From assembly GCF_014195655.1 (NCBI RefSeq), contig NZ_JACICD010000005.1, forward strand, positions 124,001 to 188,000: a stretch of DNA of 64,000 bases. Reading direction: 5' to 3'. The translations under genes and the position numbers were made by a program. Positions 1-64,000 of the stretch are shown in pieces (position 1 is the stretch's first letter; the number at the start of each line of letters is the position of its first letter). The DNA is from Ancylobacter tetraedralis (GTDB lineage Bacteria; Pseudomonadota; Alphaproteobacteria; Rhizobiales; Xanthobacteraceae). A model generated the notes under the pieces. That model saw only the letters and a program-made list of their open reading frames with translations, did no database searches and had not been told where the DNA came from.

Positions 1-17
1 GCGTCATCACTTTCATG

Positions 18-56
18 AGGGGCGATCACGAGGGGCGATCACGGGGGGCGATCGAG
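18..56. repeat. 13-bp tandem repeat, three units
   Basis: Three consecutive 13-bp units (two identical copies of AGGGGCGATCACG, then a diverged third) sit just downstream of the glutaredoxin gene at the left edge of the window. No coding frame is apparent. It is one of several short minisatellites in this window. Confidence 0.75.
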
Positions 57-110
57 GGGGCCGGGCGCGCAGCGGCAGCGGGAGGGCCGGCGCGTGGAGC
101 CCGCCCCGCC

Positions 111-368
111 TCAGCTACCCAGCAGCCCGTCGAGTTCGCCGGCCTCTTCGAGGGCATAGAGGTCGTCGCAGCCGCCGACATGGCGGCCGTCGATGAAGAT
201 CTGCGGAACGCTGGTGCGCCCGTTGGCGCGGGTCGACATGGTCGAGCGACCGACGGGATCGCCGGTCACGTTGATCTCGGCAAAGGTCGCCCCCTTGCGC
301 TTCAGCAGGTCCTTGGCGGCATGGCAATAGGGACAACTGGAGGTGGTATAGATCTCGATCTGCGACAT
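111..368 (-). CDS. grxC: Glutaredoxin 3 (GrxC)
   Basis: Class I dithiol glutaredoxin, a cytoplasmic enzyme that uses glutathione to reduce protein disulfides and ribonucleotide reductase. Visible features are the CPYC redox centre at residues 12-15, the cis-proline loop SVPQ at 53-56 and the glutathione-binding GGCDD stretch at 65-69. At 85 aa it has the family's normal length. It starts 36 nt after the end of the comF-like gene on the same strand, so the two are probably cotranscribed, an arrangement common in Rhizobiales. Identification is secure; the in vivo partner is not visible from sequence. Confidence 0.96.
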   Translation of the reverse strand: MSQIEIYTTSSCPYCHAAKDLLKRKGATFAEINVTGDPVGRSTMSTRANGRTSVPQIFIDGRHVGGCDDLYALEEAGELDGLLGS

Positions 369-404
369 CGGTTCGCCTCACACCGCGCCGCGCGGCGCAT
401 GTTC

Positions 405-1244
405 CTATGATATGGGCGTATCGTGCCCGTCAACAACCCGCGCAAATACCAGTACGTCGACGCGCAGGGCCCCCGCGCGCATCAGCGCCTTGGCGCAGGC
501 GTCGATCGTGGCGCCGGTGGTCAGCACGTCGTCGACCAGCACCAGTCGACGGCCCCGCAATTCCGCGCGCATCGTCTCCGGCACGATGAAGGCACCGGCG
601 ACATTCTGCGCGCGGGCGGCGCGGTCGAGGCCGACCTGCGGCGTGGTCGCGCGGGCGCGCCTCAGCCAATCCGCCCGCACGGGCACGCCGCTCGCGGCGG
701 CCACGCCCCGCGCCAGCAGCATGGACTGGTTGAAGCGGCGCTTCCACAGCCGGAGCGGATGCAGCGGCACCGGCACCAGCGCACCGGCCTCGGCGAGGAT
801 GTCCGCGCCGGCCCGCGCCATCATCCGCGCCATGGGCGCGGCGACATCGAGCCGGTCGGCATATTTCAGCGCATGGATGATGTCGCGGGAGACGTCGCCG
901 AAGACCGCCACCGCCCGCGCCCGCCCATAGGCCGGCGGACGGGCGAACGCGGCCTCGCTGACCACCGGCCCCGTCGTGCCAAATGTTTCGTATTCATGCG
1001 TGAGCGGAATGCCCAGCCGGTCGCAATAGGGCCGCTCGATAAACCGCACGCGGCTCCAGCACGGCGCGCACAGGCAACCCGGTTCGCCCACCGCGGCGCG
1101 GCAGGCCATGCAGATCGGGGGAAGCGCGAGATCGACCAGCCCTCGCGTCCACATCCGTCCCATGCCGAGCCACCGCCCAGCGCGCAGGCCGAGCCTGCGC
1201 AGGCCCAGCGTGCGTTGCCGTTCGGGCGCGAGGGGGTTGTCCAT
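405..1244 (-). CDS. ComF family protein (phosphoribosyltransferase fold)
   Basis: 279-residue ComF/GntX-type protein. The N-terminal third carries a cysteine cluster (C45, C48, C57, C59, C62) typical of the double zinc-ribbon of this family. The C-terminal domain has the phosphoribosyltransferase PRPP loop VLVDDVLTTGAT at about 235-246. ComF acts in DNA uptake in naturally competent bacteria, but in Rhizobiales the gene is widespread without proven competence, so its role here is unknown. I take the ATG at 1244 rather than an upstream start at 1400 because the extra 52 residues are Arg/Cys-rich and unlike the family. It is followed by grxC and divergent from a methyltransferase gene. Confidence 0.9.
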   Translation of the reverse strand: MDNPLAPERQRTLGLRRLGLRAGRWLGMGRMWTRGLVDLALPPICMACRAAVGEPGCLCAPCWSRVRFIERPYCDRLGIPLTHEYETFGTTGPVVSEAAFARPPAYGRARAVAVFGDVSRDIIHALKYADRLDVAAPMARMMARAGADILAEAGALVPVPLHPLRLWKRRFNQSMLLARGVAAASGVPVRADWLRRARATTPQVGLDRAARAQNVAGAFIVPETMRAELRGRRLVLVDDVLTTGATIDACAKALMRAGALRVDVLVFARVVDGHDTPIS

Positions 1245-1375
1245 GGACACCAGCCTACCATGTGTGCAGCGGCACCGTCGCTGCGGCTCCACGCGGCATC
1301 GCGCTCCCGATTGCGGGAGCACGGCTTTGACCCGCCGCGGCCGCCGCCCTATGGCTCTCGCCCGAGGAGCATCGC

Positions 1376-2317
1376 ATGTCCACACCCCCGAGTTCCACAC
1401 CCCCGAGTTCCGCCCACCCGAGTTCCGCCCACCCGAGTTCGGGCGTCGTCGACATCTTCGATTCCCGCGCGCTCGCCGCGCGCCGCCGCCGCGCGCTGGC
1501 GCTGGGGCCGGAAACGTTTCTCATCGACCGGGTGGCGGAAGACCTGGCCGACCGGCTCGGCGCGGTGAAGCGGCAATTCGCGACGGCGGTAGACCTCGGC
1601 ACCCCGACCTCCGCGCTGGCCGCCGCGCTGGCCGGCTCGGGCATGGTGGAAAGGCTCCTTGCCGCCGGCCCCTCTGAGCGGGCGGATGTGGACGTGGTGG
1701 CGGACCCGGAAGCCCTGCCCTTCGCGCCCGAATCGCTCGATCTCGTGGTATCGGCCCTCGCCCTGCAGACGGTGAACGACCTGCCCGGGCAACTCGCGCA
1801 GATCCGCCGCGCCTTGCGGCCGGACGGGCTGCTGCTCGCCGCCTTTTTCGGCTCGGGCACGCTGGCCGAGCTGCGCGAGGCGTTCGCGGTGGCCGAGAGC
1901 GAGACGCTGGGCGGCATCTCGCCGCGCGTCGCCCCTTTCGCGGACCTGCGCGACCTCGGCGGCCTGCTGCAGCGCGCCGGCCTCGCTTTGCCGGTGGCGG
2001 ATGTCGACCGCATCACGGTGCGCTATGGCGACCCGCTCGCGCTCTTGCGTGACCTGCGCCGCATGGGCGCGGCCAACCCGCTCACCGACCGCCGCCGCAC
2101 GCCCTTGCTGCGCAAGACGCTGGCGCGGCTGTTCGAGGTCTATGCCGAGCGCTTCTCCGACCCGGACGGCCGGCTGCGCGCCACGTTCGAGATCGCCTGG
2201 ATTTCCGGCTGGGCCCCGCATGAGAGCCAGCAGAAGCCGCTGCGCCCCGGATCGGCCAAGCTGCGGCTGGCGGATGCCCTGAAGGTGCCGGAAGGCCGGT
2301 TGCCGGGCGAGAGCTGA
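1376..2317 (+). CDS. SAM-dependent methyltransferase, BioC/NDUFAF5-like
   Basis: 313-residue class I methyltransferase-type protein. A degenerate SAM motif I is seen around AVDLGTPTSA, followed by the post-motif segment LPFAPESLDLVVSALALQTV and the RALRPDGLLLAAFFG strand typical of BioC-like enzymes. Divergent placement next to comF is the usual alphaproteobacterial arrangement. Homologues are related to mitochondrial NDUFAF5, which hydroxylates a complex I subunit, so methylation is not certain. The start at 1376 has an AGGAG six bases upstream and forces translation of a 15-bp tandem repeat, giving a Pro/Ser-rich N terminus of about 20 residues before the conserved DIFDSRALAARRRRAL segment. 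Confidence 0.88.
   Translation: MSTPPSSTPPSSAHPSSAHPSSGVVDIFDSRALAARRRRALALGPETFLIDRVAEDLADRLGAVKRQFATAVDLGTPTSALAAALAGSGMVERLLAAGPSERADVDVVADPEALPFAPESLDLVVSALALQTVNDLPGQLAQIRRALRPDGLLLAAFFGSGTLAELREAFAVAESETLGGISPRVAPFADLRDLGGLLQRAGLALPVADVDRITVRYGDPLALLRDLRRMGAANPLTDRRRTPLLRKTLARLFEVYAERFSDPDGRLRATFEIAWISGWAPHESQQKPLRPGSAKLRLADALKVPEGRLPGES
1381..1440 (+). repeat. 15-bp in-frame tandem repeat, four units
   Basis: Four consecutive 15-bp units at codons 3-22 of the methyltransferase gene: two identical copies of CACACCCCCGAGTTC, then two of CGCCCACCCGAGTTC. Because 15 is a multiple of three, copy-number change would lengthen or shorten the N terminus by five residues without a frameshift. 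Confidence 0.9.
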
Positions 2318-2318
2318 A

Positions 2319-2729
2319 CTAGCGCCCCGGCCCGAGCAGATCGACGAGCATCGGGATCAGCGGCTCGTCGGCCGGCGGCATGGGGTAGTCGCGCAGGTGG
2401 CCCGGCTTCACCCAGGCGAGGCGCTGGCCCTCGCGGCCATGCGGATTGCCTTCCCAGCGCCGGCAGATCCACAGCGGCATGAGCAGCTGGAAATTTTCAT
2501 AAGTATGGGACGCGAAGGTGAGCGGGGCGAGGCACGCCTCCTTCACCGTGATGCCGAGTTCCTCGGCAAGCTCGCGGATCAGGCATTCCTCCGGCCGCTC
2601 GCCGGCCTCCACCTTGCCGCCGGGAAATTCCCACAGGCCGGCCAGCGACTTGCCCTCGGGCCGCTCGGTCAGCAGCACGCGCCCGTCGACATCGACGAGC
2701 GCGCAGGCGGCGACGAGGAGGAGCTTCAT
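2319..2729 (-). CDS. mutT: Nudix hydrolase, MutT-type 8-oxo-dGTP diphosphatase
   Basis: 136-residue Nudix enzyme expected to hydrolyse 8-oxo-dGTP to the monophosphate and so prevent A:T to C:G transversions. The Nudix box is complete: G38, E44, R52, E53, E56, E57, G59. The ATG at 2729 starts directly at the first beta strand ([12 protein letters not shown]) as in MutT; an upstream start at 2771 would add 14 residues without family support. It lies 10 nt downstream of argJ on the same strand, a common alphaproteobacterial pair, and converges on the methyltransferase gene with a 1-nt gap. Confidence 0.93.
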
Positions 2730-2739
2730 GCCGCCGGCC

Positions 2740-3978
2740 TCACGAGCGATAATCGCCGTTGATGGCGACATATTCCTTGGTCAGGTCGCAGGTCATCACC
2801 CGGTCCGTGCCGTGCCCCAGCCCGATGTCGACGGTGATGTCGATCACGTCGTTCTTCATGTAGGCGGAGGTCTCCGCCTCGTCATAGGCCGGGTCGCGGG
2901 CGCCCTCATGCGCCACGCGGATCGGGCCGAAGGAGATCGACAGCAGGTCCCGCTCGGCCGGCTCGCCAGCCTTGCCCACCGCCATGACGACGCGGCCCCA
3001 ATTGGCGTCCTCGCCGGCCACGGCGGTCTTCACCAGCGGCGAATTGGCGATGGACATGGCGATTCTGCGCGCCGATTCCTTCGATGTGGCGCCGGTGACA
3101 TGGATGCGCACCAGCTTGCGCGCGCCCTCCCCGTCCCGCGCCACCTGCTCGGCGAGATCGGCCAGCACCTCGGTCAGCGCGCGGCGGAAGTCCGACAGGC
3201 GCGGGTCCTCGGCATCGGAAATGCGCGGCGCGCCGGAAGCGCCGGTGGCGAACAGCATCAGCGTGTCGGAGGTCGAGGTGTCGCCGTCGATCGTCACCGC
3301 GTTGAAACTGTCCGTCACGCCCTGCGACAGCAGCGCCTGCAGCGCCGGCGCCTCGATGGCGGCGTCGGTGAACACGAAGGAGAGCATGGTCGCCATGTCC
3401 GGCGCGATCATGCCGGCGCCCTTGGCGATGCCGGCCAGCGTCACCTCGACCCCGTCGATCGTCACCTTGGCGGTGGCGAGCTTGGGGAAGGTGTCGGTGG
3501 TCATGATGGCCCGCGCGGGATCGATCCACGGCAGCGGGGCGAGGCGTGTCGCGGTCTCGTCCAGCACGTGTTCGAACTTGGTGGCGTCGAGCGGCTCGCC
3601 GATCACGCCGGTCGAGGCGAGATAGATCTCGTCCTCCGCGCAGCCGAGCGCCCGGGCGGCGATCGTCGCGGTGAGCGCGGTGGCGTCGCGGCCCTTCCGC
3701 CCGGTGAAGGCATTGGCATTGCCCGAATTGACCACGAGGCCCCGCGCCAGCCCCTTGGGCAGGATCTCGCGGCACCATTCGACCGGCGCCGAGGGGCATT
3801 TCGACTTGGTAAACACGCCCGCCGCCGTCGTGCCGGCATCGAGCGCCAGCAGCAGCACGTCCGTTCGGCCCTTATAGCGAATCCCCGCCTCGGCGGTGGC
3901 GTAGCGGACGCCGGCCACCGGGCCGACATCCGGCGTGGTCTTGGGCGCGAGCGGCGAGACGGGGGAAGCGTGGGCCAT
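2740..3978 (-). CDS. argJ: Bifunctional ornithine acetyltransferase / N-acetylglutamate synthase (ArgJ)
   Basis: 412-residue Ntn-hydrolase-type arginine biosynthesis enzyme. It transfers the acetyl group from N-acetylornithine to glutamate (cyclic pathway) and may also make N-acetylglutamate from acetyl-CoA. The autoprocessing site is visible in [14 protein letters not shown] at 186-199: cleavage is expected between A196 and T197, leaving T197 as nucleophile of the beta chain. The start at 3978 ([14 protein letters not shown]) matches rhizobial homologues; the longer frame to 4041 has no family support. It is followed by mutT, and the parvulin gene lies 229 nt upstream on the same strand. Whether the acetyl-CoA activity is present cannot be read from sequence. 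Confidence 0.96.
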
Positions 3979-4207
3979 CGGGCAGTCCCTGCGGGCAAAT
4001 GAAAGCGCCACGGGTGTGCCCGATGCGCGCGACATCCGCAAGACGGCGGCGCCACTGCACGGCGCGATTCAGCCCGCGCGGCGTCGATGGGCCAAAGAAG
4101 AAGGCCCCGCACCGGATGGCGCGGAGCCTTTTGATCAACCGGCCTTCAGAGCCCGACGAGAGCCGCGCTCACTGCGCGGGGCTCACGGCTCCGGCCACGG
4201 TACCGGC

Positions 4208-5248
4208 TCACTGCGCGGGCTTGGGCGCCGTGGCGGGGGCGGCCGGAGCCGCGCCGGCGGGCTGGGTGGTGAGGTCGGCCGGGCTCGGGGCCGCGGCGGT
4301 CTTCTCCACCTTGGCGCCCTCGCGGAACTTCTGCACCGCCTCGGCCTGCGCCTTCTGGGCCAGGAACTGCTGGATCTGCGGCTTCACCTCGTCGAAGGTC
4401 GGCACCGGCTTCTGGCGCTTTTCCTCAACCTTGATGACGTGCCAGCCGAACTGCGTCTTCACCGGCTTGGAAATCTCGCCCGGCTTCATCGCGAAGGCGA
4501 CGTCGGCGAATTCCGGCACCATCTGGTCCTTGGCAAAGAAGCCGAGATCGCCACCGTCCTTCTTGCCCGACGGATCCTCGGTCAGCTCGCTGGCGAGCTT
4601 GGCGAAATCCTCGCCCTTCTTCAGGCGGGCCTCGACCTCGTCGGCCTTCTTCTTGGCCTCGGCGTCGCTCTCCTTCTTGGCCGGATCGGTCAGGAACAGG
4701 ATGTGGCGCGCATGAACCTCTTCTTCCGGCTGCTGCTGCTTGATCGCCTCTTCATAGGTCTTCTTCAGCGCTTCGTCGGTCATCGCGGCCTTGGTGGCCT
4801 GCTCCAGCGCCGCCTGCATGAGCAGGCGCTTGCGGATGAAAGCCATCTGCTGCTGGAAGTCGGGGGTCTGGTCGAGCTTCTGCGCCTCGGCAGCCTGCGC
4901 CATGGCGGTGAGGTCGATCAGGAAGCCGAGCACATATTCGTCGCGTGCCGCGCCCTGGATCTGCTGCGGCAGGTTCTGCGCCAGTTCCTCGGTGGCTGCC
5001 TTCACGTCGCCACGGGTGATCGGCGCCCCGTTGACGGTGGCGAGCACCGTGTCGTCAGCCTGCGCGACCGGCGCGGCCGCTGGCGCTGCAGCCGCCGGGG
5101 CGGCGGTCGTCGCCGGCGCGGTCTGCGCGAAGGCCGGCATGGCAACGCCCATCAGCGCGGCCACCAGACCAGCCCGCACGAGGCCAGCGCGGCGATTCTG
5201 CGCCTTGGGCGCCGACAGGGTTTCGGGGTGCGGACGATGGAAGTTCAT
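4208..5248 (-). CDS. Secreted parvulin-type peptidyl-prolyl isomerase
   Basis: 346-residue periplasmic foldase of the PpiC/SurA/PrsA class. An N-terminal signal peptide (hydrophobic core about 21-38, likely cleaved after AFA near residue 41) is followed by an Ala/Pro linker, a SurA-N-like helical region (about 65-175), one parvulin domain (about 178-275, from VHARHILF to FGWHVIKVEEK) and an Ala/Pro-rich tail. The ATG at 5248 is preferred over the in-frame ATG at 5257 because the AAGGA element abuts 5257 but lies 9 nt before 5248. It probably assists outer-membrane protein folding. Divergent from secA, which may not be coincidental for an export-linked function. Confidence 0.92.
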   Translation of the reverse strand: MNFHRPHPETLSAPKAQNRRAGLVRAGLVAALMGVAMPAFAQTAPATTAAPAAAAPAAAPVAQADDTVLATVNGAPITRGDVKAATEELAQNLPQQIQGAARDEYVLGFLIDLTAMAQAAEAQKLDQTPDFQQQMAFIRKRLLMQAALEQATKAAMTDEALKKTYEEAIKQQQPEEEVHARHILFLTDPAKKESDAEAKKKADEVEARLKKGEDFAKLASELTEDPSGKKDGGDLGFFAKDQMVPEFADVAFAMKPGEISKPVKTQFGWHVIKVEEKRQKPVPTFDEVKPQIQQFLAQKAQAEAVQKFREGAKVEKTAAAPSPADLTTQPAGAAPAAPATAPKPAQ

Positions 5249-5430
5249 AAAGGCCATTCCTTGGGTTGCGGTTGTCCGCGGTTCGGGCGGCGAAAGCTGG
5301 CGCAGTCGGACCGAGGTTGCAAGCGGGGGTTTAGGCAATCGGCAAAGCATGTCAGGTTCACGACGGCGATACCGGCGCGAGCCGCCGTCCGAAGCTCCGC
5401 TGCGTCAGGAAACTGTCGTCCGGCGCGCGA

Positions 5431-5458
5431 TTGACAACCCCTAAACCCGTTCATAAGT
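5431..5458 (+). promoter_or_regulatory. Putative sigma-70-type promoter of secA
   Basis: TTGACA at 5431-5436, a 16-nt spacer and ATAAGT at 5453-5458 form the best promoter-like pair in the region. Transcription would begin near 5465, leaving about 220 nt of leader before the secA ATG at 5688. Prediction by eye only. Confidence 0.45.
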
Positions 5459-5623
5459 GTGGCGGAAGGTGCGTGGTCGCTCTGATCCTCGCATTGATGT
5501 GACGCAACCACCCGAACGCCGTTCGCGACCGCCTGGCCCGGCAGACCCAATTCGGCCGCAAATGGCGTCTGGATGAACGGCGAGGCCCGCATGGCGCGTG
5601 CCGGCGTGGGGCGGCGTCTCACT

Positions 5624-5652
5624 GGTACCGGCGGCCCGTCACCGTTGGTACC
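5624..5652 (+). promoter_or_regulatory. Hairpin in the secA leader
   Basis: GGTACCGGCGG at 5624-5634 can pair with CCGTTGGTACC at 5642-5652 with two mismatches, leaving a 7-nt loop. It ends 35 nt upstream of the secA ATG and could influence translation, but no arrest-peptide gene was recognised. Confidence 0.35.
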
Positions 5653-5687
5653 CGACCTCTGCCCTGGCGGACACGGATTGGAAGCTC

Positions 5688-8486
5688 ATGTTCGGCGCTC
5701 TCGCGCGAAAGCTGTTCGGATCGGCCAATGATCGCCGCGTGCGCGGTTATCAGCCGAAGGTCGCCGCCATCAATGCGCTCGAGCCGGAGTTGCTGAAACT
5801 CACGGATGAGCAACTGCGCGCGCGGACCGTCGAGTTCCGCCAGCAGCTCGCCAATGGCGCCAGCCTCGACGACCTGCTCGTTCCCGCCTTTGCCACGGTG
5901 CGCGAGGCCTCGCGGCGCGCCCTCGGCCAGCGGCATTTCGATGTGCAGCTGATCGGCGGCATGGTGCTGCATGAGCGCGGCATCGCGGAGATGCGCACCG
6001 GCGAAGGCAAGACCCTGGTCGCCACCGCGCCGGTCTATCTGAACGCGCTGACGGCCAAGGGCGTGCACGTCGTCACCGTGAACGACTATCTCGCCAAGCG
6101 CGACGCCGAATGGATGGGCCGGGTCTACCGCTTCCTCGGCCTGACCACCGGCATCATCCATCACGGGCTCGACGACAACGAGCGCCGCGCGGCCTATGCC
6201 TGCGACGTCACCTATGCGACCAATAACGAACTCGGCTTCGACTATCTCCGCGACAACATGAAGTACGAGCTGAACCAGATGGTCCAGCGCCCGCACTTCT
6301 TCGCCGTGGTCGACGAGGTGGACTCCATCCTCATCGACGAGGCGCGCACGCCGCTCATCATTTCCGGCCCGCTCGACGACCGCTCGGATTTCTACAACAC
6401 CATCGACACCTACATCCCCCGCCTGTCGAAGGAGGATTACGAGGTCGACGAGAAGCAGCGCTCGGTCTCCATGACCGAAGCCGGCATGGAGAAGATCGAG
6501 ACGCTGCTGCGCGAGGCCGGGCTGCTCAAGTCCGAGAGCCTCTACGACATCGAGAACGTCTCGGTGGTGCATCACGTCAACCAGGCGCTGCGGGCCCACA
6601 CGCTGTTCCAGCGCGACAAGGACTATATCGTCCGCAACAATGAAGTCGTCATCATCGACGAGTTCACCGGCCGCATGATGCCGGGCCGGCGCTATTCGGA
6701 AGGCCTCCACCAGGCGCTGGAAGCCAAGGAGCGCGTCCAGGTCCAGCCCGAGAACCAGACGCTCGCCTCCATCACCTTCCAGAACTATTTCCGCATGTAC
6801 GAGAAGCTGGCCGGCATGACCGGCACGGCGAACACGGAAGCGCAGGAATTCGGCGACATCTACAATCTCGAAGTCATCGAGATCCCGACCAACCTGCCGG
6901 TCCAGCGCGTCGACGACGACGACGAGGTCTACCGGACGGCGGGCGAGAAATACAACGCCATCATCGACCTCATCACCGAGTGCAAGGCCAAGGGCCAGCC
7001 CGTGCTGGTGGGTACCACCTCGATCGAGAAATCGGAACTGCTGGCCGAACTGCTCAAGAAGCGCGGCTTCCGGCAGAAGGATTTCTCCGACCCCGACGCC
7101 TTCCGCCCGCTCTATGACGGCGACCAGGGCAAGGCCGAGGACAAGGTGTTCGCGGTGCTCAACGCCCGCCACCACGAGCAGGAATCCTACATCGTCAGCC
7201 AGGCCGGCGTGCCCGGCGCCATCACCATCGCCACCAACATGGCCGGCCGCGGCACCGACATCCAGCTCGGCGGCAATGCCGACATGCGCATCCAGCACGA
7301 GCTGGCGGACCTGCCCGAGGGCGAGCAGCGCGCCGCCGCCGAGGCCAATATCCGCGCCGAGATCGCCACGCTCAAGGCCAAGGCGCTGGCCGCTGGCGGC
7401 CTCTACGTCATCGGCACCGAGCGCCATGAGAGCCGGCGCATCGACAACCAGCTGCGCGGCCGCTCCGGCCGCCAGGGCGACCCCGGCCATTCGCATTTCT
7501 TCCTGTCGCTGGAAGACGACCTGATGCGCATCTTCGGGTCGGACCGGCTCGACGGCATGCTGCAGAAGCTCGGCCTCAAGGAGGGCGAGGCGATCGTCCA
7601 CCCCTGGATCAACCGCGCGCTGGAAAAGGCGCAGCAGAAGGTCGAGGCGCGCAACTACGACATCCGCAAGAACCTGCTGAAATACGACGACGTGATGAAC
7701 GACCAGCGCAAGGTGGTGTTCGAGCAGCGCGTCGAGCTGATGCAGGACGACGACGTCGCCGAAACCGTGGCCGAGATGCGCCACGGCGTGATCGAGGACA
7801 TCGTCGTCAAGTTCGTCCCGCCCAACGCCTATCCCGAGCAGTGGAACACCGAGGGCCTCGCCGAGGCGCTGGCCCGCGTCACCGGGCTCGACCTGCCGGT
7901 CAAGGAATGGGCGGCCGAGGAAGGCATTGCCGACGAGGAAATGCGCCAGCGCATCCAGACACGCGCCGACGAGGCCATGGCAGCCAAGCTCGCCCAGTAC
8001 GGCCCGGAGATCATGCGCTATGTCGAGAAGTCGATCCTGCTGCAGACGCTGGATCACCTCTGGCGCGAGCATCTCGTCACGCTCGACCATCTGCGCCAGG
8101 TCGTCGGCCTGCGCGGTTATGCCCAGCGCGACCCGCTGAACGAGTACAAGTCCGAGGCGTTCCAGCTGTTCGAGGCCATGCTGTCCAGCCTGCGCGAGGC
8201 GGTCACGGCCCAGCTGATGCGGGTCGAGGTGATGATGACGCCGCCGGCCGAGCCGGAGCCGCCGATGACCGCGCATCACATCGATGCCGACACCGGCGAG
8301 GACGAGTTCGCGCTCGCCGATGCCGCCTTCGCTCAAGCGGCCACGCTGGCCCCCTCCGCCGATGCCGGCACGGCCGTGCTCCGCGATCCGAACGACCCCT
8401 CGACCTGGGGCCGTGTCGGGCGCAACGAGGTCTGCCCGTGCGGCTCCGGCCTCAAGTACAAGCACTGCCACGGCAAGTTCATATGA
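5688..8486 (+). CDS. secA: Preprotein translocase ATPase SecA
   Basis: 932-residue motor ATPase that drives preproteins through SecYEG. Walker A MRTGEGKT is at 102-109 and Walker B in the [17 protein letters not shown] segment just after 200. The second nucleotide-binding fold, helical scaffold and preprotein cross-linking regions are continuous. The C-terminal zinc/SecB-binding motif is intact with C916, C918, C927 and H928. The start [11 protein letters not shown] is the typical alphaproteobacterial N terminus; the longer frame from 5598 runs through the leader hairpin and is rejected. The stop overlaps the start of the next gene (ATATGA), suggesting translational coupling. Confidence 0.98.
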
Positions 8487-8881
8487 GCGCGCCGGCGGCG
8501 CCTCCGGCCGATGCCGACCTCAAGGAGGTCGAAATCGCCGAGCGCCGCCTGCGTGACGCCGCGCTGGCCGGCGACACCTTCGCGCTGGATCGGCTGCTGG
8601 CCGACGATCTGGTCTTTGTCGACCAGCGCGGCCAGTTCCTGAGCAAGCAGGACGACCTCGACCTTCATCGCACCGGCGCGCTAAAATTAAGCCGGCTTAT
8701 ATTCTCGGATTATCGCCTGCGCGCGCTGGCTCCCGGGGCGGTGATCGCCGTGCTGCGGGCTGAGGCGAAGGGCCACGCCGGCGGCGCGGCCTTCACGGCG
8801 AGCCTGCGCATCACCCGCCTGTGGCACCGCTCCGCAGACGGCTGGCGCGTGGTCAACCACCACGCCACCGTCATCAGCTGA
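8483..8881 (+). CDS. NTF2-like / DUF4440 (SnoaL-like) protein
   Basis: 132-residue protein predicted to adopt the NTF2 cone fold: an N-terminal helix pair ([35 protein letters not shown]), then curved strands ending in the common [20 protein letters not shown] motif of DUF4440 proteins. Such proteins bind small ligands or act as isomerases and dehydratases; no catalytic set is recognisable here. Its ATG at 8483 overlaps the secA stop in ATGA, so expression is coupled to secA. A link with secretion is not established. The gene is followed by a strong 18-bp hairpin. Confidence 0.85.
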
Positions 8882-9004
8882 CGCGCGCCCGATGCCGGGC
8901 CCCGCCGCGAAGCGACGCGGGCGGCGGATCCTTCACAAATAGCCGACTTATGACCTTCTCGAGCCTCGTCCGCACGGGCGCGGCACAGACCCATCCGGCA
9001 CCTT

Positions 9005-9055
9005 CATGAGACGCAAAAGGCCAGCGAGAGCCCCGCCGGCCTTTTGCGTCTCATG
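9005..9055. terminator. Perfect 18-bp inverted repeat, bidirectional terminator candidate
   Basis: CATGAGACGCAAAAGGCC at 9005-9022 is repeated exactly in reverse complement at 9038-9055 around a 15-nt loop. It lies between the convergent ends of the NTF2-like and L,D-transpeptidase genes. The CTTTTG inside the stem gives only a short U stretch, so Rho-independent termination is plausible but not certain. Confidence 0.7.
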
Positions 9056-9069
9056 GCTTTCTCGCTGGC

Positions 9070-11025
9070 TTACTGGACGGTGGTGGAGAAGCTTCCCGAG
9101 GTGAGGATCGACGCGCCGGGAAGGGCCGGCGCGGTTCCGCTGAGCGGCTGGCCCGCGGTGGCCGATGCCTGTGCTGCGGATGCCTGAGCCGGTGTCGGCA
9201 CGGCGGGCGTGGCGGCGGCTGCCGCGGCCGAGGGCGTCGGGACGGTGGAATAGGACGCGCCCGGCGTCGGCACCGCCGCATAGGCAGGCGCTGAACCAGC
9301 GGCCGCTGCGGCATTTGCCGGCGCATGCGCCGGGCGGGCGGAGGGGGCGGCTGTCGCCACGGGATGCTGGACGACAGCCGCCGAGGCGCGCGACGTCGCC
9401 TGCGGCACGGCCACCGGCCGCACGGGAGGCACCGGCACATCGGCCGCCGCCTCTGCGGGAACGGTGGGCGCGACCGGTGCGGCCACCCGCGTCGAGCCGC
9501 CGCCGAACAGGCTGCTGAGCGAGAAGCCGGAGGACGGCGCGGCAGCCGCAGGAGCCTCGGCGGCGGGAGAGGCAACGGTAGTCGTCGCATTGGCAGGCGC
9601 GGCGCCAGCCGGCGTGGCAGCGGCGCGCGCCGCAGGAGTTCCGGCAGGGGCAACCACCGCCGCCGCCGCGCTGGCAGGCGTCTCGGTCGCGGGCGACGTG
9701 GTGGGCGGCGTGGCGGGCGACGTGGCGGCGCTGAAGAAGCTCTTCACACTGGCGAGGAACCCGCCGCCTTCCAGCGCCGCAACCTCCGTACCCGGCGCGG
9801 TGACGGCAGGGGAACGGGCGGCAAGCAGGCCGGCGGCCGGCTCCGGCAGGGTGGGCGTACCGGCGGGTTGCGAACTCAACGGCGGCAGATCGGTGGGACG
9901 CGGTGACGGCAGCGGCACATCGGCCGTGGTCGGCACGGACGCGGCGGTGGCAAGCGCGATGCTCTCGGCCGGTGCCGGCTCGTTGGTCGCCACGCCATAG
10001 TCGCTCCCCGGCGGCTTGACCACGGGCGGCAGCGAACCCGGGGCCTTCAGCTCGGGATTTTCCAGCTTGGCGAGGAACACCTTGTGCATGCCCCCGTCCT
10101 TGCCGGTCTTGACCGGCGCGACAGGAACAAGCGCCCCGGCACTGGCGATCCGCGTCGCGACATCGCGCTGGCGGGCGGCGAGTTCCTCGCCGAGATCCCC
10201 CGGCTGGGTATAGGCGGGGCACGGCGACGAGGCCTGGAACTTCTGGCTCGGATCGACCGGCGTCGCGTTGAACACGTAGCGCTTGCTGCAATAATCGACC
10301 TTCGGCGGCGCCTTGGTCAGATCGAACGTGTCGCTGCCTTCCTTGAGCATCTTCCAGAAGGCGAGATTGGGATTGTTGCGGTGGCGGACCATGTTTTCCG
10401 GCGTCATGCGGAAAGGATAGGCCTGCACCTGGAAAGATCGCTGACCGCCCCGGAAGCTCTCGCGACCGAGCGCGAAGATCTCCTGCACCTGCTCGTCGGT
10501 CATGGCGTAGCAGCCGCGCGAGGAACAGTCGCCGTGCACCATCAGGTTGGAGCCGTAGCGGCCGAGCGCCTTGTCATAAGGGTTGGGAAAGCCGAGATCG
10601 AACGAGAGATAATAGCTCGAATTCGGATTCATCTGGCCGGGCGTGATCGTATAGAAACCCTCCGGCGCCTGCCGGTCGCCTTCCGTCTTCTTCGGTCCCA
10701 GTTCGCCGGACCAGCGGCAGATCGGGTAGGTCTTGAGCAGCGCGTAGTCGCCATTCGTGGTCTGCTTCCAGACCTCCAGCTCCGACTCTTCCTTGAAGAT
10801 GCGCACGACGAGCGGGCTGTCGGTGGACATGCCCTTTTCCTGCAGCAGCGCGACGGTCTGGGGCGAGAGCGTCTTCATCGCCTTGGACATCATCGGCGAG
10901 GGGCCGTCATCCCCGGTGCAGCCGGCGAGCGAGAGGGCCGCGACACCCGACAGAAGGGCCATGCGCCAGCGCGCCGCCCCGCCACCGACCAGCCGCGAAA
11001 AAGCGGAAAGGTTCAAGCGCGACAC
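9070..11025 (-). CDS. L,D-transpeptidase (YkuD) lipoprotein with long low-complexity tail
   Basis: 651-residue murein L,D-transpeptidase-family protein. The N terminus is a lipoprotein signal with lipobox LAGC (C36). The YkuD catalytic region spans about 60-190; H164 and C172 in VHGDCSSRGCYAM are the likely catalytic pair. Enzymes of this class make 3-3 cross-links or attach proteins to peptidoglycan; the YafK-like subgroup can instead hydrolyse such bonds, so direction is uncertain. The last 300 or so residues are Ala/Pro/Thr/Val-rich with no recognisable domain. I use GTG at 11025 (GGACGGGG just upstream) because it gives an Arg-containing n-region; ATG at 10962 is the alternative. Downstream, the gene converges on an 18-bp hairpin. 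Confidence 0.86.
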   Translation of the reverse strand: MSRLNLSAFSRLVGGGAARWRMALLSGVAALSLAGCTGDDGPSPMMSKAMKTLSPQTVALLQEKGMSTDSPLVVRIFKEESELEVWKQTTNGDYALLKTYPICRWSGELGPKKTEGDRQAPEGFYTITPGQMNPNSSYYLSFDLGFPNPYDKALGRYGSNLMVHGDCSSRGCYAMTDEQVQEIFALGRESFRGGQRSFQVQAYPFRMTPENMVRHRNNPNLAFWKMLKEGSDTFDLTKAPPKVDYCSKRYVFNATPVDPSQKFQASSPCPAYTQPGDLGEELAARQRDVATRIASAGALVPVAPVKTGKDGGMHKVFLAKLENPELKAPGSLPPVVKPPGSDYGVATNEPAPAESIALATAASVPTTADVPLPSPRPTDLPPLSSQPAGTPTLPEPAAGLLAARSPAVTAPGTEVAALEGGGFLASVKSFFSAATSPATPPTTSPATETPASAAAAVVAPAGTPAARAAATPAGAAPANATTTVASPAAEAPAAAAPSSGFSLSSLFGGGSTRVAAPVAPTVPAEAAADVPVPPVRPVAVPQATSRASAAVVQHPVATAAPSARPAHAPANAAAAAGSAPAYAAVPTPGASYSTVPTPSAAAAAATPAVPTPAQASAAQASATAGQPLSGTAPALPGASILTSGSFSTTVQ

Positions 11026-11131
11026 TCCCCGTCCGTCCCCAGATGGACTCGACCGCGTAGTCGTTATCCTCGCGCGGACCATACAGCAAGCGTGCACCCG
11101 CCGCCAAACGGCACCCGCAACCGGCGCGCGC

Positions 11132-12085
11132 CTACAGGGTGCGACCGATGGCGAGGAACTTCTCGCGCCGCGCCTTGCGCAGGCTCGGGCCGTCCAGCCC
11201 TTCGAGATCCAGCAGCGCTGCCTCGATCGCGTCGCCCGCCCGGGTCATGGCGAGCGCGGGATCGCGATGCGCGCCGCCCGGCGGCTCCGGTACGATGGTG
11301 TCGATCACATGAAAGCGAGCGAGGTCCTGGGCGGTGATCTTCATGTTCATCGCCGCCTCCTGCGCCTTGGCGGTATCGCGCCAGAGAATCGAAGCGGCGC
11401 CCTCGGGCGAGATCACGCTGTAGATGGAATGCTCCAGCATCAGCACCCGATTCGCGGTGGCGATGGCGATGGCTCCGCCGGAACCACCCTCACCGATGAT
11501 GACCGCGACATTGGGAACGCTGAGCGAGAGGCACGCATCGGTGGAGCGGGCAATCGCCTCCGCCTGGCCGCGCTCCTCGGCGTCGAGCCCGGGAAAGGCG
11601 CCGGCCGTGTCGACCAGCGAGATCACCGGCAGCGCGAAGCGATCGGCCAGTTCCATCAGCCGCACCGCCTTGCGGTAGCCCTCGGGCCGGGCCATGCCGA
11701 AATTGTGCTTGATGCGGGTCTCGGTGGTGTTGCCCTTTTCCTGACCGATCAGGCACACCGGCCGGCCGCGAAAACGCGCCAGACCGCCGAGAATGGCGTT
11801 GTCGTCGCCGAATTTACGGTCGCCGGCGAGCGGCTCGTATTCCTCGAACAGGGCGCCGGCATAATCGGAGAAATGCGGGCGCAGCGGGTGCCGCGCGACC
11901 TGCGCCTTCTGCCACGGCGTGAGATTGGCATAGAGATGGACCAGCGCATCCTGCGCCTTGCCTTCGAGGCGGGCGATGTCGTCGCCGATGGCGACCGCGC
12001 CGCCTTGCGCCGCGACGGTGCGCAATTCTTCCAGCTTGGCCTCGAGTTCGGCCACGGGCTTCTCAAAATCGAGGTAGCTGCGCAT
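11132..12085 (-). CDS. accA: Acetyl-CoA carboxylase carboxyltransferase subunit alpha (AccA)
   Basis: 317-residue alpha subunit of the heterotetrameric carboxyltransferase that passes carboxyl from biotin to acetyl-CoA, the first step of fatty-acid synthesis. It starts [21 protein letters not shown], the standard N terminus. The crotonase-fold glycine motif [12 protein letters not shown] is at 198-209 and [13 protein letters not shown] at 225-237. Length and all conserved blocks are normal. It lies 118 nt downstream of xerD on the same strand and upstream of the transpeptidase gene. The upstream frame extension to 12223 lacks family similarity. Confidence 0.98.
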
Positions 12086-12203
12086 GGGGTTTCGGTCAAT
12101 CCGGCTTCGGGAAACGGTCGGCCTGCCCAGACAGGCAGGCTCTAAAGTTGCGCGGAAGCTGCCCCGAGAGGGAGGCGACGTCAAGGCACGGCTTGATTCG
12201 CCC

Positions 12204-13247
12204 TTAATCGCCGTCGGAATCACCCAGCGGATGCAGGTCGCGCACCAGGCTTTTCAGACGCTCGTCGAGCACATGGGTGTAGATCTGCGTGGTCGAGATG
12301 TCGGTATGGCCGAGCAGCGTCTGCACGATGCGCAGATCGGCGCCATGCGCCAGAAGATGGCTGGCAAAAGCGTGGCGCAGCACATGCGGGGAGAGCTTGG
12401 CGGGGTCGAGCCCGGCGGCGAGCGCGAGGTCCTTCAGGTCCAGAGCCACCTGCTGGCGGGTGATATGGCCGCTCGCCGCAGCGGAGGGAAACAGCCAGCG
12501 CCCGGCAAGCGCCTTGGTATCAACTCCAGCCTTGGCGTCACGCCCGGCCTTGCGTCCCGCCGTTCGGCCGCTGGCGGCACGGTCCTTGGACTCCTGCGCC
12601 ATGGCGTCGAGCGCGGCACGCCAGGCCCGCATCGCCGTCTTGGCGGCTTCGCCCAGCGGCACCAGCCGCTCCTTGGCGCCCTTGCCCCGCACGATGATCG
12701 ACTCGCCCCTTGTGCCGGCCGCCGAGGCCGGCAGCGCCGCCAGTTCGGAAACGCGCAGGCCGGTGGCATAGAGCAACTCGACGAAGCAGGCGACGCGCGC
12801 CCGCCGGGCCTGTTCGGCAAAGCTCGGCACCGCCTCGGCGGCCCGCGCATGGGCGGTCTCGATCAGCGCCGTCACCTCATCCAGCGTCAGCACCTTGGGG
12901 AGCGGGCGCGTACGGCGCGGTCCCTCCAGCACGGCGGCGGGGTCGTCGCTGCGGTGATTCTCGACATAGAGAAAGCGGTGGAACTGGCGCAGCGCCGACA
13001 GCCGACGCGCCACGCTGGCGCTGGCGAGGCCGCGCGCCGACAGTTCGGCGAGATAGGCGCGGATCTGCGTCGTGCCCGCCTCCAGCGCGCCCACGCCCTC
13101 GGTGGTGAGAAAGCCCTCGTAATCCTCGAGGTCGCGGGCATAGGCGGCGAGCGTGTTGGCGCTGGCGCCGCGCTCGGACGCCATCATGTCGAGAAACAGT
13201 GCGGCCGGACCCGTATCGCGCCCCTTGGTGCGCGGCGCCCCGCTCAT
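12204..13247 (-). CDS. xerD: Tyrosine recombinase XerD
   Basis: 347-residue site-specific recombinase expected to act with XerC at dif to resolve chromosome dimers. An N-terminal SAM-like domain (about 10-100) precedes the catalytic domain with R165 (GLRVSEL), the hairpin lysine in GKGAKER (188-194), H288 and R291 (HVLRHAF), H314 and nucleophile Y323. An insertion rich in Ala, Arg and Lys (about 218-250) makes the protein longer than the usual 300 or so residues. The ATG at 13247 overlaps the TGA of the small upstream membrane gene. The accA-xerD-aroK synteny indicates a housekeeping recombinase rather than a phage integrase. Confidence 0.95.
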
Positions 13248-13387
13248 CGGCTCGGCTTGTCGAGAGGCACGGTCACGGTCATCTCGCGCGGCTGCGGCTC
13301 CACCAGATTGGCCAGCGCCCACATCGCGCCATAGCCGATGCCGCCGAGCACGGCGAGGATGACAAGGAGGCGGATGAGGCTCGGCAT
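13244..13387 (-). CDS. Small single-span membrane protein (47 aa), conserved hypothetical
   Basis: A 47-codon gene reading MPSLIRLLVILAVLGG at its start. One hydrophobic segment (about 5-27) is followed by a short polar tail containing VEPQPREMTVTVPLDKP. Its TGA overlaps the ATG of xerD (CGATGA), so it is probably translationally coupled. I recall similar small proteins with a PREMxVxxP tail between aroK and xerD in Rhizobiales, sometimes mislabelled as histidine kinase; no kinase feature is present. Function unknown. Topology is predicted N-in with a periplasmic tail, by inference only. Confidence 0.75.
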   Translation of the reverse strand: MPSLIRLLVILAVLGGIGYGAMWALANLVEPQPREMTVTVPLDKPSR

Positions 13388-13558
13388 GGTGTCTCGGGCG
13401 TCCGGGCGAATCGATGGGGGTCGCTCGCCGCGACCTTAAGGCCTTTCGCCACCCGGACGGAAGGAACCGCTTGGCCGCGGCGATCCGCTCGTCGCAGCGC
13501 TTGCCGAAAGACACGCTCACATTGCGTCGCCCCCGCGCGGATGATAGTCCGCGAAGCG

Positions 13559-14170
13559 ATGAGCGGACACGATGTCATGACGGCGGATTTCGTCCAGGAC
13601 GACAAGACGACAGCCCTGCGCGAACGGCTGGGCTCGCGCTCGATCGTCCTCGTGGGCATGATGGGCGCTGGAAAGTCGTCGGTCGGCAAGCGCCTCGCCC
13701 GCCGGCTCAACCTGCCTTTCGCCGATGCCGACATCGAGATCGAGCAGGCCGCGGGCATGACGATCCCCGAGATTTTCGCCCATCACGGCGAACCCGCCTT
13801 TCGCGACGGCGAGAAGAAGGTGATCTCGCGACTGCTGGAAAACGGGCCGATGGTGCTGGCCACCGGCGGCGGCGCCTTCATGAGCGACGAGACGCAGGCG
13901 GCGATCGCCCGGCACGGCATTTCGGTGTGGCTCAAGGCCGAGCTCGACCTGCTGCTGCGCCGGGTGCGCCGGCGCGACGATCGCCCGCTGCTGAAGACCG
14001 ACGATCCGGGCACGACCCTCGCCCGGCTGATCGACCTGCGCTATCCCGTCTATGCCCGGGCCACCCTCACCGTCGTCTCGCACGACGTGCCGCAGGACGT
14101 GATGGTCGAGGCGGTGGTAGACGCGCTGGCGGGCCATCTCGGCGCCGAGCCAACAGGAGAGACCCCGTGA
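13559..14170 (+). CDS. aroK: Shikimate kinase (AroK)
   Basis: 203-residue P-loop kinase that phosphorylates shikimate with ATP in aromatic amino-acid synthesis. Walker A GMMGAGKS at 33-40, the DAD motif at 56-58, substrate-binding R82 in FRDGE and the GGG at 103-105 are present, as is the RDDRPLL lid. The first 25 or so residues before SRSIVLVGMMG are variable; the ATG at 13559 is the most plausible start. The TGA overlaps the GTG of aroB (GTGA), giving a coupled aroKB unit. Confidence 0.96.
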   Translation: MSGHDVMTADFVQDDKTTALRERLGSRSIVLVGMMGAGKSSVGKRLARRLNLPFADADIEIEQAAGMTIPEIFAHHGEPAFRDGEKKVISRLLENGPMVLATGGGAFMSDETQAAIARHGISVWLKAELDLLLRRVRRRDDRPLLKTDDPGTTLARLIDLRYPVYARATLTVVSHDVPQDVMVEAVVDALAGHLGAEPTGETP

Positions 14171-15306
14171 GCCACGTCGCCGAGGAACTTCGCGCCGACA
14201 TCACCCGGCTGAATGTGGGGCTGGGCGAGCGGGCCTACGACATCCTCATCGGCCCCGGCCTGTTCCACGAGGCGGGGGAGCGCATCGCCAGGCTGCGCCC
14301 CGGCGCGCGGGTCGGCATCGTCACCGATCGCCATGTCGCCGAGCGCCACCTCGCAACGGTGGAGGCCGCGCTCCGCGCCGCCGGGCTCACCCCCACGCCG
14401 GTCATCGTCGAGCCGGGCGAGAAATCGAAATGCTTCCGCGTGTTCGAGGAGGTGGTCGACGCCCTGCTCGCCGCCCGCATCGAGCGGCGCGATGTGGTGC
14501 TGGCGCTCGGCGGCGGCGTGGTGGGCGACCTCGCCGGCTTCGCGGCGGCGGCGCTGCGGCGCGGCGTCGATTTCGTGCAGGCCCCGACCAGCCTGCTGGC
14601 GCAGGTGGATTCCTCGGTCGGTGGGAAGACCGGCATCAATTCGCGGCACGGTAAGAATCTGGTCGGCGCCTTTCACCAGCCGATCCTGGTGCTCGCCGAC
14701 AGCGCCGCGCTCGACACGCTGCCGCTGCGCGAATTCCGCTCGGGCTATGCGGAAGTGGCGAAGTACGGCCTCATCGACAACGCGCCCTTCTTCGCCTGGC
14801 TGGAGCGCAAGTGGCAGGAAGTGTTCGCGGGCGGGCCGGCGCGCATCGAGGCGATCGCCACCAGCTGCGCCTCCAAGGCCGCCGTGGTCGCCCGCGACGA
14901 GAAGGAGACGGGCGACCGCGCCCTGCTCAATCTCGGCCACACGTTCGGCCATGCGCTGGAGGCCGGGGCCGGCTTCTCCCAGCGCCTGCTGCATGGCGAG
15001 GCGGTGGCGGTGGGCATGGCGCAGGCCTTCCGCTTCTCGGCCCGGCAGGGGCTGTGCTCGCCGGAAGATGCCCTGCGCGTCGCCGCCCATCTGAAGACGG
15101 TTGGCCTGCCGACCCGCATCCGGGACATTCCGGGCGACCTGCCGGACACGGACGGGCTGATGGATCTGATCGCCCAGGACAAGAAGGTATCGCGCGGCGC
15201 GCTGACCTTCATCCTGGCGCGCGGTATCGGCCGCAGCTTCATCGCCCGCGACGTCGACCCGGCCGAACTGCGCGCCTTTCTTGAGGCCGAACGGGGCGCC
15301 ATCTGA
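14167..15306 (+). CDS. aroB: 3-dehydroquinate synthase (AroB)
   Basis: 379-residue enzyme converting DAHP to 3-dehydroquinate, using NAD and a divalent metal (usually zinc). NAD-binding GGGVVGDLAGF is at 115-125 and QVDSSVGGKTG at 146-156; metal-ligand histidines occur in LNLGHTFGHALE. The GTG start overlaps the aroK stop. Length and motif order are normal. Downstream, after about 110 nt, comes a CorC-like gene on the same strand. Confidence 0.98.
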   Translation: MSHVAEELRADITRLNVGLGERAYDILIGPGLFHEAGERIARLRPGARVGIVTDRHVAERHLATVEAALRAAGLTPTPVIVEPGEKSKCFRVFEEVVDALLAARIERRDVVLALGGGVVGDLAGFAAAALRRGVDFVQAPTSLLAQVDSSVGGKTGINSRHGKNLVGAFHQPILVLADSAALDTLPLREFRSGYAEVAKYGLIDNAPFFAWLERKWQEVFAGGPARIEAIATSCASKAAVVARDEKETGDRALLNLGHTFGHALEAGAGFSQRLLHGEAVAVGMAQAFRFSARQGLCSPEDALRVAAHLKTVGLPTRIRDIPGDLPDTDGLMDLIAQDKKVSRGALTFILARGIGRSFIARDVDPAELRAFLEAERGAI

Positions 15307-15414
15307 GATCAGGCGACGCCGTCGACGCGGACGAGCGTCGAGCAGGCATCGAACGGGCATCTTGCGAGAGGCATCCCGCGCCGCGGGATTCGCCCGCACT
15401 CTGGGGAGAGCCGT

Positions 15415-16692
15415 GTGAGCACCTATGACTGGCTGGCCCTTGGCGCGGTTGTCGTCTGCCTGCTGCTGTCGTTCTTCTTCTCCGGCAGCGAGACGGCGCT
15501 GACCGCCTCTTCCAAGGCGCGCATGCACGCGCTGGAGAAGAACGGCGACACGCGCGCCGCCCTCGTCAACAGCATGATGGCCCGGCGCGAGCGTCTGATC
15601 GGCGGTATCCTGCTGGGCAACAATCTCGCCAACATTGCCGCCTCCTCGCTCACGACCGGCCTGCTGCTCGCCTGGTTCGGCTCGGCGGGCATCGCTTACG
15701 CCACCATCGGCATGACCATCGTCGTGGTCATTTTCTCCGAGGTGCTGCCCAAGACCATCGCCATCAACCATCCCGACCAGGTCTCGCTGCGCGTGGTGCG
15801 TCCGCTGCGGGTGCTGGTGAGCCTTTTCGGCCCGCTGACCCTCGCCATCGAGGCGCTGGTGCGCAGCATGCTGAAAGGGCTCGGCGTGCCGCTCGGCAAG
15901 ACCCAGAGCGTGCTCTCCGCCGCCGAGGAACTGCGCGGGGCGGTCGACCTTCTGCACCGCGAGGGCAGCGTGGTGAAGGACGAGCGCGACATGCTCGGCG
16001 GCCTGCTCGACCTCAGCGAGCTGGCGGTATCGGACATCATGGTCCATCGCACCAAGATGGCCAGCCTCGATGCGGATGATCCACCCGAGACCATCGTCAG
16101 CGAGGTGCTGGCCTCACCCCATACCCGCCTGCCGCTCTGGCGCGAGCGGCCCGACAACATCATCGGCGTGCTGCATGCCAAGGATCTGTTGCGGGAACTG
16201 CGCGCCATCGGCAACGACACGTCGAATCTCGATGTGGAGGCCATCGCCCGCCCGCCGTGGTTCGTGCCGGATGTCACGTCACTGACCGACCAACTCAAGG
16301 CGTTCCGCCGCCGCAAGCAGCATTTCGCCCTCGTGGTCGACGAGTATGGCGAGGTGATGGGGCTGGTGACGCTGGAGGACATTCTCGAGGAGATCGTCGG
16401 CGACATCACCGACGAGCACGACAAGGCGTTCACCGGCGCCCGCCGCCAGCCGGACGGCTCGGTCAGCGTGGAGGGATCTGTGGCGATCCGCGATCTCAAC
16501 CGCGCCATGGGCTGGGACCTGCCCGACGAGGAGGCGACCACCATTGCCGGGCTGGTCATTCACGAGGCGCGCATCATTCCCGAACCCGGACAGGCCTTCC
16601 TGTTCCACGGCTTCCGCTTTCAGGTAATGCGCAAGCAGCGCAACCGTATCACCCTTCTGCGCGTGGTGCCGCTGCGGCGCACGACGGCGTGA
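15415..16692 (+). CDS. CorC/HlyC-type DUF21-CBS membrane protein
   Basis: 425-residue protein of the CNNM/CorB family. An N-terminal DUF21 membrane domain (about 1-150) contains FFSGSETALTA and IVVVIFSEVLPKTIA. A CBS pair (about 200-330) follows, then a CorC_HlyC domain ending ITLLRVVPL. The family is linked to magnesium export or homeostasis; the old label hemolysin is not supported. The GTG at 15415 begins VSTYDWLAL, just before the first membrane segment. Its position after aroB is conserved in Rhizobiales, though no shared pathway is evident. Confidence 0.92.
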   Translation: MSTYDWLALGAVVVCLLLSFFFSGSETALTASSKARMHALEKNGDTRAALVNSMMARRERLIGGILLGNNLANIAASSLTTGLLLAWFGSAGIAYATIGMTIVVVIFSEVLPKTIAINHPDQVSLRVVRPLRVLVSLFGPLTLAIEALVRSMLKGLGVPLGKTQSVLSAAEELRGAVDLLHREGSVVKDERDMLGGLLDLSELAVSDIMVHRTKMASLDADDPPETIVSEVLASPHTRLPLWRERPDNIIGVLHAKDLLRELRAIGNDTSNLDVEAIARPPWFVPDVTSLTDQLKAFRRRKQHFALVVDEYGEVMGLVTLEDILEEIVGDITDEHDKAFTGARRQPDGSVSVEGSVAIRDLNRAMGWDLPDEEATTIAGLVIHEARIIPEPGQAFLFHGFRFQVMRKQRNRITLLRVVPLRRTTA

Positions 16693-16744
16693 GGGCGGGC
16701 GCTGGAATTTACGTCGTCGCGACCCATATAGAGCGGGCTTGCCG

Positions 16745-17059
16745 TCACTCCCCGGGTGCTTTGGCCTCGATCGCGAGCGCATGCAGTCCCCGGGCGATCT
16801 CATCCGCGAGCAGTCCGTTCACCGCGCGGTGTCGGGCAATCCGGCCCTGCCCCCGAAACGCTTCCGCCACGATGCGCACGCGCAGATGCGTGAGCTGTCC
16901 CACACGGTGCCCACCATGTCCCTCATGCCGATGGCTTTCGTCCTCAAGCTCCAGAACGCTGGGGGACAGTTGCGCCAGCGCCGTGCGCACGCGCGCCAGC
17001 GCGCTGGCGACGGCATCCGACGCGTCGGAAATCCGGGAATTCGGGGGGAGCGTGCTCAT
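16745..17059 (-). CDS. BolA family protein
   Basis: 104-residue BolA-like protein. The class II KH-like fold is indicated by HLRVRIVAEAFRG, followed by RHRAVNGLLADEI, the usual BolA signature with the conserved histidine of this second motif. BolA proteins bind [2Fe-2S] centres together with monothiol glutaredoxins or act as DNA-binding regulators. A His-rich stretch (HRHEGHGGHR, about 47-56) precedes the core. The start at 17059 gives MSTLPPNSRISDASD. It is divergent from the J-domain gene, a conserved bolA-dnaJ-cobST neighbourhood. Confidence 0.9.
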   Translation of the reverse strand: MSTLPPNSRISDASDAVASALARVRTALAQLSPSVLELEDESHRHEGHGGHRVGQLTHLRVRIVAEAFRGQGRIARHRAVNGLLADEIARGLHALAIEAKAPGE

Positions 17060-17169
17060 GGCTGATGCGGTACCTCCCGCAGCGCGAAGCGTCAATATCG
17101 CCGTCCGGCACGGTGACGCACCGTTGGTTTCTTGTATACCCGTCCCAGCCCACGCATAATCACCCGACC

Positions 17170-17787
17170 ATGAAACTCGACTCCCCCATATTCGACCGCA
17201 TTCGCGTCAAGCCGGACCGGGAACGCCGTCTCAAGACGGAGTGCCCGACCTGCGAATGGGCGGGCTGCGACAAGCCGGCCACGCACCGCGCGCCCAAGGG
17301 GCGCCATCGCGAAGGGCAGTTCTGGCGCTACTGCTTCGACCACGTGCGCGAATACAACCAGTCCTACAACTACTTCGCCGGCATGCCGGACGATGCCGTG
17401 ACGGCCTACCAGAAGGACGCGATGACCGGCCATCGCCCCACCTGGAAGATGGGCCAGAATGGCGGCGCCCGGCGCGGCGCGCAGGGCCAGGAACATCAGC
17501 CGGACGGCTTTGCCGACCCATTCGGCGTGTTTGGCGAGATGGGCGGGAGCAGCCGGCCCACCCCCGAGCCGCCGCGCGACGGGCGCATGATCCGCAATGC
17601 CGAGCGTCGCGCCTTCGAATCGCTCGGCGTGGAGATTTCCGCCACGCCGGAGGAGATCAAGGCGCGCTTCAAGCTGCTGGTGAAAAAGTACCATCCGGAC
17701 GCCAATGGCGGTGATATTTCCACCGAGGACCGGCTGCGCGACGTGATCCAGGCCTATAATCATCTGAAGACCGCGGGCTTCTGTTAG
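17170..17787 (+). CDS. J-domain protein (DnaJ-like, C-terminal J domain)
   Basis: 205-residue protein whose J domain is at the C terminus (about 145-205) with the HPD triad at 175-177, implying stimulation of DnaK ATPase. The N-terminal part holds C25, C28, C33, H39, C55 and H58, which may form a zinc site, followed by FDHVREYNQSYNYFAGM and a Gly/Pro linker. It lacks the G/F region and zinc-finger repeats of classical DnaJ, so it is a specialised co-chaperone. It lies 50 nt before cobS and is usually found with cobS/cobT in Rhizobiales; a role in cobaltochelatase maturation is an inference. Confidence 0.92.
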   Translation: MKLDSPIFDRIRVKPDRERRLKTECPTCEWAGCDKPATHRAPKGRHREGQFWRYCFDHVREYNQSYNYFAGMPDDAVTAYQKDAMTGHRPTWKMGQNGGARRGAQGQEHQPDGFADPFGVFGEMGGSSRPTPEPPRDGRMIRNAERRAFESLGVEISATPEEIKARFKLLVKKYHPDANGGDISTEDRLRDVIQAYNHLKTAGFC

Positions 17788-17837
17788 GGCCGCTCTGCTG
17801 ACAAGTCCGCGATCGCTAGCGCGGCAACGGAGGAATG

Positions 17838-18824
17838 ATGACTGCCTCGCCCACGCATACCGCCGTGCTGCCGGACATGAAGGTGTCCGTCCGCCAGGTG
17901 TTCGGCATTGATGTCGATCTGGAAGTCCCGGCCTATGCCGAACCGGACGCGTATGTGCCGGAGGTTGACCCGGACTATCTGTTCGACCGCCCGACCACGC
18001 TCGCCATTCTCGCCGGCTTCGCCCATAACCGCCGCGTGATGGTTACGGGATACCACGGAACCGGCAAGTCGAGCCATATCGAGCAGGTCGCGGCCCGCCT
18101 CAACTGGCCCTGCGTGCGCGTCAACCTCGACAGCCACATCTCCCGTATCGACCTGATCGGCAAGGATGCCATCGTGGTCAAGGACGGGCTGCAGATCACC
18201 GAGTTCCGGGACGGCATCCTGCCCTGGGCCTACCAGAACAATGTCGCGCTCGTGTTTGACGAATATGACGCCGGCCGGCCGGACGTGATGTTCGTGATCC
18301 AGCGCGTGCTGGAATCGGCCGGCCGCCTGACGCTGCTCGACCAGAACCGCGTCATCCGCCCGCACGGCGCGTTCCGGCTGTTCTCCACCGCCAACACCAT
18401 TGGCCTGGGCGACACGACCGGCCTCTATCACGGCACGCAGCAGATCAACCAGGCGCAGATGGACCGCTGGTCCATCGTCACCACGCTGAACTATCTGGCG
18501 CATGACAAGGAGGTCGACATCGTCCTCTCCAAGGCCAAGCACTTCCAGACCGAGGGCGGGCGCGACACCGTGGCGCGCATGGTGCGCCTCGCCGACCTCA
18601 CCCGTCAGGCCTTCATCAATGGCGACCTGTCGACCGTGATGAGCCCGCGCACCGTGATCACCTGGGCCGAGAACGCCGAGATCTTCCAGGAACTCGCCTT
18701 CTCGTTCCGCGTGACCTTCCTCAACAAGTGCGACGAGCTGGAGCGCCCGCTGGTAGCCGAGTTCTACCAGCGCTGCTTCGGCAAGGAACTGACGGAATCG
18801 GCGGTCAACGTCGTCATGTCGTGA
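17838..18824 (+). CDS. cobS: Cobaltochelatase subunit CobS
   Basis: AAA+ ATPase subunit of the aerobic cobaltochelatase CobNST, which inserts cobalt into hydrogenobyrinic acid a,c-diamide. Walker A GYHGTGKS is at about 71-78, Walker B is [10 protein letters not shown], and sensor residues lie in [10 protein letters not shown]. Length (328 aa) is standard. Two adjacent ATG codons exist (17835 and 17838); GGAGG at 17829-17833 is closer to ideal spacing for the second. CobT follows after 225 nt that hold an interspersed repeat. CobN is not in this window. Confidence 0.97.
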
Positions 18825-18830
18825 ATGGGC

Positions 18831-19003
18831 TCTCTCCCTCTCCCGCCGAACCCGGCTGTTGCCGGGTTCGGTTCGCAAGCTCGGACTCGGTAACAGCCGA
18901 TCTTGACGGAGAGGGTTTGGGTGAGTGGCATCCGGCGCTTCGCAATCGCATAGCCCCTCACCGACCCGCTTCGCGGGCCACCTCTCCCCGGCGGGGCGAG
19001 GAA
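18831..19003 (+). repeat. Interspersed palindromic intergenic repeat, copy 1
   Basis: Sits between cobS and cobT. It contains a hairpin CGAACCCGG/CCGGGTTCG at 18847-18870, a GAGAGGGTTTGGGTGAG block near 18915, and CCCCTCACCGA, CCCGCTTCGCGGG and CCCCGGCGGGGCGAGG blocks at about 18954-19003. The same ordered blocks occur in reverse orientation at 56799-56904, defining a repeat family. It contains no gene. It may act as an mRNA-stability or attenuation element inside the cobST transcript. Confidence 0.8.
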
Positions 19004-19049
19004 TGAAACCTCGGCGTCCGAGGCTGCCTCTCGATCCAAGGCGATGATC

Positions 19050-21119
19050 ATGTCCACCTCGAACCGCCCGACCCGCGCCCAGCCCAAGGAAGCCCCGACC
19101 GAGCCGCTCAAGCGCGCCGTCACCGGCTGCCTTCGCGCCATCGCGGGCAATCGCGAGATCGATGTGAGCTTCGGCGCGGAACGGCCGGGCTTTACCGACG
19201 GGCGCGCGCGCCTGCCCGAGCCCACGCGCCGCATGACCAAGCAGGATGCCGCCATCATGCGCGGCCATGCCGATTCCATGGCGCTGCGCATGGCCTGCCA
19301 CGACCCCAAGGTGCACCAGCGCCTCTCCCCGGTCGGCCAGCAGGCACGCGCCGCGTTCGAAGCGGCCGAGCAGACGCGCTGCGAATCGCTCGGCGCGCTG
19401 CGCATGGACGGCGTGGCGCTCAACCTCTCCGCCATGCTGGAGGACCGCTACCAGAAGGCGAATTTCGCCAATCTGGCCGACCGCTCGGATGCGCCGCTGG
19501 AGCATGCCCTCGCGCTCATGCTGCGCGAGCGCATGACCGGCATGGCCCCGCCGGCCGCCGCGCGCGAAATGGTCAATCTCTGGCGCGGCTTCATCGAGGA
19601 GCACGGCGCCACCGCGCTCGATGAGCTGGCCGGCTCGGCGGCCGATCAGACCCGCTTTGCCGAAGCGATGCGCGACCTTCTGTCCTCGCTCGGCATGGGC
19701 GAGGACATCGCCCCGTTCGACGAGAACAACGACCCCTCCACGGATGCCGATGACAGCCGCGACGAGGACAGCGGCAAGGGCAGTGACGCGGAGGAGGACG
19801 AGAACAGCGAGGGCCAGACCGAGCTGGACACCGACCTCTCCTCCGACCAGAATCCGGAGGACAGCGAGGACCAGCAGGAGCAGCCCACCTCCGACCTCGC
19901 CGACGATGCCGAACTGGGCGATGCCGATGAATCGTCCGAGCCCTGGCAGCCACAGAATGCCGTGCCGTCCGAGCCGCGCCCGCCGGAATACCACCCCTTC
20001 ACCCCGCGTTTCGACGAGACGGTGAACGCGGACGAATTGTGCGACCCCGAGGAACTGGCACGGCTGCGCGCCTATCTGGACAAGCAGCTCAGCCATCTCT
20101 CGGGCGTCGTCTCGCGCCTCGCCAACCGGTTGCAGCGCCGGCTGATGGCGCAGCAGAGCCGCGGCTGGGACTTCGACCTCGAGGAGGGCATGCTCGACCC
20201 CGCGCGGCTCTACCGCGTGATCCTCGATCCGATGCAGCCGCTCTCGTTCAAGCGCGAGCGCGATACCGATTTCCGCGACACCGTGGTCACGCTGCTGCTC
20301 GACAATTCCGGCTCGATGCGGGGGCGCCCGATCACGGTCGCCGCCGCCTGCGCGGATATTCTCGCGCGCACGCTGGAGCGCTGCGGCGTGAAGGTCGAGA
20401 TCCTCGGCTTCACCACCAAGGCGTGGAAGGGCGGGCAGGCGCGCGAGGCCTGGCTTTCCGCCGGCAAGCCGGGCGCGCCCGGCCGGCTGAACGACCTGCG
20501 CCACATCATCTACAAGTCGGCCGATGCCCCCTGGCGCCGCGCCCGCAAGAATCTCGGCCTGATGATGCGCGAGGGGTTGCTGAAGGAGAATATCGACGGC
20601 GAGGCGCTCGACTGGGCGCATAATCGCCTGCTCGCCCGCAACGAGCAGCGCCGTATCCTGATGATGATTTCCGACGGCGCGCCGGTGGACGATTCCACGC
20701 TTTCGGTGAACCCCGGCAATTATCTGGAGCGGCACCTGCGTTGGGTTATCCAGCAGATCGAGGACAAGTCCCCGGTCGAACTCATCGCCATCGGCATCGG
20801 CCATGACGTGACGCGCTATTACAAGCGCGCGGTGACCATCGTCGACGCCGAGGAACTGGGCGGGGTGATGACCGAGAAACTCGCCGAGCTGTTCGCCGAG
20901 CACGGCCCGGTGCGCGGGGAGCGCGGAACTTCGCCGAAGAGCGCGGCGAAGGCCGCGGCCACCCGAGCGTCGGCGGCGAAACCGGCTCCGGCCGCGAAAG
21001 CGGCGGCCGGCAAGACGCCGAGCGGAAAGACGCCGGGTGAAAAGACTGCGGGCGGCAGGACGGGCGCCTCCGCTGGCCCGGCCGGGCCCGTGCATATTCC
21101 CACGCGACGCTCGACCTGA
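19050..21119 (+). CDS. cobT: Cobaltochelatase subunit CobT
   Basis: 689-residue partner of CobS in the CobNST cobalt chelatase. An N-terminal CobT domain is followed by a very acidic low-complexity linker (about 225-300, rich in Asp, Glu, Ser), then a von Willebrand A domain with the MIDAS motif DNSGSM. After the domain comes an unusual tail of about 60 residues rich in Lys, Ala, Thr and Gly. ATG 19050 has AAGG eight bases upstream and is preferred to ATG 19044. The cobS-cobT order is conserved, here interrupted by a repeat element. Confidence 0.96.
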
Positions 21120-21121
21120 TC

Positions 21122-21177
21122 GGGCCGGTCTGCGGGGGCCAGTCTGCCGGGGCCGGTCTGTGAGGGCCGGTCTCGCC
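21122..21177. repeat. 14-bp tandem repeat, four units
   Basis: The core GGGCCGGTCT recurs at 21122, 21136 (one substitution), 21150 and 21164, an exact 14-bp period, immediately after the cobT stop. Confidence 0.85.
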
Positions 21178-21183
21178 CCAGCC

Positions 21184-21222
21184 TTCCGGCTCCCAGTTCC
21201 GGCTCCCAGTTCCGGCTCCCAG
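21184..21222. repeat. 13-bp tandem repeat, three exact units
   Basis: TTCCGGCTCCCAG is repeated three times without mismatch at 21184, 21197 and 21210. Non-coding. Confidence 0.9.
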
Positions 21223-21349
21223 TTCGCCTGCAGGGGCAGCCTCAGGCTTCCTCACCTCGGCCATGAGGCAGGGAAACACGAGGCTGCGAAGCGGCAGCGT
21301 CGTTCACGCCGCCCACGCCCCTTGAAATGCCGCTGCGGCACCCCATATC

Positions 21350-21542
21350 CCTGACAACCCAGCCAGAACGGGGCTGTCGGTAGGTTGGCGCTTCGTCAGC
21401 GTCTCGCCGGCAGGAACGTGGTCAGGACGGATGTACTCCGGCCACGTTCTCACCCTCCGGCCGCTTGACGAGCGGCCGGCTTCTTGCGGGGCATGTCCCG
21501 AATAGACCGACATCCAGGCGCGCCGTCATGGCGCGCTTTTTT
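21350..21542 (+). ncRNA. Candidate small RNA of about 185-190 nt
   Basis: A TTGAAA (21322-21327) / CATATC (21344-21349) pair with 16-nt spacing would start a transcript near 21356. The sequence then folds into several perfect stems: GAACGTGG (21414) with CCACGTTC (21442), CCGGCCGCT (21457) with AGCGGCCGG (21471), and a long-range TGTCGGT (21375) with ACCGACA (21506). It ends at a GC hairpin plus U6 (21518-21542). No match to tmRNA, RNase P, 6S or SRP RNA signatures was recognised. The evidence is structural only. Confidence 0.35.
21518..21542 (+). terminator. Rho-independent terminator
   Basis: GCGCGCC (21518-21524), a 5-nt loop, GGCGCGC (21530-21536) and six T residues form a classic plus-strand terminator. 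It lies 400 nt past the cobT stop, too far to be an obvious cobT terminator, which argues for a separate transcript ending here. A second T-run follows at 21552. Confidence 0.75.
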
Positions 21543-21710
21543 ATGTCGCGCTTTTTTTGCCGGTCGACCTGAACACGCCACTGCGCCTCGCGTATGACGG
21601 GACATTGCGATCGGCGCCGGGGCCTCAGCCGCCTCCAGCGTCCCACAAGAGCGCGTCGACCCGTGCCCTGCCCAGAGCCACGGGCCGCAGGATCACGGGC
21701 CGACGCAGCA

Positions 21711-23417
21711 TCACACCCCGAATGGACGACGCGCCCGCGGGGAGGCTTCTTCGGGAAAGGGCCCGGTGCCGGGATCGTCCGGCAGATGCGGCATGGCGAC
21801 CACAACTTCCGGCCCGAACCGCCCGCGTGCCGACGCGCCGGCCGGCGAGCCGGACGCGGAAACGAGCGTCTCCCCGGCGGCGGAAGAGGGACGCTCGGTT
21901 GCCGCCCGATGAGCTTCAGCCTCCGGCGCCAATGTCGGCGCGCCCGGCCCGGACGGCAGGTCGACTACGGCCGGCGCGGGCGGCGACGCGGGCGCCGGCT
22001 CCACCCCGGATGGCGCCACATCGTGCGGCACCGCCTGCGCCTGAGCCGCCTGCGCCTGCGTCACGGCGCGGCTCTCGATGGCAGCGGCGATCGCCGCCTT
22101 CACGCGCTCGGCCTCGTTTTCCAGCATCGGCGTCGCGGCGATGCCCGGCAGCACCTTCCATTCGAAGGCGTCGAGCTTGCCCGTCACCGGCGATACCGGC
22201 GCCCAGCGCTCGGCGACCACCCCATCCGCCACCCAGGCAGGATCGCGCAGGGCGCGCACCGCGCGCGCGGTCCATTCGCGCGCCTTGCCGACATCGGCAT
22301 GCTCGGCTGCTTCCAGCTCGGCCATCAGCAGGCAGACGCGCTGCGACGGCTCGCCCAGAAGCGGTGCCAGCGCCGTGCGGGCAATGTCGAATTCCTGCGC
22401 GTCGAGCGCGGCCCGCGCCATCACCATGGCGCTTTCCCGGTGCGAGGGCATGCGCGAGGTGAGCGTGCGGATGCGCTTGAGCCGCTCCTGCGACGAATCG
22501 CCGGGCCGCAGATGCAGATAGGCATCGGCCAGATCGGGATGCGGCGTCGCCGCATAGGCGGTCTCGATGATCTTCGCCGCTTTGCGGGCGTCGCCCACCG
22601 CGCCGAGCAGACGCCCGGCGACATCGGCCGCCGGCACCAGCGTTGGCGCAAGGCGGGTGGCCTCCACCGCCTTCTCGCGCGCCGTCGAAGGATCGGAGAG
22701 TTCCAGCGCCAGAGCCTGCGCGGCGAGCAGCACCGCCCGCCGGCGGCGGTGGGCCGCGCGGTCGAGTCCGCCATGGGCCGCCTCGCGCTCCAGCATGGCG
22801 AGCGCCCCGGCGAAATCACCGGAGAGGCAGCGCGCCTCGATAACCGCGTCCGCCGCCCAGGCGAGCCCGGGCTCCTGGCGTGCCGCTTCTTCCGCCGCCA
22901 TCAGCGCGGCGCCGGTGTCGCCGCGCCGGCGCGCCTCCACATGAAGGCCGCGCAGGCCGAGCAGGCGGGTCGCGGGCGTTTCCGTCATGGTGCGGAAGCT
23001 GGCCTCGGCTCCGGCGGTATCGCCCGAGAGCTGTGCCGCCTGCGCGGCCAACAGCTGGGTCAGCGGCTCGCGGCCGAGAAGGCGCTGCGCATCATTGGCG
23101 GCGCGGCGCGCACCCATGATGTCGCCGGAGCCGACCGCGACCAGCCCGCGCGAGATCGCCGCCCAGCCCTTGTTACGGCGGCGGTGGCGCAGCGACGAAC
23201 CGATGAGATCGGGCGAGCGCACGATGAGACGCAGCAGCGTCCACAGGAGAATGGTGGCGGCGAGCAGCACCAGCAGCGCGCTCGCCCCGACCAGGAGGCT
23301 GGTCTCGATGTGCCAGCCCTGCCAGTCGATGGCGATTTCGCCCGGACGGTCGGCCAGCCAGCCGACCCCGAAGGCGATGGCGGCGAGGATCAGCAGATAG
23401 ACGACGATGCGGATCAC
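21711..23417 (-). CDS. hemY: HemY N-terminal domain protein (alphaproteobacterial HemY-like)
   Basis: 568-residue membrane-anchored TPR-like protein encoded at the end of the haem operon. Two N-terminal membrane spans (about 3-20 and 42-65) bracket GEIAIDWQGWHIE, typical of the HemY_N domain. A long helical-repeat region follows (about 90-430), then an Ala/Pro-rich tail after about 455. This HemY is not the protoporphyrinogen oxidase of Bacillus; its role in haem synthesis is inferred from operon context. Its ATG overlaps the stop of the mitofilin-like gene (ATGA). Confidence 0.9.
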   Translation of the reverse strand: MIRIVVYLLILAAIAFGVGWLADRPGEIAIDWQGWHIETSLLVGASALLVLLAATILLWTLLRLIVRSPDLIGSSLRHRRRNKGWAAISRGLVAVGSGDIMGARRAANDAQRLLGREPLTQLLAAQAAQLSGDTAGAEASFRTMTETPATRLLGLRGLHVEARRRGDTGAALMAAEEAARQEPGLAWAADAVIEARCLSGDFAGALAMLEREAAHGGLDRAAHRRRRAVLLAAQALALELSDPSTAREKAVEATRLAPTLVPAADVAGRLLGAVGDARKAAKIIETAYAATPHPDLADAYLHLRPGDSSQERLKRIRTLTSRMPSHRESAMVMARAALDAQEFDIARTALAPLLGEPSQRVCLLMAELEAAEHADVGKAREWTARAVRALRDPAWVADGVVAERWAPVSPVTGKLDAFEWKVLPGIAATPMLENEAERVKAAIAAAIESRAVTQAQAAQAQAVPHDVAPSGVEPAPASPPAPAVVDLPSGPGAPTLAPEAEAHRAATERPSSAAGETLVSASGSPAGASARGRFGPEVVVAMPHLPDDPGTGPFPEEASPRARRPFGV

Positions 23418-24793
23418 TGGACTCCTCCCGCGAGCGTGGCCAGCACGTGCTGGCTGAGGCCGGCCACCGCGGCGAGCGCCGCCTGCCGGGCCTCGATGTC
23501 AGAGATGACCGGCGCGGCGAGCGCGCGCGCGTCCGCCGGAAGGCCGTTCAGCGCCGCCAGTGCGACGGTCAGATCGTCGCGAGCGAGCGCCGCCTCGGCC
23601 GTCGCGAGGCCGGACGTCGCCGCCTCGGAGGGCACCTCCGCGCTGCGCCGCACGGTGACGAGATTGCCGGCGCTCTTCATCAGTCGGTCGACGATGCCCG
23701 CATCGGCATCCGGCGCGGCGGCGGGCGCGGCCTTCGGCGTTATCGCGGCCATCAGTTGCGCGAGCAGAGCCGGCCCGGCGGGAAAGCCCGTGGCGGCACG
23801 GGACTCCAGCGCGGCCAGGGTGTCGCCGCCCGCGCCGAGCAGCGCGCGGCTGGCCTTCAGTTCGGTGACGAAGGGACGGCCCGCGACGACCGCCTCCTTC
23901 AGCGCGCCGAGCGCGGCGAGCTGCGCCGCCGCCTGGCCGCTGGTGCGCTGCTGCGCGCTGACCGTGGCGACCTGCTGCTCCAGCGCGCCGATGCGCGTGC
24001 GCGCCGCCGCAAGTTCTTCCGGGGAAACGGCTGGCGCCGGCGCAGGGAGCGCCGCGACATGGCTTTCCAGCGCGCCCAGACGGGTGTCGAGCGTGCCGAC
24101 GCGGGTGCCGAGGCCGGACACTTCCTCGGCCGAGGCACCGGGCGCGGGAGTGGCGGCGGGTGGAGCGCTGGCCATCTCGTTCACCTTGCCGCCAATGGCC
24201 GTGAGACCGGATTCCAGTGCATCGAGCCGGGTCGCCAGTTCCTGCGGCGCCAGCGCGCCGGCCGGCAGCGGGTTTGCCCCGCCCCCGGACGCCTCCAGCG
24301 CATCGAGGCGCTGGCGCAGATCGAGCGCGCGCGCCTCGAGATCGGTGATGGCCTCCACGTTTTCGCCGGCATTATAGACGGTCGAGACCACCGCGAACGC
24401 CACCGCGCCGCCGACGAGGCCGGAGACCAGGGCGATAAGCAGGCTGGCGAGCACGCCGGGCCGGCGGGTCGTTGCCGGGGCAGCCGCCTCCGGCTTCGGG
24501 CCGGGCACTTCGCTGGGATGGACGGGCTCGGGCGGTGCCGCATCCTCCGCCGCGGCTTCCGAAGCGGAGGCGGCCGGTGCCGTTTCGGAAGCCGCAGGGT
24601 TGGAAGCCGCGGCATCCGGAGGCAGCGCGGCCACATCTTCCGAAGCGGGCGACTTTGCCGCCTCGCCCGCCGGCGGGGTCACGTCGGTGGCGGGCAGGTC
24701 GAGCGTCGGCGGAGGCCGGCGGCGCGATTTGTCTTTCGCGCCGGCCACGGCCGTCTCGTCGGTCGGGTCGAGTTTCGGATCGTCCTGCGCCAC
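23414..24793 (-). CDS. Mitofilin/Mic60-like inner membrane protein (COG4223)
   Basis: 459-residue protein with a disordered, acidic, Ala/Pro-rich N terminus (1-110), one membrane span (about 113-137, VLASLLIALVSGLVGGAVAF), a coiled-coil region (about 145-300) and a C-terminal helical domain ending LSQHVLATLAGG. This is the layout of alphaproteobacterial Mic60, the ancestor of the mitochondrial cristae organiser, which shapes intracytoplasmic membranes in phototrophs. It lies between hemD and hemY, the position conserved across alphaproteobacteria. Function in a non-phototroph is uncertain. Confidence 0.85.
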   Translation of the reverse strand: MAQDDPKLDPTDETAVAGAKDKSRRRPPPTLDLPATDVTPPAGEAAKSPASEDVAALPPDAAASNPAASETAPAASASEAAAEDAAPPEPVHPSEVPGPKPEAAAPATTRRPGVLASLLIALVSGLVGGAVAFAVVSTVYNAGENVEAITDLEARALDLRQRLDALEASGGGANPLPAGALAPQELATRLDALESGLTAIGGKVNEMASAPPAATPAPGASAEEVSGLGTRVGTLDTRLGALESHVAALPAPAPAVSPEELAAARTRIGALEQQVATVSAQQRTSGQAAAQLAALGALKEAVVAGRPFVTELKASRALLGAGGDTLAALESRAATGFPAGPALLAQLMAAITPKAAPAAAPDADAGIVDRLMKSAGNLVTVRRSAEVPSEAATSGLATAEAALARDDLTVALAALNGLPADARALAAPVISDIEARQAALAAVAGLSQHVLATLAGGVQ

Positions 24794-24887
24794 GTTGATA
24801 CCCCTGACATCATAAACCGCCGGTCCGGTCCCGGTTCCGGGATAGACCGCGCCCGCGCCCGCCGCAACCTCGGGAGACCCCCATGGT

Positions 24888-25592
24888 TCACCCGCCCAGC
24901 AGCGCGAACAAGCCCTCTTCCGTCGGCGCCGCCGCGATCCGCGTCGGCCAGCCGGCCGCCACGAGCGGCGCCGCCACCTTCGCCGAGAAGCACAGATGCG
25001 TCACCTGCGCAAAAGCCCCCATCGCGTCGGCATCGCCGGCTAGTGCCACCAGCGTCGCCGCCGTGCGCGGGGAGAAATGGAACGCCATGTCGATCCGCCC
25101 CTCCCGCGCCGCCACAAGGGTGGTAGCGCGTAGCCGTGGCGCCGCCACGGCACGGTAGATCACGAAAAGGTCAACGCCGATGCCGGCCGGCGCCAGCTCC
25201 GTGGAAAGATCCACCGCGCGGTCCTCCCCGGCGACATGCAGCACGCGCATGCCCGGTGCCAGCCGCCCGCGCAGCAGCCCCGCCAGCGCGAGGCCGTCAC
25301 CGCCAGCGACATGCACGCTGCCGAACGCGGCCGGCGCGGCGGCGGCGGTGCGTCGACCCACCGCATAGAGCGGCAGCGCGGCCAGCGCCGCCAGTTCGGG
25401 GCGCAGGTCGAGCAGGCGGGCGCCGTTCACGCTGGTCAGCGCCACCGCGTCGAACGCCCCTTCCGGCAGGCGGGAATCGGCGAGGCCTTCGACCAGCAGC
25501 AGCGGATCGACCAGCGCGACATGGCCGGCGGCGGCGAGGCGGTCCGCCGTCGCCTGCGCATCGGGCTGCGGGCGTGTGACGAGCACCCGCAT
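24888..25592 (-). CDS. hemD: Uroporphyrinogen-III synthase (HemD)
   Basis: 234-residue enzyme that cyclises hydroxymethylbilane with inversion of ring D. Family features are the N-terminal RVLVTRPQPDAQATADRL, the central LTSVNGAR, the YRAV turn at the domain hinge, FSPRTAATL and the C-terminal APTEEGLFALL. Sequence conservation is low across the family, but position 5 nt after hemC and overall layout make the call firm. The product feeds haem, sirohaem and cobalamin synthesis. Confidence 0.94.
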   Translation of the reverse strand: MRVLVTRPQPDAQATADRLAAAGHVALVDPLLLVEGLADSRLPEGAFDAVALTSVNGARLLDLRPELAALAALPLYAVGRRTAAAAPAAFGSVHVAGGDGLALAGLLRGRLAPGMRVLHVAGEDRAVDLSTELAPAGIGVDLFVIYRAVAAPRLRATTLVAAREGRIDMAFHFSPRTAATLVALAGDADAMGAFAQVTHLCFSAKVAAPLVAAGWPTRIAAAPTEEGLFALLGG

Positions 25593-25597
25593 GCGCG

Positions 25598-26527
25598 TCA
25601 GGCGGGAAGCAGGTCGGGCGGCACCAGCGCACGCATCTCGCGCCCGGCGGCGATGCCGAGTTCCAGCGCCCGGTTGACCGGGCCGTGGCGCACCACCTCG
25701 TAATAGTGCTTACCGTCCGGCGAGAGCACTGCACCACGGAAACGGATCTCGTCTCCGTGGATCTGCGCGTGGCCGGCGATCGGCGTGCGGCAGGAGCCGT
25801 CGAGCTCGGCGAGGAAGGCCCGCTCCACGCGCAGCGCGAGCCCCGTGGGGGGGCACAGGATGGGCACCAGCAGCGAATCCACCGCCAGATCGCGCCGGCG
25901 GGATTCGATGGCGACGGCGCCCTGCCCCACGGCGGGCAGGAAATCGGCGGTGTTCAGCACCTCGCTCGCCTTGTCCGCCATGCCGAGCCGGGTGAGGCCG
26001 GCCAGCGCCAGCAGGGTGGCGTCGAACTCGCCGCTCTCCACCTTGGCGAGCCGGGTCTGCACATTGCCGCGCAGCAGCGAGACCTCGAGGTCCGGTCGGA
26101 GACGGCGCAGCTGCGCTTCGCGCCGCAGCGAGGCGGTGCCCACCTTCGCGCCCGGCTTGAGGCCGGCCAGCGACCAGCCCTCGCGCAGGATCAGCGCGTC
26201 GCGCACATCCGCGCGCGGCAGGTAGCCGACCAGATGCAGCCCGTCCGGCAGCTTCGTCGCCATGTCCTTGGCCGAATGCACCGCGAGGTCGATGCGCCGC
26301 TCCAGCAGCGCTTCCTCGATCTCCTTGGTGAACAGCCCCTTGCCGCCGGCCTGCGACAGCGCCCGGTCGGTGATGGCGTCGCCCGTGGTGCGGATGACCT
26401 GGATCTCCACCGCCTCCTCATCCCAGCCATGCGCCTTGAGAAGGGCATCGCGCACGGCATGCGCCTGCCAGAGCGCCAGCGGGCTGCCGCGGGTGCCGAG
26501 CCGGAGACGGGGAAGCGATTGCGTCAT
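25598..26527 (-). CDS. hemC: Hydroxymethylbilane synthase / porphobilinogen deaminase (HemC)
   Basis: 309-residue enzyme that polymerises four porphobilinogens. It starts with [15 protein letters not shown], has the [11 protein letters not shown] segment carrying the catalytic aspartate region, and the dipyrromethane cofactor cysteine in [13 protein letters not shown] near residue 245. It is the first gene of hemC-hemD-mitofilin-hemY and is divergent from tsaD across about 60 nt, so both promoters must share that space. Confidence 0.97.
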
Positions 26528-26589
26528 GAGGTCCTGCGGTGCTAGCGGTTCCGACGGGGTTCAAAACACTGTCCATCGGCATGGAGTCA

Positions 26590-27651
26590 ATGCGCGATCT
26601 TCTTCTGCTCGGGATCGAGACCACCTGCGACGAGACCGCCGCGGCCGTCGTGCGCCGCCGCGCGGACGGCAGCGGCACGATCCTGTCGAACATCGTGCGC
26701 TCGCAGACCAGCGACCATGCGCCCTATGGCGGCGTGGTGCCGGAAATCGCCTCCCGCGCCCATGTGGAGGTGATCGACACCATCATCGAGCAGGCGCTGC
26801 GCTCCTCCGCCGTGAAGCTGGTGGAACTCGACGGCATCGCCGCCGCGGCGGGGCCGGGGCTGATCGGCGGCGTCATCGTCGGGCTCACCACCGCCAAGGC
26901 GATCGCGCTGGCCGCCCGCAAGCCGCTGATCGCCGTCAATCATCTGGAAGCGCATGCGCTCACGGCCCGTCTCACCGACGCGGTGCCCTTCCCGTTCCTG
27001 CTGCTGCTGGTCTCGGGCGGGCACACCCAGCTCGTCGCCGTCACCGGCGTCGGCGAATATGTGAAGCTCGGCGGCACCATCGACGATGCCATCGGCGAGG
27101 CCTTCGACAAGACCGCCAAGATGCTCGGCCTGCCCTATCCCGGCGGACCCGCGGTGGAGGCGGCCGCCCGCACCGGCGATGCCCTGCGCTTTGCCCTGCC
27201 GCGCCCGCTCTATGGCCGGCCGACGCCGGACTTCTCGCTCTCCGGCCTCAAGACCGCGGTGCGGCTGGAGGCGCTGAAGATCGCCCCGCTGGCCGACCAG
27301 GACGTCGCGGACCTGTGCGCTTCCTTCCAGGCCGCCGTGGTCGACCTCCTCGCCGACCGGGTGCGCTGCGCGCTGCGGCTGATGCGCGAGCACGGCCTCG
27401 CCCCGCATGCACTGGTGCTGGCTGGCGGGGTCGGCGCCAACCAGGCGGTGCGGCGCACGCTACACAAGGTGGCGGCCGATGGCGGCACGCGCCTCGCCGT
27501 GCCACCGCCGGAACTGTGCACCGACAATGGCGCGATGATCGCCTGGGCGGGAGCCGAGCGGCTCGCGCTGGGACTGACCGACGACCTCGCCACCTCCCCG
27601 CGCGCCCGCTGGCCGCTGGAGGAAGTGGCCGGGGTCGACTGGGCGGACTGA
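26590..27651 (+). CDS. tsaD: tRNA N6-adenosine threonylcarbamoyltransferase (TsaD)
   Basis: 353-residue ASKHA-fold enzyme that transfers threonylcarbamoyl from the AMP intermediate to A37 of ANN-decoding tRNAs. Seen are [14 protein letters not shown] at the N terminus, the metal-binding HLEAHAL, the SGGHTQL phosphate loop and [14 protein letters not shown] near the C terminus. Two nearby ATGs are possible (26581 and 26590); the second begins [12 protein letters not shown] and fits the family better. The TGA overlaps the gpsA ATG (TGATG). Divergence from hemC is conserved in Rhizobiales. Confidence 0.97.
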
Positions 27652-28640
27652 TGGCCGCGCCCTTCACCCGCATCGGCATTGCCGGCGCCGGCGCCTGGGG
27701 CACCGCGCTGGCCAATGCCGCCGCCCGCGCCGGCCGCGAGGTCGTGCTATGGGGCCGCGACGGCGCGGCGGTGGAGGCGATGCGCGAAACCCGAGTCAAC
27801 ACGCTGCATCTGCCGGGCGTGGAACTGGCCCCCGCCGTCACGCCCACCGCGTCGCTGTTCGACCTGTCGGAGTGCGAGGCGGTGCTGCTGGTGGTGCCGG
27901 CGCAGGCGAGCCGCGAGGTGGCCGGCGCGCTCGGCTCCCACCTCGCCCGCGGCACGCCGCTCGTCGCCTGCTCGAAGGGCATCGAGCGCGGCACCTCGCT
28001 GTTCATGACGCAGGTACTGGCGCAGGCCTGCCCGCATTCGCCCCCCGCCATTCTCTCCGGCCCGAGCTTCGCCACCGATGTCGCCGCCGGCCTGCCCACC
28101 GCCGTGACGCTGGCGGCGCGCGACGGCCAGCTCGCCGAGGCGCTGGCCCGGGCGCTGGGCTCTTCCTCGTTCCGGCTCTATCACAGCGAGGATGTACGCG
28201 GGGTCGAGATCGGCGGCGCCGCCAAGAACGTGCTGGCCATCGCCGCCGGCATCGTCGGCGGGCGGAGGCTGGGCGCCAGCGCGGCGGCGGCGCTGATCGC
28301 GCGCGGCTTCGCCGAACTGATGCGTTTCGGCAAGGCCTATGGCGCGCGGGCGGAGACGCTGACCGGGCTGTCGGGCCTCGGCGATCTCATCCTCACCTGC
28401 TCCACCGCGCAGTCGCGCAACTACGCGCTCGGCCTGTCGATCGGCGAGGTCGGCGGCTTCCACCCGAGCGGCCGGCTGGCGGAGGGGGCGCTGACCGCCG
28501 GCGTGCTGGTGGCGATGGCGCAGGAGCGCGGCGTCGACATGCCGATCGCCCGCGCGGTCGAGGCGGTGCTGGCGGGGCGCAGCGATATCGAACAGGCGAT
28601 CGGGTCTCTGCTGGCCCGTCCCCAGAAGGCGGAAAGTTGA
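27651..28640 (+). CDS. gpsA: NAD(P)-dependent glycerol-3-phosphate dehydrogenase (GpsA)
   Basis: 329-residue enzyme reducing dihydroxyacetone phosphate to sn-glycerol 3-phosphate for phospholipid synthesis. The Rossmann motif [13 protein letters not shown] is at about 9-21, substrate-site motifs ACSKGIE and [11 protein letters not shown] follow, then the catalytic lysine in [13 protein letters not shown] and the [14 protein letters not shown] block. Translationally coupled to tsaD by a one-base overlap and followed by an EVE-domain gene after 1 nt, so this is one operon. Confidence 0.97.
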
Positions 28641-28641
28641 G

Positions 28642-29061
28642 ATGGCGCACTGGCTCTACAAGTCCGAACCGTTCAAATGGTCGTGGGACCAGCAGGTCGC
28701 GGCCGGGCTCAAGGGCACCCATTGGGACGGCGTACGCAATCACCTCGCCAAGCAGCAGCTGCTCGCGATGAAGATCGGCGACCGGGGGTTCTTCTACCAC
28801 TCGAACGAGGGCAAGGAGATCGTCGGCATCGTCGAGGTGATCAAGGAGGCGTACCCGGACCCCTCCGACCCAACGGGCAAGTTCGTCATGGTCGACATCA
28901 AGGCGGTAGAGCCGCTCGCGCATCCGGTCTCGCTCGCCACCGTCAAGACCGAGCCGCGACTGTCGGAAATGGCGCTGATGAAGTTCTCCCGGCTCTCGGT
29001 GCAGCCGGTGACGGACGCGGAATGGGATATCGTGCTGGAACTGTCGAGGCAGGCGCGGTGA
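28642..29061 (+). CDS. EVE domain protein (thymocyte nuclear protein 1-like)
   Basis: 139-residue EVE (PUA-like) domain protein, beginning MAHWLYKSEPFKWSWDQQ. The domain binds modified bases in DNA or RNA in related proteins. GTHWDGVRNHLAKQQLLAMK and GDRGFFYHSNEGKEIVGIVEV are the diagnostic blocks. It stands 1 nt after gpsA and its TGA overlaps a GTG start of the next gene. Ligand here is unknown; the position next to tRNA-modification gene tsaD is suggestive but not evidence. Confidence 0.92.
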   Translation: MAHWLYKSEPFKWSWDQQVAAGLKGTHWDGVRNHLAKQQLLAMKIGDRGFFYHSNEGKEIVGIVEVIKEAYPDPSDPTGKFVMVDIKAVEPLAHPVSLATVKTEPRLSEMALMKFSRLSVQPVTDAEWDIVLELSRQAR

Positions 29062-29735
29062 GCGCGGGTCCGGTGAGCCATCCCGCCGCCGATCCTGCCG
29101 CCTTCGTCCGCGCGGAAACCCGCCTTCTACCGGTGCCACTGGTGCCGGAGATCGTCTTGCACCTCGCCGCCGAATCGCTGCCGATCTGGCAGCGAACCGA
29201 GGAGGAACTGGGCGAGATCGGCCTGCCGCCGCCCTTCTGGGCCTTCGCCTGGGCGGGCGGGCAGGCGCTGGCCCGGCATGTGCTCGACCATCCCGCCATC
29301 GTGCACGGCAAGCGTGTGCTGGACTTCGCCTCCGGCTCCGGCCTCGTCGCCATCGCGGCCAGCAAGGCGGGGGCGTCATCCGTCGAAGCGGCCGACATCG
29401 ATGGCTTCGCGCAGGCCGCCATCGCCGCCAACGCGCAAGCAAACGGCGCAGACGTCACCGTGATTGCCGTCGACATCATCGGCATGGTGGGCGGATGGGA
29501 CGTGGTGCTGGCCGGCGACATCGCCTATGAGCGAGACCTCAGCACGCGCGTGTTCGGCTGGCTGGAGAGCCTGGCGGCGGGCGGGGCGGATGTGTGGATC
29601 GGCGACCCCGGACGTTCCTACCTGCCCCATGAGCGGCTGGAGAAACAGGCCGAATACGGCGTGCCGGTGACCCGCGACCTCGAGGATTCCGAGATCAAGC
29701 GCACCTTCGTCTGGCGTCCGCGCGCCTCCGCCTGA
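29058..29735 (+). CDS. Class I methyltransferase, ETFB lysine methyltransferase / Nnt1-like
   Basis: 225-residue SAM-dependent methyltransferase of the COG3897 type. The N-terminal PPFWAFAWAGGQALARHVLD leads into SAM motif I VLDFASGSGLVAIAASKAG, then the acidic VEAADID loop and DVVLAGDIAYE. Close families methylate lysines of electron-transfer flavoprotein beta or ribosomal proteins; the substrate here is not determined. GTG 29058 overlaps the EVE gene stop; GTG 29073 is an alternative start. Confidence 0.85.
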   Translation: MSAGPVSHPAADPAAFVRAETRLLPVPLVPEIVLHLAAESLPIWQRTEEELGEIGLPPPFWAFAWAGGQALARHVLDHPAIVHGKRVLDFASGSGLVAIAASKAGASSVEAADIDGFAQAAIAANAQANGADVTVIAVDIIGMVGGWDVVLAGDIAYERDLSTRVFGWLESLAAGGADVWIGDPGRSYLPHERLEKQAEYGVPVTRDLEDSEIKRTFVWRPRASA

Positions 29736-29805
29736 GGGCCGGCAACGAGCCGTCAAGCGACGCTAGGTGCGAATACATACCGACCAAAGTTAGCCGCGAC
29801 CGCGC

Positions 29806-29834
29806 TTGTCGGCCCCCGAGCGGGTCCGCATAAT
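29806..29834 (+). promoter_or_regulatory. Putative acs promoter
   Basis: TTGTCG at 29806-29811, a 17-nt spacer and CATAAT at 29829-29834 form the best promoter-like pair upstream of acs, giving a leader of about 45 nt. Prediction by eye. Confidence 0.45.
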
Positions 29835-29888
29835 CGTTCCAGAAGCAAGAGTGGCGCGGCTTGCGCCAACCCAAGGGGAAGAAACGCC

Positions 29889-31847
<1,959 letters not shown>

Positions 31848-31875
31848 GGCGGGGGCAGCCGCCGCGCGCCAATGA

Positions 31876-31903
31876 GAAGGGCGACCCTCGGGTCGCCCTT
31901 TTT
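31876..31903 (+). terminator. Rho-independent terminator after acs
   Basis: AAGGGCGACCC (31876-31886) pairs with GGGTCGCCCTT (31889-31899) followed by T residues to 31903. It ends the acs transcript; the next gene converges from the other strand. Confidence 0.85.
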
Positions 31904-31941
31904 TGTTGAGCTGCCGTTTTGTCGCCGGGCCGGCGCGCGCC

Positions 31942-34900
31942 TCAGCCGCGCACCAGATCCCCGATCAGGCTGGCCGCCACCGACAGCTTGGAGACCGAGA
32001 GCCCCGAGCCGGCGATCTCGTGCACGCCGTTGCGGGCCCGCTCCACCGCCTCGCCGCGCGCCTGCGCCCAGGCGGCGACACCCGGGGCGCCGCTGCCATG
32101 CTCGGTGATCACCTCGGCGGTGAGGCGGCGCACCGCCACCTCGAAGGCCGCCAGCGCGCGCTCCAGCGCCAGCCGGTCGTAATAATCGGTCACGACAAGT
32201 CCCTGCGCCGCGCCCAGCACGCGGTCGAGCCGGAAATGCAGCCCCACCGCGAAGAAGGTCGCCGCCACGTCGCCCAGCGGCGCATTGGTGCGATCGGCAA
32301 TCAGCACGATGTCGGTGGCGCTTTCCACCGCCGGCAGGCGGGCAATGCGGCGGGCGAGCGGCTCGGGCACGCCGGCCTCGGTCCAGCGGGCGATGCGTGC
32401 ATCGTGCAGCGCACGCGTCTCCTCGGGGATCAGCTCGCGCACCACCCCCTTCAGCGCCGCCTCGACCGGCGCGATGCCAAAAGCATAGTGCGCCACCAGT
32501 TCATCCAGGCTCTGGCGCAGGTCGACATTGCGCAGGAACCACACGGTGCGATCCTGCAGCATGTCCTGCACCACGGCGTAAAGGTCGAGCTGCACCGCGC
32601 CGGGCACAAGCCCGTCCAGCGCGTCGATCTCGCTATTCAGCGCGTTCAGCTCGAAACTGTCGCGCGTCGCCGCGAAGGCCTTGGCGATGGAGCCGATGCC
32701 GGCACCCGTCTCGTCGGCCAGCCGCGCCGCGAAGGCCGGCCCGCCATGGTTGATCATCGCATTGGACAGCCGCGTGGCGATGATGTCGCGGCGCAGCCGA
32801 TGCCCCTCGATTCCATCGCTGAAGCGCGCGCTCAGTTCCGGCGGGAAATAGGCGGTGAGCTCGCGGGCGAGATAGGGATCGTCCGGCACATCGGTGTCGA
32901 GCAGGTCGGCATGGGCGGTGAGCTTGGCATAGGCCAGGAGCACCGCGAGTTCCGGCCGGGTCAGCCCGTCGCCGCGCCCGCGCCGCTCCTGCAATTCACC
33001 GTCGCCGGGCAGGAACTCCACCGCACGGTCGAGCAGGCGGCGCGCCTCCAGCTGCTGCATCAGGCGCTGGTGGAAGCCGAGGTCGCCCACCCCGCGCCGC
33101 TGCGCCAGCGAAAGCGCCAGCGTCTGCAGGTAATTGTTGCGCAGCACCAGCTGGCCGACCTCGTCGGTCAGCGAGGCGAGGAACGCCTTGCGGGCCTCCG
33201 GTTCCAGCCGCCCCTCGCGCACCGCCGACACCAGCGCGATCTTGATGTTCACCTCCACGTCGGAGGTGTTCACGCCGGCCGAATTGTCGATGGCGTCGGT
33301 GTTGAGCCGCACCCCGTGCCGCGCCGCCTCGATCCGCCCGCGCTGGGTCACGCCGAGATTGGCGCCCTCGCCGATCACCCGGGCGCGCAGTTCGGCCCCG
33401 GTGATGCGGATCGCGTCATTGGCGCGGTCGCCGACCTGTACATCGCTCTCGGCCGCGGCGCGGACATAGGTGCCGATGCCGCCGAACCACAAGAGGTCGA
33501 CCGGCGCGCGCAGGATCGCGGCCATCACCTCGGCCGGCGAGGCCGAGCTCTTGTCGAGCCCGAGCGCCTCGCGGATGGCCGGGCTCAGCGCAATGCTCTT
33601 GGCCGCGCGCGAGAACACGCCGCCACCCGCGGAGATCAGCGAGGCGTCGTAATCCTGCCAGGAGGAGCGCGGCAGCGCGAACAGGCGCTGGCGCTCCTTC
33701 AGCGAGGCCACCGGGTCCGGGCTCGGGTCGAGGAAGATGTCGCGATGGTCGAAGGCGGCGACCAGCTTGATGGTGCTCTCCAGCAGCATGCCGTTGCCGA
33801 ACACATCGCCCGACATGTCGCCGACGCCGGCCACGGTGAACGGGCGCACTCTTATGTCGACGTCCATCTCGCGGAAATGCCGGCGCACCGCCTCCCAGGC
33901 GCCGCGCGCGGTGATGCCCATCGCCTTGTGGTCGTAGCCGACCGAGCCGCCGGAGGCGAAGGCATCGCCCAGCCAGAAATCGCGCGCCTGTGAGATCGCG
34001 TTGGCGGTGTCGGAGAAGGTCGCGGTGCCCTTGTCGGCTGCGACCACGAGATAGGGGTCATCCTCGTCATGGCGCACCGTCTCGCCGGGATGGACGATCT
34101 CGCTGCCGTCGATATTGTCGGTGAGGTCCAGCAGCGAGGAGACGAACAGCTTGTAGGCTTCCGTCCCCTCGGCCTGGATCGCCTCGCGCGGGCCCGTGGG
34201 CAATTGCTTGGGCACGAAGCCGCCCTTGGCGCCCACCGGCACGATGACCGCGTTCTTCACCTGCTGCGCCTTGACGAGGCCAAGCACCTCGGTACGGAAA
34301 TCCATCGGCCGGTCGGACCAGCGCAGCCCGCCGCGCGCCACGCGGCCGAAGCGCAGATGGATGCCCTCCACACGCGGCGAATGCACGAAGATCTCGAACA
34401 GCGGCTGCGGCAGCGGCATGCCCTCGACCTGGTGGCTGAGGAACTTGATGGCGATGGCCGGCTTGGGACCGCCATCGGCGCCCAGCTGGTGGAAATTGGT
34501 GCGCACCGCCGCCTCGATGAGATTGGCGAAGCGGCGCAGGATGCGGTCCTCGTCCAGGCTCTGCACGCTCGCCAGCGCCGCCTCGATCTCCTCGCGGATC
34601 GCCGCCTCGCGCACGGCCCGGCCCTCATCTGGGCCGGCGTCGAAGCGGGCATGGAACAGCGCGACCAGCCGGTCGACAATGGCGGGATGCGCGTTCAGCG
34701 TCGCCCAGAGGTAATCCTGGCTGAAGGGCACGCCGATCTGCCGGAGATAGCGCGCGAGCGTGCGCAGCAGCGCGATGTCGCGCCAGCCGAGCCGCGCGTT
34801 AAGCGCCAGCGCGTTGAAGCCGTCGCTCTCCGCCGCGCCGCGCATCACCGCCATCAGCGTGGCGTGCAGCCGCCCTTCCAGCACTTCGAGCGCGATCTCC

Positions 34901-36795
34901 CCGCCGCCGCGACGGCCGAGCAGCATGTCGTGGACATAGATCGGCGCCACGTCGTCGGGGCTGAGGGTGAAGGTGCGCTCGTCCACGACGACGAAGCCCA
35001 TCGCCTCCAGCATCGGCACGCGCTCGGAAAGCAGGCGCGGCACCTCGTAGCTCAGCACCTTGAGGGCGATGCGCTCGCGCCCGGGCGCCCCTGGCGGGCG
35101 ATGGAAGTCGACCGCCACCGGATTGCCCGCGCTCAGTCGCTCGATCAGCCTGAGGTCCGCCAGCGCCTGGTCCGGCGTGTAGCTGCCCTGGTAGCCGACG
35201 GGAAAGGCCGTGCCGTAGCGGCGGGCCAGCGCGTTCGCCTGCGCCGGCGGGAACACCAGCGCCAGCGCGGCCGCGAAGCCATCGCCCCAGGTGCGGATGA
35301 TGGCGCCGACGCCATCCTCCAGCTCGGCGCGCCCGACCTCGGGCACCACCGTGCCGGACAGTTCCACGATGAAGTGCACGCGCGTCAGCGGCCCTTCCAT
35401 GAACAGCGGGCGGAAGGCGGCGACCTGCCCGCCGAAGCTGCGCTCCAGCAGCGCGCCGATGCGCTCGCGCACCTCCGAGCCGTAGCGGTCGCGCGGCACG
35501 AAGACCAGCACCGAGACGAAGCGGTCGAAACGATCGCGCCAGGCCAGCACGCGCACGCGCGGATGCTCGTCCAGCTGGAGGATGGCCAGCGCGAAGGCAT
35601 AGAGCGTCGGCGGATCGATCTGGAACAGGTCGTCGCGCGGGAAGTTTTCCAGCACCTTGACCAGCGCGCGGCCGGAATGGCTCTCGGGCACGAAGCCGGC
35701 ACGCGCCAGCACGCCATCCACCTTGCGACGCACCAGCGGAATGGCGCGGACCGATTCGGCATAGGCGGTGTTGGTGAACAGCCCGGCAATGCACAGGCCG
35801 CCGACGATACGCCCCTCCCCGTCATAGCGCTTGACCACGACCACATCGATCCAGGCCCGCCGGTGCACCAGCGACAGCGTGCGCGACTTGATCACCACGA
35901 GCGGCGAGGCCTCGGCCAGCACATTGCTCAGGTCCGCGCTCACCGCGCGCGGGTCGCTGTCGCGGCGGAACATGCGGAACTCCTCGTCCGCCAGCACGCC
36001 GCGCGCATCCTTCATGCGGCGATCGAAGGCCAGCGGGCCGCCCGCCACCTCGCGGGCGTCATAGTGACGGCAGCCGAGAAAGGTGAAATTGCCCTCGACC
36101 AGCCATTGCAGGAAGGCCACCGCCTCGTCCGTCTCCTCGCGCACGCCGGCCGGGGCATGGGCGAGATCGGCCAGCGCCGCGCGCACCTGATCGATCATCG
36201 GGCGCCAATCGAGGACGGCGGCACGCACCTGCGCCAGCACCAGCGCGATCTCACCCGCCAGCGCCGCGCGCGTCGGCGCATCCTCGATGCGCGGGATATG
36301 GATATGGATGAGGCTCTCGCGCCGCGCCCGCCCGCCGGCGGGCGCGCCCGCCGGGGCCAGCCCTTCCAGCGCGCCGGTCGCGTCCCGCTCGACCCCGAGG
36401 ATGGGGTGCACGACGAAGGAGGCGCTGAGGCCGCGGGCATTGAGCGCCGCCATCACCGAATCCAGCAGAAAGGGCATGTCGTCATTGACGATCTCGACAA
36501 CCGTCACCTTCGCCAACCGCTGGCCATCGGCGGCGGCCGTCGGCGCCTCGACGCGGATGTCGGCCTTGCCGCCGGGCGCGCGCCGGCGAAGATGGTCGTG
36601 AGCTGCCAGCGCCAGCGCCGCGAGTTCGTGCGAGGTATAAAGTCGCACATCCTCGGCGACCGCCCGCCCGAACAGCCGGCTGGCGAATTGCGTCGGAACG
36701 TCGCCATCGGTGGCCTGCAGGATGAGATCGGCCTGCTCGACCAACTGGCGCGCCGCGCGCTCGTCCTCTGTGGAGAGGAAGCCTTCCACGCCCAT
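31942..36795 (-). CDS. NAD-specific glutamate dehydrogenase, large (180-kDa) class
   Basis: 1617-residue catabolic NAD-glutamate dehydrogenase (L-GDH, BAD-GDH family) converting glutamate to 2-oxoglutarate and ammonia. The long N-terminal ACT-like regulatory region (about 1-700) is followed by the catalytic core, where GLRWSDRPMDFRTEVLGLVKAQ and VPVGAKGGFVPK are diagnostic, and GYDHKAMGITARGAWEAVRRH begins the dinucleotide-binding part. A C-terminal helical region completes the protein. The ATG at 36795 has GGGAG nine bases upstream; the frame extends to 36873 without support. It is the longest gene in the window and is divergent from ompW. Allosteric control by amino acids is known for the family. 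Confidence 0.96.
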   Translation of the reverse strand: MGVEGFLSTEDERAARQLVEQADLILQATDGDVPTQFASRLFGRAVAEDVRLYTSHELAALALAAHDHLRRRAPGGKADIRVEAPTAAADGQRLAKVTVVEIVNDDMPFLLDSVMAALNARGLSASFVVHPILGVERDATGALEGLAPAGAPAGGRARRESLIHIHIPRIEDAPTRAALAGEIALVLAQVRAAVLDWRPMIDQVRAALADLAHAPAGVREETDEAVAFLQWLVEGNFTFLGCRHYDAREVAGGPLAFDRRMKDARGVLADEEFRMFRRDSDPRAVSADLSNVLAEASPLVVIKSRTLSLVHRRAWIDVVVVKRYDGEGRIVGGLCIAGLFTNTAYAESVRAIPLVRRKVDGVLARAGFVPESHSGRALVKVLENFPRDDLFQIDPPTLYAFALAILQLDEHPRVRVLAWRDRFDRFVSVLVFVPRDRYGSEVRERIGALLERSFGGQVAAFRPLFMEGPLTRVHFIVELSGTVVPEVGRAELEDGVGAIIRTWGDGFAAALALVFPPAQANALARRYGTAFPVGYQGSYTPDQALADLRLIERLSAGNPVAVDFHRPPGAPGRERIALKVLSYEVPRLLSERVPMLEAMGFVVVDERTFTLSPDDVAPIYVHDMLLGRRGGGEIALEVLEGRLHATLMAVMRGAAESDGFNALALNARLGWRDIALLRTLARYLRQIGVPFSQDYLWATLNAHPAIVDRLVALFHARFDAGPDEGRAVREAAIREEIEAALASVQSLDEDRILRRFANLIEAAVRTNFHQLGADGGPKPAIAIKFLSHQVEGMPLPQPLFEIFVHSPRVEGIHLRFGRVARGGLRWSDRPMDFRTEVLGLVKAQQVKNAVIVPVGAKGGFVPKQLPTGPREAIQAEGTEAYKLFVSSLLDLTDNIDGSEIVHPGETVRHDEDDPYLVVAADKGTATFSDTANAISQARDFWLGDAFASGGSVGYDHKAMGITARGAWEAVRRHFREMDVDIRVRPFTVAGVGDMSGDVFGNGMLLESTIKLVAAFDHRDIFLDPSPDPVASLKERQRLFALPRSSWQDYDASLISAGGGVFSRAAKSIALSPAIREALGLDKSSASPAEVMAAILRAPVDLLWFGGIGTYVRAAAESDVQVGDRANDAIRITGAELRARVIGEGANLGVTQRGRIEAARHGVRLNTDAIDNSAGVNTSDVEVNIKIALVSAVREGRLEPEARKAFLASLTDEVGQLVLRNNYLQTLALSLAQRRGVGDLGFHQRLMQQLEARRLLDRAVEFLPGDGELQERRGRGDGLTRPELAVLLAYAKLTAHADLLDTDVPDDPYLARELTAYFPPELSARFSDGIEGHRLRRDIIATRLSNAMINHGGPAFAARLADETGAGIGSIAKAFAATRDSFELNALNSEIDALDGLVPGAVQLDLYAVVQDMLQDRTVWFLRNVDLRQSLDELVAHYAFGIAPVEAALKGVVRELIPEETRALHDARIARWTEAGVPEPLARRIARLPAVESATDIVLIADRTNAPLGDVAATFFAVGLHFRLDRVLGAAQGLVVTDYYDRLALERALAAFEVAVRRLTAEVITEHGSGAPGVAAWAQARGEAVERARNGVHEIAGSGLSVSKLSVAASLIGDLVRG

Positions 36796-36932
36796 GATGT
36801 CTGTCTCCCGGACCCTGATCCTGCCGATTTCGCAAGCAGCGAGCCTAATTCTGCATCTTATATCGTGCAGCACGATGACGGCACAGCATGATGTTGCAAT
36901 GCGGTCACACGACGGCGCAGCAAGCGACCGGT

Positions 36933-36946
36933 TTGACTTGTATCAA
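36933..36946. promoter_or_regulatory. FNR/FixK-type binding site
   Basis: TTGAC-TTGT-ATCAA matches the TTGAT-N4-ATCAA consensus with one change. It is centred about 88 nt before the ompW start and 144 nt before the GDH start, in their shared intergenic region. Oxygen-responsive control of ompW is known in enterobacteria, which makes this a credible site. Confidence 0.6.
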
Positions 36947-37027
36947 GCACCGACTCAGGCGCCGGACGCACGGTCAGCCTCATGAACCGGACGATGATCC
37001 GGGCTTGGGCTAACTGGGGTTTTACCG

Positions 37028-37747
37028 ATGTCTACACGTCGTCCGGCACTGAACATGTTCACCGCCCTCGCGGCACTTCTCGCGCTGACGGTGTCCCCTC
37101 TCGCGCTCGTCGCAGCGGCCGCACCGGCGGCGGCGGCGGACATCGCCACGCCGGTCTACAAGGCGCCGGTGGCGCCGGTCGTCGAGGAGTTCAACCCCTG
37201 GCAGTTGCGCGTGCGCGTGCTCGGCGTCATTCCCGATGGTGGCGGCTCGGTCAACGGCGTGCCCGGTTCGGACCTCGACTATTCCAGCTCGGTGGTTCCC
37301 GAGCTCGACATCACCTACTTCTTCTCCAAGAACTGGGCGGCCGAACTCATCCTCGGCGTGACGAAGCACAATATTGACGGCGCCGGCACGATCTCCAGCC
37401 TCGGCAAGATCGGCGAAACGTGGCTGCTGCCGCCGACCCTGACCCTGCAGTACCACTTCACCGATTTCGGCAAGTTCCAGCCCTATGTCGGCGCGGGAGT
37501 GAACTACACGTTCTTCTTCAACCAGAAGGCCGATTCCGCGGACTCGCTCGACGTGAAGGACACCTGGGGCTGGGCGCTGCAGGCCGGCTTCGACTACATG
37601 ATCGACGAACACTGGGGCTTCAACGTCGACGTGAAGAAGCTGTTCCTGGAGCCGGATTTCGACGTCACGGTTTCCGGCACGCCGCTCACCGGCAAGGCGG
37701 ACCTCAATCCCTGGATTGTCGGCGTGGGCGTTACCTACCGCTTCTGA
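37028..37747 (+). CDS. OmpW family outer membrane protein
   Basis: 239-residue small beta-barrel. A signal peptide with cleavage near AAAAAADIA (about residue 37) precedes alternating strands including PWQLRVRVLGVIPDGGGSV, VPELDITYFFSKNWAAELILG, PTLTLQYHF and a C-terminal phenylalanine (GVGVTYRF), the Bam recognition signal. OmpW forms an eight-stranded barrel with a hydrophobic channel, probably for small hydrophobic molecules. An FNR/FixK-like box upstream suggests oxygen control. Followed by a strong terminator. Confidence 0.93.
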   Translation: MSTRRPALNMFTALAALLALTVSPLALVAAAAPAAAADIATPVYKAPVAPVVEEFNPWQLRVRVLGVIPDGGGSVNGVPGSDLDYSSSVVPELDITYFFSKNWAAELILGVTKHNIDGAGTISSLGKIGETWLLPPTLTLQYHFTDFGKFQPYVGAGVNYTFFFNQKADSADSLDVKDTWGWALQAGFDYMIDEHWGFNVDVKKLFLEPDFDVTVSGTPLTGKADLNPWIVGVGVTYRF

Positions 37748-37771
37748 GGGGCGCAAGAACGGTGGGGGGAG

Positions 37772-37797
37772 AGGGCCGGCGCAAGCCGGCCCTTTTT
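37772..37797 (+). terminator. Rho-independent terminator after ompW
   Basis: AGGGCCGGC (37772-37780), loop GCAA, GCCGGCCCT (37785-37793) and five T residues. Strong plus-strand terminator 25 nt past the ompW stop. Confidence 0.88.
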
Positions 37798-37813
37798 CAT
37801 TGGGTCGCCCCGC

Positions 37814-39403
37814 TCAGTGGCGGAAGTGGCGCACGCCGGTGAACACCATGGCGATGCCGGCCTCGTCCGCCGCGGCGATCACGTCCTGATCGCGAATGGA
37901 GCCGCCCGGCTGGATCACCGCGGTCGCCCCCGCCGCGATGGCGGTGAGAAGGCCATCGGCAAAGGGGAAGAACGCATCGGACGCCACCACCGATCCGCGC
38001 GTCAGCGTCTCGTCGAGCCCGGCGGCGGTCGCCGCTTCCTGCGCCTTGAGCGCGGCGATGCGCGCGGAATCGACGCGGCTCATCTGGCCCGCGCCGATGC
38101 CGACCGTCGCCAGGTCCTTCGCATAGACGATGGCATTCGACTTCACATGCTTGGCGACGCGGAAGGCGAAGGCGAGGTCCGCCAGTTCCTTGGGGCTCGG
38201 CGCGCGCTTGGTGACGACCGTCAGGGCCATGTCGTCCACGACAGCATTGTCGCGCGACTGCACGAGCAGGCCGCCCGCCAGCGATTTCACCAGCGTTCCG
38301 GCCGCGCGCGGATCGGGCAGCGCGCCCGTCACCAGCAGGCGCAGGTTCTTCTTGGCGCCGACGATGGCCGCGGCTTCTTCCGTCGCATCGGGGGCGACGA
38401 TCACCTCGGTGAAGATCTCGACAATGGCGCGCGCCGCCTCGGCATCGAGCGTGCGGTTCAGCGCCACGATGCCGCCGAAGGCGGAGGTGGGGTCGCAGGC
38501 CAGCGCCCTGGCATAAGCCTCCACCAGCGTGGCGCCCTGCGCGACGCCGCACGGGTTGGCGTGCTTGACGATGACCACCGCCGGGCCGTGGGCGGGATCG
38601 AACTCCGCCACCGCCTCATAGGCGGCATCGGTGTCGTTGAGGTTGTTGTAGGAAAGCGCCTTGCCCTGCAGCTGCCGCGCGGTGGCGACGCCGGGACGGG
38701 CCGCGCCGCCGCGATAGAACGCCGCGCTCTGGTGCGGGTTCTCGCCATAGCGCAGCGCTTCCGCCAGCGTGCCGTCGAAGATGCGGGTGCGCGGCGTGGT
38801 ATCCTGCTCCACTTCGGCAAACCAGCGGGTGATAGCTGCGTCATAGGTGGCGGTGCGGGCATAGGCCAGCTGCGCCAGCTTGCGGCGGGTCGCCAGCGTG
38901 GTGCCGCCCTGCGCGCCGAGCTCGGCAAGCACGGTCTCATAGCCCGAAGGGTCGACCACGACCGCGACATCGGCATGGTTCTTGGCGGCGGCGCGGATCA
39001 TGGCCGGCCCACCAATGTCGATATTCTCGACGCATTCGTCATAGCCGGCGCCACGCGCCACCGTCGCCTCGAACGGATAGAGGTTCACGACCACGAGGTC
39101 GATCGGGCCGATGCCGTGCGCCGTCATCGCGGCCTGGTGCTCGGCATTGTCGCGAATGGCGAGGATGCCGCCATGCACCGCGGGGTGCAGCGTCTTGACC
39201 CGGCCGTCCATCATCTCCGGGAAACCGGTGAGGTCGGATACGTCGAGCACCTTCAGCCCGGCATCGGCAAGCGCCCTGCGGGTGCCGCCGGTCGAAACCA
39301 GCTCCACGCCACGCGCGGCGAGCGTCTGGGCGAAGGCCACCAGCCCGGTCTTGTCGGAGACCGAGAGGAGAGCGCGGGCGATCGGGCGGACATCGGTGGA
39401 CAT
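37814..39403 (-). CDS. purH: Bifunctional AICAR formyltransferase / IMP cyclohydrolase (PurH)
   Basis: 529-residue enzyme for the last two steps of de novo purine synthesis. The N-terminal cyclohydrolase half has [20 protein letters not shown] and [15 protein letters not shown]; the C-terminal formyltransferase half has [18 protein letters not shown] and FFPFADGL. All are intact and length is standard. It is downstream of the heparinase-like and rsmB genes on the same strand, a gene order conserved in Rhizobiales. Confidence 0.98.
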
Positions 39404-39507
39404 GGCAGATCATTGCTCTTGCGGGATGAACAAGGCGCCGCCCTATCACGTCTGCGCCGCGAGGTGAACCTTTGCCGGCCGCAGCCCTGCCGCGCGCCGG
39501 GCTCGCC

Positions 39508-41226
39508 TCACGCCCGCGCGGCGCGCATCCGCATGAAGGCCCAGGGTACCCGCGCCGCGATATGGGCGCGCCCGGTGATCACCAGTTGCCCGGTCGAGCG
39601 CGGTCCGCTGCTGGAGGCGAAGATGATGCTCTCCTCGATGCTGACCAGATGGTCCGGCGCGGTGAAGGCCCACTGGTCGCCGTCCGGCAGCCGCAGGATC
39701 ACCGTATGCCCGTCGGCCGCCCGCGCGGGCTGCACGGCGGGATGGAGGTGGAAGCGAATGGCATAGCGGTCGCGATGCTCGGGCGAGATGGTCTCGCCCT
39801 GGGCGATACGGAACAGGTCCTCGCCATCGAGCCGCAGGCCATCCGGCGACAGGCGCCAGGAGCGCTGGTGAACGAGATCGAAGCGCCGGACATAGCCGTC
39901 ATGGCTGGCGCGCAGCACATCCGCGCCGCCGCGCTCGCCCCGGTCGACATGCAGCTCCGCCGGCCCCTCGATGACAGGCGAGCCGCACAGCCGGCCGAGC
40001 AGGCCGCCGGCAATGAAGCGGCAGGACGAGGCATCCTCGATCACGGCGGTCGAGTGGGCGGCGGTCTGGCGGGCCACCGCGCGCCACTTTTCCCGCCCGG
40101 TGGCGGGCATGCCGCAATTGACCACGACGCGGCTGCGCCCCGACGACAGCTCGAAGGAAAGGCACCCCGCATGAGCCTCATGGCTGAAGGCGATGGGCGG
40201 GGGCGCGCCGGTATCGGCGATCACCACCGTGCCGCCGGCCTCCATGCGCTGATAGCCGGAATAGGGCGCGTTCGACACCGGCCGGCCGCGCGCATCGTCA
40301 TAGGCCGTCACGGTGGCGAGCCAGTCGGCAGGTGTCGGCCCCATGCCGTTGAAATGGGCGAAGACACCGTCGCCATGCCGGAAGAAGCGCAGCATCGGCA
40401 TCATGCGGTCGATCGCGTTGAGCAGCGCCGGCGGCGGCGGCAGGTGGCGCGCGCCATAGCTCTGGCGCAGCGGCAGCAGGTCGAGCAGCAGTTCGATCAA
40501 CAGGCCGGGATTGCGTCCGACATGGCCGCCATCGGCCAGCACCTGCCGGTCCAGTTCGTCCGACAGCCGCTTCTGGGCAAAGCGGATGAGCCGCGCCTGA
40601 TCGGCCATGCACAGGCTGGCGAAGGCCAGCGCCAGCGCGCAATCGAGCCGCGGGCGCCCGTCGCGCACATGCGGCACCACCCGCTTGAGGTAGCGCACCT
40701 GCGAGGTGAGGCTGCGGATGAAACGACGGTGGAAGGCGGGATCGGCGTCCTGGAGGATCAGCGGCGCCTGCGTCAGCCAGTTGATGACGCGCCGCGCGGC
40801 GATTTCCGGCGTGAGAGCGACGGGCGCGCGGTGGCCGCGCAGGGTGATCCAGTCACCCACCAGCGCCCGCGCATTGGCCCGTGCGATCGAGGTTCCCGCC
40901 GCCTGCATGTGGCGCAGCCAGCCGAACGCCATCAGTTCCTCGGCCCATTCCCGCGAGGGCGGATCGACCTCGAAGGGGGAGGCGCCATCGGTCAGCACCG
41001 CCTTGCCGGCAAAGGCGAAGCGGCCGGAATAGAACTCGGTCGCCCGCGTCGGATCCCCCGTGCGCAGGTCATGGGGGGCGAAGATCAGCCGCGAGGGCAC
41101 CGCGACGGAGCGCGAACGCCAGGGGTACCAGCGGTGGGCGATCAGCCGGGTGCGCAGGCGCCGCCAGGCGGAATCGAGCACGAACCGCGTTAGCCGGCCA
41201 CGGTCCGCATAGACATTGCGGGCCAT
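39508..41226 (-). CDS. Heparinase II/III family protein
   Basis: 572-residue protein with an alpha-helical toroid N-terminal half (about 80-320) and a beta-sandwich C-terminal half of the heparinase II/III class (about 345-560, including YSGYQRMEAGGTVVIADTG and AHAGCLSFELSSG). In alphaproteobacteria a copy is almost always between rsmB and purH; its substrate is unknown and it lacks an obvious signal peptide, so extracellular polysaccharide degradation is doubtful. The ATG at 41226 begins MARNVYADRGRLTRFVL, the usual start. Confidence 0.9.
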   Translation of the reverse strand: MARNVYADRGRLTRFVLDSAWRRLRTRLIAHRWYPWRSRSVAVPSRLIFAPHDLRTGDPTRATEFYSGRFAFAGKAVLTDGASPFEVDPPSREWAEELMAFGWLRHMQAAGTSIARANARALVGDWITLRGHRAPVALTPEIAARRVINWLTQAPLILQDADPAFHRRFIRSLTSQVRYLKRVVPHVRDGRPRLDCALALAFASLCMADQARLIRFAQKRLSDELDRQVLADGGHVGRNPGLLIELLLDLLPLRQSYGARHLPPPPALLNAIDRMMPMLRFFRHGDGVFAHFNGMGPTPADWLATVTAYDDARGRPVSNAPYSGYQRMEAGGTVVIADTGAPPPIAFSHEAHAGCLSFELSSGRSRVVVNCGMPATGREKWRAVARQTAAHSTAVIEDASSCRFIAGGLLGRLCGSPVIEGPAELHVDRGERGGADVLRASHDGYVRRFDLVHQRSWRLSPDGLRLDGEDLFRIAQGETISPEHRDRYAIRFHLHPAVQPARAADGHTVILRLPDGDQWAFTAPDHLVSIEESIIFASSSGPRSTGQLVITGRAHIAARVPWAFMRMRAARA

Positions 41227-41344
41227 CAGCGCCTCGTTCCTCGTCGATTCCGGTCGAACTTCTCAGGCACCGAGCGCTCCTCCCGAACGGCCAGCTTAAC
41301 CAAGCCGAAACCAAGGTCCAACCGCAGCGGTCCGGAAGCCGCTT

Positions 41345-42694
41345 TCAACCGCGGCGCAGCCGGGCGGCGAAGAAGCCGTCCAGCCCGGCGAAGCGCGGGT
41401 CCTCATCGGGCAGGTGCACGGGCAGCGTGCGCACCTCGCCCTGCGGATTGATCCACTCGGCGGCGATGCCGCATTCGCCCGGCAGGACGGGATCGCGGGT
41501 GAAATCGGGCCGCGCGGCCAGGAAGGCCTCGACCTGCCGCTCGCCCTCCTCCGGCTCCAGCGAGCAGGTGGAGAACACCAGCAGCCCGCCCGGCCGGACA
41601 AGGTCGCCGGCATGGGCGAGGATGCGCGCCTGCAGCGCACCGAGGCTGGCAATGTCGGCCGGCGCCTTGGTCCAGGCGACGTCGGGATGGCGGCGGATCG
41701 TGCCGGTCGCCGAGCAGGGCGCGTCGATCAGCACGGCGTCGAACGGCCCGCCCTTCCACGAGGCGGCATCGGCTTCCACGATCTCCGCCGTAAGATGGAG
41801 ACGGTCGAGATTCTGCTGCAGCCGGCGCAGGCGCGGGCCCGAGCGGTCCAGCGCCACCACTTGCGCGCCGGTCGCCGCGAGCTGTGCGGTCTTGCCGCCC
41901 GGCGCCGCGCACAGATCCGCCACGCGCTGGCCGGGTCCGGCACCCAAGAGCCGCGCCGGCAGCGCCGCCGCCGCGTCCTGCACCCACCATTCGCCATCGG
42001 CGAATCCGGGCAGCGCGGGCACGTTGCCCGCCTCGGCCAGCCGCACCGTGCCGGTGGGCAGCACCCTCCCGCCCAGTCGCTCGGCCCAGCCGGCGGCATC
42101 GCTCTTGACCGTGAGGTCGAGCGCCGCCTCGCTGGCGAGCGCCCGGGAAATGGCCTGCGCCATCGGCGCGCCATAGGCGTTCGCCCAGCCATCGATCAAC
42201 CATGGCGGCTGGTCGGCCACATCGGGGAGCGCCGCCCGGCCCTCCCGGGCGATCCGCCGCAGCACGGCATTGACCAGCCCCTTGAAGCCGGCGGTGGACT
42301 GATCCTCGCCGGCGAGTTCCACGCTGGTCGCCACCGCGGCGTGGTCGGGCACATCCATGAACAGGATCTGCGCGGCGCCGATCAGCAGCAGCGTCTCCAC
42401 CCGGCGCGCCTTCTCCGGCAGGGCGCGCTCCAGCGTGGAGCGCACCAGCGCGCGCAGGCTGCCGAGACGGCGCAGCACGGTGGCGGCGATCATGCGGGCG
42501 AGCGCCCGGTCGCGATCGTCGAGGCCGCGCGCCGCCCGCTCGATCACCTCCTCGAGCGGGCGTGCCTTCTCCATCACCGCGTCGATCGCCTCGGCGGCGG
42601 CGCGGCGCACGGCAAGGCCCGGCGCCTCGGGGGGCCGGGCGCCGGCGGGAGCGTTCGCGCGGGAACGGCGCGGTGCAGGTGATTTCGTGTTCAT
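41345..42694 (-). CDS. 16S rRNA (cytosine-5) methyltransferase, RsmB family
   Basis: 449-residue RsmB/NOP2-type enzyme. An N-terminal NusB-like RNA-binding domain (about 25-150) precedes the methyltransferase domain with SAM motif VADLCAAPGGKTAQLA and the two catalytic cysteines in DAPCSATGTIRRHPD and FSTCSLEPEEGE. It probably makes m5C967 in 16S rRNA. The ATG at 42694 (MNTKSPAPRRSRAN) is chosen; a longer frame to 42808 adds non-conserved residues. Divergent from glk. Confidence 0.94.
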   Translation of the reverse strand: MNTKSPAPRRSRANAPAGARPPEAPGLAVRRAAAEAIDAVMEKARPLEEVIERAARGLDDRDRALARMIAATVLRRLGSLRALVRSTLERALPEKARRVETLLLIGAAQILFMDVPDHAAVATSVELAGEDQSTAGFKGLVNAVLRRIAREGRAALPDVADQPPWLIDGWANAYGAPMAQAISRALASEAALDLTVKSDAAGWAERLGGRVLPTGTVRLAEAGNVPALPGFADGEWWVQDAAAALPARLLGAGPGQRVADLCAAPGGKTAQLAATGAQVVALDRSGPRLRRLQQNLDRLHLTAEIVEADAASWKGGPFDAVLIDAPCSATGTIRRHPDVAWTKAPADIASLGALQARILAHAGDLVRPGGLLVFSTCSLEPEEGERQVEAFLAARPDFTRDPVLPGECGIAAEWINPQGEVRTLPVHLPDEDPRFAGLDGFFAARLRRG

Positions 42695-42860
42695 CGTCGA
42701 TGGCACTAGGCCGGCACGCGCGCGAAGGCAACATCGCGATGGCCGCAAGACGCCCGGAAGGGGAAGGATGACGCCACGTCGCACCGCCTCCCTTGTGAAA
42801 GCGGGCAAGATCGTCTCCTATCCTTCCTCACCCCGAGGCCGTCTCCGCAGCGCTGGTTTC

Positions 42861-43850
42861 ATGTCCCATCTGATCCTGATCGCCGATATCGGCGGAACCT
42901 CCTCGCGCCTTGCCCTGGTGGGCGTCGATGGCGTGCCGAGCGACATCCAGATCCATCGCAATGATTCGTTCGCTGGTTTCGAATCAATGATCGAGGCCGA
43001 CCTCGCCGCCCGCGACCCGGCCGCCGCCCATGCGGTGCGCGGCGCGGTGCTGGCCATTGCCGGCCCGGTGGACATCGAGGAGGTGAGGCTCACCAATCGC
43101 GACTGGGCCTTCACCCGCCCGGAATTGAGCGCGCGCTTCGGCTGGGACCGGCTTGCCGTGCTCAACGATTTCGAGGCCTTGGCCCATGGCGTGCCGGCGC
43201 TTGGCGCGGACGATGTGGTGACGATCAATCCCGGCCATGCCGCACCGGACGCCCCCTGCCTCGCCTGCGGGCCCGGCACCGGCTTCGGCACGGCCGCGCT
43301 GGTGCGCGTGCCGGGCCATGCGACGGTGGTCAAGGGCGAGGGCGGTCATGTGCGGCTCGGCGCCGTCAATGTGCAGGAGGCGCGCCTGCTCGCCCATCTG
43401 TCGCGCGCCTTCGGCGGCACGGTGAGCGTCGAGAACGTGCTGTCCGGCTCCGGGCTTGCCCGCGTGCATCAAGTGTTTTCCGGCGATCGGCTGGAATCCC
43501 ATGCCGTCATCGCCGCCGCTGAGGCGGGCGATGAGGAGGCGCTGGAAAGCTGCCACATCTTCCTGCGGGTATTCGGCCGCATCGCGGGCGACCTCGCTTT
43601 GCTGTTCGACGCGCGCGGCGGCGTGTTCCTGGCCGGCGGCGTCTCGGCGGGCCTCGTTCCGCTCTTCGCGGGCTCCCCTTTCATGGAGGCCTTCCTGGAG
43701 CACCCGCCTTTCGATGAGCGCCTCGCCGCGACGCCGGTATCGGTGATCACTCATCCGACGCCGGGCCTTTTCGGCGCCGGTCAGGTCGGGGCCGGCCTAG
43801 CGCGCGACGGGCTGGCGCGCGACGGGCTGGCGCGCAACGGGCTGGCCTAG
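42861..43850 (+). CDS. glk: Glucokinase (Glk)
   Basis: 329-residue ROK-independent bacterial glucokinase, phosphorylating glucose with ATP. Phosphate-1 motif ADIGGTSSRLAL is at about 8-19, LTNRDWAF and NDFEALAHGV form the sugar site, GPGTGFGTAAL is phosphate-2, and FLAGGVSAGLV the adenosine motif. By family alignment I use ATG 42861, but it lacks a clear Shine-Dalgarno; ATG 42768, 31 codons upstream in frame, has a strong GGAAGGGG and may be the real start. The C terminus ends in a 15-bp repeat translated as GLARD units. The stop shares CTAG with the opposite rluA-like gene. Confidence 0.93.
   Translation: MSHLILIADIGGTSSRLALVGVDGVPSDIQIHRNDSFAGFESMIEADLAARDPAAAHAVRGAVLAIAGPVDIEEVRLTNRDWAFTRPELSARFGWDRLAVLNDFEALAHGVPALGADDVVTINPGHAAPDAPCLACGPGTGFGTAALVRVPGHATVVKGEGGHVRLGAVNVQEARLLAHLSRAFGGTVSVENVLSGSGLARVHQVFSGDRLESHAVIAAAEAGDEEALESCHIFLRVFGRIAGDLALLFDARGGVFLAGGVSAGLVPLFAGSPFMEAFLEHPPFDERLAATPVSVITHPTPGLFGAGQVGAGLARDGLARDGLARNGLA
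43794..43850 (+). repeat. 15-bp in-frame tandem repeat at the glk 3' end
   Basis: Units start at 43794, 43809 and 43824, with a partial fourth at 43839; the core is GGGCTGGCGCGCGAC. Translated, it adds GLARD, GLARD, GLARN and GLA to the glucokinase C terminus, beyond the conserved domain. Copy change would keep the frame. Confidence 0.9.
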
Positions 43851-44605
43851 CCCAGCTTCGAGAAGGCGACAGTATCGGCCGCTGCCTCCAGCGTGGCGGG
43901 GTCGAGGCCGGCGCGCTCCAGCGTCGCCCGCATGTGGCCGGGCAACGAGGCGCGCACGTCGATCGGCGGACGGCCCTGCCGCTGCGGGACCACCACGCGG
44001 CGCGCATGAAGATGCAGGATCGGCCCGCCCGGCAGGCGCGAAGCCCCGCCATAGATGCTGTCGCCGAGGATCGGGTGGCCGATCGCGTCGAGATGCACGC
44101 GCAGCTGGTGGGTGCGGCCGGTGAGCGGAGAGAGCGCCAGCATGGCGAAGCCCTCGCCGGCGGCAAGGGTCTCCCATTCGGTGATCGCCTCCTGGCCGCG
44201 CGGATCGACCGCCATCCACCAGCCGCGCGTGGGGGAGCGCTTGGCGAGCTTCAGCTCGATGCGCCCGCGCGCCTCGCCGGGCACGCCGCGCACCACCGCC
44301 ATGTAGGTCTTGCCCACCGTGCCATCGGCGAAGGCCTTGCCCAGCTCGGCCAGCGCCTTGCGGTGACGGCCGAGCACGAGGCAGCCGGACGTGTCCTTGT
44401 CGAGGCGATGCGCGAGTTCGGGGGCGGCCGGCAGGCCGAAGCGCAACGCGTCGAGATGATCGGCCAGCGTCTCCCCGCCCTTGGGGCCCTTGTGCACCGC
44501 CAGCCCCGGCGGCTTGTCGATGACCAGCATCATGCCATCGCGATGCAGCACGCGGGCGGCGATGTCGAAAGGGGCGGCCGCGAGGGAGGTGTCGGGGAAG
44601 CTCAT
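43847..44605 (-). CDS. RluA-family rRNA/tRNA pseudouridine synthase
   Basis: 252-residue pseudouridine synthase of the RluA family without an S4 domain. The catalytic block HRLDKDTSGCLVLGR is intact, followed by the KTYMAVVRG strand and SPLTGRTHQLRVHLDAIGHPILGD. The start MSFPDTSLAAAPF at 44605 is preferred to 44623. Target uridine cannot be read from sequence; length suggests an RluC/TruC-like small enzyme. Its TAG and the glk TAG are the two strands of one CTAG. Confidence 0.93.
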   Translation of the reverse strand: MSFPDTSLAAAPFDIAARVLHRDGMMLVIDKPPGLAVHKGPKGGETLADHLDALRFGLPAAPELAHRLDKDTSGCLVLGRHRKALAELGKAFADGTVGKTYMAVVRGVPGEARGRIELKLAKRSPTRGWWMAVDPRGQEAITEWETLAAGEGFAMLALSPLTGRTHQLRVHLDAIGHPILGDSIYGGASRLPGGPILHLHARRVVVPQRQGRPPIDVRASLPGHMRATLERAGLDPATLEAAADTVAFSKLG

Positions 44606-44804
44606 GGCGCCGTCACACCACAAAAGCGCCGAGGCGTCGAGAGCCTGATGTCCCGCGCATCATCCGGTCGGAGGATGCACGGCCTCGGGGACCGGCAGCA
44701 TTTTCACGGGGATCCGGTGCCGCCGCCCCGCGACAGGCCCTGGAGCCCGCATCGATCTGATTGCGCGGCACTTCAATCGACGCGGGCTCGATCACGGGTT
44801 TGGG

Positions 44805-44824
44805 GGCGGATTGACCGATCCGCC
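44805..44824 (-). terminator. Hairpin downstream of the patatin-like gene
   Basis: GGCGGAT (44805-44811) pairs with ATCCGCC (44818-44824), 26 nt past the stop of the minus-strand patatin gene. No U-tract follows, so termination would need another factor. Confidence 0.3.
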
Positions 44825-44849
44825 GGGTTCAATCGGATCGCATCCGGCC

Positions 44850-46514
44850 CTAGCCGCGGCGAAGCTCCTCGCGGACGTCGAGCGTGGAGCGCACGCCGAT
44901 ATCGTCGAAATGGGCTTCCAGGAAGGCCTCGGCCGCCTCCCGGCCGATGGCCTTGAGGTAGACGAGGAATTCCCACTCGGCATTCATCTTGGTCGAGGCG
45001 TCGAGATTCACCAGCTTTTCCGCCCCGTCGATGCGGTGCAGGCGCAGGTCGCGATAGCCATCCACGCCGCCGCCCTTCTTCTTCAGCTTGCCGCTGTCCA
45101 GCAGGCGGGTGACGAACTCGGCCGCGCGCAGCTGCGCCAGCAGCGAGGCGTTGAAGGTGATCTCGTTCATCCGGTTGTTGATGTCGCGCGCCGTCTTCGG
45201 CGTCTCGCGGCGGATGATCGGGTTGATCTGCACCAGCAGGATGTCGTCGGTCTTCACCGCGTTATAGAACGGATAAAGCGCCGGATTGCCCATGTAGCCG
45301 CCGTCCCAATAGGGCACGCCGTCGATTTCCACCGCCTGGAACATGAAGGGCAGACAGGCCGAGGCCATGATCGCCTGCGCGGTCAATTCGTGCTTGGCGA
45401 AGACCCGTGCCTTGCCGGTATGCACATTCGTGGCGGACACGAACACGTGGACATGATTGCAGGACTGCAGTTCCTTGAAGTCGACATGTTCCTCGATCAG
45501 CTCCATCAGCGGATTGATGTTGAGCGGGTTGAGATCGTAGGGCGACAGGAACCGGCTCATCATGTCGAAGGCGATGTAGGTGGGATTGCCGTTGAGCGAC
45601 CAGTTGCCCATCAGCCGGTCGAGCAGCGTGCGCTGCAGCGGGCTGGTGCGCCCATCCTTGGAAACCGCGCGCCAATAGCGGTCGAGCGCCTCGCGCCCGC
45701 CCTGGTTGCCGCCACGCGCGAGGCCGGTCGCCAGCACCGCCGCGTTCATCGCGCCGGCGCTGGTGCCGGAAATCCCCTCGACGACGATGCGCCCATCTTC
45801 CAGCAGCCGGTCGAGCACGCCCCAGGTGAAGGCGCCATGCGCGCCCCCGCCTTGCAGCCCCAGATTGATCGGCTTGAGCTGCGGTCCCTTGGCGCCGGAC
45901 GCCGCCTTGGCCTCGGCCGCGGGGCCGGGCGTGTGCCGGACCTCGCCCTTGCCGGTCGGGGTCGCCAGCGCCGCGGCGACGGTTTCGACCGGCGGGCTCG
46001 CCGCCTTCGCGGCCCTGCGGGCGGCGGGCTTGCCGGTAGCGGGCTTGCGGGCAGCTGGCTTGCTCTCGGCCGGCGCGCTTGTCGCAGGCGCTGTCTTGGT
46101 CCGCGCATTCTTGGCGGGCGCCGTAGCGAGGGGCGCGGGCTCTTCCGTCGCGGTGGCCACGGCGGCGGCCGGCTCCACGCCCTCCCCGGAGGACGCGGGG
46201 TCGGCAACCACCGTTTTCGCGGTGGGCCGACGCCCCCGCCGAGGCGCGGGTGTCGCCACGGGCTCGGGAGACGCGGCGACCGGCGCGTCGGCCGCCGGCT
46301 CACGCGGCACGGCCTCCCCGGAACCCGCCTCCAGCGCACCGGCCTCGACCGGCGCCGTCACCTCCGGTGTGACCGGCGCCAGCGCGGGCGGCTCGGCGGC
46401 CAGCTCGCGGGTGGCGGCGGTCTGCGTCGCCGGGCTGGCGACGCTGTCGGCGGGAGAGTCGGCGGCGGCTTTGGCGCGGCCGCGCCGTACCGGCTTCTTC
46501 GGGGTTTCGGCCAT
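44850..46514 (-). CDS. Patatin-like phospholipase/esterase with Ala/Lys/Pro-rich N-terminal tail
   Basis: 554-residue protein. Residues 1-210 are low complexity (Ala, Pro, Glu, later KPAARKPA-type basic repeats at about 150-175). The patatin domain begins INLGLQGGGAHGAF with oxyanion glycines at 222-227, nucleophile S252 in GTSAG and D404 in WDGGY, the Ser-Asp dyad. The C-terminal region holds YRDLRLHRID. It lies 21 nt downstream of 3-hydroxybutyrate dehydrogenase, a pairing also known in other Rhizobiales, which suggests a role in polyhydroxybutyrate mobilisation. KPAA-type tails occur in granule/nucleoid-associated phasins. Phospholipase activity is equally possible. Confidence 0.87.
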   Translation of the reverse strand: MAETPKKPVRRGRAKAAADSPADSVASPATQTAATRELAAEPPALAPVTPEVTAPVEAGALEAGSGEAVPREPAADAPVAASPEPVATPAPRRGRRPTAKTVVADPASSGEGVEPAAAVATATEEPAPLATAPAKNARTKTAPATSAPAESKPAARKPATGKPAARRAAKAASPPVETVAAALATPTGKGEVRHTPGPAAEAKAASGAKGPQLKPINLGLQGGGAHGAFTWGVLDRLLEDGRIVVEGISGTSAGAMNAAVLATGLARGGNQGGREALDRYWRAVSKDGRTSPLQRTLLDRLMGNWSLNGNPTYIAFDMMSRFLSPYDLNPLNINPLMELIEEHVDFKELQSCNHVHVFVSATNVHTGKARVFAKHELTAQAIMASACLPFMFQAVEIDGVPYWDGGYMGNPALYPFYNAVKTDDILLVQINPIIRRETPKTARDINNRMNEITFNASLLAQLRAAEFVTRLLDSGKLKKKGGGVDGYRDLRLHRIDGAEKLVNLDASTKMNAEWEFLVYLKAIGREAAEAFLEAHFDDIGVRSTLDVREELRRG

Positions 46515-46535
46515 GCGGCGTCTCCGTTCCCAGGC

Positions 46536-47315
46536 TTATTCGGCGACCCAGCCGCCGTCGATCTGCTGCAGCGAGCCGGTGATCGACCGGGCACTGTCAC
46601 CGGCGAGGAACACGGCCAGCGCCGCCACCTGATCGACCGTCACGAATTCCTTGGTCGGCTGCTCGGCCAGCAGGAAGTCCTTCACCTGCTCCTCGGTGAT
46701 GCCGCGCGCCTTGGCGGTATCGGGGATCTGCTTCTCCACCAGCGGGGTCCAGACATAGCCGGGGCAGATGGCATTGACGGTGATGCCGAAGGTGGCGGTC
46801 TCCAGCGCCACGGTCTTGGTCAGGCCGGCAATGCCGTGCTTGGCCGAGACATAGGCCGACTTGAACGGCGAGGCGACCAGCGCATGCGCCGAGGCGGTGT
46901 TGATGATGCGGCCCCATTTGCGCGCCTTCATGCCCGGCACCGCCGCCTTGATGGCGTGGAAGGCGGCGGACAGGTTGAGCGCGATGATGAGGTCCCACTT
47001 GTCGTCCGGGAAGTCCTCGACCGGCGAAACGTGCTGCACGCCGGCATTGTTCACCAGGATATCGACGGAGCCGAGCGTGTCCTCGGCGAACTTCACCAGG
47101 CCCGCGCATTCCGAGCCCTTGGTGAGGTCGGCGGCGGAATAGATCGCCTTGACGCCGAATTCGCTCTCGATGCCGGCACGTTCCTTCTCGATCGCCGCCG
47201 CATCGCCGAAGCCGTTCAGCGTGACATTCACGCCTTCCGCAGCGAGCGCGCGGGCGATGGCGAGGCCGATCCCGCTGGTGGAGCCGGTGACGACGGCGTT
47301 CTTACCCTTAAGCAT
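46536..47315 (-). CDS. bdhA: 3-hydroxybutyrate dehydrogenase
   Basis: 259-residue classical short-chain dehydrogenase interconverting (R)-3-hydroxybutyrate and acetoacetate with NAD. The cofactor motif TGSTSGIGLAIA is at about 10-21, NNAG follows, and the catalytic S and YxxxK lie in NTASAHALVASPFKSAYVSAKHG. The C-terminal PLVEKQIPDTAKARGI and QQIDGGWVAE are hallmarks of this enzyme over other SDRs. It is upstream of the patatin-like gene in a two-gene unit and divergent from the Zur-like regulator. Confidence 0.95.
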   Translation of the reverse strand: MLKGKNAVVTGSTSGIGLAIARALAAEGVNVTLNGFGDAAAIEKERAGIESEFGVKAIYSAADLTKGSECAGLVKFAEDTLGSVDILVNNAGVQHVSPVEDFPDDKWDLIIALNLSAAFHAIKAAVPGMKARKWGRIINTASAHALVASPFKSAYVSAKHGIAGLTKTVALETATFGITVNAICPGYVWTPLVEKQIPDTAKARGITEEQVKDFLLAEQPTKEFVTVDQVAALAVFLAGDSARSITGSLQQIDGGWVAE

Positions 47316-47498
47316 CGAAGGCGCTCCTGCACATGTGTCGAGGCCGGCCGAGCCCCCCGGGCCTCGCGCCATGCCATTGGAATTCCCACATCAACTAGGC
47401 TAGCACGGTCGCATGGCGTGCAAAGCTTTTATCGCGGTGCATCACATGGATGCGCCCGCGTGGTTTTCGCATCCCTAGCCGCAGGTTAAGATGACGGT

Positions 47499-48077
47499 AT
47501 GACACCTTCCCGCGACCCCCCTCGTCCGCACCCCTCGGGGCATGACGGCCACCACGACCACGACCATGGCGCCTGCGTCGCCGTCGCGCTGGCGCGGGCG
47601 GAGGCGAGCTGCGGCGAGCGCGGCGCGCGCCTTACCCCGCTGCGGCGCCGCGTGCTGGAGGGCCTTGCCGACAGCCATGTGCCGCTTGGCGCCTATGAAC
47701 TGGTCGAACGGCTCGGCAGCACGGGCGACAAGCCGCCGCCCATGTCGGTCTACCGCGCGCTCGACTTCCTGGTCGCGGAAGGGCTCGCCCATCGCATCGA
47801 GAGCCGCAACGCCTATATCGCCTGTGGAAGCACCCACGGCGCCGATGACGTGATCGTGTTCCTCATCTGCGAGAGTTGCGGGCTGACCTCCGAGGTCGCG
47901 TCGCACGCCATCGGGCGCGACCTGGCCTGGGCTGCGCGCGCCGCCGGCTTCGCGCCGCGCGCCTCGGTGATCGAGATTCCCGGCACCTGCGCGCGCTGCC
48001 GAGCCACGGCGGCGGCGGGGATCGAGCCCCCCGCCGGGCAACAGGCATCGGAACCCGCCCCGGAATCGGCCCGTTGA
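47499..48077 (+). CDS. zur: Fur-family regulator, Zur-like
   Basis: 192-residue Fur-superfamily repressor. The winged-helix part (about 36-105) includes RLTPLRRRVLEGL and PPPMSVYRALDFLVAEGLAHRIESRNAYIAC. Two zinc-structural CxxC pairs are present at C124/C127 and C164/C167. The His-rich N terminus (HPSGHDGHHDHDHG, 11-24) fits a zinc sensor better than an iron sensor. Zur represses zinc uptake when zinc is abundant; a znu operon is 12 kb away. The exact paralogue (Zur versus Irr/Mur) rests on motif style, so symbol confidence is moderate. Confidence 0.85.
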   Translation: MTPSRDPPRPHPSGHDGHHDHDHGACVAVALARAEASCGERGARLTPLRRRVLEGLADSHVPLGAYELVERLGSTGDKPPPMSVYRALDFLVAEGLAHRIESRNAYIACGSTHGADDVIVFLICESCGLTSEVASHAIGRDLAWAARAAGFAPRASVIEIPGTCARCRATAAAGIEPPAGQQASEPAPESAR

Positions 48078-48207
48078 CGCGGCCGGGCACCCGGCTTAAC
48101 CCGATGAAGCTGCGGGGCGCGGCGCCGATGGCGCGGGAGCGCAGGACCGATCGCCGCGCTGCAGCCAGATGCTCGCCCGCAAGATGCTCGCCGCCGAGAG
48201 ATCCCGC

Positions 48208-49506
48208 ATGGATGCCCTGACCGCCGCCCCCATCGTCGCCCCCGGACTGGAAGCCGCCGGCCCCGCGCCGCGCCGGCAGACCATCGCCGTGCGCGTGGGC
48301 AACGTCACCGTCGGCGGCGGTGCGCCGGTGGTCGTGCAGTCCATGACCAATACCGACACGGCGGATGCGGAGGGCACCGCCCGGCAGATCGCCCAGCTCG
48401 CCCGTGCGGGTTCGGAGATCGTGCGCATCACGGTGGACCGCGAGGAAGCCGCCGCGGCGGTGCCCGCGATCAAGGAGCGCCTGCTCCGACAAGGGCTCGA
48501 CACCCCCATCGTCGGCGACTTCCACTATAATGGCCATCTGCTGCTGTCGAAGTTCCCGAACTGCGCGGCCGCGCTCGACAAATACCGCATCAACCCCGGC
48601 AATGTCGGCTTCGGCCAGAAGCGCGACCGGCACTTCGCCACCATCGTCGAACTGGCGATCAAGCACGACAAGCCGGTGCGCATCGGCGCCAACTGGGGCT
48701 CGCTCGACGACGACCTGCTCACCGCGCTGATGGACGCCAACGCGAAGCTTCCGCAGCCGGCGAATGCCCGCGCCGTGACGCGCGAGGCGCTGGTGCGCTC
48801 GGCGCTGCTGTCCGCCGCGCTGGCCGAGGAGATCGGCCTGCCCAGGACCAAGATCATCCTCTCCGCCAAGGTCTCGGCGGTGCAGGACCTGATCACCGTC
48901 TATGCCGAGCTGGCGCGGCGTGCCGACTATGCGCTGCATCTGGGCCTCACCGAGGCCGGGATGGGCACCAAGGGCGTGGTGGCCTCCGCCGCCTCCATGG
49001 GCGTGCTGTTGCAGCAGGGCATAGGCGACACCATTCGCGTCTCGCTCACCCCGGAGCCCGGCGGCGACCGCACCCGCGAGGTGACGGTGGCGCAGGAAAT
49101 GCTGCAGACCATGGGCCTGCGCACCTTCGTGCCGCTGGTGGCCGCCTGCCCCGGCTGCGGGCGCACCACTTCCACCACGTTCCAGGAACTCGCCTTCGAG
49201 GTGCAGGACTTCATCCGCACCTCCATGCCGGAGTGGAAGAAGCGCTATCCCGGCGTGGAGACGCTCAACGTCGCGGTCATGGGCTGCATCGTCAACGGGC
49301 CGGGTGAGTCGAAGCACGCCGATATCGGTATCTCGCTGCCCGGCACCGGCGAATTCCCCACCGCCCCGGTCTATCTCGACGGCAAGAAGGCGATGACCCT
49401 GCGCGGCCCGAGTCTGCGCGAGGACTTCAAGAAGATCGTCGAGGACTATGTGGCGAAGCGTTTTGGCGTGGGCCGGCCGGCGGCCGGAGCCGATGCGGCG
49501 GAATAG
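48208..49506 (+). CDS. ispG: 4-hydroxy-3-methylbut-2-enyl-diphosphate synthase (IspG/GcpE)
   Basis: 432-residue [4Fe-4S] enzyme of the non-mevalonate isoprenoid pathway, converting MEcPP to HMBPP. The TIM-barrel part contains [11 protein letters not shown] and [11 protein letters not shown]. The cluster cysteines lie in ACPGCGRTT and [14 protein letters not shown] 48208 has GAGAG seven bases upstream; the frame extends to 48169 but those residues are variable. It is followed by a rhodanese after 24 nt, which may be cotranscribed. Confidence 0.97.
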
Positions 49507-49530
49507 GCAGCGCCTCGGGAGGGAGTGGCG

Positions 49531-49932
49531 ATGATGAAGAAGGGCTACAAGCAGCTTCTCGCCGAAGCGGAGGCCGAGATCACGGCGATCGACGTGCCAC
49601 AGGCTCAGGCCCTGCAGGGCCGGGACGACGTGGTATTCGTCGATCTGCGCGACCCGCGCGAGCGCGAGCGCGACGGTTCGATCCCGGGGGCATTCTCCTG
49701 CCCGCGGGGCATGCTGGAATTCTGGCTCGATCCGGAAAGCCCCTATGCCAAGCCGATTTTCCAGCAGGACAAGCGCTTCGTGTTCTTCTGCGCCAGCGGC
49801 TGGCGTTCCGCCCTCGCCACCCGCACCGCGCAGGAGATGGGTCTGGCGGATATATGCCACCTTGCCGGCGGCTTCAGCGCCTGGAAAACGGCGGGCGGCG
49901 CGGTGGAGCCTCTGGCGGGCACGCGCCCTTAG
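49531..49932 (+). CDS. Rhodanese-like domain protein
   Basis: 133-residue single-domain sulfurtransferase. The CDC25-type active loop carries the cysteine in FFCASGWRSALA, and VVFVDLRDPRERERDGSIPGA and HLAGGFSAWKTAGG are the flanking rhodanese motifs. GGGAGGG precedes two in-frame ATG codons (49531, 49534) at good distance; GTG 49525 is less likely. Sulfur donor and acceptor are unknown. Context between ispG, an Fe-S enzyme, and asd gives only a weak hint of cluster-related sulfur transfer. Confidence 0.92.
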   Translation: MMKKGYKQLLAEAEAEITAIDVPQAQALQGRDDVVFVDLRDPRERERDGSIPGAFSCPRGMLEFWLDPESPYAKPIFQQDKRFVFFCASGWRSALATRTAQEMGLADICHLAGGFSAWKTAGGAVEPLAGTRP

Positions 49933-50061
49933 CACACGCCCTTCGCACGCAGCGCCGCAACCGTTCGCCGGCACCCGCGCACATTGCGTTGCGACGCCTT
50001 ATCGCGTAAAAGCCCGCGCTCGCCCGAGCCTGTGAATGGCAGGGCCTTCAGGAGAATGATC

Positions 50062-51099
50062 ATGGGCTACAAGGTCGCCGTCGTCGGTGCCACAGGCAAT
50101 GTGGGCCGCGAAATGCTCGACATCCTCGCCGAACGGGGCTTCCCCGCCGATGAGGTGGTCGCGCTCGCTTCCCGCCGTTCGGTCGGGACGGAGGTTTCCT
50201 TCGGCGACAAGACGCTCAAGATCAAAGCTCTCGAGAATTACGACTTCTCCGACACCGACATCTGCCTGATGTCGGCCGGCGGCGACGTGTCCAAGGAATG
50301 GTCGCCCAAGATCGGCCGTCAGGGCTGCGTGGTGATCGATAATTCCTCGGCCTTCCGTTACGACAGTGACGTGCCGCTGATCGTGCCGGAAGTGAATGCC
50401 GACGCGGTGAAGGGCTTCACCAAGAAGAACATCATCGCCAACCCGAACTGCTCGACCGCCCAGCTCGTCGTGGCCCTCAAGCCGCTGCACGATCTGGCGA
50501 CGATCAAGCGCGTGGTGGTGGCGACCTATCAGTCCGTCTCCGGCGCCGGCAAGGATGCCATGGACGAGCTGTTCTCGCAGACCCGTGCGGTGTTCGTCTC
50601 GGACCCGGTGGAAGCGAAGAAGTTCCCCAAGCGCATCGCCTTCAACGTCATTCCTCACATCGACGTCTTCATGGAAGACGGCTACACGAAGGAGGAATGG
50701 AAGGTGATGGTGGAGACCAAGAAGATCCTGGATCCCAAGATCAAGCTCACCTGCACCGCCGTCCGCGTGCCCGTGTTCATCTCGCACTCGGAAGCCGTGA
50801 ACGTCGAGTTCGAGAAGCCGATCACCGTCGAGGAAGCCACCGAGGCGCTGCGCGCGGCGCCGGGCGTGCTGGTGGTCGACAAGCGCGAGCCCGGCGGCTA
50901 CATCACGCCCTATGAGGCGGCCGGCGAGGACGCCACCTATGTCTCGCGCATCCGCGAGGACGCGACGGTGGAAAACGGCCTCTCCTTCTGGTGCGTGTCG
51001 GACAACCTGCGCAAGGGCGCCGCGCTCAACGCGGTGCAGATCGCCGAAGTGCTGGTGAACCGCAAGCTGCTGCTGCCGAAGTCCCAGAAGGCGGCGTGA
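50062..51099 (+). CDS. asd: Aspartate-semialdehyde dehydrogenase (Asd)
   Basis: 345-residue enzyme reducing beta-aspartyl phosphate to the semialdehyde, the branch point to lysine, diaminopimelate, methionine and threonine. NADP motif GATGNVG is at 9-15, catalytic C130 in NPNCSTAQLV, and the catalytic histidine in VPVFISHSEAVNVEF. GGAG lies 7 nt before ATG 50062, which is preferred to ATG 50056. All motifs are normal. A hairpin at 51178-51199 follows. Confidence 0.98.
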   Translation: MGYKVAVVGATGNVGREMLDILAERGFPADEVVALASRRSVGTEVSFGDKTLKIKALENYDFSDTDICLMSAGGDVSKEWSPKIGRQGCVVIDNSSAFRYDSDVPLIVPEVNADAVKGFTKKNIIANPNCSTAQLVVALKPLHDLATIKRVVVATYQSVSGAGKDAMDELFSQTRAVFVSDPVEAKKFPKRIAFNVIPHIDVFMEDGYTKEEWKVMVETKKILDPKIKLTCTAVRVPVFISHSEAVNVEFEKPITVEEATEALRAAPGVLVVDKREPGGYITPYEAAGEDATYVSRIREDATVENGLSFWCVSDNLRKGAALNAVQIAEVLVNRKLLLPKSQKAA

Positions 51100-51177
51100 G
51101 CCGGCTTCCGCTGTCTCCTGCGAGGCGGCGCGAGCCATCGCTCGACCGGCGAAGCACCGGAACGTGATGCATCTTTG

Positions 51178-51199
51178 ACGGCCGCCTTCGGGCGGCCGT
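51178..51199 (+). terminator. Hairpin terminator candidate after asd
   Basis: ACGGCCGCC (51178-51186), loop TTCG, GGCGGCCGT (51191-51199) form a perfect 9-bp stem 79 nt past the asd stop; only a weak T-rich stretch (TGTCGTTT) follows. Confidence 0.6.
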
Positions 51200-51281
51200 T
51201 GTCGTTTCACGAATAGCTGTCACCTTTCCGCCGAACTGCACCGCCACGAATCCCTCAATGCGATCTGCTTCGGTGACACGG

Positions 51282-51917
51282 ATGCTCAAACGATTTCTGG
51301 CGGCGGCCTTCGCCCTCGCCGCCCTGATGGGCCCGGCCCTCGCCCATCCCCATGTCTGGGTAAGCGTGCAATCCCGCCTCGATTACGCGCCCGACGGCAC
51401 GCTCACCGGCATCCGCCACGACTGGACCTTCGATGAAAGCTTCTCCAGCTACGCGCTGCAGGGGCTCGACAACGGGCCGGACGGCAAGCCGACCGAGAAG
51501 ACCCTCACGGAACTGGCCCAGGTGAACATCGATTCCCTCAAGGAATTCGACTATTTCACCTACCCCAAGCGCGGCAAGGATGCGCTTTCCCTGCTGCCGC
51601 CGAAAGACTATTCGCTTACCTATGACGGTACGTCGCTGACGCTTCACTTCACCCTGCCCTTCGCCCAGCCGGTGGCGAAGAAGGGGACAATGACGCTGGA
51701 CGTCTACGACCCCACCTATTTCGTCGCCTTCCAGCTGGCCGACACCGATCCGATCAAGCTCGCGGGCGCGGCGGGCGGCTGTACGCTCACCCTGCATCGG
51801 CCCGACCCGGCGGCGGTCAACACCACCAACCTGACCGAGGGCTTCTTCAACGCCCTCACCACGGCGAGCAATTACGGCTCGCAATTCGCCAACCGCGTCA
51901 CGGTGAGCTGCTCGTGA
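51282..51917 (+). CDS. DUF1007 periplasmic metal-binding protein, ZevA-like
   Basis: 211-residue secreted protein. A short basic n-region and hydrophobic core (MLKRFLAAAFALAALMG) end at ALA, leaving a mature N terminus beginning HPHVWV, which could be a metal-binding site. The rest is the DUF1007 beta-rich domain. In Haemophilus, DUF1007 protein ZevA works with NicO-type ZevB in zinc handling. ATG 51258 would add eight residues; I choose 51282 because it gives a classical signal peptide. The TGA overlaps the GTG of the next gene. Zinc versus nickel or cobalt specificity is inferred. Confidence 0.83.
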   Translation: MLKRFLAAAFALAALMGPALAHPHVWVSVQSRLDYAPDGTLTGIRHDWTFDESFSSYALQGLDNGPDGKPTEKTLTELAQVNIDSLKEFDYFTYPKRGKDALSLLPPKDYSLTYDGTSLTLHFTLPFAQPVAKKGTMTLDVYDPTYFVAFQLADTDPIKLAGAAGGCTLTLHRPDPAAVNTTNLTEGFFNALTTASNYGSQFANRVTVSCS

Positions 51918-52876
51918 ACCGCCGGCTCCTCCTGTCGGCCCTCGCCCTGGTCATGGGCGCCGCCGCGCTTCACCCGGCCCTGGCGCAGAGCCCGTTCGGC
52001 GTCGGCGCCCCCTCCCCTCCGGGCGATGTCGGTGGCATTGCCGGCTTCATCCTGGCCAAGCAGGCGGAATTCTACCGGCTGCTCACCAGCGCGGTGCGCC
52101 AGTCCCGGCAGGATGGCCACGCGCTCGCCCTGCTGGGGGGCATCTCCTTCGCCTATGGCATTTTCCACGCCGCCGGCCCCGGCCATGGCAAGGCGGTGAT
52201 TTCCTCCTATCTCCTGGCCAACGAGGCGACGCTGAAACGCGGCATCGGCCTCGCCTTCGCCAGCGCCTTCGCGCAGGCGCTGACCGCCATCCTGGTGGCC
52301 GGCATTTTCGCGGTGGTGCTCGGCGCCACGGCGGCGACCATGAGCCGCGCGGTCTATCTCATCGAGCTGACTGCCTATGCGCTGATCGTGCTGATCGGCC
52401 TGCGCCTCGCCTTCATCAAGGGCCGCGCGCTCCTCGCCACCTGGCGCGGCACGCCGGGCCATCTTCATGGCGCCGATTGCGACTGCGGGGACGACCACGC
52501 CCACATGCTGGCGCCGCAGGACCTACCCAAGGGCAGCGGCTGGCGCGAATGGTGGGGGGCGGTGCTCTCGGTGGGCCTGCGGCCCTGCTCGGGCGCGATC
52601 CTCGTGCTGGTTTTCGCGCTGACGCAAGGCATCTTCTGGGTCGGCGCCGCCTCGACACTGCTGATGGGCGTGGGCACGGCCATAACCGTGAGCGCCATTG
52701 CCGCCATCGCGGTCTTCGCCAAGCGCACCGCGGTGCGACTGGCCGCCAACCGTCCGGGCTCAAGCCGGGCGGTCCTGCTGGTGGGCGTGGAATTCCTCGC
52801 CGCGCTGGCGCTCATTGCCTTCGGGCTGGCGCTCACCTTCGGCTTCATGGCGAGCGAGCGGCTGAGCCTCGGGTGA
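51914..52876 (+). CDS. NicO/RcnA-family metal transporter, ZevB-like
   Basis: 320-residue inner-membrane protein with six or more predicted spans. After an N-terminal signal-like segment come SFAYGIFHAAGPGHGKAVISSYLL, the HxxGPGHGK signature of the nickel/cobalt transporter group, a loop rich in His, Cys and Asp (HLHGADCDCGDDHAH, about 176-190) and GLRPCSGAILVLVFAL. GTG start overlaps the DUF1007 gene stop. Together the two genes match the ZevAB layout. No Zur-box-like sequence was found directly upstream of the pair. Confidence 0.86.
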   Translation: MNRRLLLSALALVMGAAALHPALAQSPFGVGAPSPPGDVGGIAGFILAKQAEFYRLLTSAVRQSRQDGHALALLGGISFAYGIFHAAGPGHGKAVISSYLLANEATLKRGIGLAFASAFAQALTAILVAGIFAVVLGATAATMSRAVYLIELTAYALIVLIGLRLAFIKGRALLATWRGTPGHLHGADCDCGDDHAHMLAPQDLPKGSGWREWWGAVLSVGLRPCSGAILVLVFALTQGIFWVGAASTLLMGVGTAITVSAIAAIAVFAKRTAVRLAANRPGSSRAVLLVGVEFLAALALIAFGLALTFGFMASERLSLG

Positions 52877-52896
52877 GGCCCAGCCGGCCGGCCGGA

Positions 52897-53637
52897 TCAA
52901 TCCTTCAGATAGTCGTGCACCACCTTGCCAAGGCCAAGGGTGAGGTCGGTGCGGAAATGCGCCGCCGACAACACCTCGAGCACCGGCAGCTTGGCGACAT
53001 CCGCCAGCGCGTGCGGGAACAGGCCGAGCGCGGCCGGGCCGGTCCAGGCTTCCTTCACGACGAGGTTTTCCAGATAGTACTCGACCAGTTCGAGCACCCG
53101 CGCCGAGCCGTCGACATGGGGGATGATCTTGAGCATCCAGTTCGGCGCCAGCAGCGACTTGTGCAGGGCGTCCTTGTCCAGCTCGACATATTTGTAGCCC
53201 ATGGTGGCGCTGGTGCAGAGCACGCTGCCGTAATGCAGCGTCCCGACCAGGGTGTCGCTCTCCACGCGCAGGCTGGGCTTGGCGAACTTCTTGGGGAAAC
53301 CCCACAACTCACGCCCGCCGGCGGTCGGCGCCTCGTCGTCGAGATACATGGAATGGACGTAGCCGCCCTTCACGCCGTTCAGCTCGACCGGGATCACCTG
53401 CCCCGTTTCGGTATAGTCGCCGAAGCCGGTCGAATCCGGCATGCGGATGAACTCATACTTGACGATCGGCTCCACCACCTTCAGCGGCTCGGGCACCACC
53501 TTCTGCAGCGCTTCGAGGTCGGTGCGATAGGTGATGACGAAAAATTCGCGGTTGAAGAAGCGGTACGGACCCCTGGGATAGGACGGGTTGGTCAGCGGCA
53601 TGGAATAGGCGGTGCGGCGGACGTCCTCGATCTTCAT
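52897..53637 (-). CDS. Acetoacetate decarboxylase
   Basis: 246-residue protein of the acetoacetate decarboxylase family. The Schiff-base lysine lies in [14 protein letters not shown] (the PKK pair), with upstream [20 protein letters not shown] and [13 protein letters not shown] matching the family core. It decarboxylates acetoacetate to acetone and CO2, or in related enzymes other 2- or 3-oxoacids. It stands alone, converging on the transporter gene. With bdhA 5.6 kb away, a link to C4 storage metabolism is possible but not shown. Confidence 0.9.
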
Positions 53638-53720
53638 GGCGAATACCTCGTGGCTGACAGATGCCGGGAGCCTAATCGAGGATGCCGCGCCGCAACAGCA
53701 CGAACCGCGTCACCATACCT

Positions 53721-54716
53721 TCACAGCACGATGAGCCCGCCCGCGCCGTCTTCCGTGCCGATGGCGAGCGCTCCGCCATCGGCCCGCCAGGCCAGCGCGC
53801 TCACGGGCCCGCCGGCGGGCGCGCGGGCGAGGATTTCCGCCCCGTCCGAGATGCGCGCCAGCAGCACCATCCCGTCCTCGTAGCCGCAGGCAATGACCTC
53901 GTCCTTGGGATGAGCGGCCACCGCCGAGACCCGCACGTCGCGCGGGGCGAGCATGGTCGGCTGCTTGCCCATCGGGCCCTCCTTGGCCATGAACGGCCAC
54001 AGGATGACCTCGGTCGAGCCGGAGGTGGCGAGATAGCGCCCGCCGGGCGTGAATTCCATCGAGCGCACGCGCGAGGGATAGCCCGACATGCGCATATGCG
54101 CGCCGTCCGGCAGCCGCCAGCCATGCAGCGCGGCCTCCTGCATGGTGGTGACGATGAAGCGCGCTTCCGGGTGCCACAGGATGCCGCGATGCGAGCCCTT
54201 CCATTCCAGCACTTCGGGCTTGGCCTGCGCGTTGGGGAACCACAGCGTCGCGCCGCCATAATGGGCGATGGCAAGCCGCGTGCCCTTGGGCGCGAAGGCC
54301 AGTCCGCCGACGGTGGAGGGCAGTTCGAGCGATTTCCGCTCGCCCTTCACCGGCTGGAAATGCGCGCTCTTGCCGACCGAGAAGGCGAAGGCGCCGTCCA
54401 TCGCCACCGCGACATGGTCGATCCAGCGGCCCTTCTGCTCGAACAGCGCCTCGCTCGACCCATCCAGCCGCGTCGCCACCACACGCCCGTCATCGCCGCC
54501 CGTCACCAGACGCTTGCCGTCGCCGGCGAGGGAGAGGATGGCGCCCTTGTGCGCGCCGACGCGCGTCTCCTCATTGCCGGCCAGCACCACGTCGCCCTCG
54601 CCCAGCGCGAAGGCGGCGGTGGCGCCGAGAAAGCGGACACCGACCACGCCGGACCCGAGATCGAGCGGGCGCAGCTTGGAGGTGATCGAGGAGGGCGTGG
54701 AGGACAGGGCGGCCAT
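53721..54716 (-). CDS. WD40-repeat beta-propeller protein
   Basis: 331-residue protein made of repeated four-strand blades; GAHKGAILSLAGDGKRLVTGGDDGRVVATR, STVGGLAFAPKGTRLAIAHYGGATLWFP and VRSMEFTPGGRYLATSGSTEVILW have the WD-like pattern. No signal peptide or enzymatic domain is present, so it is a cytoplasmic scaffold. In Rhizobiales such a gene often neighbours the COG0523 GTPase and znu genes. Partner unknown. Confidence 0.85.
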   Translation of the reverse strand: MAALSSTPSSITSKLRPLDLGSGVVGVRFLGATAAFALGEGDVVLAGNEETRVGAHKGAILSLAGDGKRLVTGGDDGRVVATRLDGSSEALFEQKGRWIDHVAVAMDGAFAFSVGKSAHFQPVKGERKSLELPSTVGGLAFAPKGTRLAIAHYGGATLWFPNAQAKPEVLEWKGSHRGILWHPEARFIVTTMQEAALHGWRLPDGAHMRMSGYPSRVRSMEFTPGGRYLATSGSTEVILWPFMAKEGPMGKQPTMLAPRDVRVSAVAAHPKDEVIACGYEDGMVLLARISDGAEILARAPAGGPVSALAWRADGGALAIGTEDGAGGLIVL

Positions 54717-54837
54717 GGCACTACCGGCTTTCTGCGAGGATGGATCAGGGCGTAACCGAATTCGCGCGCCGCGTCACGACCCGCCGCACCGACGGTCCCC
54801 CCGGATGGCGAGAGGGACGGTTTGACAGAGATATTTA

Positions 54838-54853
54838 TCTGACTTAAGTCAGA
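54838..54853. promoter_or_regulatory. Perfect 16-bp palindrome, probable MarR-type operator
   Basis: TCTGACTTAAGTCAGA is an exact palindrome ending 4 nt before the ATG of the MarR-GNAT gene. A TTGACA lies at 54822-54827. The placement over the promoter and start is what an autorepressor site would show. Confidence 0.7.
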
Positions 54854-54857
54854 CATC

Positions 54858-55733
54858 ATGCCAATCGCCGCCACCGCCCGCTTTCGCCGCTTCAGCCGCG
54901 CCGTCACCCGCGAGGTCGGCGCGCTCGACACCTCGTTCCTTGGCCGCGGCCGGCCACTCGGCGCCGCCCGGGTGATCAACGCCATCGGCAGGGGTCGATC
55001 CGAGGTGGGGAGCCTGCGCGAGGATCTCGGGCTGGATTCCGGGCTGATGAGCCGGCTGCTGCGGGGGCTGGAGGAAGAGGGCCTCGTTCGCACGCACGCC
55101 CACCCCGACGACGGTCGCCGGCGCGTGGCGACGCTCACCGAGGAAGGGGAGCGCGAATTCCGCGCCTATGAGGAGCTTTCCGAGGCCCAGGCCGCCGCGA
55201 TTCTCGCCCGCTATCCCCATCGCGAGGCGCTGCTGGCCGCGATGGACCTCATCGCCTCGGCGCTCGGGCGCGATCGGCTGTCGCTCAATGAGATCGACCC
55301 GCGCAGCGAGACCGCCCGCGATTGCCTCGGCCAGTATTATGCCGAGCTGGCGCGGCGTTTCGAAAGGGGGTTCGACGTCGCGCGGTCCCGCGATCCGGAC
55401 GCCCTCGACATGATCCGCCCGCGCGGCGCGTTCATCGTCGCCCTGTCGGACGGGCTGCCTCTCGGCTGCGTCGGCGTGAAGGGAACGGGCGGCGAGAGCG
55501 CCGAAATCAAGCGCCTGTGGGTGGCGCCCTCGGCGCGCGGGCTCGGCATTTCCCGGCAGTTGATGACGGCCGCCGAGACCGCCGCGCGCGCGCTGTCGAT
55601 CCGCGTCCTGCGCCTCGATACCAGCAGCGCCCTGCCGGAAGCGGTGCAGCTTTATCGCAAGACCGGCTGGAGAGAGATCGAGCGCTTCAACGACGATCCC
55701 TATCCCGACGTGTTCTTCGAGAAGCAACTCTGA
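54858..55733 (+). CDS. MarR-type regulator fused to GNAT acetyltransferase
   Basis: 291-residue two-domain protein. Residues about 1-125 form a MarR winged helix (LREDLGLDSGLMSRLLRGLEEEGLVRTHAHPDDGRRRVATLT). Residues about 150-291 form a GNAT domain with the acetyl-CoA loop VAPSARGLGISRQLM (Q/RxxGxG/A type) and QLYRKTGWREIERF. Such fusions are known (PaiA-like regulators); the acetyl acceptor is unknown. A perfect palindrome lies just before the start, suggesting autoregulation. Confidence 0.92.
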   Translation: MPIAATARFRRFSRAVTREVGALDTSFLGRGRPLGAARVINAIGRGRSEVGSLREDLGLDSGLMSRLLRGLEEEGLVRTHAHPDDGRRRVATLTEEGEREFRAYEELSEAQAAAILARYPHREALLAAMDLIASALGRDRLSLNEIDPRSETARDCLGQYYAELARRFERGFDVARSRDPDALDMIRPRGAFIVALSDGLPLGCVGVKGTGGESAEIKRLWVAPSARGLGISRQLMTAAETAARALSIRVLRLDTSSALPEAVQLYRKTGWREIERFNDDPYPDVFFEKQL

Positions 55734-55785
55734 ACGCTCGGCAGCACCCGCCCCGGCAAAGGGAGGGCGCCGCCGGCGGAATGCC

Positions 55786-56775
55786 TCACGCCACGCAGGC
55801 GAGGAAGCCCTGCTCCAGCTTCATCGTGCCGAGCTGGCGGCCGATGAACACGATGCGGCTCACCTTCGCCTCGTCGGCGCGCCAGGGGCGCTGGTGATCG
55901 CCGTCGAGGATCATGTGGACGCCCTGGAACACGAAGCGGTCCGGGTCGTCCTTGAAGGCGAGGATTCCCTTCGAGCGCAGGATGTTCGGCCCTTCCGTCT
56001 GGGTCAGTTCCTGGATCCATGGGAAGAACTTGTCGGGGTCGAGCGGCTTGTCGGTGGAGAAGGACACCGACTTCATGTCCTCGTCGTGGAAATGCTTGTG
56101 GCCGCCTTCGAGGAAATCCGGGTCGAGCGCCTGGATGCGGTCGAGGTCGAACGCCCCCTGCCCCAGCACCTTGTCGATGGCGATATCCGACTTGAGGGTG
56201 CGGTGGACGCGCGCGAAGGGGTTGATGGCGCGGATGCGCATCTCGACGTCCTTCAGCTCGGTCTCCGAGACGAGGTCCGTCTTGTTGAGCAGGATGACAT
56301 CGGCGAAGGCGATCTGGTTCTTCGCCTCGGGCGCGTCCTTCAGCCGGTCCTTCAGCCACTTGGCGTCGGCCACGGTGACGACGGCATCGAGCGTCGTCTT
56401 GGCGCCCACCGTCTCGTCGACGAAGAAGGTCTGCGCCACCGGGGCCGGGTCGGCAAGGCCGGTGGTCTCGACGATGATGCCGTCGAAATCGCCCTTGCGG
56501 CGCAGCAGGCCGTCGATGATGCGGATCAGGTCGCCGCGCACGGTGCAGCAGATGCAGCCGTTATTCATCTCGAACACTTCCTCGTCGGCGCCGACGACGA
56601 GGTCGTTATCGATGCCGATCTCGCCGAACTCGTTGACGACGACGGCGAATTTCTTGCCGTGCGGCTCGGAGAGGATTCGGTTGAGCAGCGTGGTCTTGCC
56701 GGCTCCGAGATAGCCGGTCAGCACGGTGACGGGAATCTTGGCGGGCTGCGTCTCGTTCGGCTTGGTCTCGGGCAT
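55786..56775 (-). CDS. COG0523 GTPase (CobW/ZigA-type metallochaperone)
   Basis: 329-residue G3E GTPase. Walker A GYLGAGKT is at 21-28, the metal-binding CICC at 74-77 ([11 protein letters not shown]), NKTD is the base motif, and the C-terminal CobW_C domain contains [23 protein letters not shown] His-rich [12 protein letters not shown] loop is present. This subfamily delivers zinc or other metals to target enzymes, often under Zur control. It follows znuA on the same strand after 144 nt occupied by an interspersed repeat. CobW in the cobalamin sense is less likely, as the cob genes here are elsewhere. Confidence 0.93.
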
Positions 56776-56798
56776 CTGGGTCGCTCCAATCCTTGTCT

Positions 56799-56904
56799 TC
56801 CCTCGCCCCGTCGGGGAAAGGCCGCCCGCGAGGCGGATCGGTGAGGGGAACCAGCGCTGGACGCCAGCCCCCCTCACCCCAACCCTCTCCCCCTCAGCGA
56901 GAGG
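56799..56904 (-). repeat. Interspersed palindromic intergenic repeat, copy 2
   Basis: Read on the minus strand it shows GAGAGGGTTGGGGTGAG, CCCCTCACCGA, a CCGCC/GGCGG hairpin and CCCCGACGGGGCGAGG in the same order as the copy after cobS. Each copy lies downstream of a gene in its own direction (cobS; znuA). No coding capacity. Confidence 0.8.
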
Positions 56905-56919
56905 AAGCGATCGCCGCCC

Positions 56920-57939
56920 TCAGCTCGACAGCGCCGAGGAAAGCTCGCGGACGTTACTCTGTATCATGTCGATGTAGGTGCTCGCCGGGCCTTTGTCATC
57001 GGAGAGCGCATCGGAATAAAGCTCGCCGCCGACGCGCGCGCCCGATTCCTTGGCGATACGCTGGGCCAGCCGCGGATCGGCGATGTTCTCCAGGAACACG
57101 GCGGGAATCTTCTGCGACTTGATCTGCCGGATGATGCGGCCGACATCCTTGGCGGAGGCCTCCGCCTCGGTCGAGACGCCCTGCGGCGCCAGCAGCTTCA
57201 GCCCATAGGCATCGCCGAAATAGCCGAACGCGTCATGCGAGGTGATGATGCGGCGCTGCTTGACGGGAATGCCGGCCATGGCGGTGCGCACCTGCGCGTC
57301 CAGCGCCTTGAGCTTCTCGATATAGGCGGCCGCCTGTGCCTTGTAAGCCTCCGCGCCGGCCGGATCGGCCTTGATCAGCGCGTCGCGGATATTGGCCGCG
57401 TAGATCTCCACATTGGCCACGTTCTGCCAGGCATGCGGGTCGAGCGGGCCGTGGTCGTGGCCCTTGTGCGCGTCGGCGGGAGCGGCTTCGGCATGGTCCT
57501 GCCCGGCCGCGTCATGCCCCTCCTCCTCGTCATCGTCCTGCGGCTCGCTGGCTGTGCGGTAGCGCGGCGTCACGCCCTGCGTGACGGCCACGAGTTCCGC
57601 CTTGGTGCCCGACGCCTTGACCAGACGATCCATCCAGCCCTCCAGCCCGAGCCCGTTCTCGAACACGACGGCGGCCTGCGCCACCTCCTTCGCGGCCTGA
57701 GGGGTAGGCTGGTAGACATGTGTGTCGCCGTTGGGGCCGACCAGCGTGACCACCGAGATGCGGTCGCCGCCGACATTCTTCACGATGTCGCCGAGGATCG
57801 AGAACGTGGCGACAACCGGCAGGGGATGGGACGCGGCATCCTGCGCGAGCGCGGGGGTGGCCAGCGGGAGGCCGGCGGCCAGAGTTGCGCCAAGGCCGGC
57901 CAGAAGGGCGCGGCGCCGGGAGATGCGGACGGAACGCAT
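56920..57939 (-). CDS. znuA: Zinc ABC transporter substrate-binding protein (ZnuA)
   Basis: 339-residue cluster A-I solute-binding protein. The signal sequence carries RISRRRALLAG, a twin-arginine-like start, before a hydrophobic core ending at ALA. Metal ligands are H74, H169, H235 and D310; a histidine rather than glutamate at the third position (SHDAFGYF) indicates zinc over manganese. An acidic His-rich loop (about 136-165) is typical of ZnuA. ATG 57939 has GGAGA nine bases upstream; GTG 57948 is less likely. Third transporter gene of the operon. Confidence 0.94.
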   Translation of the reverse strand: MRSVRISRRRALLAGLGATLAAGLPLATPALAQDAASHPLPVVATFSILGDIVKNVGGDRISVVTLVGPNGDTHVYQPTPQAAKEVAQAAVVFENGLGLEGWMDRLVKASGTKAELVAVTQGVTPRYRTASEPQDDDEEEGHDAAGQDHAEAAPADAHKGHDHGPLDPHAWQNVANVEIYAANIRDALIKADPAGAEAYKAQAAAYIEKLKALDAQVRTAMAGIPVKQRRIITSHDAFGYFGDAYGLKLLAPQGVSTEAEASAKDVGRIIRQIKSQKIPAVFLENIADPRLAQRIAKESGARVGGELYSDALSDDKGPASTYIDMIQSNVRELSSALSS

Positions 57940-57957
57940 GAGCTTCACTCTCCGAGT

Positions 57958-58827
57958 TCAGGCTTCGAGATGACGGCGCGGCGCGAGGCGGGGAAGGAGC
58001 CCGCCCACCGGGCCGAACAGGACCGACAGCGCATAGGCGCCACCGGCCACGAGGATGATGGCGGGCCCGGAGGGCACGCCCCAATGATAGGAAACCAGCA
58101 AGCCGATCACGCCGGAGGCGCAGGCGATCAGCACCGAGCAGCCGACCATCACGGTCAGCTCGCGGGTCCAGAACCGCGCGCTCGCGGCCGGCAGCATCAT
58201 CATGCCGACCGCCAGAAGCGTGCCGAGCGCATGGAAGCCGCCAACCAGATTGAGCACCACCAGCGCGAGGAAGGCGAGATGGGTCGGCGCCCCCGCCCGG
58301 CTGACCGAGCGCAGGAAGCCGGGATCGACGCTTTCCAGCACCAGCGGCCGCCACAGCACGGCGAGCACGACGAGCGTGAAGCTGGAAATGGCGGTGATGA
58401 GCAGCAGCGTCGCGTCGTCCAGCGCCAGCACGGTGCCGAACAGCACGTGCAGCAGGTCGACATTGGAGCCGCGCAGCGAGACGAGGAGCACGCCGAGCGC
58501 CAGCGAGACGAGATAGAAGGCGGCCAGCGCCGCGTCCTCCTTCATCTGCGTGGCCCGCGCCACCGCCCCGGCGCCCAGCGCCACCGCGAAGCCGGCAACC
58601 AGCCCGCCGATGGTCATGGCGAACAGGTTCAGCCCGGCGGCGAGGAAGCCGACCGCCGCACCCGGCAGGATGGCATGCGCCATGGCGTCGCCGGCGAGAC
58701 TCATGCGCCGCAGCATCATCAGCACGCCGACCGGCCCGGCGCCGAGGCCGAGCGCCAGCACGCCGACCAGCGCCCGGCGCATGAAATCGAACTCGGCGAA
58801 GGGGGCGATGAGGAGAGAGTAGATCAT
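57958..58827 (-). CDS. znuB: Zinc ABC transporter permease (ZnuB)
   Basis: 289-residue ABC-3 family permease with about eight membrane spans, e.g. RALVGVLALGLGAGPVGVLM and LAGDAMAHAILPGAAVGF, the latter being the conserved coupling segment. Its ATG overlaps the znuC stop (ATGA). It ends 18 nt before the znuA start. The C-terminal GPVGGLLPRLAPRR is cytoplasmic by positive charge. Confidence 0.94.
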   Translation of the reverse strand: MIYSLLIAPFAEFDFMRRALVGVLALGLGAGPVGVLMMLRRMSLAGDAMAHAILPGAAVGFLAAGLNLFAMTIGGLVAGFAVALGAGAVARATQMKEDAALAAFYLVSLALGVLLVSLRGSNVDLLHVLFGTVLALDDATLLLITAISSFTLVVLAVLWRPLVLESVDPGFLRSVSRAGAPTHLAFLALVVLNLVGGFHALGTLLAVGMMMLPAASARFWTRELTVMVGCSVLIACASGVIGLLVSYHWGVPSGPAIILVAGGAYALSVLFGPVGGLLPRLAPRRHLEA

Positions 58828-59582
58828 GCCGCCCGCTCCGCTACGGGCGAACCGGGCGCGCAGGCCGGTGCCCCATCGTCCCACGCCTCGCACATGCGGC
58901 GGGCCTCGATGAGATTGGCGGGGGTGAGCACCTCGCGGGTCTCCCCCCAGCCCACCGTCTCGCGCGCCAACAGCAGCGTCTGCGGAAAATGATCGCGCAC
59001 CAGTTCCATGTCGTGCAGCACGGCGAGCACGGTGCGCCCCTCCCCGTTCCAGCGCTCGATGAGCGCGATGAGATCGGCCGTGGTGCCGGCATCGAGCGCG
59101 GTGAACGGCTCGTCGAGCAGGATCAGCCGGGCATCCTGCAGCAGCAGCCGGGCGAACAGCGTGCGCTGCATCTGCCCGCCCGAGAGCGTGCCGATCGGCC
59201 GGGCCTCGAAGCCCTCCAGCCCCACCGCGGCGATCGCCGCCTCGACGCGGGCGCGGTCGGCCTTGCCGATGCCGCCAAACAGCCCGGTGCGTCGCCACAG
59301 GCCGGTCGAGACCAGGTCGAACACCTCGATGGGAAAGGTGCGGTCGATCTCCGCCGCCTGCGGCAGATAGGCAACCTCGCGCTCCGGCACCCGGCACTCG
59401 ATCCGGCCGGCAAGCGCGGGGAGAATGCCGACAATGCCCTTGAGCAGGGTCGACTTTCCCGCCCCGTTCGGCCCGCACACGGCGAGCAGCGCACCCTCGG
59501 GCACCACGCCGTCAAGGTGATGCACCGCCGGGTGGCGGTCATAGCCAAGGGTCAGATCGCGGAAGGCCAGCACGTTGCCCAT
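58824..59582 (-). CDS. znuC: Zinc ABC transporter ATP-binding protein (ZnuC)
   Basis: 252-residue ATPase. Walker A GPNGAGKST, the Q-loop in YLPQAAEID, the signature LSGGQMQR, Walker B LILLDEPF and the switch histidine in VLHDMELV are intact. ATG 59582 (MGNVLAFRDLTLGY) has GGGAGG seven bases upstream and is preferred to 59621. Preceded by the His-rich membrane gene after about 46 nt and coupled to znuB. Confidence 0.95.
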   Translation of the reverse strand: MGNVLAFRDLTLGYDRHPAVHHLDGVVPEGALLAVCGPNGAGKSTLLKGIVGILPALAGRIECRVPEREVAYLPQAAEIDRTFPIEVFDLVSTGLWRRTGLFGGIGKADRARVEAAIAAVGLEGFEARPIGTLSGGQMQRTLFARLLLQDARLILLDEPFTALDAGTTADLIALIERWNGEGRTVLAVLHDMELVRDHFPQTLLLARETVGWGETREVLTPANLIEARRMCEAWDDGAPACAPGSPVAERAA

Positions 59583-59628
59583 GGATTTGCCTCCCGCTTT
59601 CGCTGCCTTGCTTTCCATCATCGCCCCC

Positions 59629-59985
59629 TCACGCGCCGCCGGCGGCCAGCACCACCAGCGCGAGCGCCCAGATCAGCGCGGCCAGCGGCAGCGCGATGGC
59701 GAGGCGCTGCATGGCGGAAAGGCGCAGCAGCGAGAAACCCGGCCGCGCCGGCGGATGACGCCGCCCGGGCCCGTGCGAATGGCGATGCGACGGGGAATGC
59801 GCATGCGCCGCTCCCGGGCGATGCGCGGGAACGGGCACGGTGGCGCCCTCGCCGCCATGATCGTGATCGTGGGAATGGTCATGATCGTGATCGCGCCCCT
59901 TGGCGTGGACATGCCCGTCGCCCGGGTCACGCCGCGTGGCGGGATCGAGCAGGGGCGGCGCGGTGGGGGCAGGCGAAGCAGGCAT
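59629..59985 (-). CDS. His-rich single-span membrane protein, first gene of the znu operon
   Basis: 118-residue protein not matched to a named family. Residues 25-77 contain about 18 histidines in HDHDHSHDHDH and HAHSPSHRHSHG clusters, then one hydrophobic span (about 93-115) and a very short tail. GGAG lies 7 nt before ATG 59985. Two Zur-box-like palindromes lie 24-75 nt upstream. It would be the first gene translated from the zinc operon. A zinc buffer or donor to ZnuB/ZnuC at the cytoplasmic face, or a sensor, is my inference. An upstream ATG at 60018 falls inside one palindrome and is rejected. Confidence 0.75.
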   Translation of the reverse strand: MPASPAPTAPPLLDPATRRDPGDGHVHAKGRDHDHDHSHDHDHGGEGATVPVPAHRPGAAHAHSPSHRHSHGPGRRHPPARPGFSLLRLSAMQRLAIALPLAALIWALALVVLAAGGA

Positions 59986-60003
59986 TGGTAAACTCCGTGG
60001 GTC

Positions 60004-60060
60004 GGAGTGATACAACATATCGGACGGCAGCGTCCACCCGTTCACGATACATTATATCGG
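60004..60060 (-). promoter_or_regulatory. Pair of Zur-box-like palindromes upstream of the znu operon
   Basis: GATACAACATATCGG (60009-60023) and GATACATTATATCGG (60046-60060) are nearly identical 15-mers centred on GATA-N5-TATC palindromes, 37 bp apart. The first extends to GGAGTGATACAACATATC, which agrees at 13 of 18 positions with the palindrome GATATGTTATAACATATC that I recall as an alphaproteobacterial Zur box. On the minus strand the second contains TATAAT, so it probably overlaps the promoter. Confidence 0.65.
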
Positions 60061-60241
60061 GCCGATACCTCCCCGCCCGCGCTCCCTACCCGATTGCCGC
60101 CCTGGCGCGCAGGGGCGCCGTCTGCGACAGCGCGTCGGTCGAATTGATGGGGCGGCCTGTCTCGACGGCGCGCCCGCCGCGCCTTATGAGAAGGCGCCTT
60201 GCTCGCCGGCGACGCCGGCCTGTTCGTTCTGGAGCCCGTTC

Positions 60242-60769
60242 ATGGACATTTCCCGCATTTCGGCCGGATCGAATCCGCCTGACGAAATCAACGTCATCAT
60301 CGAAATTCCGGCCGGCGGCGCGCCGGTGAAATATGAGTTCGACAAGGAATCCGGCGCGCTCTTCGTCGACCGTTTCCTGCACACGCCGATGTTCTACCCC
60401 GGCAATTACGGCTTCATCCCGCAGACGCTCGGCGATGACGGCGATCCGCTCGACGTGATCGTCATCTCGCCGATCCCGCTGCTGGCCGGCTGCGTCATCG
60501 CCGCCCGCCCGGTAGGCGTGCTGATGATGACCGACGAGAAGGGCGGCGACGAGAAGATCCTCGCCGTGCCGGTCAACTCGGTCTACCCCTACCATGCGGG
60601 CGTGACCAACTATACGGACCTGCCGCCGATCATTGTCGACCAGGTCGCCCATTTCTTCACCCACTACAAGGATCTGGAGAAGGGCAAGACCGTCACCATC
60701 GCCGGCTGGAAGGACGCCGCCGGGGCGGGCGAGGTCATCGTGCGCGGGATCGAAGCCGCGAAGAAGTGA
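60242..60769 (+). CDS. ppa: Inorganic pyrophosphatase (Ppa)
   Basis: 175-residue family I soluble pyrophosphatase hydrolysing PPi with Mg2+. The signature DGDPLDVIVISP holds the metal-binding aspartates, with KYEFDKESGALFVDRFLHT and YPGNYGFIPQT upstream and a downstream FTHYKDLEKGK. Length is normal for the hexameric bacterial class. It stands as a single gene followed by a strong hairpin. Confidence 0.98.
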   Translation: MDISRISAGSNPPDEINVIIEIPAGGAPVKYEFDKESGALFVDRFLHTPMFYPGNYGFIPQTLGDDGDPLDVIVISPIPLLAGCVIAARPVGVLMMTDEKGGDEKILAVPVNSVYPYHAGVTNYTDLPPIIVDQVAHFFTHYKDLEKGKTVTIAGWKDAAGAGEVIVRGIEAAKK

Positions 60770-60807
60770 GGCGCGGCCGTTTATCGGCTGTCACACGACC
60801 AAAGTTC

Positions 60808-60838
60808 AGAAGCCGTCCGCGCCGCGCGGACGGCTTCT
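60808..60838 (+). terminator. Hairpin terminator after ppa
   Basis: A perfect 14-bp stem runs from AGAAGCCGTCCGCG (60808-60821) to CGCGGACGGCTTCT (60825-60838) with a 3-nt loop; only a short T-poor tail follows. Confidence 0.75.
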
Positions 60839-60886
60839 TGGCATCGCGCTTGCTGCGGACCGCGCGTATCGCGTTCCGGAGTTCCC

Positions 60887-61606
60887 ATGCCGCTCAATTT
60901 CACCGATCGCGGTTGCTATCGCGACCGCCTCATCCCTGCCGCCGAACTTTCGAGCCCGGGCGAGCCGCCCTACACGGACAGCTACCCCGTGAAACTGCCG
61001 GACGGCGACTGGGCGGACCTGCCCTTTCTCGCCCTGCCGCCCGATTTCGACACGGCGATCGCCTATCTCTGCATCACCGAAAACTCGTTCGCGCTGGAAG
61101 ACCGGCTGTCCTCGGCCATGGTCGAGGTGGTGCGCGAGCTTGAGCCCGAGGTGGTGGTCGGCATGCCGACGCTGGGCATGGTGCTCGCCGCCTCGGTGGC
61201 GAAGAAGCTCGGCCATCCGCACTACGTGCCGCTGAGCTATTCGCGCAAGTTCTGGTTTGAGGACGAACTGTCCATTCCCGTCATCTCCATCACCAGCCCG
61301 CTCAAGCCGAAAACCGTGTTCATCGATCCGCGCCTGCTGGAGCGGCTGGAGAACCGGCGCGTGCTGCTGGTCGAGGACGTCATCTCCACCGGCGGCACGG
61401 TCTCGGCCGAACTGGAGCTGATGAAGCGGATCGGCGCCAATGTGGTCGGCGTCGCCACCGCCATCCAGGAGACCAATGTCTGGCAGAAGACGCTCGGTGC
61501 CATCGATCCCGCCTGGCCGGGCCTCGTGCGGGCGCCGATCCGTTGCCCTCTGTTCCGCAAGGTCGAGGGCGGCTGGGCGCCGGACTGGTCGACGATGCCG
61601 GCCTGA
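60887..61606 (+). CDS. Phosphoribosyltransferase family protein
   Basis: 239-residue type I phosphoribosyltransferase fold protein. The PRPP-binding loop VLLVEDVISTGGTV is clear, preceded by VVVGMPTLGMVLAASVAKKLG. The N-terminal 60 residues (TDRGCYRDRLIPAAELSSPG) form an extension not typical of adenine or orotate enzymes. The nucleobase or other acceptor is unknown. Neighbour ppa could pull PPi-releasing reactions, but that is general. Confidence 0.85.
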   Translation: MPLNFTDRGCYRDRLIPAAELSSPGEPPYTDSYPVKLPDGDWADLPFLALPPDFDTAIAYLCITENSFALEDRLSSAMVEVVRELEPEVVVGMPTLGMVLAASVAKKLGHPHYVPLSYSRKFWFEDELSIPVISITSPLKPKTVFIDPRLLERLENRRVLLVEDVISTGGTVSAELELMKRIGANVVGVATAIQETNVWQKTLGAIDPAWPGLVRAPIRCPLFRKVEGGWAPDWSTMPA

Positions 61607-61612
61607 ACCCTC

Positions 61613-62656
61613 TCAGCCGGGAAAGCCCATCCCGGCCAGCACCTTCTGCAGGCTGGCGGCGAGCACCACGCCCTCGCGCGCCGCGCGCGCGCGGTTGACC
61701 AGCCGGCGCTTGCCCGGCAGGCGCGCGCCCGGCTCCTGCTCGATGGCGTGCGCCAGCCGTTCCAGATGATCGAGATAAGCGTCGCCCGCGACGACACCGG
61801 GATCGATGGCGATGACGACATGGCCGACCGCCGCCGGGGGGCCCTTGCCGTCGAAGAAGCTCGGCGCGTCGAAGGCGAAGGTGGAGGCGGTCAGCGCCGC
61901 CGCCATCACCTCGATGATAAAGGCCAGCGCCGTGCCCTTGGCCTCGCCCATCGGCACCATGGTGCCGGCAAGCCCCGCCTTGGCGTCGGTGGTCGGATTG
62001 CCGTCGGGATCGAGCGCCCAGCCCTCGGGAATGCTGGTATCGCCCCGCTGCACGGCCGCCAGCAGGTTGCCGCGCGCCACTTTCGCCACCGACAGGTCGA
62101 CCAGCGCCGGCGGGCGCCCCTTCAGCGGCGTCGCGAAGGCGATCGGGTTGGTGCCGAACACCGCGCGCTTGCCGCCCCAGGGCGCGATGGAGGCGGCGGC
62201 ATTCGAGAAGGCGAGCCCCACCAGCCCCTCGCCCGCCAGCTTTTCCACCGGCTGGCCGGCCACACCGAAATGGCTGGAGCGGCGGATCGCCATCATGGCG
62301 ATGCCGGTCTCGCGCGCCACCGTCGCCAGCAGCGGCAGGCCCAGCTCGATGGCGGGATAGGCGAAGCCGTTGCCGGCATCCACCGCGATCACCGACGGCG
62401 CGACGCGCCGCAACTCGGGCACGGCATGGCCGTCGATCTTGCCGGACGCGACCATGGCGCCATAGCTCGGCAGCCGTGCGAGGCCATGCGTGCCGAGCCC
62501 GTCGGCCTCCGCCGCGACCAGCGCCTCGGCGGTCCGGCGCGCATTCTCGGGACCCGTGCCGAAATGGACGAGCGCCCGCGCCGCATGGGCGCGCGCCGCG
62601 TCAAGATCAAGGCGAAGGTCGTGGAAGGCCGGTGTGGCGATCGCCTCCTCCATCAC
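61613..62656 (-). CDS. Ldh-family NAD(P)-dependent oxidoreductase (malate/L-lactate dehydrogenase type)
   Basis: 347-residue member of the Ldh_2 family, unrelated to classical lactate dehydrogenases. Family blocks are LVAAEADGLGTHGLARLPSY, RRSSHFGVAGQPVEKLA, FSNAAASIAPWGGKRAVFGTNPIAFATP and PMGEAKGTALAFIIEVM. Members include ureidoglycolate, diketogulonate and delta-piperideine-carboxylate reductases. Its start overlaps the stop of the creatininase-like gene (ATGA), so they act in one unit; the substrate may be an alpha-keto or imino acid. Confidence 0.9.
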   Translation of the reverse strand: MMEEAIATPAFHDLRLDLDAARAHAARALVHFGTGPENARRTAEALVAAEADGLGTHGLARLPSYGAMVASGKIDGHAVPELRRVAPSVIAVDAGNGFAYPAIELGLPLLATVARETGIAMMAIRRSSHFGVAGQPVEKLAGEGLVGLAFSNAAASIAPWGGKRAVFGTNPIAFATPLKGRPPALVDLSVAKVARGNLLAAVQRGDTSIPEGWALDPDGNPTTDAKAGLAGTMVPMGEAKGTALAFIIEVMAAALTASTFAFDAPSFFDGKGPPAAVGHVVIAIDPGVVAGDAYLDHLERLAHAIEQEPGARLPGKRRLVNRARAAREGVVLAASLQKVLAGMGFPG

Positions 62657-63471
62657 GCCGCGCCGCCGCCGAGCGGCCCTTCCGCGAGGCGCTTGAGGTC
62701 GAAGCGGTGGACATCGGCGAGCAGCTCGACGAAGGCGCGCGCGCCATAGAGCGCGCAGGCCTCCCCCTTCTCGAGGCTCGCCTGCGTGGCGTCGCCCATC
62801 GCCCCGCTTTCCTGGATATCCTGCGCCATCCAGCCGAAGCCGGCCGGCGTGCCGGCGCGCAGGAAGGAGAATTCCTGCTCCATGGCGAGGGTGACGGGGG
62901 CGAAGTCGCGCACCTCGCTCTCCTTCACCGTGTCGGGGCGGAAGGCCAGCATGAGCGAGGTCTCGACCCCGGCGGCATGAATGCCGTGCTGGCGCTCCTG
63001 CGCGGTGAACAGCCCCTCGGGATAGCCGAAGCGGTGCCAGGAGATGGTCACGACGAGCATGCCGAGCCGCGCCCGCAGGTCGCGCGCCACGATGTCGAGA
63101 ATCGGCACGTTGCCGCCGTGAGAATTGACGACGACAAGCTTGCGCACCCCCGCCCGGTGCACGCTCTCGCCGATCTCGGTCCAGGCGCGGATCACCGTTT
63201 CGGCAGAGAGCGTCAGCGTGCCCGGAAAGTCGATGTGCTCGTTGGACTTGCCGATCGACTGCACGGGCAGGAACACCGCCGGCGTCTCGGCCGGCAGCAG
63301 CCGGGCGACCTCCTTCAGGTAGCCCTCGGCGATGAAGCTGTCGACGCCGACCGGCAGATGCGGCCCGTGCTGCTCCACCGCCGCCACCGGCAGCACGGCG
63401 ATCCAGTTTCCGACATCGCCCGCGGCGAAATCGGTCCAGCTCAGTTCGGTCCAGAAGCGTTTGGGCGGCAT
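62653..63471 (-). CDS. Creatininase family amidohydrolase
   Basis: 272-residue metal-dependent hydrolase. Metal ligands are recognised in VEQHGPHLPVGVDSF (Glu, His, Asp), NSHGGNVP and GIHAAGVETSLM. The family hydrolyses cyclic amides such as creatinine, or acts on F420/mycofactocin precursors. Coupled to the downstream Ldh-type gene and 37 nt after the RidA gene. Substrate not determined. Confidence 0.92.
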   Translation of the reverse strand: MPPKRFWTELSWTDFAAGDVGNWIAVLPVAAVEQHGPHLPVGVDSFIAEGYLKEVARLLPAETPAVFLPVQSIGKSNEHIDFPGTLTLSAETVIRAWTEIGESVHRAGVRKLVVVNSHGGNVPILDIVARDLRARLGMLVVTISWHRFGYPEGLFTAQERQHGIHAAGVETSLMLAFRPDTVKESEVRDFAPVTLAMEQEFSFLRAGTPAGFGWMAQDIQESGAMGDATQASLEKGEACALYGARAFVELLADVHRFDLKRLAEGPLGGGAA

Positions 63472-63508
63472 GGTGAGGCTCCGGGGCGGGAAAGTCGGGC
63501 TTTTAGGC

Positions 63509-63898
63509 TCAATCGCGCCGCGCCGCCAGCGCCTCGACCTCCACCTTGAACTCGGGACGGGTGAAGCCGGAGACGATCATCAGCGTGGAGGCCGGCGGCG
63601 GATCGGCGATGAAGCGGTCGCGCGCCGCCATGTAGCCGGCCATATGGGCACGGTCCGTGACATAGGCGTTCAGCCGCACGATGTCGGCCACGCCCATGTC
63701 GGCCTCGGCCAGGCAGGCCGCGAGGGCGGCGAAGCACAGATCGGCCTGCGCCTCCGCGCTTTCGGGAATGTCGTCCTGCGCGGAGATTCCAAGCTGGCCG
63801 GAAACCAGCAGCAGCCGCGCGCCGGCCGGCACCTCGACGGCGTGGCTGTAGCGGGCGAAGGGTCGCCGGATCGCGACGGGCAGTAAATGACGGAGCAT
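63509..63898 (-). CDS. RidA/YjgF/YER057c family protein
   Basis: 129-residue RidA-superfamily protein. The catalytic-type arginine near the C-terminal end is in STLMIVSGFTRPEFKVEVEALA, with LLVSGQLGISAQDDIPESAEAQADLCFAALAACL before it. RidA deaminates reactive 2-aminoacrylate and other imines; paralogues in catabolic operons act on pathway imines. The ATG at 63898 excludes an N-terminal extension to 63943. First of three genes with a creatininase and an oxidoreductase. Confidence 0.9.
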   Translation of the reverse strand: MLRHLLPVAIRRPFARYSHAVEVPAGARLLLVSGQLGISAQDDIPESAEAQADLCFAALAACLAEADMGVADIVRLNAYVTDRAHMAGYMAARDRFIADPPPASTLMIVSGFTRPEFKVEVEALAARRD

Positions 63899-63939
63899 GG
63901 CGAAGATCCAGACTGGGGGAATCTGCGTAGGAAACGTCA

Positions 63940-63951
63940 GCACATATGTGC
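63940..63951. promoter_or_regulatory. 12-bp palindrome upstream of the RidA gene
   Basis: GCACATATGTGC is a perfect palindrome 42 nt before the RidA start, in the probable promoter region of the three-gene unit. It may bind a dimeric repressor; no regulator gene is in the window. Confidence 0.35.
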
Positions 63952-64000
63952 ATCGAGATTAAGCTCGCCTATCATGCCGGCAATCTCGCACACCGTTCAT

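Follow-up and report, generated by a model that had tools for sequence, protein, structure and literature searches.

A 64,000-nucleotide stretch of the Ancylobacter tetraedralis genome (hereafter the window) carries a run of apparent zinc-uptake genes, the first of which encodes a small histidine-rich protein. A reading of the sequence alone had found no place for this protein among the standard Znu components and had suggested that it might serve the transporter as a zinc buffer, donor, or sensor. The locus raises two questions: whether the protein belongs to the importer, and what its histidines might be for.

Gene and operon organization

As proposed, a frame of 118 residues fills the interval at the head of the operon exactly, opening with an ATG at 59985, preceded by a GGAG at 59993-59996 (seven bases 5' of the ATG), and closing with a TGA stop (Table 1). 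The histidines do cluster in residues 25-77, as had been noticed; however, there are 15 rather than about 18, all of them within this part. The single C-terminal membrane span was confirmed as a prediction: AlphaFold2, run on 24 rows, returned one helix at residues 91-116, with mean pLDDT values of 93, 97, and 87 for residues 91-100, 101-110, and 111-118, respectively, and of 52-64 for the blocks covering residues 1-70. The protein matched nothing in Pfam or NCBIfam at E ≤ 1, and a fragment of a CDF or ZIP protein was set aside on these grounds.

Table 1. Features of the microprotein operon, its promoter, and a candidate regulator, in window coordinates.
Feature	Coordinates	Strand	Remarks
Fur-family gene, candidate regulator outside the operon	47499..48077	+	Zur model 99.5 bits, below cut-off of 167
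COG0523/CobW-type GTPase	55786..56877	-	Last gene of the run
Periplasmic metal-binding protein, AztC-like	56920..57948	-	311.6 bits, below cut-off of 350
ABC permease, AztB-like	57958..58827	-	262.6 bits, below cut-off of 280
ABC ATPase, AztA type	58824..59621	-	222.9 bits, above cut-off of 220
His-tailed one-span microprotein, 118 aa	59629..59985	-	First gene of the operon
Conserved core, residues 85-118	59632..59733	-	SLLR.S...RL..........W; helix 91-116
His-rich N-terminal part, residues 25-77	59755..59913	-	15 His; predicted cytosolic, low model confidence
Operator-like palindrome, proximal copy	60009..60021	.	GATACAACATATC
Operator-like palindrome, distal copy	60046..60058	.	GATACATTATATC; 37 bp from the proximal copy

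The microprotein gene lies directly upstream of the ATPase gene on the same strand, separated from it by 7 nt. The ATPase exceeds the cut-off of the AztA model; in NCBIfam, the permease and the binding protein score highest with the AztB and AztC models, in both cases below the cut-off. The ZnuB and ZnuC models remained far below theirs, reaching 69.5 of 284 bits and 79.8 of 306 bits. Judged by these scores, the transporter is of the Azt type and not a classical ZnuABC, and the earlier assignment of the operon to Znu has to be given up. A classical Znu component was likewise set aside, given the missed ZnuB and ZnuC cut-offs and the lack of the microprotein in all 30 ZnuB-type loci described below. 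As portrayed in the accessible portions of PMC7463823, PMC7731109, and PMC5387054, the AztABCD system of Paracoccus denitrificans shares with the present operon the AztA match and the AztB and AztC models as best hits; the A. tetraedralis operon differs in missing the AztB and AztC cut-offs, in lacking AztD at E ≤ 1e-10, and in carrying the microprotein. Beyond the GTPase, the next gene is on the opposite strand.

The A. tetraedralis genome holds one strong permease of this superfamily, that of the operon, and one borderline match (19.7 bits, or 20.7 with neighbors, against a cut-off of 20.1). Because it is the sole strong permease, the operon probably encodes the main high-affinity zinc ABC importer of the genome.

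Past one opposite-strand gene from the GTPase, a 331-residue protein is encoded on the minus strand at 53721-54716. Its relatives include "WD40 repeat" proteins encoded in zinc operons of Skermanella and Gemmobacter (46% over 326 residues with that of Skermanella), and it is also present in 32 of the 34 loci from the host's taxonomic family (host-family loci). The Skermanella and Gemmobacter proteins were considered as AztD and rejected, the best blastp E value against three AztD proteins being 0.058.

Promoter palindromes and candidate regulator

The impression of a zinc-responsive promoter gained support. Both palindromes before the gene are of the form GATAYRNNRTATC, for which 0.01 matches were expected in the 64-kb window. 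Genome-wide (5.03 Mb), there are three copies of the pattern, two at the operon and one elsewhere, and a reversed control pattern gave zero matches. The third copy (L299, C1:1027217) stands directly before a gene for a ZigA GTPase (614.8 bits, cut-off 600). Because the palindrome is common to the operon and to this zinc-chaperone GTPase gene, control by Zur is likely, and by the same context, the palindromes likely represent a putative Zur-type operator. The third site and the ZigA gene also make a small zinc-starvation regulon likely. Among the host-family loci, the pattern was found within 120 bases 5' of the start codon in 30 of 34, with two copies in 23, and the commonest dyad before the gene in the class-wide set was GTTAT-N3-ATAAC (21/93). 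A Zur motif is also described for the Paracoccus AztABCD operon in the accessible portions of PMC7463823, PMC7731109, and PMC5387054.

The candidate regulator in the window has Zur as its only NCBIfam match (E up to 1e-5). Its gene is located about 8 kb past the end of the operon, and the protein contains an HDGHHDHDHG stretch near its N terminus.

Conservation in the host genus and family

A single-sequence search of 61 genomes detected homologs in all 30 genomes of the host genus, A. tetraedralis included, and in four of seven from other genera of the host family, with none in 24 genomes of other taxonomic families. In each of the 34 resulting loci, the microprotein gene is followed by aztA, aztB, and aztC, and in 33 of them a COG0523 GTPase gene comes next; in the exception (G033), the contig ends soon past aztC. 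In 30 of the 34, a pyrophosphatase gene is located upstream in divergent orientation.

Across these loci, the protein spans 51 to 120 residues and contains 2 to 22 histidines. The latter range depends on the start codons, which were assigned by rule for the short ORFs and are not certain (4-22 His with rule-chosen and 2-22 with hand-chosen starts). Six residues of the core (S85, L87, R88, R94, L95, and W106) are invariant in 24 aligned host-family rows. For residues 75-118, the dN/dS ratio came to 0.20, and for those of residues 1-74 that could be aligned, to 0.33, as estimated from 12 non-independent pairs of a low-complexity sequence. By these ratios, the frame is under purifying selection, in line with the initial expectation.

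A one-helix family in the slot before aztA

At E ≤ 0.01, a profile of the 24 host-family rows matched 124 of the 397 genomes searched in the order, with some matches surely due to chance; aztA and aztB adjoin each of the 30 best matching loci. The same profile matched just 15 of 289 class genomes at E ≤ 0.001, most relatives being too short and too divergent to be recognized by it. In named plasmid loci, short His-poor one-helix ORFs occupy the slot before aztA. They carry the label "hypothetical protein" in a Paracoccaceae bacterium, Skermanella, and Comamonas; for Gemmobacter and Thioclava, the gene table, which is incomplete, has no entry for them.

We searched all 23,373 ORFs of at least 25 codons, in six frames and four profile rounds, from 144 loci: 100 AztB loci of the class and phylum samples, 10 named loci, and the 34 host-family loci. 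The iterated profile matched 128 ORFs at E < 0.01, and 126 of these lie on the same strand immediately before aztA. Slot carriers numbered 57 among the 65 class loci, 29 among the 35 further phylum loci, and 6 among the 10 named loci, and all 34 host-family loci were carriers. The microprotein was therefore found directly before aztA in 86 of the 100 sampled AztB loci, or in 92 with six carriers that were read by eye, are weaker, and stand outside the profile counts (G498, G595, G571, G692, G468, and G745). In addition to the 57 class carriers, one locus (G446, L204) has a microprotein-like ORF displaced from the slot, about 1 kb upstream of aztA. Seven of the 100 were without the microprotein (G581, G450, G244, G105, G907, G199, and G819), of which G581 and G450 have aztB without an adjoining aztA, and G581 shows a weak profile match on another contig.

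To avoid circularity, a separate profile was built from the 34 host-family proteins alone. Outside the family, every one of its 46 hits at E < 0.1 lay in the slot, as did 57 of 59 at E < 1; the slot accounts for 485 of 16,179 ORFs. The 30 ZnuB-type control loci, which comprise 2252 ORFs, yielded no match at E < 1; an ATPase hit was present in 28 of these loci, and 6 exceeded the ZnuB cut-off. With like flanks, 94 of 116 Azt-type loci were carriers at E < 0.01, compared with 0 of 30 ZnuB-type loci. A lack of homologs at other znu loci had been named as grounds for rejecting the initial idea; taken literally, this applies to the classical ZnuB-type loci, while Azt-type loci carry them.

For 36 diverse members, Pfam gave no match at E ≤ 0.01, and no PDB chain matched at E ≤ 1. 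In NCBIfam, one of the 36 weakly matched YshB (NF033841; E = 0.0041), itself a family of a small membrane protein, likely by chance. The one-helix family appears to be new, without a match in the family libraries searched, and the protein looks like the undescribed, dedicated component that had been suspected. Arg94 and Trp106 are invariant across the 36 diverse rows of alignment A3; the A. tetraedralis protein, one of the profile's own training rows, aligned at both positions. Conservation centers on the C-terminal membrane helix and not on the histidines, and a helix with the invariant Arg and Trp recurs before aztA across Alphaproteobacteria and in some other Proteobacteria.

Behind an AztABC-like set on a plasmid of Bradyrhizobium sp. 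172 (L109, 6880-8145), a predicted repeat protein begins with a microprotein-like helix. As a natural fusion it is doubtful, its E value with the independent profile being 3.

The class sample derives from 78 AztB matches, of which 65 were fetched; A. tetraedralis, kept in the host-family set, and 12 lower or partial matches were omitted (G601, G708, G522, G679, G466, G545, G530, G549, G648, G518, G652, and G582). Of 61 phylum matches, 10 were already in the set, 35 were taken, and 16 same-genus rows were thinned by hand: G071, G147, G178, G206, and G229 of genus g33, in whose loci the gene precedes aztA; G140, G264, G283, and G300 of genus g73, whose fetched members G244 and G105 are without the microprotein; and G750, G765, G780, G795, G805, G815, and G842. 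Named plasmid loci were hand-picked (16 of 40 records). A Comamonas carrier (L261, E 2e-5) enters the tree, the pair tests, and the like-flank comparison and stands outside the 144-locus count.

Membrane topology and histidine tails

Members outside the host-family loci are short, with a median length of 43 residues; most have 27-60, and 77 of 93 have at most 60. Arg and Lys are more frequent on the N-terminal than on the C-terminal side of the helix in 124 of 127 proteins (two ties, one opposite), the summed charges being 203 versus 10, and a median of 3 residues follows the hydrophobic window. Membrane helices orient according to the positive-inside rule, and by this rule, the charge bias predicts an N-in/C-out topology with the histidine tail in the cytosol. 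Because the charge pattern places the histidine part there, donation of zinc to the periplasmic binding protein is unlikely, while a buffer or sensor, as initially named, or an acceptor could act on the cytosolic side.

Of the 93 members outside the host-family loci, 12 are His-tailed (at least 5 His), and 67 contain a single histidine or none. The initial reading appears right about a dedicated companion of the transporter, but histidines are not the hallmark of the family. Because the tail is absent or minimal in most relatives, it is not the general function of the family. On a quick AztB tree, the tails changed eight times, with three changes on well-supported branches; thus, they were gained or lost more than once. 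A COG0523 GTPase was co-encoded with 5 of 12 His-tailed forms versus 10 of 81 others (Fisher p = 0.022); tree-independent pairs gave no support for this association, which was therefore dropped as evidence.

These counts bear on the idea that the protein is a structural or assembly subunit only, whose helix stabilizes AztB by protecting it from proteolysis or by promoting dimer assembly and whose histidine tails have no role with zinc. The scarcity of histidines in most members would suit it, as would the conserved core next to so variable a tail in the host-family loci. However, the repeated tail changes on the tree, the constraint on the alignable tail within the genus, and the recurrence of tails in a zinc operon speak against it, and we consider a purely structural role rather unlikely.

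Distribution of AztD

Among the 126 loci of the quick AztB tree, which includes 10 of the 34 host-family loci, 110 have the microprotein only, 7 have AztD only, and 9 have neither; both occur together in no fetched locus. The seven AztD loci, from Paracoccus, Klebsiella, and rhizobia and relatives, form a group of 10 rows (SH-aLRT 90, not starred) together with three loci that carry neither gene, and the 110 microprotein loci are found on either side of the midpoint root. Most simply, the microprotein would be of old origin and would have disappeared where AztD occurs, in the part of the tree to which the Paracoccus system belongs. Because the AztD-chaperone loci without it are confined to that one part, the microprotein may have been overlooked. 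The label "microprotein" changes six times on the tree, so other losses or misses must have occurred besides. The exclusion has no tree-independent significance, and as a single event in one part of the tree, it does not demonstrate mutual replacement.

Such exclusion would be expected of a periplasmic zinc trap or a donor to AztC that carries its histidine tail outside and fills the part that AztD plays in AztABCD. As one part of the tree, however, it is not independent evidence, and the charge bias and the few residues left past the hydrophobic window predict the opposite orientation; this role is very improbable.

With AztD of Paracoccus versutus as a query, no match was obtained in the A. 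tetraedralis genome at E ≤ 1e-10, nor was AztD found at this threshold in 28 of the other 29 host-genus genomes; the operon stretch likewise contained none. In G020 (8% contamination), AztD is present on contig C156 and the microprotein operon on another contig. AztB positions 17, 70, 95, and 137 (numbering of the window permease) differ between microprotein-bearing loci and the AztD clade, for example, from Ala70 to Pro and from Asp137 to Asn. They are candidate docking sites and were left out as evidence because they are confounded by ancestry.

Discussion

Several described proteins resemble the microprotein in part. As covered in the accessible portion of PMC10710835, AcrZ, MgtS, MgtU, and MgtR are small membrane proteins (28-49 aa) that modulate a transporter. 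The A. tetraedralis protein is likewise very short and, as we infer, would act on its transporter; none of the four is described there on a metal ABC importer or with a His-rich tail, and a Pfam scan found no family common to them and the microprotein. LucB of the mycobacterial Mce1 ABC lipid importer is, according to the accessible text of PMC9882608, a small membrane subunit that was similarly overlooked and has a cytoplasm-facing extension predicted to be disordered; unlike the microprotein, it has at least four helices, serves a lipid substrate, and had no earlier link to its transporter. The histidine stretches of the UreG, HypB, and COG0523 metallochaperones vary between lineages, as in the microprotein, although these proteins are GTPases, whereas the microprotein has no enzymatic domain (PMC2770081, accessible portion). 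We found no description of such a protein in the accessible portions of PMC7463823, PMC7731109, PMC5387054, PMC6103462, PMC4176598, PMC12183173, PMC2770081, PMC7029138, PMC10710835, and PMC9882608, nor in the open-access literature searched; an earlier mention may exist elsewhere.

We propose, with a probability of about 0.6, that the protein represents the His-tailed form of one-span microproteins that make up a family without a name and specifically serve zinc importers of the AztABC type, and that its cytosolic tail binds zinc. The microprotein is likely a dedicated small subunit of AztB, with the histidine tail acting as a zinc acceptor, buffer, or gauge in some lineages, and it probably constitutes an overlooked part of Azt-type importers. 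It would insert with the N terminus in and the C terminus out, and its helix would pack against the AztB permease and stabilize or tune the transporter. In A. tetraedralis and several other lineages, the cytosolic tail would then bind zinc leaving AztB. It could serve as a local buffer, as a site of hand-over to the co-encoded COG0523 GTPase, or as a fill-level gauge that slows import.

A more far-reaching version, which we put forward tentatively, makes the microprotein a fourth core component of AztABC, ancestral and lost in the Paracoccus AztABCD clade, with histidine tails that arose independently in several lineages at its cytosolic end, accept zinc directly from the permease, and hand it to a COG0523 GTPase or, once loaded, throttle import.

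Adjacency by itself would be compatible with an assembly factor or a leader peptide as well. That the ORF serves to couple its translation or transcription to that of aztA, and not as a protein, is the least probable reading, because although the ORF lies a few bases before aztA and often abuts its start, the constraint acts at the amino acid level, Arg and Trp are invariant in the diverse rows, the charge bias is consistent, and one copy lies about 1 kb away from aztA.

To our knowledge, the handling of zinc at the cytosolic face of high-affinity ABC importers has yet to be explained. If the proposed dedicated microprotein with a zinc-binding tail is real, a membrane-tethered acceptor at the importer exit would explain it directly. 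As a conserved microprotein absent from the family libraries searched, it also implies that work on these importers outside the AztABCD clade may omit a component. Last, the lineage-variable histidine tails on one small scaffold would provide natural pairs with and without the tail in which its role can be studied.
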